Positions 1-43,180 of a stretch of 43,180 nucleotides of DNA are shown here, in pieces. The stretch is taken from NCBI GenBank assembly GCA_020148025.1, contig JAHCRH010000006.1:1-43180 (forward strand), given 5' to 3'. The position numbers and the translations under genes were made by a program. A model generated the notes under the pieces. That model did not search any database, was not told the origin of the DNA, and was given only the letters and a program-made list of their open reading frames with translations. The DNA comes from Patescibacteria group bacterium (GTDB lineage: Bacteria > Patescibacteriota > Minisyncoccia > Minisyncoccales > JAHCRE01). Each line of letters begins with the position of its first letter. The stretch's first letter is position 1.

Positions 1-694
1 TAAATAGAGCTTCGGCTGGTCGCATTTCTTTTACGAAACCCGCTCTAAACAAAGTGTCGTTCCCGTCATTGCTAGTTTCGCCTACGAGTATAATCTTATC
101 TCCAACTGCTTTGGCTGGTTTGGTAAGAGGCTTTTCGGTAATCAGTTTTCCGATTACTGCTACTACGACTGCTGGAACAATATCACTGAAAGAGGTCGAA
201 AGTCCTCCTCCAATAATGAAAACATCCATAGCGGCGCACATATCCTTTATACCCTTCATTATTAAGTTCAATCTTTCTTGACTAGTCATCTCTATGCATT
301 TTCCACAGCTACACTTGCCAGCAAAGCCGCAGGGTCCAACCAAAACTTTCTTTTCCATCGGTCTAGTTCCTATAAAATCAAGTAGGAAGATAGGTCTAGC
401 GCCCATTGCAACAACGTCTCGCATGGCACCGCCTGCACCAGTGGCAGCGGCATCATATGGTCTGGGTACGGAAGGAGAACAGTGACTTTCTTGTTTAGCT
501 ACAAAATATCCTTCAATCCCCGGCATTCGGAAGGCAGCAGCATCATCTCCGGGACCAACTAACAAAGCACCGGGCCACTTTTTCGCAACTTGTTGATTTA
601 ATTCTTTAATAGCTTTGAAATCAATAGCTTGGTCAATGTTGTGGTGTAAGTGGACAAACAAGGCATGCGTTAACACTTTTTCAATCTTATTCAT
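1..694 (-). CDS. AIR synthase family protein, PurL-like (C-terminus runs off the window edge)
   Basis: Manual translation from ATG at 694 (SD AAGGAGGTGAAGAAAA): MNKIEKVLTHALFVHLHHNIDQAIDF...GPGDDAAAFR...KQESHCSPSVPRPYDAAATGAGGAMRDVVAMGARPIFLLDFIGTR...; resembles the PurL ESHNHPS...GAATGxGGxxRDxxxMGARPI motif. Open to position 1, so absent from the ORF track. Confidence 0.8.
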   Translation of the reverse strand, partial: MNKIEKVLTHALFVHLHHNIDQAIDFKAIKELNQQVAKKWPGALLVGPGDDAAAFRMPGIEGYFVAKQESHCSPSVPRPYDAAATGAGGAMRDVVAMGARPIFLLDFIGTRPMEKKVLVGPCGFAGKCSCGKCIEMTSQERLNLIMKGIKDMCAAMDVFIIGGGLSTSFSDIVPAVVVAVIGKLITEKPLTKPAKAVGDKIILVGETSNDGNDTLFRAGFVKEMRPAEALF

Positions 695-835
695 TTTTCT
701 TCACCTCCTTAAATTCTGTATTCCTTTTCAAACTTTCTAGAACTCTTGTTTCCAGATTTTTAGTTTTCAAAGGGCATTCCTCCTTTTTATTTATACTACT
801 AAGAGTATTCTATTAAATCTTCATAAAAAAATCAA

Positions 836-858
836 GCCCGAGAGTTTTTCTCTCGGGC
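836..858 (-). terminator. Hairpin GCCCGAGAG-AAAAA-CTCTCGGGC followed by T-run
   Basis: Perfect inverted repeat with downstream TTTTTTT on the minus strand; member of a recurrent CCCGAGAG hairpin family. Confidence 0.75.
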
Positions 859-867
859 GTCCAATAC

Positions 868-930
868 TGCGGGGCCTGAAGGCTGTTAGAACCTATTTTA
901 TGAGTACAAAAGAGTATTTTGAGATACCTG
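868..930 (-). repeat. Repeat copy 1, similar to the tRNA-Gln 3' end plus terminator unit
   Basis: GGTATCTCAAAATACTCTTTTGTACTCATAAAATAGGTTCTAACAGCCTTCAGGCCCCGCAGT; near-identical to the copy at 3348-3412. Confidence 0.7.
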
Positions 931-981
931 TTTTTAATACAGCATAAAGAAAATTGTTGTTATGACAACGGAAAAGATATC

Positions 982-2181
982 TTATTCAGAAACCTTAAAA
1001 GTATAAAGTATTTTATCGTAGAGTTCTCTATTGTTTTCGTTATCTACATCCAGTAGGCCGATTCTGAAAAGTTTATCATTCTTTATAAAGTAAATATCTT
1101 CTTGGGACCAAGCCATAGGTGATTTAGGAGTATAAACTCTTACAGCTGGTATTCCGTCTATTTCCATATTTATCTCATCTGGAATGTCTTGATAAGGGAA
1201 CTTTTCCTTAAGCCAGCTAACAAGGTTTGTACCAGCAGGAGGACTATAGCTATCAACAAAAATAGAATGAAAAACCACAAAACTAGCACCTGTTAAATCA
1301 TCTTTTGGGCCAGTAAAGGTTCCAAGAGATACCTCGTCTGGATTTTCAGCATTAAAGTAACACAGACATTCCCGGGGTCTTTCTTCTGGTGGTTTCAGCT
1401 TGCAATAACCAGGCAAGGGTCCATAAAGACAATCGGTGGGATACTTTAAAGAATAACCATATTTTTCACTCTCATAAACCTGCCAGTCCTCGGTTGCATA
1501 TTCCATCTCGGTTTTCTCTAACTTGCCGCATTTAACAGTTATATCCCACTTATCAGATTCGGGTGGAATCCACTGGCCTTCTGCTTCTTTGTATCCGGTA
1601 AGACCTCCTGCAACCGTACAAACAGCCTTATCTTTTTTGTATCCTGTTAATCCCGAAATAGTGCCAGCTGCCATATTGTAAATATCTGTTTTAAAGCCAT
1701 TGTCTATGAAAAAGGGATGAATGCTGTCAAATTGCTCGCTTGATATTCTCTCAACCTCAAATCCTTTTCCAGCCACAGTTTCTTCTGTTATTTCTGGGTC
1801 CACCTTAACAATCCACTTAAATTCAGTTTCTTCTATTTCTGAAAAGTCTATCCTGGTTTCTTGCTTGAGATTTTCAAGAAGAATTGAAACCTCATCCGAA
1901 GACACGCATTCGCTTCCATTAAAGCATTTGTCAGGTCCACAGTCACAAACTTTTACTTGATGACTATTATCTGGCGAACAGCCACAAGGACCAATAAGGC
2001 ACAAGTTAGGGAAATCACCAGTTGCTTTACAACACAATGATGTTGATACTTGCCCTCCAGAGTTTACGCAAGCTTGCTCTATTTCAGTTACCTCTTCGGG
2101 TGTTATCGATGACTGATAAATCCAGTAACCTACCCCCACAACAACAATTATAATAATGAGCGCAATTATTGTTTTAGACAT
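982..2181 (-). CDS. Membrane-anchored Cys-rich hypothetical protein
   Basis: 399 aa ORF; N-terminal TM helix (IIALIIIIVVVGVGYWIY) then a Cys-rich segment; extended -10 (TGGTAGAAT) upstream. Confidence 0.75.
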   Translation of the reverse strand: MSKTIIALIIIIVVVGVGYWIYQSSITPEEVTEIEQACVNSGGQVSTSLCCKATGDFPNLCLIGPCGCSPDNSHQVKVCDCGPDKCFNGSECVSSDEVSILLENLKQETRIDFSEIEETEFKWIVKVDPEITEETVAGKGFEVERISSEQFDSIHPFFIDNGFKTDIYNMAAGTISGLTGYKKDKAVCTVAGGLTGYKEAEGQWIPPESDKWDITVKCGKLEKTEMEYATEDWQVYESEKYGYSLKYPTDCLYGPLPGYCKLKPPEERPRECLCYFNAENPDEVSLGTFTGPKDDLTGASFVVFHSIFVDSYSPPAGTNLVSWLKEKFPYQDIPDEINMEIDGIPAVRVYTPKSPMAWSQEDIYFIKNDKLFRIGLLDVDNENNRELYDKILYTFKVSE

Positions 2182-2237
2182 GTTTTTATTATTGGATTAT
2201 TATGCCGACCTTGTGTTTCTATTCTACCATAAACAAA

Positions 2238-2297
2238 AGCCCGAGCCAAAGGCTCGGGCTACTAACTGCGGGGCCTGAACGCTATTAGAACCTATTT
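2238..2297 (-). repeat. Repeat copy 2 (partial) with AGCCCGAGCC/GGCTCGGGCT hairpin
   Basis: ATAGGTTCTAATAGCGTTCAGGCCCCGCAGTTAGTAGCCCGAGCC; shares the core with copies 1 and 3. Confidence 0.65.
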
Positions 2298-2312
2298 GGT
2301 AAATGGTTAAAT

Positions 2313-2360
2313 AAAAAAAACGGGGGGGGAAATCTTTTTATGTTTTCTTTGCCCCCCCCC
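2313..2360 (-). terminator. Intrinsic terminator with G9/C8 homopolymer stem
   Basis: Minus strand GGGGGGGGG-CAAAG...GATTT-CCCCCCCC-GTTTTTTTT, downstream of CDS 2412-2753. Confidence 0.8.
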
Positions 2361-2411
2361 ACTGGATAGAAGTTTGATATTTTCCAACTTCTTTTTGTAT
2401 TAGCTAAGGAT

Positions 2412-2753
2412 CTAATTATTCTCAACAGACTCATAACAGAAATCCTCTTGTGTATACCAATTGATCGGCAAACCTACTTTTGATAGAGCGTTCACAAAAT
2501 CATATCTCATTGCGAAACCGGTACGGAGTTTTTCAGAGATCAGAACAATACCTCTGGATAGACCGCCAAACACAGGACCACCCCAAGTAAAAACCTTGTA
2601 TCCTTCCTTTATCAGTATTTGGACCAACCTTTCGTGCTTTACCCGCATTTCCATGCCCCATAACTCTTCGACGCTCTTCTCGGAACGCATCTGTTTGCTA
2701 TTCAGTGTAAATGTATGGGCAACACCACCTATCTTTACTCTCATTTGTACCAC
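2412..2753 (-). CDS. Hypothetical small protein (113 aa)
   Basis: ATG preceded by SD AAAGGAGGTGGTACAA; boxA-like AATAGTTCTCTAAAGG in leader. Confidence 0.7.
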   Translation of the reverse strand: MVQMRVKIGGVAHTFTLNSKQMRSEKSVEELWGMEMRVKHERLVQILIKEGYKVFTWGGPVFGGLSRGIVLISEKLRTGFAMRYDFVNALSKVGLPINWYTQEDFCYESVENN

Positions 2754-2842
2754 CTCCTTTTTTATTTCCTTTAGAGAACTATTCTAATTTACCAGATTAA
2801 AATAAAAATATCAACTACAACTATTTGTCATTAAAACCAAAA

Positions 2843-2865
2843 CCCCGAGAGAAAAACTCTCGGGG
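2843..2865 (-). terminator. CCCCGAGAG/CTCTCGGGG hairpin
   Basis: Perfect inverted repeat followed by GGTTTTGGTTTT on the minus strand. Confidence 0.7.
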
Positions 2866-2885
2866 CGGGGCGGCGGAAATAAAAA

Positions 2886-2916
2886 AAGGTGCCGTATTAA
2901 ATAGAAGACACCTTAT
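2886..2916 (-). terminator. Intrinsic terminator of the 2944-3258 gene
   Basis: AAGGTGTC...GGCACCTTTTTTT on the minus strand. Confidence 0.75.
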
Positions 2917-2943
2917 TACATGGCAGGAACTGATTAGCCGTTT

Positions 2944-3258
2944 TTAATGTATGGAAAGCGATATCAGGGCATTCGTCATACTGAACAGCTCTCTTAGAGT
3001 CGCTAGAATCTCATCTTTGTTTCTGTGTATCTCTTTATCATCTTTTAAAGGACTTTGTACCTCGTTGAACTTTTTAACGATTGCTTCCTGAGCCGCTGGA
3101 ATCAAGAAACAGAACGCTTCTTTGATCTCTCCTTCCTCAATTGAGATAAAGTCTCTAACATATCTTTCGGAATCCTTGACTCTTCCTTCAAGTAGTAGTT
3201 GAACCCCTGTGATAGCGTGTGCTGTTCGGCCCATCAAATTTAGTAAATTTCCTGTCAA
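2944..3258 (-). CDS. Hypothetical helical protein; TTG start at 3258 proposed instead of the ORF-track start at 3423
   Basis: AGAGGAGG-ATTGAGA-TTG spacing; promoter TTGACA-16-TATAAT lies between 3258 and the repeat, so the longer ORF N-terminus would overlap promoter and repeat. Confidence 0.65.
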   Translation of the reverse strand: MTGNLLNLMGRTAHAITGVQLLLEGRVKDSERYVRDFISIEEGEIKEAFCFLIPAAQEAIVKKFNEVQSPLKDDKEIHRNKDEILATLRELFSMTNALISLSIH

Positions 3259-3281
3259 TCTCAATCCTCCTCTTTGTACTG

Positions 3282-3312
3282 ATTCTATTATATTCAATAT
3301 TTGAATCTTGTC
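3282..3312 (-). promoter_or_regulatory. Sigma70-type promoter TTGACA-N16-TATAAT
   Basis: TTTGACAAGATTCAAATATTGAATATAATAG on the minus strand. Confidence 0.8.
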
Positions 3313-3321
3313 AAACAAAAA

Positions 3322-3412
3322 CCCGAGAAAAACTCTCGGGGTAGCTAACTGCGGGGCCTGAACGCTGTTCGAACCTATTTTATGAGTACGAAAGAATGTC
3401 TTGAGATACCGG
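3322..3412 (-). repeat. Repeat copy 3 (tRNA-3'-end-like segment plus CCCGAGAG terminator)
   Basis: GGTATCTCAAGACATTCTTTCGTACTCATAAAATAGGTTCGAACAGCGTTCAGGCCCCGCAGTTAGCTACCCCGAGAGTTTTTCTCGGG; ...GCCCCGCAGTTAGCTACCCCGAGAG is identical to the tRNA-Gln 3' flank. Confidence 0.7.
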
Positions 3413-3429
3413 TTCTGGCTCATTCATAA

Positions 3430-3458
3430 ACAAAAACTGCCTAATTATAGACAGTTCT
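3430..3458 (-). terminator. Intrinsic terminator of the 3535-3780 gene
   Basis: AACTGTC-TATAATTA-GGCAGTT-TTTGTTT on the minus strand. Confidence 0.7.
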
Positions 3459-3467
3459 TGCGTTTTT

Positions 3468-3512
3468 CTCCTTTTTCCAATCCATAAATCTTTATGGGCT
3501 CGAAAAAAGAGG
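3468..3512 (-). repeat. Conserved 3' post-stop hairpin, copy a
   Basis: CCTCTTTTTTCGAGCCCATAAAGATTTATGGATTGGAAAAAGGAG; same family as 3843-3884 and 15488-15530. Confidence 0.75.
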
Positions 3513-3534
3513 GGGAAGAGAAAAGGTAATAAGA

Positions 3535-3780
3535 CTACTCCCAATAAGGTTTTTCTATCTCGTGAACTTTTTCTTTGGTTATTGCTGCGAGGACCTTTTC
3601 CATAACTCCTGTCTCTTCAAATGAGACTCCTTTGCAAGTAAGACCCATTAACGCTGCCACCTTGCAAACACCAAGTTCTGAGAGTTCTCCTCCTTCTTTA
3701 ATGTCTCCATTCGCTTTTACTATTTTTATTAATAATTCTTTTAGTTCAGTCGTATTCTTCACCTCCAAGCAGGAAACCAA
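3535..3780 (-). CDS. Hypothetical small protein (<=81 aa); start codon uncertain
   Basis: ORF with no ATG near the SD GGAGGTGA; candidates are TTG at 3780 or a non-ATG codon just after the SD. Confidence 0.55.
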   Translation of the reverse strand: MVSCLEVKNTTELKELLIKIVKANGDIKEGGELSELGVCKVAALMGLTCKGVSFEETGVMEKVLAAITKEKVHEIEKPYWE

Positions 3781-3840
3781 TTTTTGATTTCCTCTCTGGA
3801 GGTGAAAATTCCTTCCCCATAAATTATTTTAAAGAACTAA
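3758..3840 (-). promoter_or_regulatory. Leader: boxA-like TAGTTCTTTAAAATAATTTATGGGGAAGG plus SD-sequestering hairpin
   Basis: TTCACCTCCA...TGGAGGTGAA pairs across the SD (3758-3807); boxA-like motif at about 3825-3840. Confidence 0.7.
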
Positions 3841-3842
3841 CT

Positions 3843-3884
3843 CCTTTTTCGAATCCACAAATGATTGTGGGCTCGAAAAAAGAG
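3843..3884 (-). repeat. Conserved 3' post-stop hairpin, copy b
   Basis: CTCTTTTTTCGAGCCCACAATCATTTGTGGATTCGAAAAAGG, directly downstream of CDS 3892-4350. Confidence 0.75.
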
Positions 3885-3891
3885 GGGAAGG

Positions 3892-4350
3892 TTATCTATT
3901 CATCACTGCTTTTGCTTGACTTTGTTTCCTTTTTCTGGCTTTCTGACGGATAGCTATCTTAAATAGTTGGGAAAGTGTGTAGATTATATATGATGGGTAG
4001 TCTCCGCTAGCACGCATTTCGTTTAGCCGTTTTTCAAACTCTTCGGTGGGAAGATTGTTTTTTTCATGCAATCTTCTAAGGCCTGTTATTATCCTTTTGG
4101 ATTCGTTTTCTAATATTTCTGGTATCTTTCCTGGTTCTACCTTGAATCCAAGATGGAACTTATCTATCTCGTCTTCGGATGCTGGCTGTTCAAAGCCAGA
4201 GCCATACTCTGCAATCCATAAATCTTGCCTTTCTTTTTCCGCGATTAGTGCTTTTCTCCTAACCACTGCCACCTCAAGTTCAGGAATTAAGAAGCTAGAA
4301 GGAACTTCTAAGAGAAACACAGAGCCTCTATAATTTTCTTCTTTTTGCAT
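3892..4350 (-). CDS. Hypothetical protein (152 aa)
   Basis: ATG at 4350 with SD-like GGTGAG; consensus promoter upstream. Confidence 0.7.
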   Translation of the reverse strand: MQKEENYRGSVFLLEVPSSFLIPELEVAVVRRKALIAEKERQDLWIAEYGSGFEQPASEDEIDKFHLGFKVEPGKIPEILENESKRIITGLRRLHEKNNLPTEEFEKRLNEMRASGDYPSYIIYTLSQLFKIAIRQKARKRKQSQAKAVMNR

Positions 4351-4354
4351 CTAT

Positions 4355-4484
4355 CTCACCGCGAGCTACTCACCAGAACAAAATGAGCATTTCGCGGTGA
4401 AATATTATCTCTTCCCCATAAATTATTTCAAAGAACTATTCTTATCTTACAGTTCTATTATAGCAAATCGGTAGAATTTGTCAA
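4355..4484 (-). promoter_or_regulatory. Promoter (TTGACA-16-TATAAT), boxA-like motif and SD-occluding hairpin leader
   Basis: TTGACAAATTCTACCGATTTGCTATAATAGAACTGTAAGATAAGAATAGTTCTTTGAAATAATTTATGGGGAAGAG, then CACCGCGA...TCGCGGTG hairpin. Confidence 0.8.
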
Positions 4485-4501
4485 GTCCTGGATAGCAAAA
4501 A

Positions 4502-4523
4502 CCCCCGAGAAAAACTCTCGGGG
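4502..4523 (-). terminator. Terminator of tRNA-Gln
   Basis: CCCCGAGAGTTTTTCTCGGGGGTTTTT on the minus strand. Confidence 0.8.
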
Positions 4524-4531
4524 TAGCTAAC

Positions 4532-4600
4532 TGCGGGGCTTGGATTCGAACCAAAATTTCCAGAGTCAAAGTCTGGCGTGCTACCATTACACCACCCCGC
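4532..4600 (-). tRNA. tRNA-Gln (anticodon TTG)
   Basis: GCGGGGTGGTGTAATGGTAGCACGCCAGACTTTGACTCTGGAAATTTTGGTTCGAATCCAAGCCCCGCA; acceptor GCGGGGT/GCCCCGC, anticodon stem CCAGA/TCTGG, T-loop TTCGAAT. Confidence 0.93.
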
Positions 4601-4627
4601 ATTAAAAAAGTTTTTAGTTCTTAGTTT

Positions 4628-5749
4628 TCAGTTATTAGTTGATTCTAGGGCTTCAATTATCGCTAACTCCAAAGGTAATTGGGGAATTGGTGAAAATCTC
4701 ATTTTATTTTTAGCTTCTAAAAAGAGATTTAAAATTTGGTGAAGTTCAGTTTCTTTAAAATTAGCTGCTTGCGTTTGAAGTTTCTTAAATTCCTCTTTGG
4801 TTAACCCCGAAATTACTGGGTTTTGAGACTCCTCCCCCCCTGACATTTTCAAAATTAGAGCTTGCCTTAAATAATTAATCAGAGCTTTGGTAAATTCTTG
4901 GAGATCTGAACCTTGATCGATTATTTTATTTAAGAAATTAATGGCTTCTGATGTTTTTTTCTGGCAAATAAAATCAACAAAATTTTGGACCAAATTTATC
5001 TCAACTAATCCCAACAAATTTTTGATATCTTCAGCTCTAATTTCCTTTTCTTTTCCTAATATTCCCGAAAAGGTCAAAACTTGGTCTAAGAAACCTTCGG
5101 CATCTCGTAGAGAGCCATCAGAATTTAAGGCAATTAGTTCCAAAGCCGCTTTTTCAATTTTTACTTTTTCTTTTCCAGAAATCCATTTCAATTTTTTAAT
5201 AATTTCCGGTACAGTTAATCTTCTAAAATCAAATCTTTGACATCTTGAAACAATAGTGGGAATCATCTTGTGAATCTCAGTGGTAGCCAAAACGAAGATG
5301 GCATAGGAGGGAGGTTCTTCTAAGGTTTTTAGAAGAGCATTGGCTGCTTCCTTCGTAAGCTGATGGCTCTCATCAATTATAAACACTTTATATTTTTGTT
5401 TTATGGGAACAAATCTAATCCCATCTCTCAGTTCCCTTATTTCATCAATCCCTCGGTGAGAAGCAGCATCAATTTCAATCAAGTCTAAGGCACGACTTTG
5501 ATTAATATCTAAACAAGAAGAACATTTATTACAAGGTTCCCACGTCTGGAGGTTCTCGCAGTTTACAGCTTTTGCTAAAAGCCTAGCAATTGTAGTTTTT
5601 CCTGAACCCCTCGGTCCGGAAAACAAATAGGCATGGGAAATCATCCCTGATAAAATAGCATTTTTTAAAGTTTGGACAATATGTTCCTGACCAATAATTT
5701 CAGAAAATGTCTTCGGCCGATATTTTCTATAAAGGACCAGATTAGCCAT
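4628..5749 (-). CDS. dnaX: DNA polymerase III subunit gamma/tau
   Basis: YRKYRPKTFSEIIGQEHIVQTLKNAI...SGPRGSGKTT...LLKTLEEPPSYAIFVLATTE. Confidence 0.95.
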   Translation of the reverse strand: MANLVLYRKYRPKTFSEIIGQEHIVQTLKNAILSGMISHAYLFSGPRGSGKTTIARLLAKAVNCENLQTWEPCNKCSSCLDINQSRALDLIEIDAASHRGIDEIRELRDGIRFVPIKQKYKVFIIDESHQLTKEAANALLKTLEEPPSYAIFVLATTEIHKMIPTIVSRCQRFDFRRLTVPEIIKKLKWISGKEKVKIEKAALELIALNSDGSLRDAEGFLDQVLTFSGILGKEKEIRAEDIKNLLGLVEINLVQNFVDFICQKKTSEAINFLNKIIDQGSDLQEFTKALINYLRQALILKMSGGEESQNPVISGLTKEEFKKLQTQAANFKETELHQILNLFLEAKNKMRFSPIPQLPLELAIIEALESTNN

Positions 5750-5763
5750 GATTAGGACTTTGA

Positions 5764-6357
5764 TTAATACTTAAAGACAATAAATTTTACACCAATGAAA
5801 TTCCAGATCCAGGCAACAAAAACGGCAGCGAAAGCACCAATGTTTCCCCAAGTTACCTCAGTTATCCCAAATTTAGGTCCAATAATATTGACAACCAAGG
5901 AGGCAATTCCAACATTTATCAAAAAGCCAATTGTCGTTATAATCAAAAATTTTATAAATTCTTTTGGGCCTGGCTTCCTCTCTTTTTTCTCAAATGTCCA
6001 GTATTTATTCCAGAAATAGCTATTGACGGTAGCAGCCAAAAAAGAAATACCTTTAAAAACAGAATAGCTAACTCCTGCAGCAATCCCAAAAATCCACATT
6101 AAAAAATTCAATACTCCCAAATCAATAAAGGTGTTTAAGGCTCCGACTAAAAGAAATCTGGCTGCCTGTAATATAAATAGGAACTTTTTTCCAAGGAGGG
6201 AAGCAATAAACATCCCCAACAAACTCAGGGGAGGAAAAATGATGATAAGTAACCAACTGTAAGGAACCTCAATCTTAATAATTTTTAATCCAATAAAGAA
6301 AAAAAACCCGATAAAAAAGCCAATTATGAAACTAATGAGGGCATCTGATTTTTTCAT
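5764..6357 (-). CDS. GtrA-like family membrane protein
   Basis: FLLVGALNTFIDLGVLNFLMWI...NSYFWNKYWTFEKK...KFLIITTIGFLINVGI pattern. Confidence 0.8.
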   Translation of the reverse strand: MKKSDALISFIIGFFIGFFFFIGLKIIKIEVPYSWLLIIIFPPLSLLGMFIASLLGKKFLFILQAARFLLVGALNTFIDLGVLNFLMWIFGIAAGVSYSVFKGISFLAATVNSYFWNKYWTFEKKERKPGPKEFIKFLIITTIGFLINVGIASLVVNIIGPKFGITEVTWGNIGAFAAVFVAWIWNFIGVKFIVFKY

Positions 6358-6405
6358 ATTAATTCATAATAGCAAAAAGAAAAGATCTTAACAAGTTTTT
6401 CGATA

Positions 6406-6442
6406 AAAAAAAGAGGAACTTAAGTGGGCGCCCTCTTTAAAT
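6406..6442 (-). terminator. Intrinsic terminator of the 6437-7453 gene
   Basis: AAAGAGG...CCTCTTTTTTTT on the minus strand. Confidence 0.7.
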
Positions 6443-7453
6443 TAGCCCTTTGCGAACTCTTCGACATCTTTTCAATCCCCAGGGATACCACGGGCAAGAT
6501 TCTTTGAGAGAAGAACTACAAAACCCTGTCTTGCATAATTGGCTACGCGATGATTCGAAAGCGTTGCAATCGATTCCTATTCGAACGAGTGTTTTAATCC
6601 TGTTTAATGAGAGATTGGTCGGTGCGACATCGGGATGGGTTATACTTCCATTGAGAAGTGCGAACCCTGCGGGATGGTAATACCACTCTTCAGCGCCTTT
6701 CACTTCACCTTCTTTTCTAAGCATATTCCAGTCTTTAGTCAAAATATTACCTTTTGCTCTCTGCGACTCATATCGAATTATTGCAGCAATCTCCTCGAGC
6801 CAACGTATTTTAAATATCCTATTAGCAAAGATTCGAATGTGACCCGACCGATACCCCTGAATTAGAATACCCGGCTCCCGTACTCTAAATCTAAAGTACC
6901 GACTCATTTGATATTCATCCGAAAGAATAGTCACTATTTTGATTACCTCTTCATCGAGACTTGTCTCTTCAGTCTTGGCGTCTCTCTCAAACTTTTTTCC
7001 TACAACAGTATGGAAGTAAAGTTGCTCCTGATGCTCAAGTTCGATGATCTTCGATATCTCCTGAAAAACCTTTCCTGGATCATTTGGAAACTTTCGGCGC
7101 CACAAGTTCGTTATATGAACAAGGTCGAGAAGTTGGGGTCCATTACGATCGCGATTGAGAGCGAAACCAAGAAGCCTCTTAAGCTCTGGCCTTTCATATA
7201 TCCCAAGAGCTTTAGCGACCAGAGTTGCGGCGCATTCATTTCTCCTTTGTTGTTCGTCTTCCCTCGGATGTTCATCAAAAGGACCATAGCCTATTCCTAG
7301 TTGGATAACTCTTTCTGGGGCATATCTCTCAAGAAATTCTTTAGTTCCGAAGTTCTCTATAAGCCACCGAGCAAACTCTTCATCGAAGTGGGGATTTTCA
7401 TGTGTTTCTAAGATAATCTCTTCTCCTGCTACCCTAATTTTCAATCTTACCAC
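6437..7453 (-). CDS. MYG1/UPF0160-like (DHH-superfamily-like) protein
   Basis: GTG start with SD AAAGGAGATAAGAAA. GIGYGPFDEHPRE...NECAATLVAKALG resembles MYG1 metal-binding segments; C-terminal region parallels the adjacent 513-aa protein (EEWYYHPAGFALLNGS vs PEWYYDLATNSILNGG). Confidence 0.5.
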   Translation of the reverse strand: MVRLKIRVAGEEIILETHENPHFDEEFARWLIENFGTKEFLERYAPERVIQLGIGYGPFDEHPREDEQQRRNECAATLVAKALGIYERPELKRLLGFALNRDRNGPQLLDLVHITNLWRRKFPNDPGKVFQEISKIIELEHQEQLYFHTVVGKKFERDAKTEETSLDEEVIKIVTILSDEYQMSRYFRFRVREPGILIQGYRSGHIRIFANRIFKIRWLEEIAAIIRYESQRAKGNILTKDWNMLRKEGEVKGAEEWYYHPAGFALLNGSITHPDVAPTNLSLNRIKTLVRIGIDCNAFESSRSQLCKTGFCSSSLKESCPWYPWGLKRCRRVRKGLI

Positions 7454-7507
7454 TTTCTTATCTCCTTTTTCATTTCAATATGAAATTTTCAAATCGGAGA
7501 TTTTTCT

Positions 7508-7552
7508 CCGTTACTATCCCTATTATAACTTATTAACTAAACTTTGTCAAAT
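7508..7552 (-). promoter_or_regulatory. Sigma70-type promoter TTGACA-17-TATAAT
   Basis: TTTGACAAAGTTTAGTTAATAAGTTATAATAGGG on the minus strand. Confidence 0.75.
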
Positions 7553-7554
7553 TT

Positions 7555-9096
7555 TTACGCCTTTAAAGAAAAATAATGTTTGCTTTTATAAACTATTTGG
7601 CCATTTGGTTTTTGAATGATTTCAGTAAGTCTGATTTTATTTACCAAAAATTTAATTTTAAAATCTTTTTTAAATTCTATTTTTGCCTCTTTAATAACTT
7701 TTTCTTCAATTCCAGGAATAGTAATAGCTATGGTTAAGTGAGGAAGGAATTCTACGGGTTGAAATTGAGGAATGATTTTTTCTAATGAGGGACGAATCTT
7801 CTTTAAAATCTCCCCTCCTTTTTTCTCAGGAATTAAAAAATAAAAAGCCCTAGTCTCATAACCAAGGATTATCCCCGATTTTAGACTTTTACTGTTGATT
7901 TCAATTGAAAATGGTTCGATTTTTTTTAAAAAAGCTTGGGTTTTTTCAAAGAGATTAGATAAATCCCCGGGTTCATATGCTCCTAAATAAATCAGAGTAA
8001 TGTGATAGTTCTGGGCTAAGTGAAGCTTTATACCTGCTGGAGTGCTCTCAATTTTTTCTCTAATTTTTTTAGCAATTTCAAGAGGAACTCGCACTTCAAG
8101 AAAATATTTAGTCCCTTCACCTCTTACTGGAGCTTTCTTTCGAAAAAGAACCCCGCCCAAACCTTCCTTTACTATTTCCTTTATCTTTTCAAAAGGAATA
8201 GCGGTAGAGGGTGTTCCTTTTGGATTAACTCCCCCATTCAAGATAGAATTTGTGGCAAGGTCATAATACCATTCTGGAATTTTCGGCAATCTCCCTGGTT
8301 TCATAAGTTCAAGTGGAGGGAAACTAATTTCTCGATTTTGAACTTCAATTTCTTCTTGTCTCAAAAGACCAATTACCAATCTGAGGTCAACTCTTTTTAG
8401 AGGACGAGTAATAATATTTACATGACCTGAAGAAGCTTTTTGTAAAACAACATCTGCCCGTTCACCAATGGAGGAACGTAACCAACCAACTATACTTGGG
8501 TTATCAGATTCGATTGCTACTACTTTCAATTTTTTCCCCTTTTGTTTTACGAAGAAAACTTCAGCTTTTTTCTCTTTCGATTTTTTTTTGAACTCTTCAG
8601 GAAGATCTTTATGTCTTCGTTTTTCCTCAAGATAATGAGCGTGGATTACAGGTAAAATTACATCTATTACTTTGTTGGGATCAGAGCCTAAAATTTTATT
8701 TACATTTGAAATTAGACCCGAAAGTCCGAAGGCCTTATCAATTGGATCCTTGGAAATTGTTCCCATTCCATATTTATCATCTCTTTCTGCAAAAGTTAAA
8801 AGTTTAGCTAATGAAGGATCATTTGATATTTTAAGATCTTCGGCTATCAATTGAGAAACTGTTTTATGTTTAAAATGATGATCAAACTTCCCACCTCCAA
8901 TATCAATCAAAAAAAATCCTTTTTTAAATAAAGAATCTGAAGTTTCATTTTCCGGAAGAATGTTTCGGACTTCGATTTCTGCATTTTCGATTCCTGGATA
9001 TTTTTTCTTTCCAAATTTTTTTAATAAAAAAACAGCCACGATTGTATCTGGTTGAAGAATAGTAGGAATGAAGATTTTTTTATAAGAAAATTTCAT
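7555..9096 (-). CDS. MYG1-like hydrolase domain fused to a 2H phosphodiesterase (LigT/2'-5' RNA ligase-like) domain
   Basis: N-term DIGGGKFDHHFK...FAERDDKYG; C-term two Hx[TS]x motifs: NYHITLIYLG and LPHLTIAI. Confidence 0.6.
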   Translation of the reverse strand: MKFSYKKIFIPTILQPDTIVAVFLLKKFGKKKYPGIENAEIEVRNILPENETSDSLFKKGFFLIDIGGGKFDHHFKHKTVSQLIAEDLKISNDPSLAKLLTFAERDDKYGMGTISKDPIDKAFGLSGLISNVNKILGSDPNKVIDVILPVIHAHYLEEKRRHKDLPEEFKKKSKEKKAEVFFVKQKGKKLKVVAIESDNPSIVGWLRSSIGERADVVLQKASSGHVNIITRPLKRVDLRLVIGLLRQEEIEVQNREISFPPLELMKPGRLPKIPEWYYDLATNSILNGGVNPKGTPSTAIPFEKIKEIVKEGLGGVLFRKKAPVRGEGTKYFLEVRVPLEIAKKIREKIESTPAGIKLHLAQNYHITLIYLGAYEPGDLSNLFEKTQAFLKKIEPFSIEINSKSLKSGIILGYETRAFYFLIPEKKGGEILKKIRPSLEKIIPQFQPVEFLPHLTIAITIPGIEEKVIKEAKIEFKKDFKIKFLVNKIRLTEIIQKPNGQIVYKSKHYFSLKA

Positions 9097-9141
9097 GGTT
9101 ATATTACTTTATTCTATCTAAATTTTATTTGAAAAAAAAGA

Positions 9142-9810
9142 TTAAGAGAGAGAAAGAATATGGCTCGGTTTCTCATCTGGTCGTCTAAATGTAAGGCTAA
9201 TTACCAGAGAATCAGGATTATCCCAGGCATGGATGAACCAAGTCGCTTCTAATACCCGTTTAAACGGCTCGGGTAGGTTGTCAATGCTAAAGAGTTTTGT
9301 TCCTCTTTTGTCTTTGAAAGTCTCTTGTCCCGGGTTTACAAAGTAGGCTTTAACGTTGAATTTTTCCATTGCTCGTTTTCTAGGACGGGAACGCCCTGCT
9401 TCAGTTACTCTTTGTCTAATTCTTAGGAAAACTTTCTTTATTCCTCTTTGTTTTGCAATTTCTACCAGGTTTTGAAGAGTCTCTGTTCCCGAAACCGAGG
9501 TACTTCTATTAAGAATTAAGGGCATTCCTATGGCTTCGATTTTTCCCTTATCCACGGTTCGGAAATTAAGAGTACTCCCTGCTCCTGTTCGTAGTGCTAT
9601 CTGTGTTTTTTTGATCTGAGATCTCATCTTGCTCTCTTCTACTGATTTATCTCTGATCAAGGGTACGCCTAACTCCTGAAGTTCCTTAGGGAAACGCTTG
9701 TTCGTAAATGTTATAGCAAGGATCAATGCCTTCGTTTTCGGAATCGGGACAATAATTTCTTTCCCTCTCTTATTTGTGTTTGTTGGCGAAAGCCTTAGGC
9801 ATTCTACCAA
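9142..9810 (-). CDS. Hypothetical protein (222 aa), TTG start
   Basis: SD GGGGAGGAGG 9 nt before in-frame TTG at 9810; nearby ATGs are out of frame and terminate quickly. Confidence 0.65.
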   Translation of the reverse strand: MVECLRLSPTNTNKRGKEIIVPIPKTKALILAITFTNKRFPKELQELGVPLIRDKSVEESKMRSQIKKTQIALRTGAGSTLNFRTVDKGKIEAIGMPLILNRSTSVSGTETLQNLVEIAKQRGIKKVFLRIRQRVTEAGRSRPRKRAMEKFNVKAYFVNPGQETFKDKRGTKLFSIDNLPEPFKRVLEATWFIHAWDNPDSLVISLTFRRPDEKPSHILSLS

Positions 9811-10007
9811 ACATACATACCTCCTCCCCTTAAATGGGGAAACTATCTACCAATAATTTGGTTTTTCATTCCAGGTAATTCTGTTCTCTCACTACAATTT
9901 TTTTTGATAGACAATTTTCCCATCTAAAAGGTTTTTCCTTTTTAATTTTTCAAAGAACTATTTCTGCTTTACACTTCTATTATACACCCATAGTTAAAAT
10001 TTGTCAA
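9811..10007 (-). promoter_or_regulatory. Promoter plus ~165-nt leader with boxA-like motif
   Basis: TTGACAAATTTTAACTATGGGTGTATAATAGAAGTGTAAAGCAGAAATAGTTCTTTGAAAAATT, then several short hairpins (AAAGG/CCTTT, CCCC/GGGG). Confidence 0.75.
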
Positions 10008-10049
10008 GGGTTTGTAGTAAAAAAAGCAAAATAGTATAATAATATAATT

Positions 10050-11450
10050 ATGCTCAAACTCTACAATACTCTATCTCGAAAAAAAGAAGTTTTTAGGCCT
10101 CGAAAGCCACCTCAAGTTGGGATGTATATCTGCGGCCCTACGGTTTACGGCCCTTCCCATTTAGGACACGCCAGAACCTATGTTGCTTTTGACGTCATTA
10201 GAAAATATCTCGAATTAAAGAGATATAAAGTTAGATACATTCTCAATATCACTGACATTCACGATGATATAATTAAAGCATCAAAAAAACTTAAGATAAA
10301 TATCAGGGATTTGGCAAGAAAATATACCAAGCAATTTTTCCAAGATATCAAGGCTTTGGGGATAAAGAAAGCAAGTCTATATCCTCAAGTTTCAAAACAT
10401 ATTAAAGAAATAATCAAAATGCTAAAAACTCTCGAAGGCAAGGGTTTTGCTTATGAAAGAAAGGGGTCGGTTTATTTTGATATTTCAAAATTTCCAGACT
10501 ACGGAAAACTTTCCAGGATAAAATTAAAAAAAGAAATTTCAGGAACAAGAATTGCCACTGATAAATATGAGAAAGAAGAAGCAATGGATTTTGCCCTCTG
10601 GAAAAAAACAAGGCCGGAGGAGCCAACCTGGCCCAGTCCTTGGGGAAAAGGAAGACCGGGGTGGCATATTGAATGTTCAGTAATGTCCCAAAAATATCTA
10701 GGAAAACAAATTGATATCCATGGTGGCGCAAAAGATCTTATTTTTCCTCACCATGAAAACGAGATCGCCCAATCGGAAGCAGCAACTGGCAAAAAACCCT
10801 TTGTAAAATATTGGCTTCACGGAGGACTTTTAACAGTCAATAAGCAAAAGATGTCAAAAAGTCTGGGAAATTATATTGAGATTCCCCAGATGCTCAAAGA
10901 ATATTCTCCTCGACTAATTCGATTTTTTATAATTAGTTCTCATTATCGCTCTCCTCTTGATTTTAATAAACGAGCGATTAAACAAGATGAAAGAAGTCTC
11001 CGGCGACTTGATGAATTTGTAGATAAATTAAAAAGTTTAAAAAGTAAAAAAGATAAAAAGATTTATAAAAAATTAACGCTAATAACAAAAAAAGAATTTG
11101 AGCGACATATGGACAATGACTTCAATACTCCGAGGGCCTTGGCTTCTATTTTTAAATTAATTAATCGTGGTAATTTGCTTTTGAGCCAGAATAAATTAGC
11201 ATTTCAAGATGTCAAAGATATTTTAAAATTTTTAAGAAAAATTGATAAAGTTTTTAATTTTATATTCTGGGAAAAGCCAAAAAAAGAAAAAGCCCCTAAA
11301 AAGATCCTAAAATTAGTTGAGGAACGAGAAAAATATCGTCAAGAAAAAGAATGGAAGAAAGCCGATGAAATAAGAAGAGAAATCAAGAAAATGGGCTGGC
11401 AGATTGAAGACACCAAAGAAGGACCAAAAATAAAAAACTTTAAACAATAA
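10050..11450 (+). CDS. cysS: Cysteine--tRNA ligase
   Basis: MYICGPTVYGPSHLGHARTYVAFDVIRKYLE...GGAKDLIFPHHENEIAQSEA...KMSKSLGN. Confidence 0.96.
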   Translation: MLKLYNTLSRKKEVFRPRKPPQVGMYICGPTVYGPSHLGHARTYVAFDVIRKYLELKRYKVRYILNITDIHDDIIKASKKLKINIRDLARKYTKQFFQDIKALGIKKASLYPQVSKHIKEIIKMLKTLEGKGFAYERKGSVYFDISKFPDYGKLSRIKLKKEISGTRIATDKYEKEEAMDFALWKKTRPEEPTWPSPWGKGRPGWHIECSVMSQKYLGKQIDIHGGAKDLIFPHHENEIAQSEAATGKKPFVKYWLHGGLLTVNKQKMSKSLGNYIEIPQMLKEYSPRLIRFFIISSHYRSPLDFNKRAIKQDERSLRRLDEFVDKLKSLKSKKDKKIYKKLTLITKKEFERHMDNDFNTPRALASIFKLINRGNLLLSQNKLAFQDVKDILKFLRKIDKVFNFIFWEKPKKEKAPKKILKLVEEREKYRQEKEWKKADEIRREIKKMGWQIEDTKEGPKIKNFKQ

Positions 11451-11471
11451 ACTCTAAACCTTAAACTAAAT

Positions 11472-11495
11472 TGCCAGAGGCCCGTCCTCTGGCAA
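11472..11495. repeat. Palindrome CCAGAGGCCCGTCCTCTGG (intergenic copy)
   Basis: TTGCCAGAGGCCCGTCCTCTGGCAA between convergent cysS and the glycosyltransferase gene; same word twice inside CDS 18348-20936. Confidence 0.8.
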
Positions 11496-11500
11496 ATCTT

Positions 11501-12712
11501 TTATCTTAACCAGTCTAAAATATCTTTGTTGGCGACTTCCTCGAACATCTCTTCAACAGAAAAGCTTTCCTTTAGCCTTTTTTGTTTATTTTTTTGGCAA
11601 ATTTGATAAAAATCTAAAACCTGGTCAGCAACTTTGCTCCAGGAATATTTTTTGGCTTCTTTTCGACCCCACCTTCCTATTTCTTCTCTCAAATTTTTAT
11701 TTTTAATTAAAATTTCCAATTTTTTAGCTAAATCTTTATAACTCCTGGGCCTTGCTAAAAATTTTTCATTTCTTTTCCCCTTCAAAAGCGCTTTGTAGCC
11801 TCTGTTGGCAAAGGCTACCACTGGTAATTTACAGGCCATTCCCTCAAGCAAAACTATCCCAAAACTCTCTCCGTAAATGGAAGGAGCACAAAAAATATCA
11901 GAGGTTGTAAAATAAGAAACGAGGTTTTTCCCGGTTTTTTCTCCTTCAAAATAAACTTCTTTTAAATCGTGATTTTTAACGAAAGATTGACAGTCTGCTT
12001 TTAGCTCTCCATCTCCAATAATAATCAATCTTAGATTGGGAAATTTTTTGGTTAAAATTTGATAGGCCTTAATTAAATAAATTAGACCTTTTCTTTCTTC
12101 AATTCTGCCAACAAACAGGATATTAATTTTCCCATCAGAAAATTTTTTAATTTTTGGAACTCGGGGATTAAATTTTTCAAGATCTACGCCATTGGGGATA
12201 ACTGTTTTTAGTGGACTGCATTTTTTAAAAACATTGAGGGCTATAGGAGAAACACCTATTATTCCATCAATTTTCCATTGAACAATTTTTTTCAGAATAT
12301 AGAGAAAAATGGGAAATTCTTTCAAAAATTCACTCCTCCCAATATCAGAATGAAAAGTTAAAATATTTAAAGCTTGAGATCTTTCTAAAATCTGAAAAGA
12401 AGAAGGGAAACTAAAATTGTGAAAATGTAAAATATCAAATTTTTCTTCTCTCAATGTATTTTCAATTGCCAAAGGATTAAAATTCATAGCAAAATCCGAT
12501 CTCCCCCCGCCAAAAGGAAGGGAAAAAGAAGTTCCCAGCAAAATTACCTCTTTTCCATAATTTTCCTCAATCGCTCTTCTGGGGACAATAATTTTTAATC
12601 GATAACGCCTTCTTTTAAATTCTTTGCGCAATCCTAAAATATGACTTTTTACCCCTCCCGGCCTTAAAAAGGAATGCAAAGAAATTAAACCGATTTTGGG
12701 AAGTTTTTTCAT
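11501..12712 (-). CDS. Glycosyltransferase, GT4-like
   Basis: MKKLPKIGLISLHSFLRPGGVKSHILGL...IPNGVDLEKFNP...GRIEERKGL...PSIYGESFGIVLLEGMA; start placed at the internal Met (12712). Confidence 0.85.
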   Translation of the reverse strand: MKKLPKIGLISLHSFLRPGGVKSHILGLRKEFKRRRYRLKIIVPRRAIEENYGKEVILLGTSFSLPFGGGRSDFAMNFNPLAIENTLREEKFDILHFHNFSFPSSFQILERSQALNILTFHSDIGRSEFLKEFPIFLYILKKIVQWKIDGIIGVSPIALNVFKKCSPLKTVIPNGVDLEKFNPRVPKIKKFSDGKINILFVGRIEERKGLIYLIKAYQILTKKFPNLRLIIIGDGELKADCQSFVKNHDLKEVYFEGEKTGKNLVSYFTTSDIFCAPSIYGESFGIVLLEGMACKLPVVAFANRGYKALLKGKRNEKFLARPRSYKDLAKKLEILIKNKNLREEIGRWGRKEAKKYSWSKVADQVLDFYQICQKNKQKRLKESFSVEEMFEEVANKDILDWLR

Positions 12713-12784
12713 ATTTGCCAAAGTTATTTGCTTTTGATATATTGTAATTGAAAACCTAAACCATATCAACAAACTTCTTTTATT

Positions 12785-14143
12785 ATGAATAACAATTCTC
12801 AATTACCAGAAAAATTACCTCCTCAGTCAATCGAGGGCGAGAAATCCCTGCTTGGCTGTTTTATGCTTGACAAAAATGCCATTTTAAAGGTTGCTGATTT
12901 TTTACAATCCCGAGATTTTTATAAAAAAATCCATCAAGAAATTTATACAACTATGATTGATCTCTTCGAAAGAAGAGAGCCAATTGATCTTCTTTCAGTT
13001 TCCAGTCGTCTCAAGGAAAAAAATTTGTTGGAAGAAATCGGGGGAAATAGTTATTTGACCGAATTAATAAATTCTGTTCCTACCGCCAGCCACGTGGCCA
13101 ATTATGCCAGGATTGTCCAGAGAAAAAGAATTTTAAGAGATTTAATTGATGCCTCACACGAAATTGGCGCTTTGGGCTACAACGAATCAGAAGATGTTGA
13201 TGTTTTATTAGATAAGGCAGAAAAAAGAATTTTTAGCATTGCCCAAAAAAGTTTGACTCAAAATTTCGTACCGGTGAAAGCAACTTTAGAGGAAGCCTTT
13301 GAAAGAATCGACAACCTATCAAAACACAAAGGACTTCCCCGAGGTTTAGCTACTGGTTTTGTCGATTTAGATAATATTTTAGCTGGTCTCCAAAAATCTG
13401 ATTTAATAATTTTAGCATCACGTCCCACACTCGGAAAAAGTAGCTTAGCCCTAAATATCGCTGCCAATATCGCCGTTAATGAGAAAATACCAGTTGGTAT
13501 ATTTAGTTTAGAGATGTCAGGAGATCAGGTGGTTGATAGGTTGATTGCTAGTTTAGCTAATGTTGATTTGTGGAGATTAAGAACAGGAAGACTCTCTAGC
13601 GACGGGGAAAATAATGATTTTGTGAGAATTCAACGGGCCTTGGGAATTTTAGCTGAGGCTCCAATTTTTATCGATGATGCCCCCTCCCCAAATATTTTGC
13701 AGATGAGGGCAATGGCTCGGAGATTACAGGCAGAACATAGTTTAGGGCTGATCGTTGTTGATTATTTACAATTAATGGAAGCGAGAAACCCCAATGATCC
13801 AATTGTTCGACAGATAACTGAGATTTCCAAATCTCTTAAGGGCTTAGCCAGAGAACTCAATATTCCGGTTTTAGCTTTATCTCAATTATCCCGAGCAGTC
13901 GAACAAAGATCCCCCAAAATTCCCAGATTAGCCGATCTTCGTGAAAGCGGAAGTTTAGAACAAGATGCAGACGTAGTTTTATTCATATATAGAGAGGATC
14001 GCTACAAACCAAATAGCTCCCGAAAAAATATTGCCGATATAATCATTGCTAAACATCGAAATGGTCCGGTTGGAAAAGTTGAATTATATTTCGATGAAAG
14101 GATAGTATCCTTCCGCAACTTAGAAAAAGAACTCCAAGAGTAA
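12785..14143 (+). CDS. dnaB: Replicative DNA helicase
   Basis: PPQSIEGEKSLLGCFMLD...GLATGFVDLDNILAGLQKSDLIILASRPTLGKSSLALNIA...VVDYLQLM. Confidence 0.95.
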   Translation: MNNNSQLPEKLPPQSIEGEKSLLGCFMLDKNAILKVADFLQSRDFYKKIHQEIYTTMIDLFERREPIDLLSVSSRLKEKNLLEEIGGNSYLTELINSVPTASHVANYARIVQRKRILRDLIDASHEIGALGYNESEDVDVLLDKAEKRIFSIAQKSLTQNFVPVKATLEEAFERIDNLSKHKGLPRGLATGFVDLDNILAGLQKSDLIILASRPTLGKSSLALNIAANIAVNEKIPVGIFSLEMSGDQVVDRLIASLANVDLWRLRTGRLSSDGENNDFVRIQRALGILAEAPIFIDDAPSPNILQMRAMARRLQAEHSLGLIVVDYLQLMEARNPNDPIVRQITEISKSLKGLARELNIPVLALSQLSRAVEQRSPKIPRLADLRESGSLEQDADVVLFIYREDRYKPNSSRKNIADIIIAKHRNGPVGKVELYFDERIVSFRNLEKELQE

Positions 14144-14144
14144 A

Positions 14145-14783
14145 ATGTATCCCAAGGCTATTCAAAAACTGATTGATATATTCTCTAAATTTCCGACCGT
14201 TGGGCCGAGAACAGCTACCCGGTTTGTTTTTTATTTGATGAAAACCAAAAAAGAAGAAATTGAAGATTTAATAAAATCAATAACCAATCTAAAAAAAAGA
14301 GTTAAAATTTGTCCTTTTTGTTTCAATCCCTTCGAGGGCGAGGACAATCTTTGTAAAATCTGTTCTGATTCCTCAGGGGATAAAACTTTACTTTGCATCG
14401 TTGAAAAAGAAACTGATTTAACTTCAATCGAAAAGACAAAAAAATATAAGGGTCTTTATTTTATCTTGGGTGGAACCGTTTCGAAATTAAAAAAACAAGA
14501 TTTAAAAAAACTCAAAATTAAAGAATTAACCGAGCGAATTAAAAATCCTCAAAAATTTGGCATTTCCGATGCTAAATTCAAGGAAATTATCATTGCCACT
14601 AATCCAACTACTGAAGGCGAAGCCACAGCTTTATATTTAGAAAGAATTTTAAAACCCTTAACTTGTGGTGAGCCTGCCGAACCAATAAAAATCACCCGGC
14701 TTGGCCGAGGATTACCAGTTGGTGCTGAACTAGAATATGCTGATAAGGAGACTCTAGGATCGGCCTTAGAAGGAAGAAAATAA
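14145..14783 (+). CDS. recR: Recombination protein RecR
   Basis: MYPKAIQKLIDIFSKFPTVGPRTATRFVFYL...CPFCFNPFEGEDNLCKICSD...YFILGGTVSKL. Confidence 0.93.
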   Translation: MYPKAIQKLIDIFSKFPTVGPRTATRFVFYLMKTKKEEIEDLIKSITNLKKRVKICPFCFNPFEGEDNLCKICSDSSGDKTLLCIVEKETDLTSIEKTKKYKGLYFILGGTVSKLKKQDLKKLKIKELTERIKNPQKFGISDAKFKEIIIATNPTTEGEATALYLERILKPLTCGEPAEPIKITRLGRGLPVGAELEYADKETLGSALEGRK

Positions 14784-14784
14784 A

Positions 14785-14900
14785 AAGTGCCTCGATGTCG
14801 GGTTTAGTATTGAACTCATTGGAATAAGTCAAATAATTTTATCTAGGTCTCAAGTGAATCTACTTTAGACACAACACCCGACGATCGAGGCTTTTTGTTT
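14785..14900. terminator. Large bidirectional hairpin (~15-bp stem)
   Basis: GCCTCGAT-GTCGGGT...ACCCGAC-G-ATCGAGGC flanked by A/T runs, between recR (+) and the minus-strand ncRNA candidate. Confidence 0.75.
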
Positions 14901-15300
14901 CCCGAAGGAAGAGACCTGTCCGAATACTAAAGCAGGCTAACCAAACTCTTCTTAGCCTCCTCGGACTTCACCAAGTAGAGTTCGATCGCGGGACTGGATC
15001 TACCAGGATCTACCAGTTTGATGATTATCCCTCACCTACCTCGAGTAAAGTTTCGGGACCTTTCCTTCAGGATTTCTCCTCACACCCTTATCCGAGGCCT
15101 CCACCAGGGGATCTGGATTGCGGAGGTATCTCCAAGGGGGAGATAGGACAATCCAGATCAGATCAGGTGACTTAGTGAGCCTCTGCTTATGGCCCTCAGC
15201 TTCGGGATTAGTAAGGAGAGGACTATCCTGAATTATTGATTATTTTCAGAACAATTCTCTCCTTACTATTTAATTTTCAACGAACTCTTTTTTACTCTCG
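14785..15300 (-). ncRNA. Candidate large structured non-coding RNA (~500 nt), family not recognised
   Basis: Consensus promoter (TTGACA at 15328-15333, TATAAT at 15306-15311), boxA-like GAGTTCGTTGAAAATTAAA, no sizeable minus-strand ORF, multiple perfect long stems (e.g. GTAAGGAGAG/CTCTCCTTAC, GATCTGGATTG/CAATCCAGATC), 3' terminator-like hairpin. Confidence 0.7.
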
Positions 15301-15305
15301 TCTCC

Positions 15306-15333
15306 ATTATAACAAGTCCACAAAATTTGTCAA
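15306..15333 (-). promoter_or_regulatory. Promoter TTGACA-16-TATAAT for the ncRNA candidate
   Basis: TTGACAAATTTTGTGGACTTGTTATAATGG on the minus strand. Confidence 0.8.
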
Positions 15334-15348
15334 GACCCATGTAATGGA

Positions 15349-15372
15349 ATAGTCCGAGAACATTTCTCGGAC
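15349..15372 (-). terminator. AGTCCGAGAA/TTCTCGGACT hairpin
   Basis: Perfect inverted repeat on the minus strand upstream of the ncRNA promoter; weak T-tract. Confidence 0.55.
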
Positions 15373-15397
15373 TGTTTGGTTTTGATAGCAAGAGTAG

Positions 15398-15449
15398 TGA
15401 GGGGAGAAGTGGAATAAGGTGCCAATGGCGAATGGTCCCTTCTCCCCTC
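15398..15449 (-). other. Long hairpin GAGGGGAGAAG...CTTCTCCCCTC downstream of CDS 15535-15876
   Basis: 11-bp perfect inverted repeat. Confidence 0.7.
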
Positions 15450-15487
15450 TTCGGGTCAAAGACTCACCCCTATTATTTGGGCCACCT

Positions 15488-15530
15488 CCTTTTTCGAATC
15501 CACAAATACTTATGGGCTCGAAAAAAGAGG
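15488..15530 (-). repeat. Conserved 3' post-stop hairpin, copy c
   Basis: CCTCTTTTTTCGAGCCCATAAGTATTTGTGGATTCGAAAAAGG, near-identical to copies a and b. Confidence 0.8.
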
Positions 15531-15534
15531 GAGG

Positions 15535-15876
15535 TTAGCTGTTGGAAACGAGAAGTTTGCAATCGCCGAAGAAAGTGCATAGCAACATATAGGTGCCCAT
15601 ACACTCTTCAATAGAGATTTCCTTTCTTCCTTGTTCTTTCCAGAGATTCTTTACCGCGTCTGCAAATACGTGATTATCCGCATCCTTTTCTGTAGAAGCA
15701 ACGGTTACAGAAAGGTGTGTTAGGCCCAACTTCTTCATCTTTTCCAGAAGACTAGCAGGTGTGTAAGCGGCTTCCAGTTTGTGTATCCAATACCAGAACT
15801 GTCTGTCACTGATTCCAACGGCTTCACAAAAGCCTTTATTGCGAGGATCTATTTGATCTAGCACAATCATTTTCAT
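15535..15876 (-). CDS. Hypothetical protein (113 aa)
   Basis: ATG preceded by GGAGGTGAGCAAGC; same leader and 3' hairpin as the genes at 3535-3780/3892-4350. Confidence 0.7.
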   Translation of the reverse strand: MKMIVLDQIDPRNKGFCEAVGISDRQFWYWIHKLEAAYTPASLLEKMKKLGLTHLSVTVASTEKDADNHVFADAVKNLWKEQGRKEISIEECMGTYMLLCTFFGDCKLLVSNS

Positions 15877-15880
15877 GCTT

Positions 15881-16007
15881 GCTCACCTCCAGACAAGAAA
15901 CCAATATTGATTTCCTCTCTGGAAGTGAGCTTACCCCCCTTACATTTTATCAAAGAACTATTCTTATTTTACACTTCTATTATACACCCAAATAAAAAAT
16001 TTGTCAA
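15881..16007 (-). promoter_or_regulatory. Promoter, boxA-like motif and SD-sequestering hairpin leader
   Basis: TTGACAAATTTTTTATTTGGGTGTATAATAGAAGTGTAAAATAAGAATAGTTCTTTGAT...GCTCACTTCCAGAGAGGAAATCAATATTGGTTTCTTGTCTGGAGGTGAGC. Confidence 0.8.
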
Positions 16008-16040
16008 GCCCTTTTGACAAATTTTCCTAAATTCTAAATC

Positions 16041-16358
16041 CTATTTTCTAGACTCTATTTTTATTATCTCAACTTCAGTAAATAACTGGCGGTGGCCCTT
16101 TTTTACTTTATAGCGGGTCTTTGATTTATATTTAAAAACAATTACTTTTTTCCTTTTGCCGTGTTTCAAAACCTTTCCAATAACTTTTGCTCCTTTAACC
16201 AAAGGGGTTCCGATTTCCAGTTTTCTTTGTTTTTCCAAAAGCAAAACCTCTTTAAAAGTTATTTCTTTCCCTTCTTTAGCTTCAATTTTCTCAATTTTTA
16301 TTTTGTCACCTGGCGAAACAAGATATTGTTTACCTCCTGTTTTAATTACTGCTAACAT
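16041..16358 (-). CDS. rplU: 50S ribosomal protein L21
   Basis: MLAVIKTGGKQYLVSPGDKIKIEKIEAKEG...GTPLVKGAKV...KYKSKTRYKVKKGHRQ. Confidence 0.95.
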   Translation of the reverse strand: MLAVIKTGGKQYLVSPGDKIKIEKIEAKEGKEITFKEVLLLEKQRKLEIGTPLVKGAKVIGKVLKHGKRKKVIVFKYKSKTRYKVKKGHRQLFTEVEIIKIESRK

Positions 16359-16359
16359 G

Positions 16360-17334
16360 TTATTCTTTTAATTTTTTAGTCTCTTTTGGTTTTTTTAGTT
16401 GGAGCTCATTAAGCGAAGCCCTGATTTTGCTAATCATTTGTTTATAGTTCAAATAGGCATTGGAGATCATTGTCGAGCCCCGGGCAATTTTATTTTCTAA
16501 AATATTTTCCATCTCGTCCAAATTCCTTGAAATTGAAATTAAATGATTTTGGAGATTCTCTACGTCGATGGACATTGCGTATTGAAGATGAAGACGATAC
16601 ATGTATAAAAGCAAGGGCAAAACCATTGAATAAGGCATTAAAATGACGTCTTGTTCTCGAGCTTTCAGATGGGCCTCACGGCAAACACTATAAACTGAAT
16701 CGGGTACGGCAGCAATGGCCTGCGACCAGGTAACGCTCGGATCAATATATTGTTTTACCTCTTTAACCCTTTTTATAGTTTCTTTTTCAATTTCTTTGAT
16801 GATTTCCTTTCTTTTTTCAGGAGAGGATTCTTTTTCCAGTTCTAAAAGTAAATGTCCGGCTGGCCATTTAGAATCAATAGGGAGTCTTTTATTATTGGGT
16901 AGAATTAAAGCAAACTCTACGGTTTTCCCAGAAACACTAAAATTACTCTCAATCATTTCCGGTGGTAATTTTTTAAAAGTTTCTCTTAAAATTTCCTCAC
17001 CCGATATTCCTTTGGCTGAGGTGCCGGCAATGATTTCGTCTACCCTTTTAATTCTTTCTGAAAATTCGGCTTCTTTTTGCTGACGGACTTGATCAGCTCT
17101 CTTTAAATCTTCTAATAAATTTCTTGTCTTTTCAATTCCATTTTTTAAATGGTCCTGAAGTTGAGTACCCAGAAGTAATTTCTCTTTAATTTCTTGAATA
17201 TCTTGAGCCTGTTGTAAGTTTATTTGACTTTGTCCACCAAGTCTCTCACTTACTTTTAAGAGAAAATAAATTAAAATCCCACCTCCACCAGCTACAATTA
17301 AAAAGACAATTAAAATAAAAAGGAAATCAGTCAT
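16360..17334 (-). CDS. rmuC: DNA recombination protein RmuC
   Basis: GISGEEILRETFKKLPPEMIESNFSVSGKTVEFALILPNNKRLPIDSKWP...YIDPSVTWSQAIAAVPDSVYSVC. Confidence 0.85.
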   Translation of the reverse strand: MTDFLFILIVFLIVAGGGGILIYFLLKVSERLGGQSQINLQQAQDIQEIKEKLLLGTQLQDHLKNGIEKTRNLLEDLKRADQVRQQKEAEFSERIKRVDEIIAGTSAKGISGEEILRETFKKLPPEMIESNFSVSGKTVEFALILPNNKRLPIDSKWPAGHLLLELEKESSPEKRKEIIKEIEKETIKRVKEVKQYIDPSVTWSQAIAAVPDSVYSVCREAHLKAREQDVILMPYSMVLPLLLYMYRLHLQYAMSIDVENLQNHLISISRNLDEMENILENKIARGSTMISNAYLNYKQMISKIRASLNELQLKKPKETKKLKE

Positions 17335-17394
17335 TAATTAAAATTACCATTATTTAGTTAAAATTTCAACCACAGCCCGAGAACACTTCTCGGA

Positions 17395-18351
17395 TTATGT
17401 GGCAGATAGAATCTGAAATAAAAGAAAAACGATATAAATTAAGAATAAAAAAACAGCTTCTTTTTTTGAAATAATTTCATGTGTTCTTGAAAAAATCGTA
17501 AAAAATAAAGCCGTAACCATTGTAAAAACAATACCTATAAGATAGGGGGAGAGATCGGCAACTTCAAAAGGACAGATCAAAGCCACTAATCCTAAAACCA
17601 AAGTGGAGTTGATTACTATTGATCCTATCACATCTCCAATAATCATCTCTTTGCGGCCCATAGTGATTGATCTTATTCCAAAAGTTATTTCTGGCAAGGA
17701 AGTGCCCAAAGCTATAAAAAATGCACCGATGATTATTAAAGGTAAACCGAGAGCCGACGCCAAATTTGAAGCTGAAAAAACAATTCCCTCGGCAGAGAGT
17801 AAAAGTACAAAAACTCCTCCAAAAAATATTCCCAAATTCTTCAGAAATATTTTAAATTCAGCCCTGTCTTCTTTAAAAGAATTGGAAAGAATCCTGGTAA
17901 ATCTTTCTTCTTGGGAGAGGAGTTGACGAAAATAAAAAATAAAAAGCAATAGCAAGATTAGTCCGTCCATTCTTGAAAATCTTTTATCTAATATTAAAAG
18001 AAGAGGTAAAAGAGTAATAATGCTGGCATCAAAAGAACTTCTTTGTAAAACCTTCCCCTGGAATTTAAGCCCTTTTGCTAAAAAAGTACCAATTCCTATG
18101 ACCAAGGTCAGGGCTATAATGTTGGAACCAATAATAGTGCCAAAGGAAAGACTAGGAACTTTGCCAAGAGCTGAGCTAATTCCAATAAAAATTTCGGGCA
18201 GCGAGGTTGCAAATGCCATTAAAACCGCGGTCACTATAAATTCTCGCCATTTCAAAAATTGGGCAATTCTAGTTAAAGCCTGAACTACCCAGGTTCCAGA
18301 ACGAATCAAAATTAAACAAGAGGTTATAAAAATTAAAATATATAAAATCAT
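17395..18351 (-). CDS. CaCA-family sodium/calcium exchanger
   Basis: MAFATSLPEIFIGISSALGKVPSLSFGTIIGSNIIALTLVIGI and ALGTSLPEITFGIRSITMGRKEMIIGDVIGSIVINSTLVLG repeats. Confidence 0.88.
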   Translation of the reverse strand: MILYILIFITSCLILIRSGTWVVQALTRIAQFLKWREFIVTAVLMAFATSLPEIFIGISSALGKVPSLSFGTIIGSNIIALTLVIGIGTFLAKGLKFQGKVLQRSSFDASIITLLPLLLILDKRFSRMDGLILLLLFIFYFRQLLSQEERFTRILSNSFKEDRAEFKIFLKNLGIFFGGVFVLLLSAEGIVFSASNLASALGLPLIIIGAFFIALGTSLPEITFGIRSITMGRKEMIIGDVIGSIVINSTLVLGLVALICPFEVADLSPYLIGIVFTMVTALFFTIFSRTHEIISKKEAVFLFLIYIVFLLFQILSAT

Positions 18352-20936
18352 ACTTCTTTTTTAACTATAAAATGCCACTTGGTAGCCTCAATTAAAATTA
18401 TTTCGCTTATTCCTAAAGCCAAAATAATTAACCAATCACTAATTCCTAAAGGTACCGTTTTTAAAAGAGTTTGAAATACAGGTAAATAAAGAGCTAAAAT
18501 GAGCATCAAAAGGCCAATGCCTACAGCGGCTACCAGAAGTTTATTTGAGAAGGGATTAATGTGCCATAAATTACGCCTTAAACTCTTACAGGAAAAAACA
18601 TAAAAAAGTGAATCTATTGTTAAACAAGCAAAAATCATAGTTCTAACATACCTAATATCATGGTTTTTTTGCCAGAGCCAGAAAAATAAGCTCAAAAGTA
18701 TTAAATCAGTAATTAATCCAATAATAAAAATTATTGCCTTCATCTCCCGGGTCAATAAAGGAACATCGCGACCTTGAGGTTTTCTTTTCATTAAATCTTT
18801 TTCTTTTGGCTCAAAAGCTAAAGCAATATCAGGTAAACCATCTTCGATTAAATTTACCCATAAAATCTGGACGGCTGTAACAGGCAAGGGAACTCCAGCC
18901 ACTATGCTGACTCCAACTAAAATTACTTCGGTAAAACTATCAGATAATAAATAAGTTATAACCTTGCGAATATTATCTAAAATCGCCCGACCTTCTTCAA
19001 CTGCTGCTACGATAATATTAAAAGAATCGGGCAGTAAGATTAAATCTGAAACTTCCTTAGCAACATCAGTACCTGAACCCAAAGCCACTCCAATATCTGC
19101 TTTCTTTAGGGCTGGAGCATCATTAATTCCATCGCCGGTCATAGCTACCACTTCGCCTTTCTTTTGCCAGGCAGAAATAATTCTCATTTTGTGTTTTGGC
19201 TCAACCCTGGCGTAAATTTGAATTTTTTCTAAAATTTTATCAAAATCCTTGTCAGGTATCTCATCTAAATCTTTTCCCTCTAAAATGTTTTCCTCTTTAA
19301 TTTTAAACCCCAATTCCTCAGCTACTGCTTTAGCTGTTAATTTATGGTCACCGGTAACAATAATTGGTTTCATTCCTGCTTCTCTACAAATCTTCATTGC
19401 CTCTTTAACTTCTTTTCTAATCGGATCTTTTAAGGTGATAAAACCAACAAAATTTAAGTCCTTAATCAAATCAGCTACCAGAGGCCCGTCCTCTGGAAAA
19501 TCGCCAGAGGCCCGTCCTCTGATAGTTTTATAGGCAGAGGCAACTACTCGAAGTCCTTTTTTGGTCAATTCTTCTAATTTCTTTTCTAATTTCTCTCTTT
19601 CTCCTTTTTTTAGAGCACAGACGTTTAAAATCCTTTCTGGAGCACCGCAAACATAGAGAAAATTTTGGCCATTTTCCTCATAGACAGCAGCAGCAAATTT
19701 ATTTATTGGATTGAAAGGAATTTCAGCAATTTTTTTTCTTTCGAATTCTTTTTTTCGGTCAATACCGGCTGCAATTCCTGCTTCTAATAATGCTCTATCA
19801 GTTGGTCTTCCTCTGAAGATCAATTTCTCTTTTGGGGCCTGCGGATTTTCAATAAAAGCTTCGGATGTTAAAGTGGCAGCTTTTAGAGCTAAAAATCTAT
19901 TGCCAATTACTTCACTGACTTTCATTTTCCCTTCGGTCAAAGTGGCGGTTTTATCAGTGCAAATCACGCTCGTGCTACCAAGGGTTTCAGCAGCTACCAG
20001 TTTCCTAACCAGTCCCCGTTTCTTTAAAATTCTTTGCATTCCTAGGGCCAGAATTACGGTCATTGCCACCGGCAATCCCTCAGGAATAGCAGCTACTGCT
20101 ACTGCCACCGCGGTCGTGAACATCTCTATAAACCCTCCCCCGGTTACCATTCCTTCAATAAAAATCCCGAAACATATTATGGCGATGATTATTCCAACAA
20201 TCTTTGAAAAACGAGCTAATTTTTTCTGATAAGGTGTTTTTTCCTCTTTTGTTTCTTTTAGCATTAAAGCTACTTTCCCCATTTCAGTTTTCAACCCGGT
20301 TTCAGTAACTACAGCTTTTGCTTTTCCATCTTCAACAATAGTGCCCATATAAACCATATTATCTCTATCGGCCATTGGGGTCTCTTTTGCTAAAATATCT
20401 GAGTGTTTTTTAGTTGGCAACCACTCGCCAGTCAAAGCCATCTCATTTGTTTTTAAATTACGGGCTTCTATAATTCTCCCATCAGCTGGAACTTTGTCCC
20501 CTGCGCTCAACTCAAAAATATCTCCATGAACAAGCTCTTGAGAATCTATAATTTTAAGATTTCCTTCTCTGATTACTTTAGCTTCAATTGTAACTACTTT
20601 TTTAAGTTTTCTTAAGGCCTCAGATGCTTTGTTTTCTTGGAAAAAACCAACAATAGTATTTAAAATCACTGCTCCAAAAATAACAATCGTGTCCGTATAT
20701 TCGTCCAAGGCTAAAGTGATGATACCAGCAATTACTAAAATATAAATTAAAGGGCTCCGAAATTGCTCAAACAATATTCTCAATCTTGATAATGGTCGCT
20801 CAGCCGGAAGCAAATTTTTACCGAACTTTTCCTGTCTTTTCTTAATTTCTTTTTCTGCTAAACCTTTTTCAGAATCTGAATTTAACTTTTTTACTACTGC
20901 TTCCCAAGAAAGATTGTGCCAATGATTTGTTTTCAT
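18348..20936 (-). CDS. Cation-translocating (Ca2+-type) P-type ATPase
   Basis: VICTDKTATLTEGKM, VAMTGDGINDAPALKKADIGVALGSGTDVAKEVSD, PEGLP. Confidence 0.93.
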   Translation of the reverse strand: MKTNHWHNLSWEAVVKKLNSDSEKGLAEKEIKKRQEKFGKNLLPAERPLSRLRILFEQFRSPLIYILVIAGIITLALDEYTDTIVIFGAVILNTIVGFFQENKASEALRKLKKVVTIEAKVIREGNLKIIDSQELVHGDIFELSAGDKVPADGRIIEARNLKTNEMALTGEWLPTKKHSDILAKETPMADRDNMVYMGTIVEDGKAKAVVTETGLKTEMGKVALMLKETKEEKTPYQKKLARFSKIVGIIIAIICFGIFIEGMVTGGGFIEMFTTAVAVAVAAIPEGLPVAMTVILALGMQRILKKRGLVRKLVAAETLGSTSVICTDKTATLTEGKMKVSEVIGNRFLALKAATLTSEAFIENPQAPKEKLIFRGRPTDRALLEAGIAAGIDRKKEFERKKIAEIPFNPINKFAAAVYEENGQNFLYVCGAPERILNVCALKKGEREKLEKKLEELTKKGLRVVASAYKTIRGRASGDFPEDGPLVADLIKDLNFVGFITLKDPIRKEVKEAMKICREAGMKPIIVTGDHKLTAKAVAEELGFKIKEENILEGKDLDEIPDKDFDKILEKIQIYARVEPKHKMRIISAWQKKGEVVAMTGDGINDAPALKKADIGVALGSGTDVAKEVSDLILLPDSFNIIVAAVEEGRAILDNIRKVITYLLSDSFTEVILVGVSIVAGVPLPVTAVQILWVNLIEDGLPDIALAFEPKEKDLMKRKPQGRDVPLLTREMKAIIFIIGLITDLILLSLFFWLWQKNHDIRYVRTMIFACLTIDSLFYVFSCKSLRRNLWHINPFSNKLLVAAVGIGLLMLILALYLPVFQTLLKTVPLGISDWLIILALGISEIILIEATKWHFIVKKEV
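19481..19523 (-). repeat. Two tandem palindromes CCAGAGGCCCGTCCTCTGG inside the P-type ATPase CDS
   Basis: + strand accagaggcccgtcctctggaaaatcgccagaggcccgtcctctgat; translated in two frames as RGRASG and PEDGPLV without breaking the ORF. Confidence 0.8.
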
Positions 20937-21622
20937 TTTTCCAGAAAAATAATTTCTCCTTTGAAGGAATCTTTAGTTATTTTTAAGAGACAAACTGAAG
21001 CCTTAGAAAAAAAAGGGACGGTTGGAGAACCAGAGTTAATTAAGAAGATCTTTTTTTCTCCAAAATCTAATTCTTTTAAAAAAGCTACATGAGTATGCCC
21101 AAATATTAAAATATCAAGATTTTGCTTTTTAACCAATTCTTTAGCCACCTTTTCTTGTATCCAGTTAAAATGAGAACCTAGCCAGAAAGGAAACGGGCTA
21201 TGAACTATTCCGATTTTCCAATCATAAATTTTAAGTAATAATCCTTCTGGTAATTTCTCTTTTGTCTCAGGAAAATCCATATTTCCTTCAACCGCAAAAA
21301 CCAGTGAAATTTTCTCCAGCTCTCCTAGGGTCTCTAAATTTTCAATATCACCAGCGTGAATTATCAGATCAACCTCCTTAAAAATTTCTTCAATTTCTCT
21401 TGGTAAAACCTCTGCCCTGCTTGGAACGTGAGTGTCTGATATTACCCCGATTAAAAGCTCGTCCCCCCCACCAATAATATTGGTGGGGGGTTGATGAATT
21501 TCAAAGTTTTCTGGAATCTTTGGCATAGCAGTATTTTTATAAATTAAAAAGCTTCCAAATGCTAGTACTATGAGAGAAATTAAAATTCCAAAAATTATCT
21601 TCTGGAAAAATTTCCGAGCCAT
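20933..21622 (-). CDS. Metallophosphoesterase (YfcE-like)
   Basis: GVISDTHVPSR...LIIHAGDIE...EGNMD...IFGHTHVAF...INSGSPT. Confidence 0.88.
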   Translation of the reverse strand: MARKFFQKIIFGILISLIVLAFGSFLIYKNTAMPKIPENFEIHQPPTNIIGGGDELLIGVISDTHVPSRAEVLPREIEEIFKEVDLIIHAGDIENLETLGELEKISLVFAVEGNMDFPETKEKLPEGLLLKIYDWKIGIVHSPFPFWLGSHFNWIQEKVAKELVKKQNLDILIFGHTHVAFLKELDFGEKKIFLINSGSPTVPFFSKASVCLLKITKDSFKGEIIFLEK

Positions 21623-21674
21623 TGTTTTATTATAGACGGAAAAGAAATTAATTTAAAGGACTTGATTAGTTTTT

Positions 21675-21780
21675 ACTTAAAATTTTTTATAGTGTATAAT
21701 AATAAAATAATTAATTAAAGCCGGCGTTAGTTAGTTATTGACCACCACTAATGGTTGTGAATAATTAACTCAATGCTGAA
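21675..21780 (+). promoter_or_regulatory. Promoter and hairpin leader of the 21793 gene
   Basis: TTTACT-17-TATAAT; leader inverted repeat AGTTAGTTATT...AATAATTAACT. Confidence 0.6.
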
Positions 21781-21792
21781 TACTGAAACTCT

Positions 21793-22353
21793 ATGATTAT
21801 CGAGCTTGGAGAAAAACTAAGAGAAGCTCTGGTAGGAATAATCAAGACCACAGGCAAAATAACTGAGGAAGTAATGGGGGTAATAAAGACTACCTTAAGG
21901 AGCACTTTAGAGGGTGTTGAAGATATAGGGGGAAAGAGTTTTGAAATTGGAATTAGTGCCATAAAGGGAGCAATCAAAGCGGTTTCCGAGGTTGGAGTGA
22001 CTTTGATTGAAGCTACTCATGACCTGGTAAAAGGGGTGGTTGAGGGAGTAGTTGGTGCGGGAGGAGATGTAGTAGGAACGGTGAAAGGAGCAATTCGGGC
22101 CTCTATTAAAGGAGCGGCCGAACTTGGTGAAGATGTAGCCCAAGTTGCAGTAAAGGCAGTCCAGGGAGCGATTGATGGAGCTAAAACAGTAGGAGGAGAT
22201 GTGGCTGGTGTAACAAAAGAAGCTGTTTTAGGAGCAATAAAAGCGGCAGAAGAGATCAGCAGTGAAACAGGTTCAGCTGTTAAGGATGCCCTAAAAGGAG
22301 CAGTTGAGGGAGCAAAAGAAATAATTGAGGCGCCTTTTAGGAAAGAGGAGTAA
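21793..22353 (+). CDS. Repetitive amphipathic-helix (Gly/Ala/Val-rich) hypothetical protein
   Basis: Imperfect ~20-22-aa repeats such as VVGTVKGAIRASIKGAAELGED / VAQVAVKAVQGAIDGAKTVGGD / VAGVTKEAVLGAIKAAEEISS. Confidence 0.75.
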   Translation: MIIELGEKLREALVGIIKTTGKITEEVMGVIKTTLRSTLEGVEDIGGKSFEIGISAIKGAIKAVSEVGVTLIEATHDLVKGVVEGVVGAGGDVVGTVKGAIRASIKGAAELGEDVAQVAVKAVQGAIDGAKTVGGDVAGVTKEAVLGAIKAAEEISSETGSAVKDALKGAVEGAKEIIEAPFRKEE

Positions 22354-22371
22354 TTCTGATAGATTTTGAAA

Positions 22372-22405
22372 CCAAAAAAGCGCGGGTCGGACCCGTGCTT
22401 TTTTG
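22372..22405. terminator. Bidirectional terminator
   Basis: AAAAAAGCGCGGGTCGGACCCGTGCTTTTTT between the 21793 gene (+) and tRNA-Glu (-). Confidence 0.85.
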
Positions 22406-22478
22406 CGGCCCCATCGGGAGTCGAACCCGAGTTACAAGGATGAGAACCTTGCGTCCTAAACCTCTAGACGATGGGGCC
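22406..22478 (-). tRNA. tRNA-Glu (anticodon CTC)
   Basis: GGCCCCATCGTCTAGAGGTTTAGGACGCAAGGTTCTCATCCTTGTAACTCGGGTTCGACTCCCGATGGGGCCG; anticodon loop TTCTCAT. Confidence 0.93.
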
Positions 22479-22519
22479 TTAATTTAAATTTATCATATTT
22501 TTTTTAAAAAACAAGGTTC

Positions 22520-23275
22520 CTAAATTGCTTTGATTTCTTTGACTATTTCTTCCATTGGCGATAAAACGAGCCCTTGGACCAACAGTAAAAAGTAAATTAG
22601 CATTTTCTGTTACTTCTTTCCAGGCAGGGATTTGTAAAATTTTAAGGTCTGAGAAGTTTCAACTAAATTTAGATTTAAACTAATTCCCACTGAGATAGCG
22701 CTCAGGGCACTATAAATCTGCTCTTTCCCAAAAAGGTAGTCTAACCAAACAGGGACAATATTCCCCTGATAATTTAATTTAAAATTTGTTCCGGTATTTA
22801 ATTTAATGTCGGTGGCCTGGAAATCAGCTCCTTCCTGAAAACCAAAAGTTAAAGTTTTTAAATTTGTCAAATCTTTTATTTCCCTAATAGTCTCATCATC
22901 AAAATTTAAAATTAAATTGCTCCTTTCGGGTAAAATTTTTGCTAATTTTAAAATTCCTTTGGCATCTTCTTTTTCTCCAGCAAAAAAGTCTTGATCGGGA
23001 GGAATTTCGCCGATATGGGTTGCCACTAAAATTGCTAATTTTGATTCTTCAACAAAAAATTTAAAAGCTTTAGCTTCTTTTATTTCCGACTCCAAAACTA
23101 AAATCTCATTTTTCAAAATACTTTTCAAGTCAATTTTTTTAATTCTTGCTACTTTGAAATATTTTTCCAAAACTCGAGAAATAGCCTCTGTTGCACAAAA
23201 TCGTCCTCTACCTACAACAATAATAATTCGAGGCCTTTTTACAAAAAAAAAGAGTTTTGTTAAAAGATTTGGCAT
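22520..23275 (-). pseudogene. murF: Decayed murF (ORF 22610-23275 plus out-of-frame downstream remnants)
   Basis: GKEQIYSALSAISVGISLNLNLVE...SLPGK resembles the MurF central domain; P-loop degenerate (VVGRGRFCATEAI); after the stop, WKEVTENANLLFTVGPRARFIA (other frame) and MEEIVKEIKAI* look like MurF C-terminal pieces. Confidence 0.6.
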
Positions 23276-23284
23276 ATTCTTAAT

Positions 23285-25000
23285 TCATAATTCATAATCG
23301 GGGGGTATCTGCCAGTAATCAATAATATACTTTGCTAATTCTTTAAAAAGAGGGATAGCAGAATATTCAGCTGTTTTAGTATTGGGGTTGTTAAGTTTTA
23401 TTAAAATTAAAAATTGAGGATCAGAAGCTGGAGCAAATCCAACAAATGTCTGAATTGTTTTTTCAGAATAACCTTTTTTTTCAATCTCTAAGGCAGAAAA
23501 TGGAATCTGGGCAGTTCCTGTTTTTCCAGCTATAAAATATCCTGGAATTTTAGCTGATTGAGCAAAGCCATTTTCAACTACACTGACTAACATAGCGGTT
23601 AATTGAGAAGAAGTCCTTCGTGAAATAATAAAGTTTTCCGAAATTTCTGGATTAATCTCAATTTCTTTGCTACCGTCAACGATTTTTTCTACTAAATAGG
23701 GCCTAACCAATTTCCCACCATTGGCAATTGCACAAAAAGCCCTAACTAATTGAATAGGAGTTATGGCAATTCCTTGGCCAAAAGAGCCGTTAGCGAAATT
23801 TATTTCATACCCCTTTTTAAATTCTAAATTTTCAAAAAAAACTTCTTCCTGTAAATCAATGCCGGTCTTTTTGAAAAAACCAAATCTCTCAAGATATTCT
23901 AAAAAAATTTCTGATCCGATCTGCTGCTGAACAAAGACTGCCCCGGTATTAATTGATTTTTCCAAGACTTCAGTCATTGTTTGTTCTCCATGCACCCTTT
24001 CACCGTAATTATAGATAGGCCAACCTCCGACTTCTACTACCCCCTTATCAATATAGGTAGTTTGGGGGGTGATTTTCTCTTGATCAAGAGCAGCAGCCAT
24101 AGTGATTGGCTTAAAAACTGAACCCGGCTCAAAAATTTCTTGAATTGCTGAATTTTGAAAAATTTCCATCTCAGCTTCCTCCTCAGCTTCTTCAAAATAG
24201 CGATTAGGGTTGAAATTGGGGAAATCGGCTAAAGCCAAAATTTTTCCTGAATGAGGGTCAACCACAATAATTTGACCTTTCTCGATTTCAAATTTTTCTT
24301 TAGCAGAAAGTAATAATTTTTCAGCCAAAAATTGAATATTGTAATCAATACTCAATGAAATATCAGCTCCTTTTTGAACCGGCGATAAGTTTTCTGAATT
24401 TAAGAAAATTAAGGCTCCGCCCAAACCTCTTTTTCCTTCTAAAAATCCTTTCTCAGCTGTCAAAATTTCATCATAGAAACCTTCTATTCCATATTGACCT
24501 TTTCCTTCACCTCCTAAAAATCCAATTACCTGAGAAAGTAAAAACTCTTGAGGATAATATCTCAAAAGCTCTTCTCCCAAATAAATGCCAACGAAATTTA
24601 ATTTCTTTAAATTTTCAACTTCTTCTTCGGTTAATTTATGTTTAAGAACAGTAAAAAGACTATCAGTATTTTTAATTTTTTCCAAAATTTCGTCTCTATC
24701 TAAACCAAGAATGTCTCCCAATTTCTTAGCCACCTCTTCTTTATTTTTGATTTCTTTTGGGGAGCTATAGCAAAATTGCCAGGTTTTATTAATTGCTAAA
24801 GGAAGTAAATTTTCTCTATCTTTTAAAAAAACCTCTCCTCTTTTTTCCTGAACCTGGATTAAAAGTTGTTGCTGACCGAGTGCTAAGGCTTTATAAAGCT
24901 GCCGATCGAAAATTTGAAGATAAATTAAGCGACCGATGATCGTCGCCCCAAATAAAAAGAGAAAGATTAAAATTAAATTTACCCGCCAATTCTTCATCAT
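23285..25000 (-). CDS. ftsI: Penicillin-binding protein 2 / FtsI-type transpeptidase
   Basis: EPGSVFKPITMAAALDQ, KSINTGAVFVQ, AGKTGTAQIP motifs; position in the mra cluster. Confidence 0.88.
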   Translation of the reverse strand: MMKNWRVNLILIFLFLFGATIIGRLIYLQIFDRQLYKALALGQQQLLIQVQEKRGEVFLKDRENLLPLAINKTWQFCYSSPKEIKNKEEVAKKLGDILGLDRDEILEKIKNTDSLFTVLKHKLTEEEVENLKKLNFVGIYLGEELLRYYPQEFLLSQVIGFLGGEGKGQYGIEGFYDEILTAEKGFLEGKRGLGGALIFLNSENLSPVQKGADISLSIDYNIQFLAEKLLLSAKEKFEIEKGQIIVVDPHSGKILALADFPNFNPNRYFEEAEEEAEMEIFQNSAIQEIFEPGSVFKPITMAAALDQEKITPQTTYIDKGVVEVGGWPIYNYGERVHGEQTMTEVLEKSINTGAVFVQQQIGSEIFLEYLERFGFFKKTGIDLQEEVFFENLEFKKGYEINFANGSFGQGIAITPIQLVRAFCAIANGGKLVRPYLVEKIVDGSKEIEINPEISENFIISRRTSSQLTAMLVSVVENGFAQSAKIPGYFIAGKTGTAQIPFSALEIEKKGYSEKTIQTFVGFAPASDPQFLILIKLNNPNTKTAEYSAIPLFKELAKYIIDYWQIPPDYEL

Positions 25001-25344
25001 TCTTTTACGATTTGGCTTTCTAAAATCTGGATATAATGAATTTTATCTACTTTCTCAAAGTCAAATTCCTCGATTAGAGTTTCAATGGTTGCTAAAGAAT
25101 TTAACTTTGCTAATTTAATTTCTAAATTTTCGTTTTCAGAAAAAAGCTCATTTATTTTTTTCTGAGAATCTTGAATTTTATAAGTCTCAGAGGTTAAAGC
25201 ATTGAACTGAAAAATATAAAAAGCTAAGAGCGTTATTATTAAAATAAGAGAAAAAATCCAAAAAAGCTTCAGATTAAATCTTAGTTTTAAAGGAAGAGCG
25301 CGAATAATTGATATGGGAAAATTTAAGATAGAAGTATTATTCAT
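24997..25344 (-). CDS. FtsL-like small membrane protein
   Basis: 115 aa, single TM (LFWIFSLILIITLLAFYIFQF), coiled coil, between rsmH and ftsI. Confidence 0.6.
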   Translation of the reverse strand: MNNTSILNFPISIIRALPLKLRFNLKLFWIFSLILIITLLAFYIFQFNALTSETYKIQDSQKKINELFSENENLEIKLAKLNSLATIETLIEEFDFEKVDKIHYIQILESQIVKE

Positions 25345-26231
25345 TTTTTTATGGCGGCTCTTAATTTTGCTGATCTTGAACGAGGATTAACTTCAATTTC
25401 TATTTTTGACGGCCTAATCGGCTTTTTAGTTAATATTTTTAAAAGATTTTTTTTAGAATTCTCTCTTAAAAAATTTTTTGAAATTCTATCTTCCAAAGAG
25501 TGAAAAGAAATTATGACTAATCTTCCTTGAGGCTTCAAAATTTCCAAGGTCTGAGGGAGGGCCTTTTCTAAATTCTTTAATTCATCATTTACAGCAATCC
25601 TCAGGGCCTGGAAAGTTCGAGTGGCTGGATGAATTCTTTCCCTCCCATACCGTGGGAGCACTGCTCTTTTAATGATTTTAATTAACTGAAAGGTTGTCTT
25701 AATTGGCTTTATTTTTCTGTTCTTAACAATTTCTCTGGCAATTCTTCTGGCGAATCTCTCTTCGCTATATTCTTTCAAAATTTTTCCAAGTCTTTTTTCT
25801 GGCCAATCATTTACAATTTTTTGAGCAGTTAGACCCTCTTTAGTGCTTTGATATCTCATATCAAGGATTTCATCTTTCTGAAACGAGAAACCTCTTTTAC
25901 TCTTTTCTAAATGCCAGCTGGATATTCCAAGATCAAACAAAATTCCCTGAACTTTTTTAAAATTATATTTTTTAACGATCTTTTTTAGATTTGCGAAATT
26001 ATTGCAAACCAGAATTAACCTTTTTTCTAATAAATCTTTAATTCGAAGTTTTAAACATTTTAGTATTTCTGAATCGAAATCAATTCCTAATACTTTTCCA
26101 TAAGGTGCTATTTTTTCTAAAATTGCTAAGGCATGGCCACCTTGACCAATTGTACAATCAATGAAATTTTGATTTGGCTCAGGCACCAAATATTCTAGAA
26201 CCTCTTTTTGTAAAACCGGTATGTGAATCAT
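25341..26231 (-). CDS. rsmH: 16S rRNA (cytosine(1402)-N(4))-methyltransferase
   Basis: MIHIPVLQKEVLEYL...FIDCTIGQGGHALAIL...GILFDLGISSWHLEKSKRGFSFQKDEILDMR...RTFQALRIAVNDEL. Confidence 0.95.
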   Translation of the reverse strand: MIHIPVLQKEVLEYLVPEPNQNFIDCTIGQGGHALAILEKIAPYGKVLGIDFDSEILKCLKLRIKDLLEKRLILVCNNFANLKKIVKKYNFKKVQGILFDLGISSWHLEKSKRGFSFQKDEILDMRYQSTKEGLTAQKIVNDWPEKRLGKILKEYSEERFARRIAREIVKNRKIKPIKTTFQLIKIIKRAVLPRYGRERIHPATRTFQALRIAVNDELKNLEKALPQTLEILKPQGRLVIISFHSLEDRISKNFLRENSKKNLLKILTKKPIRPSKIEIEVNPRSRSAKLRAAIKK

Positions 26232-26232
26232 T

Positions 26233-26664
26233 TTAAACTCCGAGCTCCTTTAGTCTTTCGGCTATATCCCCTATTTCTTCTTCGGTTTTTTCTCTATACT
26301 TGTGCCATCTCTTTTCATCCCAAATTTCTATTCTATTAGAAAGCCCAAGCAAAACTACATTCTTTTTTAAAAAGGCATATTTTTTCAAATATTCAGGAAT
26401 TAAAATTCTGCCTGATTTATCTAAATTAACATCACAGGCTCCTGCTAACATAATCCTGGCAAAACCTCGAGCATCTAATCGACTGGCTGGCAGTTTACTC
26501 AACTTCTCAGACATTATCCCCCACCCCTTTAAAGGATAAATAATTAGACAATTGTCTAAACCCCTGGTAATTATTACCTTTTTTCCCAACTCTTTTCTGA
26601 ATTTTGAAGGAAGGGCCAGCCTTTTTTTAGTATCGATAGTATAGCGATATTCGCCTATAAGCAT
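26233..26664 (-). CDS. mraZ: Transcriptional regulator MraZ (start corrected to 26664)
   Basis: MLIGEYRYTIDTKKRLALPSKFRKELGKKVIITRGLDNCLIIYP; the ORF-track extension to 26775 would cover the operator and promoter. Confidence 0.92.
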   Translation of the reverse strand: MLIGEYRYTIDTKKRLALPSKFRKELGKKVIITRGLDNCLIIYPLKGWGIMSEKLSKLPASRLDARGFARIMLAGACDVNLDKSGRILIPEYLKKYAFLKKNVVLLGLSNRIEIWDEKRWHKYREKTEEEIGDIAERLKELGV

Positions 26665-26689
26665 AATACTTTTGTTAACAGATTGACTT

Positions 26690-26775
26690 ATCCACAAATC
26701 TAGCCAGTTATCCCACAGTTTTCCACAATTCCCCACTCCAATTCTACTATATCCCACTTTATAACATTGAGTCAA
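26690..26775 (-). promoter_or_regulatory. mraZ promoter and MraZ-box array
   Basis: Minus strand TTGACT-18-TATAGT followed by GTGGGGAATTGTGGAAAACTGTGGG (10-nt periodic GTGG repeats). Confidence 0.75.
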
Positions 26776-26838
26776 ATAAAAACCGAATAGCTTTAAAATA
26801 AGATAAAATCAATTAATTTTCCACATATTATCCCCACC

Positions 26839-26980
26839 TGCACCAATTTTACAGGGAAATGCACAGCAACACCCTCTCCGCAGGAAACCCCTATTCGGGG
26901 CCGGGTGTCGCGAGGATTTAACAAGATCCTTCTTCATAAAATAGTCTTCTCAAAATTAAGGGTAAAATTAGTACGGTGCA
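26839..26980 (+). repeat. Three-way-junction element, copy A
   Basis: Ends TGCACCAATTTTAC...GTAAAATTAGTACGGTGCA; core GCAACACCCTCTCCGCAGGAAACCCCTATTCGGGGCCGGGTGTCGC (26866-26911). Confidence 0.7.
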
Positions 26981-26997
26981 AGCAATCAATAAAAAAA

Positions 26998-27024
26998 CCG
27001 CCTAAAATATAGGCAGTTTTAAAA
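26998..27024 (-). terminator. Intrinsic terminator of CDS 27066-28400
   Basis: ACTGCCTATATTTTAGGCGGTTTTTTT on the minus strand. Confidence 0.8.
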
Positions 27025-27065
27025 CACCTTATCTTCTCTCTTATTTATATCGGGGTCTAACCCCG

Positions 27066-28400
27066 TTATTTTTTGAAAAGCTCTTGGCTGTAAATATTAG
27101 TTGGATTCCACAATAACCAACCCGAAGCTCCTGAATCCTCAGCTGCCCTAACTTGGGCTTTAACTTTTTCAGAATCATAATAAATCCCTCTTTCGGAATC
27201 TGCCCTTAAACTAAAGTCTTGAAGCCAGGGCCGAATTTTAACTTCGGAGTTAAGCTCTAAAAGATAATCTTTAGCTGAAAGGATTGATCTGAAAACAACT
27301 TCATAAGGATGATTAGAAACAACCCGAGAGACATCCTCTGAAATATAAGGAAAGTAAAGGCCGGGTAATCCTCTTTTTAAATCTTCTTTTACTTCAAATC
27401 CTCCATAAAAATGACTGGGATAAAGCATAAAAGAGATATAGTCAAACAAATCAGCTACATCTTCCAATCGTTGACCAACTCCTGGAGCACCATATTGAGT
27501 GGCTACTAAACCAAACAAATCCACTGAGAGAATAATTTTTGGCTGATAAGATTTAAGTTCTCTGGAAAGGTTCAGAAGGAATTCTCGGACAGCTTCCTGT
27601 TTTTCTTGTTTTTCATCATAAAATGGGAAAACTATATCTTCTAAATTACCGTCTGAGGGAAAGCGAATGTAGTCAAATTGAAGTTCATCAAAATCGAAAT
27701 CAATTACTTCTTGTGAAAATTTTATAATATATTGCCAAACTTCGGGGCTTTGGGGATCCAACCAATAGCCTCCTCCATAATCTTTCCAAAAATCCCCTTT
27801 TTTAGTTTTGAGATAAAGTTCAGGTTTTTCATCTATTAAAGAAGAATCACGAAAAGCGCAAATTCTAGCAATAACCCAAACATCTTTTTTCTTAAATTCC
27901 TCGATTAATTTTTTTAAGCTATTGGGTAAATTTGGACCATAGGCCTCTTTTACATCAATGACTAGAGCGTTGAGTTCTGTTTCAAATAAAAGTTTTTTAA
28001 TATCCTCTTGAATTTTAATGGCTGCTGGATTTTGAGAATTGGCAATAAACTCTGTCATATAGATTCCTTTAACATTTTCTGAGCGTTCTCTGGCTTTTTC
28101 AATTGCTAATATTTTTTCTTTTTCTTTTTCTTCAATAAATTTTTCTGTTTTTGAAATTAGTTCTTTTGCCTCTTTTATAAGCTCTTCTCCTCTTGAAACG
28201 GGATCTTTTTCTTCAATTATTTTCTCATCTTCAATTGTTTCTTCTTTTTCGGCCTGTGGAGAAATCTCTGAAAGCTGGGAATTTTCTTTTTCAGGTAAAA
28301 TTATTTTCTTTTCTGAAATGAAAAAATATTTACAAGAAAAAAATCCTCCCAAAACCAAAAAGGAAAGAAGGATTAGAGAAATAGTTAAGACTTTCTTCAT
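27066..28400 (-). CDS. Putative glycoside hydrolase (DUF4015-like)
   Basis: VKGIYMTEFIA...LNALVIDVKEAYG...VWVIARICAFRD...YWLDPQSPEVWQYIIKFSQEVIDFDFDELQFDYIRFPSDG. Confidence 0.8.
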   Translation of the reverse strand: MKKVLTISLILLSFLVLGGFFSCKYFFISEKKIILPEKENSQLSEISPQAEKEETIEDEKIIEEKDPVSRGEELIKEAKELISKTEKFIEEKEKEKILAIEKARERSENVKGIYMTEFIANSQNPAAIKIQEDIKKLLFETELNALVIDVKEAYGPNLPNSLKKLIEEFKKKDVWVIARICAFRDSSLIDEKPELYLKTKKGDFWKDYGGGYWLDPQSPEVWQYIIKFSQEVIDFDFDELQFDYIRFPSDGNLEDIVFPFYDEKQEKQEAVREFLLNLSRELKSYQPKIILSVDLFGLVATQYGAPGVGQRLEDVADLFDYISFMLYPSHFYGGFEVKEDLKRGLPGLYFPYISEDVSRVVSNHPYEVVFRSILSAKDYLLELNSEVKIRPWLQDFSLRADSERGIYYDSEKVKAQVRAAEDSGASGWLLWNPTNIYSQELFKK

Positions 28401-30964
28401 TTAATTATCAATTTAAAGTCTTCGGGGTCAATCTCTACTTTATCGCCTCTTTTTAGTTCGCCTGACAATAAAGCAGAGGCCAAGCGATTTTCAACTTTAT
28501 CTTGAATTACTCTCCTCATTTCTCTAGCTCCAAAGACTGGATTGTAGCCTAACTCAACAATTTTTTCTTTAAGAGGCAAACTTATCACAAATTCAACATC
28601 TTTTTGGTCTAAATTCTTCTTTAATTTCTGAAGCAATAACTCAGAAATATCTAAAAGATTTTCTTTTGTCAAAGGGTAAAAGACAACTACTGCATCAAAT
28701 CGATTGATAAGTTCTGGTCTAAAAATTCCTTTTTTAAAAAGAAAATCTAAAAGTTTCTCTCTTACTTTTGACCATTCGGTTTTCTTTTTTAGAGCCTCCA
28801 AAATTATCTTATAACCGGCGTTGGAAGTAGCAATAATTATTGAGTTTTTAAAGTTAATCTTTCTTCCTAAACCATCAGTCAAATGACCTTCATCAAAAAC
28901 CTGTAAAAATAAATTTAAAATATTAGGGTGAGCTTTTTCAATCTCATCTAATAAAATCAAAGAAAAAGGTCTTTCTCTAACCTTAGTAGTTAAAAGACCC
29001 TCTTGGGCAATGGAACCAATTAATCTAGGAATATCTCTAATTGCCTGAAATTCCGACATATCAATTCTAATCATATTTTCTTCTGATTTAAAATAAATTT
29101 CAGCCAGGGCCTTGGAAGTTTCGGTCTTCCCGACCCCGGTTGGTCCTAAAAACAAAAAGACACCCATTGGACCTTTTCTGACCGTAATATCAGCTCTGGC
29201 TCTTCTTAAGGCGGTAGAAATTTCCTTAACCGCCTCTTCTTGATTAATGATTCTTCGATGAATTAGTCTTTCTAAATCGAGTAAAATTTTTCTTTCCTCA
29301 ATTTCGATTTCCCCTACTGGAATTTGGGTCTTATCAGAAATAATTCTGGCTACATGGTCTGGTAAAACTAATTTACTTTTAGTGAAATTGGCAACATAGA
29401 CCATTATTTCATCCAAAAGTTCAATTGCCTTTTTAGGAAAAGGAGCTTCTGGGAGATACCTGGCAGAATATCTAACAATATCTCTAATGGCTGGATAAGT
29501 AACAAAGAGTTTGTGTTTTTTCTCGAGCAAAGGAAGGAAATTTTCCAAAATCCTAATTGTATCTTTTTCGGGAATTTCGGAAATCTCCACTTTTTCAAAA
29601 TAACTTAAGATTGCTGCAGGTTCTATGAAACGATGGAATCCAGGAAAATTAGTTATGCCAATAAGCCGAAAAGTGGGCAAGGGTAGATAGTGACTAATTA
29701 TTCCTGAGATATCAACGACTCCCGGACGATGGACTGGACTAACGAAGTTGTGGAAATCGTCAATCACTAAAATAACATTGCCAGCTATTAGCACTTCCTT
29801 AAAAATTGTATCCAAAATTACCTCTGTTTCCTCAAAAGACTCAGCCTGGGAAAGAACCGATACTATATCGAGAGAAACTATTCTTTTGGAATTGACTTGA
29901 GGTAAACTTAAATTAAAAAAAGCCTTTCTGGCCAATTCTTGCACTAATTTCATTCTTCCTCCTCCTGGTTCCCCAATTAAAAGAATATTATTTATTTCAT
30001 CCCGACTTAATATTCTTTCCATTACCTCAACTTCTTTTTTAAGACCAACAATTTCTCTAAAGCCTTTACGTCTAATCACTTTTGTCCAATCGGTTGAAAA
30101 TCGATCCAGGGTTATGGTATAACCGGCTGCCCAATCTCTGGCAATTGAACCCTTTTTGGCTAAATTTTTATAATCCCAAAATCTTTTCTCTTCCTCAATC
30201 TCTTCTTCCAAATTCTCTAACCACCAAGTTAAATTCTCAATATCTCCAGCTTTGAGCCTAGCCGCAATTAAATGTTTTTTAAAAGTTGGATCAATTCTAC
30301 TTTGACTAATTATAATATCCCCTACTTTAATATTTTCCCTTCCTCTTTTTTGAGCAATTTTTGCTGCTTCTAAAATTACTTTTTGAGAATCTAAAGATAG
30401 AATCTCTTGAAACTTTTTACCTTTTAGAGTATCTAAATAATTTTTCAATTCCTTTTTAATCTTTTTCAAATCTAAAAGTACCCGAGAAAATATAAAATTT
30501 ATCTCAGGTCTCTTCTCCAAAGAAAAATAAAGTAGGGCTTCAGAAGGAATTTTAGAAAGTTTTCTTTTTTCACAAAAATTAATTGCCTGCCAAACTACTT
30601 TTGCTGCTTTAAAACTTAGAAATTCAGCTAAATTGTATTTCTCAGGATTTCTTACCGCTTCTTCTAAAAGCTTTGCTTGCCCGCCGAAGCCCAAAGGGCG
30701 AAGGCGGGGTCTTTTCAATTTCGAATTCAAAAATGCCTCTTTGAGAAAGTTTCCCAAAAATAAAACCAAAAAGATTGTTGAAAGCCCTAAAATTCTTTTA
30801 GTAAAAGGCTCCTCGGCCCAAAAACCATATAAAAATATTAAAAAAGTAATAAAAAATAAAATAAAAAATAAAATTTTAAGAAATCTGGCATATCGAAAAG
30901 CAGGATTCTTTTCCCATTTAACTGCCTGGAAAATGGCTGTTTTTTTAAAATTAAAATTGAACAT
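28397..30964 (-). CDS. Membrane-anchored Clp-type (ClpB/ClpC-like) AAA+ ATPase
   Basis: D2: VFLFLGPTGVGKTETSKALAEIYF, LLDEIEKAHPNILNLFLQVFDEGHLTDG; D1 Walker A degenerate (LLIGEPGGGRMKLV); two N-terminal TM helices. Confidence 0.85.
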   Translation of the reverse strand: MFNFNFKKTAIFQAVKWEKNPAFRYARFLKILFFILFFITFLIFLYGFWAEEPFTKRILGLSTIFLVLFLGNFLKEAFLNSKLKRPRLRPLGFGGQAKLLEEAVRNPEKYNLAEFLSFKAAKVVWQAINFCEKRKLSKIPSEALLYFSLEKRPEINFIFSRVLLDLKKIKKELKNYLDTLKGKKFQEILSLDSQKVILEAAKIAQKRGRENIKVGDIIISQSRIDPTFKKHLIAARLKAGDIENLTWWLENLEEEIEEEKRFWDYKNLAKKGSIARDWAAGYTITLDRFSTDWTKVIRRKGFREIVGLKKEVEVMERILSRDEINNILLIGEPGGGRMKLVQELARKAFFNLSLPQVNSKRIVSLDIVSVLSQAESFEETEVILDTIFKEVLIAGNVILVIDDFHNFVSPVHRPGVVDISGIISHYLPLPTFRLIGITNFPGFHRFIEPAAILSYFEKVEISEIPEKDTIRILENFLPLLEKKHKLFVTYPAIRDIVRYSARYLPEAPFPKKAIELLDEIMVYVANFTKSKLVLPDHVARIISDKTQIPVGEIEIEERKILLDLERLIHRRIINQEEAVKEISTALRRARADITVRKGPMGVFLFLGPTGVGKTETSKALAEIYFKSEENMIRIDMSEFQAIRDIPRLIGSIAQEGLLTTKVRERPFSLILLDEIEKAHPNILNLFLQVFDEGHLTDGLGRKINFKNSIIIATSNAGYKIILEALKKKTEWSKVREKLLDFLFKKGIFRPELINRFDAVVVFYPLTKENLLDISELLLQKLKKNLDQKDVEFVISLPLKEKIVELGYNPVFGAREMRRVIQDKVENRLASALLSGELKRGDKVEIDPEDFKLIIK
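30677..30712 (-). repeat. GC-rich palindrome inserted in frame in the Clp ATPase CDS
   Basis: GCCCGCC-GAA-GCCC-AAA-GGGC-GAA-GGCGGG; encodes RPRLRPLGFGGQ; related palindrome at 35606-35632. Confidence 0.7.
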
Positions 30965-31070
30965 GCCACCCAGCCCTCCATACTGGATATTTATATGATC
31001 AAAGTATAGAGAGACTACTTGTGTTTTTATTTTTTACTGCTCCCCAGCCAGCTCAGAGGGCTGGATGAGC

Positions 31071-31217
31071 ACCCCGTACCAATTTTGCTATTTTATTTCT
31101 CAACAAGACTTACAATATTAAAGAGTACATTTAAGCTCTTGCGGCACAGTGGGCGAATAGCCCCGACCGAAAGGAGTGTGCCGCCGAAGTACAATTCCGC
31201 AAAATTGGTGCTGGGGT
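31071..31217 (-). repeat. Three-way-junction element, copy C
   Basis: Ends ACCCCGTACCAATTTTGC...GCAAAATTGGTGCTGGGGT; core (minus strand) GCGGCACACTCCTTTCGGTCGGGGCTATTCGCCCACTGTGCCGC. Confidence 0.75.
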
Positions 31218-31228
31218 AAATCCTTCGA

Positions 31229-31627
31229 CTAAAATATAATTTTGAAACCAAAGTATAATCCGAAAAGAATAAAAACTGGAAGAAAAATCCATCCCACAAA
31301 TATAATCGCCCCAAAAAGAACAATAAAAATTTCCGTTATTATCCCAATGAATATTAAGACGCTTCTCATTGCTGCTCCTAAAATTCGAGAGATCAAATTT
31401 GAAAAAAGAGCCTCGATATATCTTGAAATATCAAATCCCCGGCCATAATCCCATTTATACTGCCGCCAATGAGAAAAAAAGGTTTTTAAAAGTAAAGGAA
31501 TTGAAAAATAGTTTAAATTAAACAAAAGAAAATTTCTCCAGCCCCGCAAAATTTCTTTTGAGACATCAAAAAAATGCCAAACTAAGTATTGAATTAAAAT
31601 GTTTTTAGTTAAGAAAGTTGTGGTCAT
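31229..31627 (-). CDS. Hypothetical membrane protein (132 aa)
   Basis: Hydrophobic C-terminal segments. Confidence 0.65.
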   Translation of the reverse strand: MTTTFLTKNILIQYLVWHFFDVSKEILRGWRNFLLFNLNYFSIPLLLKTFFSHWRQYKWDYGRGFDISRYIEALFSNLISRILGAAMRSVLIFIGIITEIFIVLFGAIIFVGWIFLPVFILFGLYFGFKIIF

Positions 31628-31725
31628 TTTTCAATTCTATTATATCATATTTTTAATTTTAAAATAAAAAAGGCGCTTTTGTAGCGCTTTTTCAGATGAA
31701 ATTCAAATCTCATAAAAGCAGATCG

Positions 31726-32253
31726 CTAACGATACAAGAAGCCGAATTTCATTTTTCTAGCTAAGACTGAAATTGTCTCGTAAGCCCCAAAGAAAATGGA
31801 GTTGTAAAATAAATCACCCAGCAAACTGTTGCGGAAAAATGGCAAAGCTAAAATATAGCATTGAATCAATCCTGATAGAGTTTTTGGATACCAGTTAGTA
31901 AATTGCCAGACGGCAAAATTGGTGATTAGAAAAAACAAAATTGAGCCTAATAAACTACCAGTGAAAATAGTCGCTGGGCTTTTGTGTTTCCTTATTACCA
32001 ATCCCATTAAGCCAATTAAACAAAAACTTCCATAAATTAAAAGCATCAACTTCCACTCGTAAAATCCCAAAAAAATATCGCTTAAAAACATTGAAAAAAT
32101 AGGAGCTAAAATTGCATATTTTTTTCCTAAAAAAACCCCAGAAAATAGAGCTAAAGCTCCAATTGGCGTAAAGTTCCAGGGATGGGGTAACAACCTAAAA
32201 GTTAAACCCAAACTTACTAAAATTATAAAAATGATAATTTTGTTTTTTTCCAT
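31726..32253 (-). CDS. ECF transporter S-component-like / DUF6580-like membrane protein
   Basis: FRLLPHPWNFTPIGALALFSGVFLGKKYAILAPIFSMFLSDIFLGFYEWKLMLLIYGSFCLIGLMG; start placed at MEKNKIIIF. Confidence 0.7.
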   Translation of the reverse strand: MEKNKIIIFIILVSLGLTFRLLPHPWNFTPIGALALFSGVFLGKKYAILAPIFSMFLSDIFLGFYEWKLMLLIYGSFCLIGLMGLVIRKHKSPATIFTGSLLGSILFFLITNFAVWQFTNWYPKTLSGLIQCYILALPFFRNSLLGDLFYNSIFFGAYETISVLARKMKFGFLYR

Positions 32254-32257
32254 ATCT

Positions 32258-32686
32258 TTAAAATTGACCTTCAACATATTTCCACTCAACTAAATCACCG
32301 TCTTTTAAAATAAAATTGCTTGCCCCGACTTGAGCGTATTCTCCATTTACCCAATACTGCCACCATTTATTATTTTCAAAATCATTAGCTACATTATCAA
32401 TGGATTCGATAAAAACTCCCAAACCAGGAGATTCTTTAAAAGAAAGTTCCAAATTATTTTCCTCAGTCACTTTCTTTAATAAATCGAAAACTGTTTTTTC
32501 TCCACTTAATCTAATACCCTCGAAATTCTCGATATTGCCTTCGCCAAAGTTAAGTAAGAGGGTTCCCGATATTTCTTTCTCAACTTCAATTTCTGGCTGA
32601 TAAGTAATTTTTGCAAAATATTGACCCAAAAAAAATCCAATAGCTAAAACAATAATCAAAATAAGAATTTTAGGTAAAATTTTCAT
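32258..32686 (-). CDS. DUF4430 domain protein with N-terminal membrane anchor
   Basis: GEKTVFDLLKKVTEENNLELSFKESPGLGVFIESIDNVAND...WWQYWVNGEYAQVGASNFILKDGDLVEWKY. Confidence 0.8.
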   Translation of the reverse strand: MKILPKILILIIVLAIGFFLGQYFAKITYQPEIEVEKEISGTLLLNFGEGNIENFEGIRLSGEKTVFDLLKKVTEENNLELSFKESPGLGVFIESIDNVANDFENNKWWQYWVNGEYAQVGASNFILKDGDLVEWKYVEGQF

Positions 32687-32700
32687 AATTTTGGACTAAT

Positions 32701-33270
32701 CTATTGAGACGAAGTCTCAACAGGAAGATTTTCTGGTGGGGAAACAGCTTTCTTTCGTCTATTAAAATATTTTACCAGAAAAAATCCTATTAAACAAATC
32801 ACTAAAATTCCAGTTATCCAAATCCAATTTTGAGAAATAAATCCTAAAGCAAAGGCTGAAAAGATTAACCTTTCTTCTCTGACATTTAATTGCATGGGGA
32901 TTTTAATTCCAGAACTAACGCTAAAACTCTGGCGATCTAAAGGGTTAGCCAAAACTGAGAGATTAGTCGCCTTTTTGCCTTCTTCTTTGGCTAAGACAGT
33001 AATTTTTACCTTTTTATTTTCTCCAGCTTCTAAACGAAAATTATTAGGTTCAATTTCTATCCACTCATTTAATTCATCAGGAAAAACCTGGAAAATTCCT
33101 GCTTCCTGGGAAATGTTATAAACCAAAATTTCGGTTTTTTTCGGCTGACCAACTTTTAATTCTAAGTCTAAAAATGAAGGTTTAGTTCCGATCCCGATAG
33201 CTAAAGCTGAATCAAAAGAGAAAAGAAGGCAAGAAACAAAAAGTAGAATTATTAAAATATTAGATCTCAT
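32701..33270 (-). CDS. Secreted/membrane-anchored beta-domain protein
   Basis: Signal peptide, IGTKPSFLDLELKVGQPKKTEILVYNIS...LEAGENKKVKITV, C-terminal TM and basic tail. Confidence 0.65.
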   Translation of the reverse strand: MRSNILIILLFVSCLLFSFDSALAIGIGTKPSFLDLELKVGQPKKTEILVYNISQEAGIFQVFPDELNEWIEIEPNNFRLEAGENKKVKITVLAKEEGKKATNLSVLANPLDRQSFSVSSGIKIPMQLNVREERLIFSAFALGFISQNWIWITGILVICLIGFFLVKYFNRRKKAVSPPENLPVETSSQ

Positions 33271-35048
33271 TATTGATTAGCAATTGCCCAAAAAGTTAAA
33301 TCACCTTCTTTAATTCCAAAATCTGCCCAATCGGTTGGGATTTTCAATCCCACCGAAATATCTTTCTCTAATCCGGTATCAACAGTCGTGCTAAATTCTG
33401 ACCAATTTAATTCATTTAAGGTAATATTTTCTATGAAAATTTGATCGCCTTTAATAATCCCCTCGATATAAACGTCGGTATTACCAGTGTTCTGAATTAA
33501 AAGCTCATCGCTAACCTCAGTTCCAGGAGCTAAACGTCCGAAATCAATCTGGTTTTTATCGACAATGAAACCGATTTCTGGAACTGGTGGAACTGGCTGG
33601 ATTATTTCTACTCTTAAGCCGACATTTTGACTAATCCCTTCTCCAACTAATAAACTCACCTGATTAGCTCGGATATAACCTAATTTTTCCGCATAAACTT
33701 GATAAGTCCCTGGATTATTAATAACTAAATCGGCTTCGCCATCTTGGTCAGTAGTAAAGGTCAGGCTTCCAATATAAATTAAAGCTTCAGCCAAAGGTTT
33801 CCATTCAGAATCCTCAAAATATTCAACTTTTGCCTCTAAATTGTTTCCCGGATCAACCTGTTGACTGGTTAAGGTTAATTTAGAGGGCAACCAACCCCAC
33901 TCCCCAAAATACCACAAAACCTCATCTCCTGGTCCTAAAATATAATCTGCCGCCCCAATCATTGGCATTTCAAAATTGACAAAATAAAGCCAGCCAATTA
34001 GATCATGAGCTTCCTCATCATTAATTTTCTTAAGATAAGGTCCCCAGCCACTTTCCTCAATTAAATAGGTGTAGCCACAAATTTGAGCTCCATTTTCGAC
34101 AATATCTAAGGCAGTTTTTGCTTTTACATTAGCATCACAAATATTATTATTTTCTCCTTCAATTCTTAAATGATGCAATCTATTTATTGGATAATAATTT
34201 TCAGTTAGAGCAATTACTGCGTAGGCAGTTAAAATGGGATAACCCTTATCTTCTGAAGCTATCCATTTGAAAGAACCATCTTCTCTTTGCAATGATTTTA
34301 GATGATCGATTGGATTTTTGTCATTTTTTGTCCAATCTAAAGGATTTTGGCCTAATTTATAAATGGCCGAAATCACCCAGCTATCTGAACCAGAATCAGA
34401 TTCACCACCTAAAAGATAGGGGAAACCCCCATCTTCATTTTGGCTTGATTTTAAATAACCGATTGCCTTTAGAATTGATGGATCATCAGAAGAGAGACTT
34501 GCTTCCAATAAAGCCATAATGGCTACAGCCGTATCGTTGGTATCACTGGTTCCTCCCACACTATAACTCCAGCCACCATCCTCATTTTGATTATTTAAAA
34601 TAAAATTTTTAGAGTCTTGAATGATTTGACCAGAAATACTCTCCCCAGCCGAAACTAAAGCCAAAATTCCCCAAAAATCATCATTTAATAAATCAGAAGA
34701 TCCAATTTGGTTATCTCGATAAAAAGTCTTTAGTTGAGCAACAAAGTCAATATTACCAAAAGTTTTTGGATTTTTACCCGCAGCAGTTAAGGCTAAAATG
34801 GTTTTTTCGTAATCAGTGGCTAAATTACCAGAAACTTCTTTCAAATAACTAAGATCTAAATCTATTTCCCCCGCCGAAACCTGAGCCATGGTTATCCAGG
34901 GATCAGGTGTCTGGGTTTCAAGAAAATCTATAGCTAATTGAATGTTTTCTGTCTGGATAGAAAAGGTGGGAAAAGTCGGTAAGGTCAGTAAACTAAAGAT
35001 TAAAGCAAAAATAATTAATTTGTTTTTTATTAATAAAAATTTTTTCAT
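33270..35048 (-). CDS. Secreted prenyltransferase-like alpha/alpha repeat + DUF4430 protein (transcobalamin-like architecture)
   Basis: Signal peptide; NQNEDGGWSYSVGGTSDTNDTAVAIMALLEA and SQNEDGGFPYLLGGESDSGSDSWVISAI repeats; then VKAKTALDIVENGAQICGYTYLIEES-GWGPYLKKIN...GAADYILGPGDEVLWYFGEWGW (DUF4430-like). Confidence 0.8.
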   Translation of the reverse strand: MKKFLLIKNKLIIFALIFSLLTLPTFPTFSIQTENIQLAIDFLETQTPDPWITMAQVSAGEIDLDLSYLKEVSGNLATDYEKTILALTAAGKNPKTFGNIDFVAQLKTFYRDNQIGSSDLLNDDFWGILALVSAGESISGQIIQDSKNFILNNQNEDGGWSYSVGGTSDTNDTAVAIMALLEASLSSDDPSILKAIGYLKSSQNEDGGFPYLLGGESDSGSDSWVISAIYKLGQNPLDWTKNDKNPIDHLKSLQREDGSFKWIASEDKGYPILTAYAVIALTENYYPINRLHHLRIEGENNNICDANVKAKTALDIVENGAQICGYTYLIEESGWGPYLKKINDEEAHDLIGWLYFVNFEMPMIGAADYILGPGDEVLWYFGEWGWLPSKLTLTSQQVDPGNNLEAKVEYFEDSEWKPLAEALIYIGSLTFTTDQDGEADLVINNPGTYQVYAEKLGYIRANQVSLLVGEGISQNVGLRVEIIQPVPPVPEIGFIVDKNQIDFGRLAPGTEVSDELLIQNTGNTDVYIEGIIKGDQIFIENITLNELNWSEFSTTVDTGLEKDISVGLKIPTDWADFGIKEGDLTFWAIANQ

Positions 35049-35299
35049 ATATTTTTGTATCGGAATTTTTTAAATTTTGATACAACACAGGAGGGGTCGG
35101 GACTCCAACCTTCCCTCCTCCCTCCCGCTGCGTGCGGGCCCCTCGGATTGGGTATCCTCCCGTGGTGGAAAAACAGGCTTTCGCCGCCCGCTTCGCCTCG
35201 GCCAAGACGAAGCGAGAAGGCGAAAACGTTAGAAACCAAAGGTGTCTAAAAAATATAGTTTGCGAGCAGGAACGAGCAACTATATTTTAAAACCCACTC

Positions 35300-35326
35300 T
35301 CCTCGAGTGGGTCAAGTTATTTTAAA
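35300..35326 (-). terminator. Hairpin CCCACTC-GAGGA-GAGTGGG-TTTT downstream of the riboswitch-like RNA
   Basis: Perfect 7-bp inverted repeat plus T4; candidate expression platform. Confidence 0.6.
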
Positions 35327-35374
35327 ATTAAAATAACCTTTTCCTTGGCTCGAAGAGAAAGAATAAAATTTATG

Positions 35375-35505
35375 AGAGATAGAGTCAGCTTTCTGGCTTG
35401 TCCCATTTTGGGCATCACAGTTGCGGCCCAGCACCTGATTGTATCAGGACTTTCCTGACCGTCCCTCTCCTTTTCACGCTTGCGCAAAAGGAGGGGGCTA
35501 TCTCT
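35375..35505 (-). promoter_or_regulatory. Cobalamin (B12) riboswitch-like RNA
   Basis: Minus strand AGAGATAGCCCCCTCC...GGTGCTGGGCCGCAACTGTGATGCCC...GGGACAAGCCAGAAAGCTGACTCTATCTCT; CCGCAACTGTGA and AAGCCAGAAAGC segments match the cobalamin aptamer; closing stem AGAGATAG/CTATCTCT; upstream TTGACA promoter at 35558-35563. Confidence 0.8.
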
Positions 35506-35605
35506 TTTTTACTAAAATCTTGAAAGATCAATTCTATCTTATTTCATAAAATAAACCTGTCAAGTGGATAACTTCGAAGTTATTAATGAAACCCCGAGAA
35601 ACTTG

Positions 35606-35632
35606 CCCGCCGAAGCTTTGGCGAAGGCGGGA
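35606..35632. repeat. GC-rich palindrome CCCGCC-GAA-GC-TTTG-GC-GAA-GGCGGG
   Basis: Same architecture as the palindrome inside the Clp ATPase gene. Confidence 0.65.
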
Positions 35633-35663
35633 ACTCTCGAGCGGGAGATCGAAGCTCTGAGGA

Positions 35664-35736
35664 TGGACGGTATAGGATTTGAACCTATGACCTCTGCGAT
35701 GTGAACGCAGCGCTCTTACCGCTGAGCCAACCGTCC
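35664..35736 (-). tRNA. tRNA-Val (anticodon CAC)
   Basis: GGACGGTTGGCTCAGCGGTAAGAGCGCTGCGTTCACATCGCAGAGGTCATAGGTTCAAATCCTATACCGTCCA. Confidence 0.94.
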
Positions 35737-35822
35737 AGATTGTATTTTGTTCTCCAAAATTAGTATAATAGAAAAAGGGGGTTTTTACAAGATTAATATT
35801 TATCGAGTTTTGAATTGAGTTT

Positions 35823-35969
35823 GCCCCGCACATAATTTTGCGAAGGGGGTCTTGGCGACGCCCTCTCCACGGGAAAGGCTTATTCAGCCCCGGGCGTCGC
35901 AAAAATCTTACAAAATTTATTCAGAATAAATCAGCGATTTTGAAAAAGAATAGCAAAATTTATGTGGGC
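35823..35969 (+). repeat. Three-way-junction element, copy B
   Basis: Ends GCCCCGCACATAATTTTGC...GCAAAATTTATGTGGGC; core GCGACGCCCTCTCCACGGGAAAGGCTTATTCAGCCCCGGGCGTCGC (35855-35900). Confidence 0.75.
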
Positions 35970-35990
35970 TGCTCAATTTTGTGAACAAAA

Positions 35991-37958
35991 TTGGCACAAG
36001 TTTTTGAGCTACATTTTAATCCGAAAGCTAAAGAAGATCTAATTTTTGATAGTTTTTGTTATACACCAGCGAATGTTTATGAAAAGAGGTTGGGAGGTTT
36101 ATATTTGGTTGGAGAATTAAAAAATGCCCTACCCCAAAACTTTCGCCTTTTAGATAATTTAGCCAAAATTATTAAAGGAAAATTTTATGCCTTCCCAGTT
36201 CAACCAATTGAAGAGGGTTTAAAAAAGAGTCTCAAGCAAGCTAATGAATTTTTGGAAAATGAAGTCAAAAAAGACAATACCAGTTGGTTGGGAAATTTGA
36301 ATTTTGCTGTAATTTCCTTAAAAAACTCTAATTTAAACTTTACCAAAGTCGGAGATCTAAAAATTTTATTATTAAGGGGAGATCAAATAATCAATATTGG
36401 TAAAAAGTTAGAGCTTCAAGAAATTGAACCTTATCCTTTAAAAGTTTTTTTAAATATTGTTTCTGGAAAATTATCAACAGGAGATATTGTTTTTATCTCT
36501 ACAAAAGAAGTCTTTGATTCTTTTTCAAAAGAGAATCTAATAAATGAGATAACTCAAATTCCAACTGAGGAAAAATTTTCTGAAAAAAAATTAAAAAAGA
36601 TTCTAAAAAATAAAGAGAAAATCTTATCAGAAATTTCAGGGGTCTGTCTTTTAGTCGTGCTGAAACCTGAATTTTTACCAAAGCGGGCCTTAAGTTTTGA
36701 AAAAGAAGCTCCGGTTTTTCCAATCTGGCAAATTTTCAAACCTTTTGTTACTAAAATAAGAAATTTCTCAAAAGTCTCCAAGAAATTACTTCCTAGCAAA
36801 GAGGCACTAAAAATCCCTCCCCCGGTCATCCCTCAGAAACTGCTTAAAAAATTCAGGATTTTCCCAAAAATTAAATTCTCCAGAGTTTCTAAAAAGAAAG
36901 TAATCTTAATTTTAGCTCTAATATTTTTCCTTTTTTTGGGATTTTTTATTTTTAAAAGAGGAAAAGAAATTTCTCTAAGAGAAACTCAAAATATCTTTTC
37001 AGAAATTCAAGCAAAAGTTAATATGGCTGAAAATTTCTTGATTTTAAAAGATGAAAAAAAAGCCAATTTGTTATTTAAAGAAGCCTGGGAAGAAATTTTA
37101 CCCCTAACAAAAGCCAAACATCCTCTTAAAAACGAAATCTTAACTCTAAAAGAATCAATCGAAGAAAATCTCCAAGATTTAAACAAGTTAGAAAAAATTA
37201 CTACACCGGAAATTTTATTTGAATTTTCAGAAAAGGAATTTTCGCCCCAAAAAGTGGTAGGTCTTGACAGGGTTTTGTATTTTTTTAATCCTTATTCTAA
37301 GGACCTCTATAAGTTTGAGAAGGGAGAAAAAATTAGAATTGAAACTGACCAAAAATTCAATAGAGCTGTTCGTTTTAATAAAAACTCAATTTCATTTTTT
37401 TCAGAGGAAAATTCGTTAATTTTCTTGAAAGAAAATCGATTTGGAGAAATTTTCTCCTTAAAGTTCCCTTACCCTGATTTTAGCTGTAACGATTTTTCTT
37501 CCTTTGGAAAAAATATTTATTTTTTAGACGGAAAATCAGGGGAAATTATAAAATATTTATCGCCGTTCATTAGTAGCAAAGATGCTCCGGAACTTTGGTT
37601 GAATCCTGAAACGAAAAAGCCAATTGGAGGAAAATCGATGGCTATAGATGGAAGCATTTGGATTTTAAATCAAAAAAACAATATCGATAGATTCTATCTC
37701 GGAAAATATCAGGAAACCTTAATTTTGGATTTCTTCCCTCTTCCAAAAAACATCGAGAAAATTTTAATTAACCGAAATTTACCTTACCTTTTTCTTTTAG
37801 AGCCTGAACAATCGCGAATAATTGTTTTAAATAAAGAAGGCCAAATTGTTAAACAATTCCAAAGTGAAAAATTTGATAATTTAAAAGATTTTGCTGTGTC
37901 TGACAATGGTATAATTTATCTATTAAACGGCCAAAAAGTTTATCGTATAGGAAACTGA
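35991..37958 (+). CDS. Hypothetical protein: possible PPM-phosphatase-like N-domain, central TM helix, possible beta-propeller C-domain
   Basis: NLNFAVISLKNSNLNFTKVGDLKILLLRGDQIINI...LSTGDIVFISTKEVFDSFSKE; TM KVILILALIFFLFLGFFIF; start TTG with no clear SD. Confidence 0.55.
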   Translation: MAQVFELHFNPKAKEDLIFDSFCYTPANVYEKRLGGLYLVGELKNALPQNFRLLDNLAKIIKGKFYAFPVQPIEEGLKKSLKQANEFLENEVKKDNTSWLGNLNFAVISLKNSNLNFTKVGDLKILLLRGDQIINIGKKLELQEIEPYPLKVFLNIVSGKLSTGDIVFISTKEVFDSFSKENLINEITQIPTEEKFSEKKLKKILKNKEKILSEISGVCLLVVLKPEFLPKRALSFEKEAPVFPIWQIFKPFVTKIRNFSKVSKKLLPSKEALKIPPPVIPQKLLKKFRIFPKIKFSRVSKKKVILILALIFFLFLGFFIFKRGKEISLRETQNIFSEIQAKVNMAENFLILKDEKKANLLFKEAWEEILPLTKAKHPLKNEILTLKESIEENLQDLNKLEKITTPEILFEFSEKEFSPQKVVGLDRVLYFFNPYSKDLYKFEKGEKIRIETDQKFNRAVRFNKNSISFFSEENSLIFLKENRFGEIFSLKFPYPDFSCNDFSSFGKNIYFLDGKSGEIIKYLSPFISSKDAPELWLNPETKKPIGGKSMAIDGSIWILNQKNNIDRFYLGKYQETLILDFFPLPKNIEKILINRNLPYLFLLEPEQSRIIVLNKEGQIVKQFQSEKFDNLKDFAVSDNGIIYLLNGQKVYRIGN

Positions 37959-37974
37959 AAGTTTTCTATACGAG

Positions 37975-38222
37975 CCCCCTCTAGTTTTGCCCAGTTATTT
38001 AGAATAAAGCTAATAATATAGACAAGACTTTGTTAAACTCCTGCGGTGCAGTGGGCGAATAGCCCCGAGCCGAAGGCGAGTGCACCGCCTTTGTAAAACC
38101 TCGCCCGCCTGCCATCTGCCTGCCAATGTAGAACAGATGAGTATCCAGAATTCGTTAAGACTGGGGCGGACATATTGACAAAACTATGACAGGCTTATGG
38201 CGGGCAGGCAAAATTAGGGGGG
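37975..38222 (-). repeat. Three-way-junction element, copy D (with ~105-bp internal insertion)
   Basis: Ends CCCCCTCTAGTTTTGCC...GGCAAAATTAGGGGGG; core (minus strand) GCGGTGCACTCGCCTTCGGCTCGGGGCTATTCGCCCACTGCACCGC (38043-38088). Confidence 0.7.
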
Positions 38223-38278
38223 AATAGTGCACGAGCGAACGAAGTGAACGAGTGCCTATGTGCTCGAATTAAAGTCCA

Positions 38279-40057
38279 ATGAAATATCTTACCCATAAAG
38301 AATTTAAAAAAATGATCCTCCACTCTTGGCAAAGAATTGAAAGAGATAAAGAGGAAATTAATAAAATCAATGTTTTTCCTGTTCCCGATATGGATACCGG
38401 AAGCAATTTGGCTAAAACCTTAGGAGGTATAAAAAAAGCAATTGAAGATAGAGAATTTAAAGATTTAGAAGAATTATCAGAAGTTGTTCTTGATAGTGCC
38501 CTGGTTTCCGCCCAAGGGAATGCCGGGGTAATTTATACTGGTTTTTTAGCAGGCTTCCTACCTCTTCTCAATAAAAATCCAATTGATTCTAAAAAATTAG
38601 CTCAAGCGTTTGAAAAAGGAGCAAAAAAAGCTAGAGCTGCTATTCAAAATCCAAAGGAAGGTACTATCTTAGATGTCATAGATGCAGCAACCGAAAGCAT
38701 TAAAAATAATTCGGAAAAAGAAACCAATATTTTAAATCTTTTTAGAAGAGCAATAACAAGGGCTGAGGAAGCTCTCCTGAATACTCGTGATAAAATAGAA
38801 GTTTTAAAAAGGGCAAATGTCGTCGATGCTGGAGGCCTTGGTTTCCTAATGATTTTAGAAAGTTATCTTGAGATCTTAGAAGGTGAAAAAAAAGAAACAA
38901 AATCCAGGCCTTCTGAAAAAATTGGAAAATTTGTTCAGACAATTTCTTATCGTTATGAAATTGTCTTTTTAATCGAAAATTTGAAAATTAAAATTGATGA
39001 TTTAAAAGAAAAACTTAGGAAACTCGGGGACTCTCTTGAAGTTTTACAAATTAAAGATAAAATAAAAGTTCATATTCATACTGATGATCCCGATGAAGTT
39101 AAAAAGGTCGCTCGGGGATCTGGCAAAATTTTAAATTTAAGAGTTGAAGATATGGCAAAAGAAATTGCAGGTGAAGAATCTCTTAAAAAAGTTTCCATTG
39201 GCATTGTCACTGAAAATATCACCGATCTTAAACAAAAGATTTTGGAAAAATATCAAATTGAAGAAGTCCCCGCTATTCTTGATTGGCCAGAGGTAGTTAA
39301 TTTGCCTGGTGAAAACATTTATCAAAAAATGCGAGAAGCTGAAAGAAGAGGCATCAAAGAATTAGGGAAAACTTCTCAACCATCACCTGGAGCTTATCTT
39401 AAAGCTTATAAAAAACAGCTTCAGAAATTTGAAAAAGTTCTTTGTATCACCATTACCTCAAAAATCTCGGGATGCTATAATTCAGCCTGTCAGGCAAAAT
39501 TAATGCTGGATGATCCTTCTAAAGTTTATGTCTTGGATTCTCTAACTGCTACTGCCGGGCAAGCCCTTTTGGTCTTGCGGGCAATCGAATTAATCCAGGA
39601 ACAAAGAGAAATTGAGGAAATTATTGAAGAACTTAAAAACTTAATTCCCAAAATTCACACTTATTTATTGTTCGAAGATCCCAGATGGATTGAGGCAATT
39701 GGTAGAATTAGCTCTTCCCAGGCAAACTGGATAAGGAGAATGAAAAAAATGGGAATAAGACCCATAACGGAAATAAAAAATGGCGTCCTAACTAAAGGAG
39801 GATTTTCGATTTTTACTAAAGATATTCCCGAAGCTCTCTTTAAAAAAATTGAAAAAGAAAGCAAAAAATTTAGAAAAGCAGGTAAAAAAATCAGGGTGAT
39901 AATTACCCATGCTGATAATCCTGGAGGAGCTGAAGAATTAAAAAAGATGTTAAAAGAAAAAATAGGAGCTGAAGTTCCTTTTGTTAATTTAGTCTGTACC
40001 CTGGTTGGCTCAAGACTGGGTCCAGGAAGTTTACTTGCTGGCTGGCACGAAATTTAG
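38279..40057 (+). CDS. DAK2/FakA-like kinase fused to a DegV/FakB-like fatty-acid-binding domain
   Basis: N-term INKINVFPVPDMDTGSNLAKTLGG...SALVSAQGNAGVIYTGFLAGF; C-term KTSQPSPGAYLKAYKKQLQKFEKVLCITITSKISGCYNSACQAKLM. Confidence 0.85.
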   Translation: MKYLTHKEFKKMILHSWQRIERDKEEINKINVFPVPDMDTGSNLAKTLGGIKKAIEDREFKDLEELSEVVLDSALVSAQGNAGVIYTGFLAGFLPLLNKNPIDSKKLAQAFEKGAKKARAAIQNPKEGTILDVIDAATESIKNNSEKETNILNLFRRAITRAEEALLNTRDKIEVLKRANVVDAGGLGFLMILESYLEILEGEKKETKSRPSEKIGKFVQTISYRYEIVFLIENLKIKIDDLKEKLRKLGDSLEVLQIKDKIKVHIHTDDPDEVKKVARGSGKILNLRVEDMAKEIAGEESLKKVSIGIVTENITDLKQKILEKYQIEEVPAILDWPEVVNLPGENIYQKMREAERRGIKELGKTSQPSPGAYLKAYKKQLQKFEKVLCITITSKISGCYNSACQAKLMLDDPSKVYVLDSLTATAGQALLVLRAIELIQEQREIEEIIEELKNLIPKIHTYLLFEDPRWIEAIGRISSSQANWIRRMKKMGIRPITEIKNGVLTKGGFSIFTKDIPEALFKKIEKESKKFRKAGKKIRVIITHADNPGGAEELKKMLKEKIGAEVPFVNLVCTLVGSRLGPGSLLAGWHEI

Positions 40058-40084
40058 AAATCAATTATAATATAAAATATCAAT

Positions 40085-41209
40085 ATGAATAGCTATATTA
40101 AAGGAGTTGGAATGACAAAATTTGATTATAGCCAGAAACCCTGGTGGAAATTTGCTTACGAAGCAGCAATAGAAGCTCTGGAAGATGCTAATATGAAGAT
40201 TTCAGATATTGATGCAATTTTGTTCGCCGCTATTTCTAGTGCTGCCGGTGGTGAGCATCAGACCCATAAAATCTCCCTTTTGTCTGATTTGTTTAAAACC
40301 AATGTTCCAATAATCGAAACCACGGGTGTTTGTTCCGGTTCCGCAATTGCCCTTTGGATAGCCTGTCGTCTTAATTTTAAAAATATTTTAGTTCTTGCCG
40401 GAGAGAGAGTGGTTGATAATGTTACTGATATAGTTACTGATAGGATATTATCTGCAGCTGAAAGAGTAATTGAACAAAGTGAGGGAATGCTTTTTCCAGT
40501 CCAAAAGGTATTAATCTGGCAGCAATATCAGAAAAAATATGGAGCAACAATGGACGATTTAGCACTAATTTCTTATAAAAATCATCAAAATGGCGCTTTA
40601 AATCCCGATGCATATTTCTATAATCGGCCTGTAACTTTGGAACAAATCAAAAAATCTCCAGTAGTTGCCTCACCTTTCAGATTATTTGATTGCTGTATAT
40701 CAGTTAATGCTGGAACAGCAGCTGTTGTTTCTAAAGAAAGAAGTGATATTGAAATTGCGGGTTCTGGTTTCACCACTGACTATACTTTGGCTTTTGGAAG
40801 AAAAGACATTACTCATTATGAAGCTACTCAGAGATCTGCTAAACTCGCCTATCAACAAGCTAATGTTTCACCTCAAGATATTGATCTGGCTGAAGTTCAT
40901 GACGCCTTCACTTCGGATGAGTTGATTGCCTATGAGGATTTAGGGTTTGCGCCAGTTGGGAAAGGAGCAGAACTGATAAAATCGGGCAAAGTAAATTTAG
41001 ATGGTGAGCTACCAGTTAATCCTTCGGGCGGCTTAAAGGCAAAAGGTCATCCTATTTCCCCAACCGGATTGGCCCAGATTGCGGAGATTACCAATCAACT
41101 TCGCGGTCGCTGTGGACCACGTCAGGTAAAAAATGCTAAAATTGGCCTCTGCCACAATATTGGAGGAAACGCTGGTAACGTGGTCGTTCACATTTTAAGA
41201 AAACTATGA
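40085..41209 (+). CDS. Thiolase-family acetyltransferase (archaeal/SCP-x-like)
   Basis: YIKGVGMTKFDYSQKPWWKFAYEAAIEALEDANM...TTGVCSGSAIAL...VNPSGGLKAKGHPISPTGLAQIAEI...CHNIGGNAGNVVVHIL. Confidence 0.85.
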   Translation: MNSYIKGVGMTKFDYSQKPWWKFAYEAAIEALEDANMKISDIDAILFAAISSAAGGEHQTHKISLLSDLFKTNVPIIETTGVCSGSAIALWIACRLNFKNILVLAGERVVDNVTDIVTDRILSAAERVIEQSEGMLFPVQKVLIWQQYQKKYGATMDDLALISYKNHQNGALNPDAYFYNRPVTLEQIKKSPVVASPFRLFDCCISVNAGTAAVVSKERSDIEIAGSGFTTDYTLAFGRKDITHYEATQRSAKLAYQQANVSPQDIDLAEVHDAFTSDELIAYEDLGFAPVGKGAELIKSGKVNLDGELPVNPSGGLKAKGHPISPTGLAQIAEITNQLRGRCGPRQVKNAKIGLCHNIGGNAGNVVVHILRKL

Positions 41210-42702
41210 AAATTTTATTAATTTGGCCAAAATTTCCTAATACTTTCTGGAGCTTCAAATATGCTCTTTCTTTTATTGGGAAGAAAGCGGCTTGTCCTCC
41301 TTTGGGCCTGTTAACAGTGGCCGCTTTATTACCTAAAAAATGGGAGAAAAGACTGATTGATCTTAATGTCGAAAAATTGACCGATGAGGATATTTCATGG
41401 GCAGATTTTATATTTATTTCGGCTATGGTTGTCCAAAAACAATCGGTAAGAGAAACCATTAAAAAAGCTAAAATTTTTGGTAAAAAAATTGTTGCTGGTG
41501 GTCCCCTTTTCACCACCGGTTTCGAGAATTATCTAAATAATATAGATCACTTTGTTTTAGGTGAAGCTGAAATTACTTTACCTTTATTTTTAGGGGATCT
41601 TAAAAATGGAAACTTGAAAAAAATCTACGAAGTCCAAAAATTCGTAGAGATAAAAAAATCCCCTATCCCTCTTTGGGAATTGATTGATATGAAAAAATAT
41701 GCCTCAATGACTCTCCAGTATTCCCGGGGTTGCCCTTTCAATTGCGAATTCTGCGATATTGTTCTCTTAAATGGTAGAGTCCAGAGGGCAAAAGACGAAA
41801 ATCAAATCCTGAGAGAGCTAACTGCCCTATATGATCGTGGTTGGCGGGAGGGTGTCTTTTTTGTCGATGATAATTTTATTGGAAATAAAAGGAAGTTAAA
41901 AGAAGAAATTTTGCCAGCAATAATTAAATGGATGACTGATCGAAAATATCCCTTTCAGCTCAATACTCAGGTCTCAGTAAATCTCGCCGATGATGAAGAA
42001 TTAATGAAGTTAATGGTGAGGGCTGGATTCAATACTGTATTCGTGGGTATTGAAAGCCCGAATGAAGAAAGTCTAACCGAGTGTGGTAAATTTCAAAATA
42101 TAAATCGTGATTTATTAGACTCAATCAAAATTATTCAAAATCAAGGCCTGCAAGTCCAAGGAGGATTCATTATTGGATTTGATGCAGATACTATCTCAAT
42201 TTTCGACCGAATGATTAATTTCATCCAGAAAAGTGGAATAATTACAGCTATGGTTGGTTTATTACAGGCGGCACCAAAAACAAGATTGTGGAAAAGGTTA
42301 AAGAAAGAAAAACGTTTGATAAGTGAACCAACTGGCAGTAACACCGATTGCACAATAAATTTCACTCCGAAGATGAACCCTCGGGTTTTAATTTCAGGCT
42401 ACCAAAGAGTGATGCGCACTATTTATTCACCAAAAAATTACTATCAAAGATTAATAAGATTTTTGAAACAATACAAACCAAAAAAAGGAGAAAATTTTCA
42501 GTTAAATTGGCAAAAAATTTCAGCCTTTCTGAAATCAATTTGGGCCTTAGGAATCGCCGGGAAAGAAAGAATTTATTACTGGAAACTTATCTTTTGGAGT
42601 GCTTTCAGGAAACCTAAAGTTTTCCCAATAGCGATTGAGTTAGCAATTTATGGATTCCATTTCCGGAAAATTTCAGAAGAGAACTTATCGATTAAAAGTT
42701 AA
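41206..42702 (+). CDS. B12-binding-domain radical SAM protein (DUF4070-like C-terminus)
   Basis: N-term MKILLIWPKFPNTFWSFKYAL...PPLGLLTVAALLP; LQYSRGCPFNCEFCDIVLLNGR (CxxxCxxC); FVGIESPNEESL. Confidence 0.88.
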   Translation: MKILLIWPKFPNTFWSFKYALSFIGKKAACPPLGLLTVAALLPKKWEKRLIDLNVEKLTDEDISWADFIFISAMVVQKQSVRETIKKAKIFGKKIVAGGPLFTTGFENYLNNIDHFVLGEAEITLPLFLGDLKNGNLKKIYEVQKFVEIKKSPIPLWELIDMKKYASMTLQYSRGCPFNCEFCDIVLLNGRVQRAKDENQILRELTALYDRGWREGVFFVDDNFIGNKRKLKEEILPAIIKWMTDRKYPFQLNTQVSVNLADDEELMKLMVRAGFNTVFVGIESPNEESLTECGKFQNINRDLLDSIKIIQNQGLQVQGGFIIGFDADTISIFDRMINFIQKSGIITAMVGLLQAAPKTRLWKRLKKEKRLISEPTGSNTDCTINFTPKMNPRVLISGYQRVMRTIYSPKNYYQRLIRFLKQYKPKKGENFQLNWQKISAFLKSIWALGIAGKERIYYWKLIFWSAFRKPKVFPIAIELAIYGFHFRKISEENLSIKS

Positions 42703-42707
42703 GAGAT

Positions 42708-43180
42708 ATGTTTTATCAGTGTCCAAAGTGTAAAAAAAATTGGCAATATCCAATTGAAAAATGCCCGGATTGTTTTTTGAAATTAGAAAGAGTGTCTTCT
42801 GGAAAAATAAAAGTAATTGCTGTCTCTCGAGTAAATATTTCTACTCCTTTACATCCGAAAGCTCCCTATTTTGTTTTACTTTTGGAGGACGAAAAAGGAA
42901 GAAAATGGGTTCAAAAATCAATAAAAGAATATAAAGCAGGTTCTGAATTTAAAATCGAAAAAGCCGACGAAGACAAAAATGCCGTAGCCATCTGGCGGGT
43001 GAAATATGACATTTTAGAGGCAATTGAAAAAGTGGTCAGTTTAATCGGAAAAATAAATCCTGTTTCCAAAACTTTGATTTTACCAACCTTGATTGCTCCT
43101 CGACATCCCTATTTTGCCCAAAATACCAGTCCTGAAGTTTTAAACCAGCTAATTAAATTTCTAATCCAAAGAGGGGCAAA
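42708..43180 (+). CDS. DUF35-like Zn-ribbon/OB-fold domain followed by a DUF362-like domain (3' truncated by the window)
   Basis: Manual translation: MFYQCPKCKKNWQYPIEKCPDCFLKLERVSSGKIKVIAVSRVNISTPLHPKAPYFVLLLEDEKGRKW...KTLILPTLIAPRHPYFAQNTSPEVLNQLIKFLIQRGA. Open to window end. Confidence 0.6.
   Translation, partial: MFYQCPKCKKNWQYPIEKCPDCFLKLERVSSGKIKVIAVSRVNISTPLHPKAPYFVLLLEDEKGRKWVQKSIKEYKAGSEFKIEKADEDKNAVAIWRVKYDILEAIEKVVSLIGKINPVSKTLILPTLIAPRHPYFAQNTSPEVLNQLIKFLIQRGA

Follow-up and report, generated by a model that had tools for sequence, protein, structure and literature searches.

The minus strand of positions 15299-14785 in the window, i.e., the whole 43,180-nucleotide stretch of DNA analysed here, probably carries a real non-coding RNA (ncRNA) of ~500 nt that lies outside all known families. 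We regard the element as a probable new, lineage-restricted structured ncRNA, and as a predicted transcript. In the reading that we prefer, and to which we give a probability of roughly 55%, it would be a stand-alone RNA restricted to one family of small-genome, probably CPR, bacteria, with antitermination through boxA and a leader hairpin (P1), a 3' end shared with recR and an action in trans. The element has a defined anatomy, keeps its synteny in a relative, is conserved at both ends, covaries in one internal helix (P3) and carries a leader that belongs to a module shared with mRNAs. Throughout, G000 denotes the genome of the window itself, G001 a genome of the same genus, and G002 one of a sister genus in the same family.

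15306..15333, minus strand: promoter TTGACA-16-TATAAT with an extended TG, a 12/12 sigma-70 match (TTGACAAATTTTGTAGGCTTGCTATAAT in G002)
15274..15286, minus strand: boxA-like AGTTCGTTGAAAA, similar to the pre-23S boxA of G002 and to those in nearby mRNA leaders
15209..15268, minus strand: P1, a long two-part leader hairpin with an AUUGU/AUAGU inner stem, near-invariant in G002 and recovered by the model R3 described below
15194..15199, minus strand: P3 5' strand CUGAGG, an anchored helix with four double-compensatory changes relative to G002
15092..15097, minus strand: P3 3' strand CCUCGG, the partner of CUGAGG
15062..15071, minus strand: P4 5' strand CCUGAAGGAA, a tentative long-range helix in the MFE fold, with a one-sided U-G to C-G change in G002
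14901..14910, minus strand: P4 3' strand UUCCUUCGGG, or a local cUUCGg hairpin
14892..14900, minus strand: invariant A-rich linker AAACAAAAA, which on the plus strand is the T-tract after the recR terminator hairpin
14850..14864, minus strand: invariant 15-mer AGUAGAUUCACUUGA, identical in G002
14789..14891, minus strand: 3' domain with the closing stem GCCUCGAU/AUCGAGGC and GUCGGGU/ACCCGAC, a probable bidirectional terminator shared with recR

An earlier note, made from the letters alone, had described a promoter, a boxA, many stems and no substantial ORF in this region, and this observation is confirmed as real. The longest frames within the transcript comprise 22-23 amino acids, as expected from the claimed lack of a substantial minus-strand ORF at ~15299-14785, and direct reading of the minus strand recovered all of the listed long perfect stems as written. 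The note's interpretation, an undescribed RNA, stands insofar as the region belongs to no Rfam family, shares its leader with other genes, has a syntenic homologue and shows covariation in P3, but several of the internal stems were not validated.

A leader shared with neighbouring genes

Transcription of the RNA is predicted to start at ~15299 on the minus strand. In G000 the promoter+boxA pattern has six occurrences, of which the window contains four (reversed control, 0), and the match at 15277-15333 gives the RNA the promoter/boxA spacing of the module. The same pattern found six sites in G002, at least one of which is apparently spurious, and missed the homologue's own boxA. The boxA located immediately upstream of the 23S rRNA in G002, AAAAAGAGTTCATTGAAAAATAAATA, is of the same kind as AGTTCGTTGAAAA. 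Most promoter+boxA leaders also carry the two-part hairpin. R3, a covariance model built from eight mRNA leader hairpins with the 15299-14785 RNA excluded, ranked the window's five boxA leaders (4401, 3805, 15265, 15928 and 9915) as its top five matches there; 4401 and 9915 were part of the training set, and the other three lay outside the model. The RNA's own match (15265-15212, E = 7e-4, correct strand) identifies P1 as a two-part hairpin of this type; the next match was P1 on the opposite strand (E = 0.6). Since R3 recovered P1 without training on the RNA, the sharing of the leader with neighbouring mRNAs holds under an independent test. Together with the promoter+boxA pattern, this recovery bears out the earlier proposal of a leader common to the RNA and the neighbouring orphan genes.

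The RNA uses a shared promoter, boxA and hairpin module that resembles rrn and nut antitermination sites. Because NusB is encoded in G000, G001 and G002, and because boxA in CRISPR transcripts and the LoaP system offer precedents (see below), boxA and P1 may together constitute an antitermination site. Our verdict is that the leader seemingly behaves like that of an rRNA-type boxA transcript, and that the RNA belongs to none of the Rfam families.

Small orphan genes are arranged in units of their own in the window (4484-3460 and 16007-15490) and at the loci L081, L090, L091, L098 and L100. Their layout consists of a promoter, boxA, a G-rich leader (ATGGGGAAGGA), the two-part hairpin, an ORF, a C-rich tail complementary to the G-rich leader and a 3' hairpin (CTCTTTTTTCGAGCCCA..GAAAAAGGAG), and the units are sometimes in tandem. 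The leader-tail pairing was stronger than that of most random windows from the same unit in all ten units tested (0 to 27 of 300 windows as strong), and recalls, by analogy, the processing stems flanking rRNAs. No significant Pfam or PHROGs match was found for the ORFs at 15535-15876, 3535-3780, 3892-4350 and 9142-9810 (all on the minus strand). Two more strong inverted repeats, at 15347-15377 and 15398-15450, lie between the upstream orphan gene and the promoter of the RNA.

The RNA and the neighbouring coding units have leaders of one class, the body of the RNA is strongly diverged, and the locus varies between relatives. Such features would fit a degenerate orphan-gene cassette, in which the promoter, boxA and hairpin are left over from a coding unit that has no ORF any more and the transcript is functionless. 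We nevertheless consider this unlikely. Neither the pairing of a G-rich leader with a C-rich tail nor the 3' hairpin of the coding units is present in the RNA sequence, and decay does not account for the P3 covariation, the high GC content, the near-invariance of P1 across genera and the conservation of both ends.

A syntenic homologue and the distribution of the RNA

Among 60 genomes searched, only G002 besides G000 gave matches, which comprised pieces from the start, middle and end of the RNA; their order is kept, and they too are located between recR and rplU. The promoter, boxA, P1, UCCCGAAGC, UGAGGAGA..GAAGGAAA, UUCGGGAAACAAAAAGCCUCGAU and AGUAGAUUCACUUGA are conserved between the two genomes, and the centre, P3 aside, is otherwise diverged. 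An ORF comparison found no long reading frame conserved between the RNA and its homologue. The search in related genomes proposed by the earlier note has thus yielded one syntenic homologue with covariation in P3 and without a conserved long ORF, but has left the centre unconfirmed. The P1 loop of G002 contains an insertion of ~170 nt, around which P1 is intact. This insertion carries a dispersed hairpin-rich repeat (L006 5520-5706 and L013 1117-1205) that is also intergenic on contig C4 of G000, with 83% identity over 93 nt.

The RNA is absent from G001, in which a small orphan-gene cassette is all that the recR locus holds. Models of the 5' end (R1, 247 genomes of the order) and the 3' end (R2, the same genomes and, as the only model used there, 384 genomes of the class) gave no convincing third copy. 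Scanning the surroundings of recR for motifs in 28 further relatives detected no such RNA, blastn with the RNA gave no match in phages, and scans of IMG/VR for P1 patterns returned either nothing or two matches without the rest of the element.

Several candidates were rejected. Weak R1 matches in G125, G050 and G088 are not copies of the RNA: L080 (in G050) has a boxA and hairpin leader with a different body, L081, located at recR, consists of coding cassettes, and L079 appears to be a chance match. An R2 match in G586 is an ordinary terminator. Exact 18-mer matches, 22 in genome contigs across unrelated phyla and one in IMG/VR, were taken as chance; their R2 scores are circular, because the matches were selected by part of the R2 model. 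The unit in G050 (L080 1680-1300, minus strand) is an observation in its own right, in which the promoter, boxA and hairpin leader is followed by ~150 nt, a terminator-like hairpin and then an open frame; the unit might represent an attenuator or a further untranslated RNA.

Folding and internal helices

The whole RNA folds with an MFE of -180.6 kcal/mol vs -143.9 +/- 6.0 for dinucleotide shuffles (z = -6.1), and none of 100 shuffles was as good. Most of this signal comes from the two end hairpins, P1 and the terminal stem; without them the centre has a z of -2.1, against a mean of -0.8 (sd 1.9) for background windows of the genome, and is only mildly unusual for this genome. The centre of the G002 homologue has a z of -4.6. 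Two separate perfect stems of at least 10 bp are present in the RNA, and any such stem occurred in 10 of 500 mononucleotide shuffles. The central 319 nt have a GC content of 50.2% vs 35.5% for the window, the sole one of 809 sliding windows to reach 50.2%.

The internal helix P3 is CUGAGG/CCUCGG in the window and CCAUUCC/GGAAUGG in G002, with GAAG as its 5' anchor and AU as its 3' anchor. Six pairs are shared in this two-sequence comparison: four differ in both bases, one differs in a single base and one is unchanged; the chance of anchored P3-like runs was 0.002 and 0.001. Two homologues are too few for covariation statistics of R-scape grade. P4 (CCYGAAGGAA/UUCCUUCGGG) can form in both homologues and has a rival local fold, UUCC(UUCG)GGAA. 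No clear counterpart of the stems GATCTGGATTG/CAATCCAGATC, GTCCGA/TCGGAC or ACTGG/CCAGT is seen in the G002 homologue, and a Sankoff-type structural alignment of the central ~150 nt of the window RNA with G002 was not above shuffles (z ~0.8), leaving the internal stems of the earlier note unconfirmed there.

The P4 block also bears on whether the transcript is a short-peptide mRNA or a dual-function RNA. A 15-codon frame (GTG at 15083, VRRNPEGKVPKLYSR) can be aligned with one of 17 codons in G002 (MRRPEGKRFPTPLQIGN); the start codons align, the indel is of three bases, and all remaining changes within the aligned codons are synonymous (blastp E = 0.004 over 9 aa). Nevertheless, the two are alike only within the P4 anchor block, the tails of the peptides diverge and a Shine-Dalgarno sequence at a normal spacing is missing, which makes a coding role very unlikely.

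The 3' domain and recR

The convergent gene recR ends at 14783. The inner stem of the 3' domain is GUCGGGU/ACCCGAC in the window and GUCGGAU/AUCCGAC in G002, with one compensatory change from G-C to A-U. On the plus strand, in the direction of recR, the 3' stem is followed by TTTTTGTTT. The domain is thus probably a bidirectional terminator for two convergent transcripts, and the terminal hairpin probably doubles as the recR terminator, a use that might account for some of the 3' conservation even if the RNA had no function. Within the window, complementary targets for AGUAGAUUCACUUGA did not exceed the level of chance.

These features raise the possibility that the arrangement serves recR, with the 3' block terminating recR and the opposing transcript tuning it by interference. 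The RNA does run head-on into recR, and the stem with its trailing TTTTTGTTT is the best-conserved 3' block. We regard this explanation as doubtful, since it accounts for neither the conserved boxA nor P1 nor P3, which lie 200-500 nt away, and G001 has a simple short terminator at that place.

Known RNA families

The Rfam scan proposed by the earlier note (Rfam 15, 4227 families) gave no match in the region when gathering scores were applied; among matches up to E = 10, the best were miRNA-type hairpins due to chance and, well short of the cut-off, a ylbH-like match located upstream. RNase P RNA is located elsewhere in the genome (G000:C4:17455-17822, E = 4e-28, below gathering score), as is tmRNA (G000:C7:5511-5867), in agreement with the note's view that the element is neither.

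A highly divergent universal RNA, chiefly SRP RNA, deserves mention because, in a search of G000-G019, RF00169 was unmatched in four genomes and RF01854 in all 20, G000 included; in this order, SRP RNA may have diverged beyond the reach of the Rfam models. The SRP RNA models also gave no match in the region. Such an identity is scarcely credible for the present RNA: no SRP domain IV motif was seen in it, no Rfam family exceeded chance at E up to 10, and the element is missing from a genome of the same genus and from almost the whole order, which is implausible for an SRP RNA.

A proposed mechanism

In the preferred reading of a stand-alone, family-restricted ncRNA, a strong promoter would start transcription at ~15299, and the nascent boxA and P1 hairpin would recruit an antitermination complex of the NusB/S10 type. 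The boxA-modified polymerase could then complete a long, untranslated, hairpin-rich transcript, which would end at the terminator shared with the convergent recR. The finished RNA would comprise the 5' P1, the P3 arm, a variable centre, the conserved A-rich linker and the conserved 15-mer, and would most likely act in trans, in a regulatory or scaffold role. From the features of the locus we infer its transcription, the antitermination and any function in trans. The number of homologues (two only), the lack of the RNA in G001 and a centre not above shuffles are evidence against this reading.

A more ambitious and improbable extension is that the RNA represents a new class of large ncRNA within a regulon of rRNA-like units. 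The unit would be a promoter, boxA and AUUGU/AUAGY hairpin on the RNA and the orphan mRNAs alike, and the RNA would control or titrate a factor recognising the shared leader hairpin.

Comparison with known systems

We found nothing relevant on ncRNAs of CPR/Patescibacteria in the literature searched. OLE, ROOL and GOLLD are RNAs of hundreds of nt with extensive structure and poorly understood function (PMC12286853). The window RNA is likewise hundreds of nt long and extensively structured, but Rfam matches it to none of the three, its distribution is far narrower, and it is not known to have an oligomeric architecture.

In the nut sites of lambda, a leader hairpin adjoins boxA, as it does in the window RNA. 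LoaP antitermination requires a leader hairpin (PMC12691694), and the likeness to the LoaP/dfn leader is such a hairpin, which in the LoaP case is the recruitment site of the antiterminator. The window hairpin differs from both in sequence and size, has no known cognate protein and is known from sequence alone. The shared leader names a hairpin and a set of genes worth studying.

A parallel in layout is offered by rRNA operons and some CRISPR arrays, whose long untranslated RNAs likewise have a boxA in the leader; in a tested case boxA raised the output of long untranslated CRISPR transcripts ~tenfold (PMC7862264). The boxA of the window RNA is like that of the G002 pre-23S, but is followed by an mRNA-type two-part hairpin, and the RNA codes for neither rRNA nor repeats. 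A family-specific 500-nt RNA and a set of orphan genes with a common leader would suggest a standard high-output unit modelled on rRNA operons.
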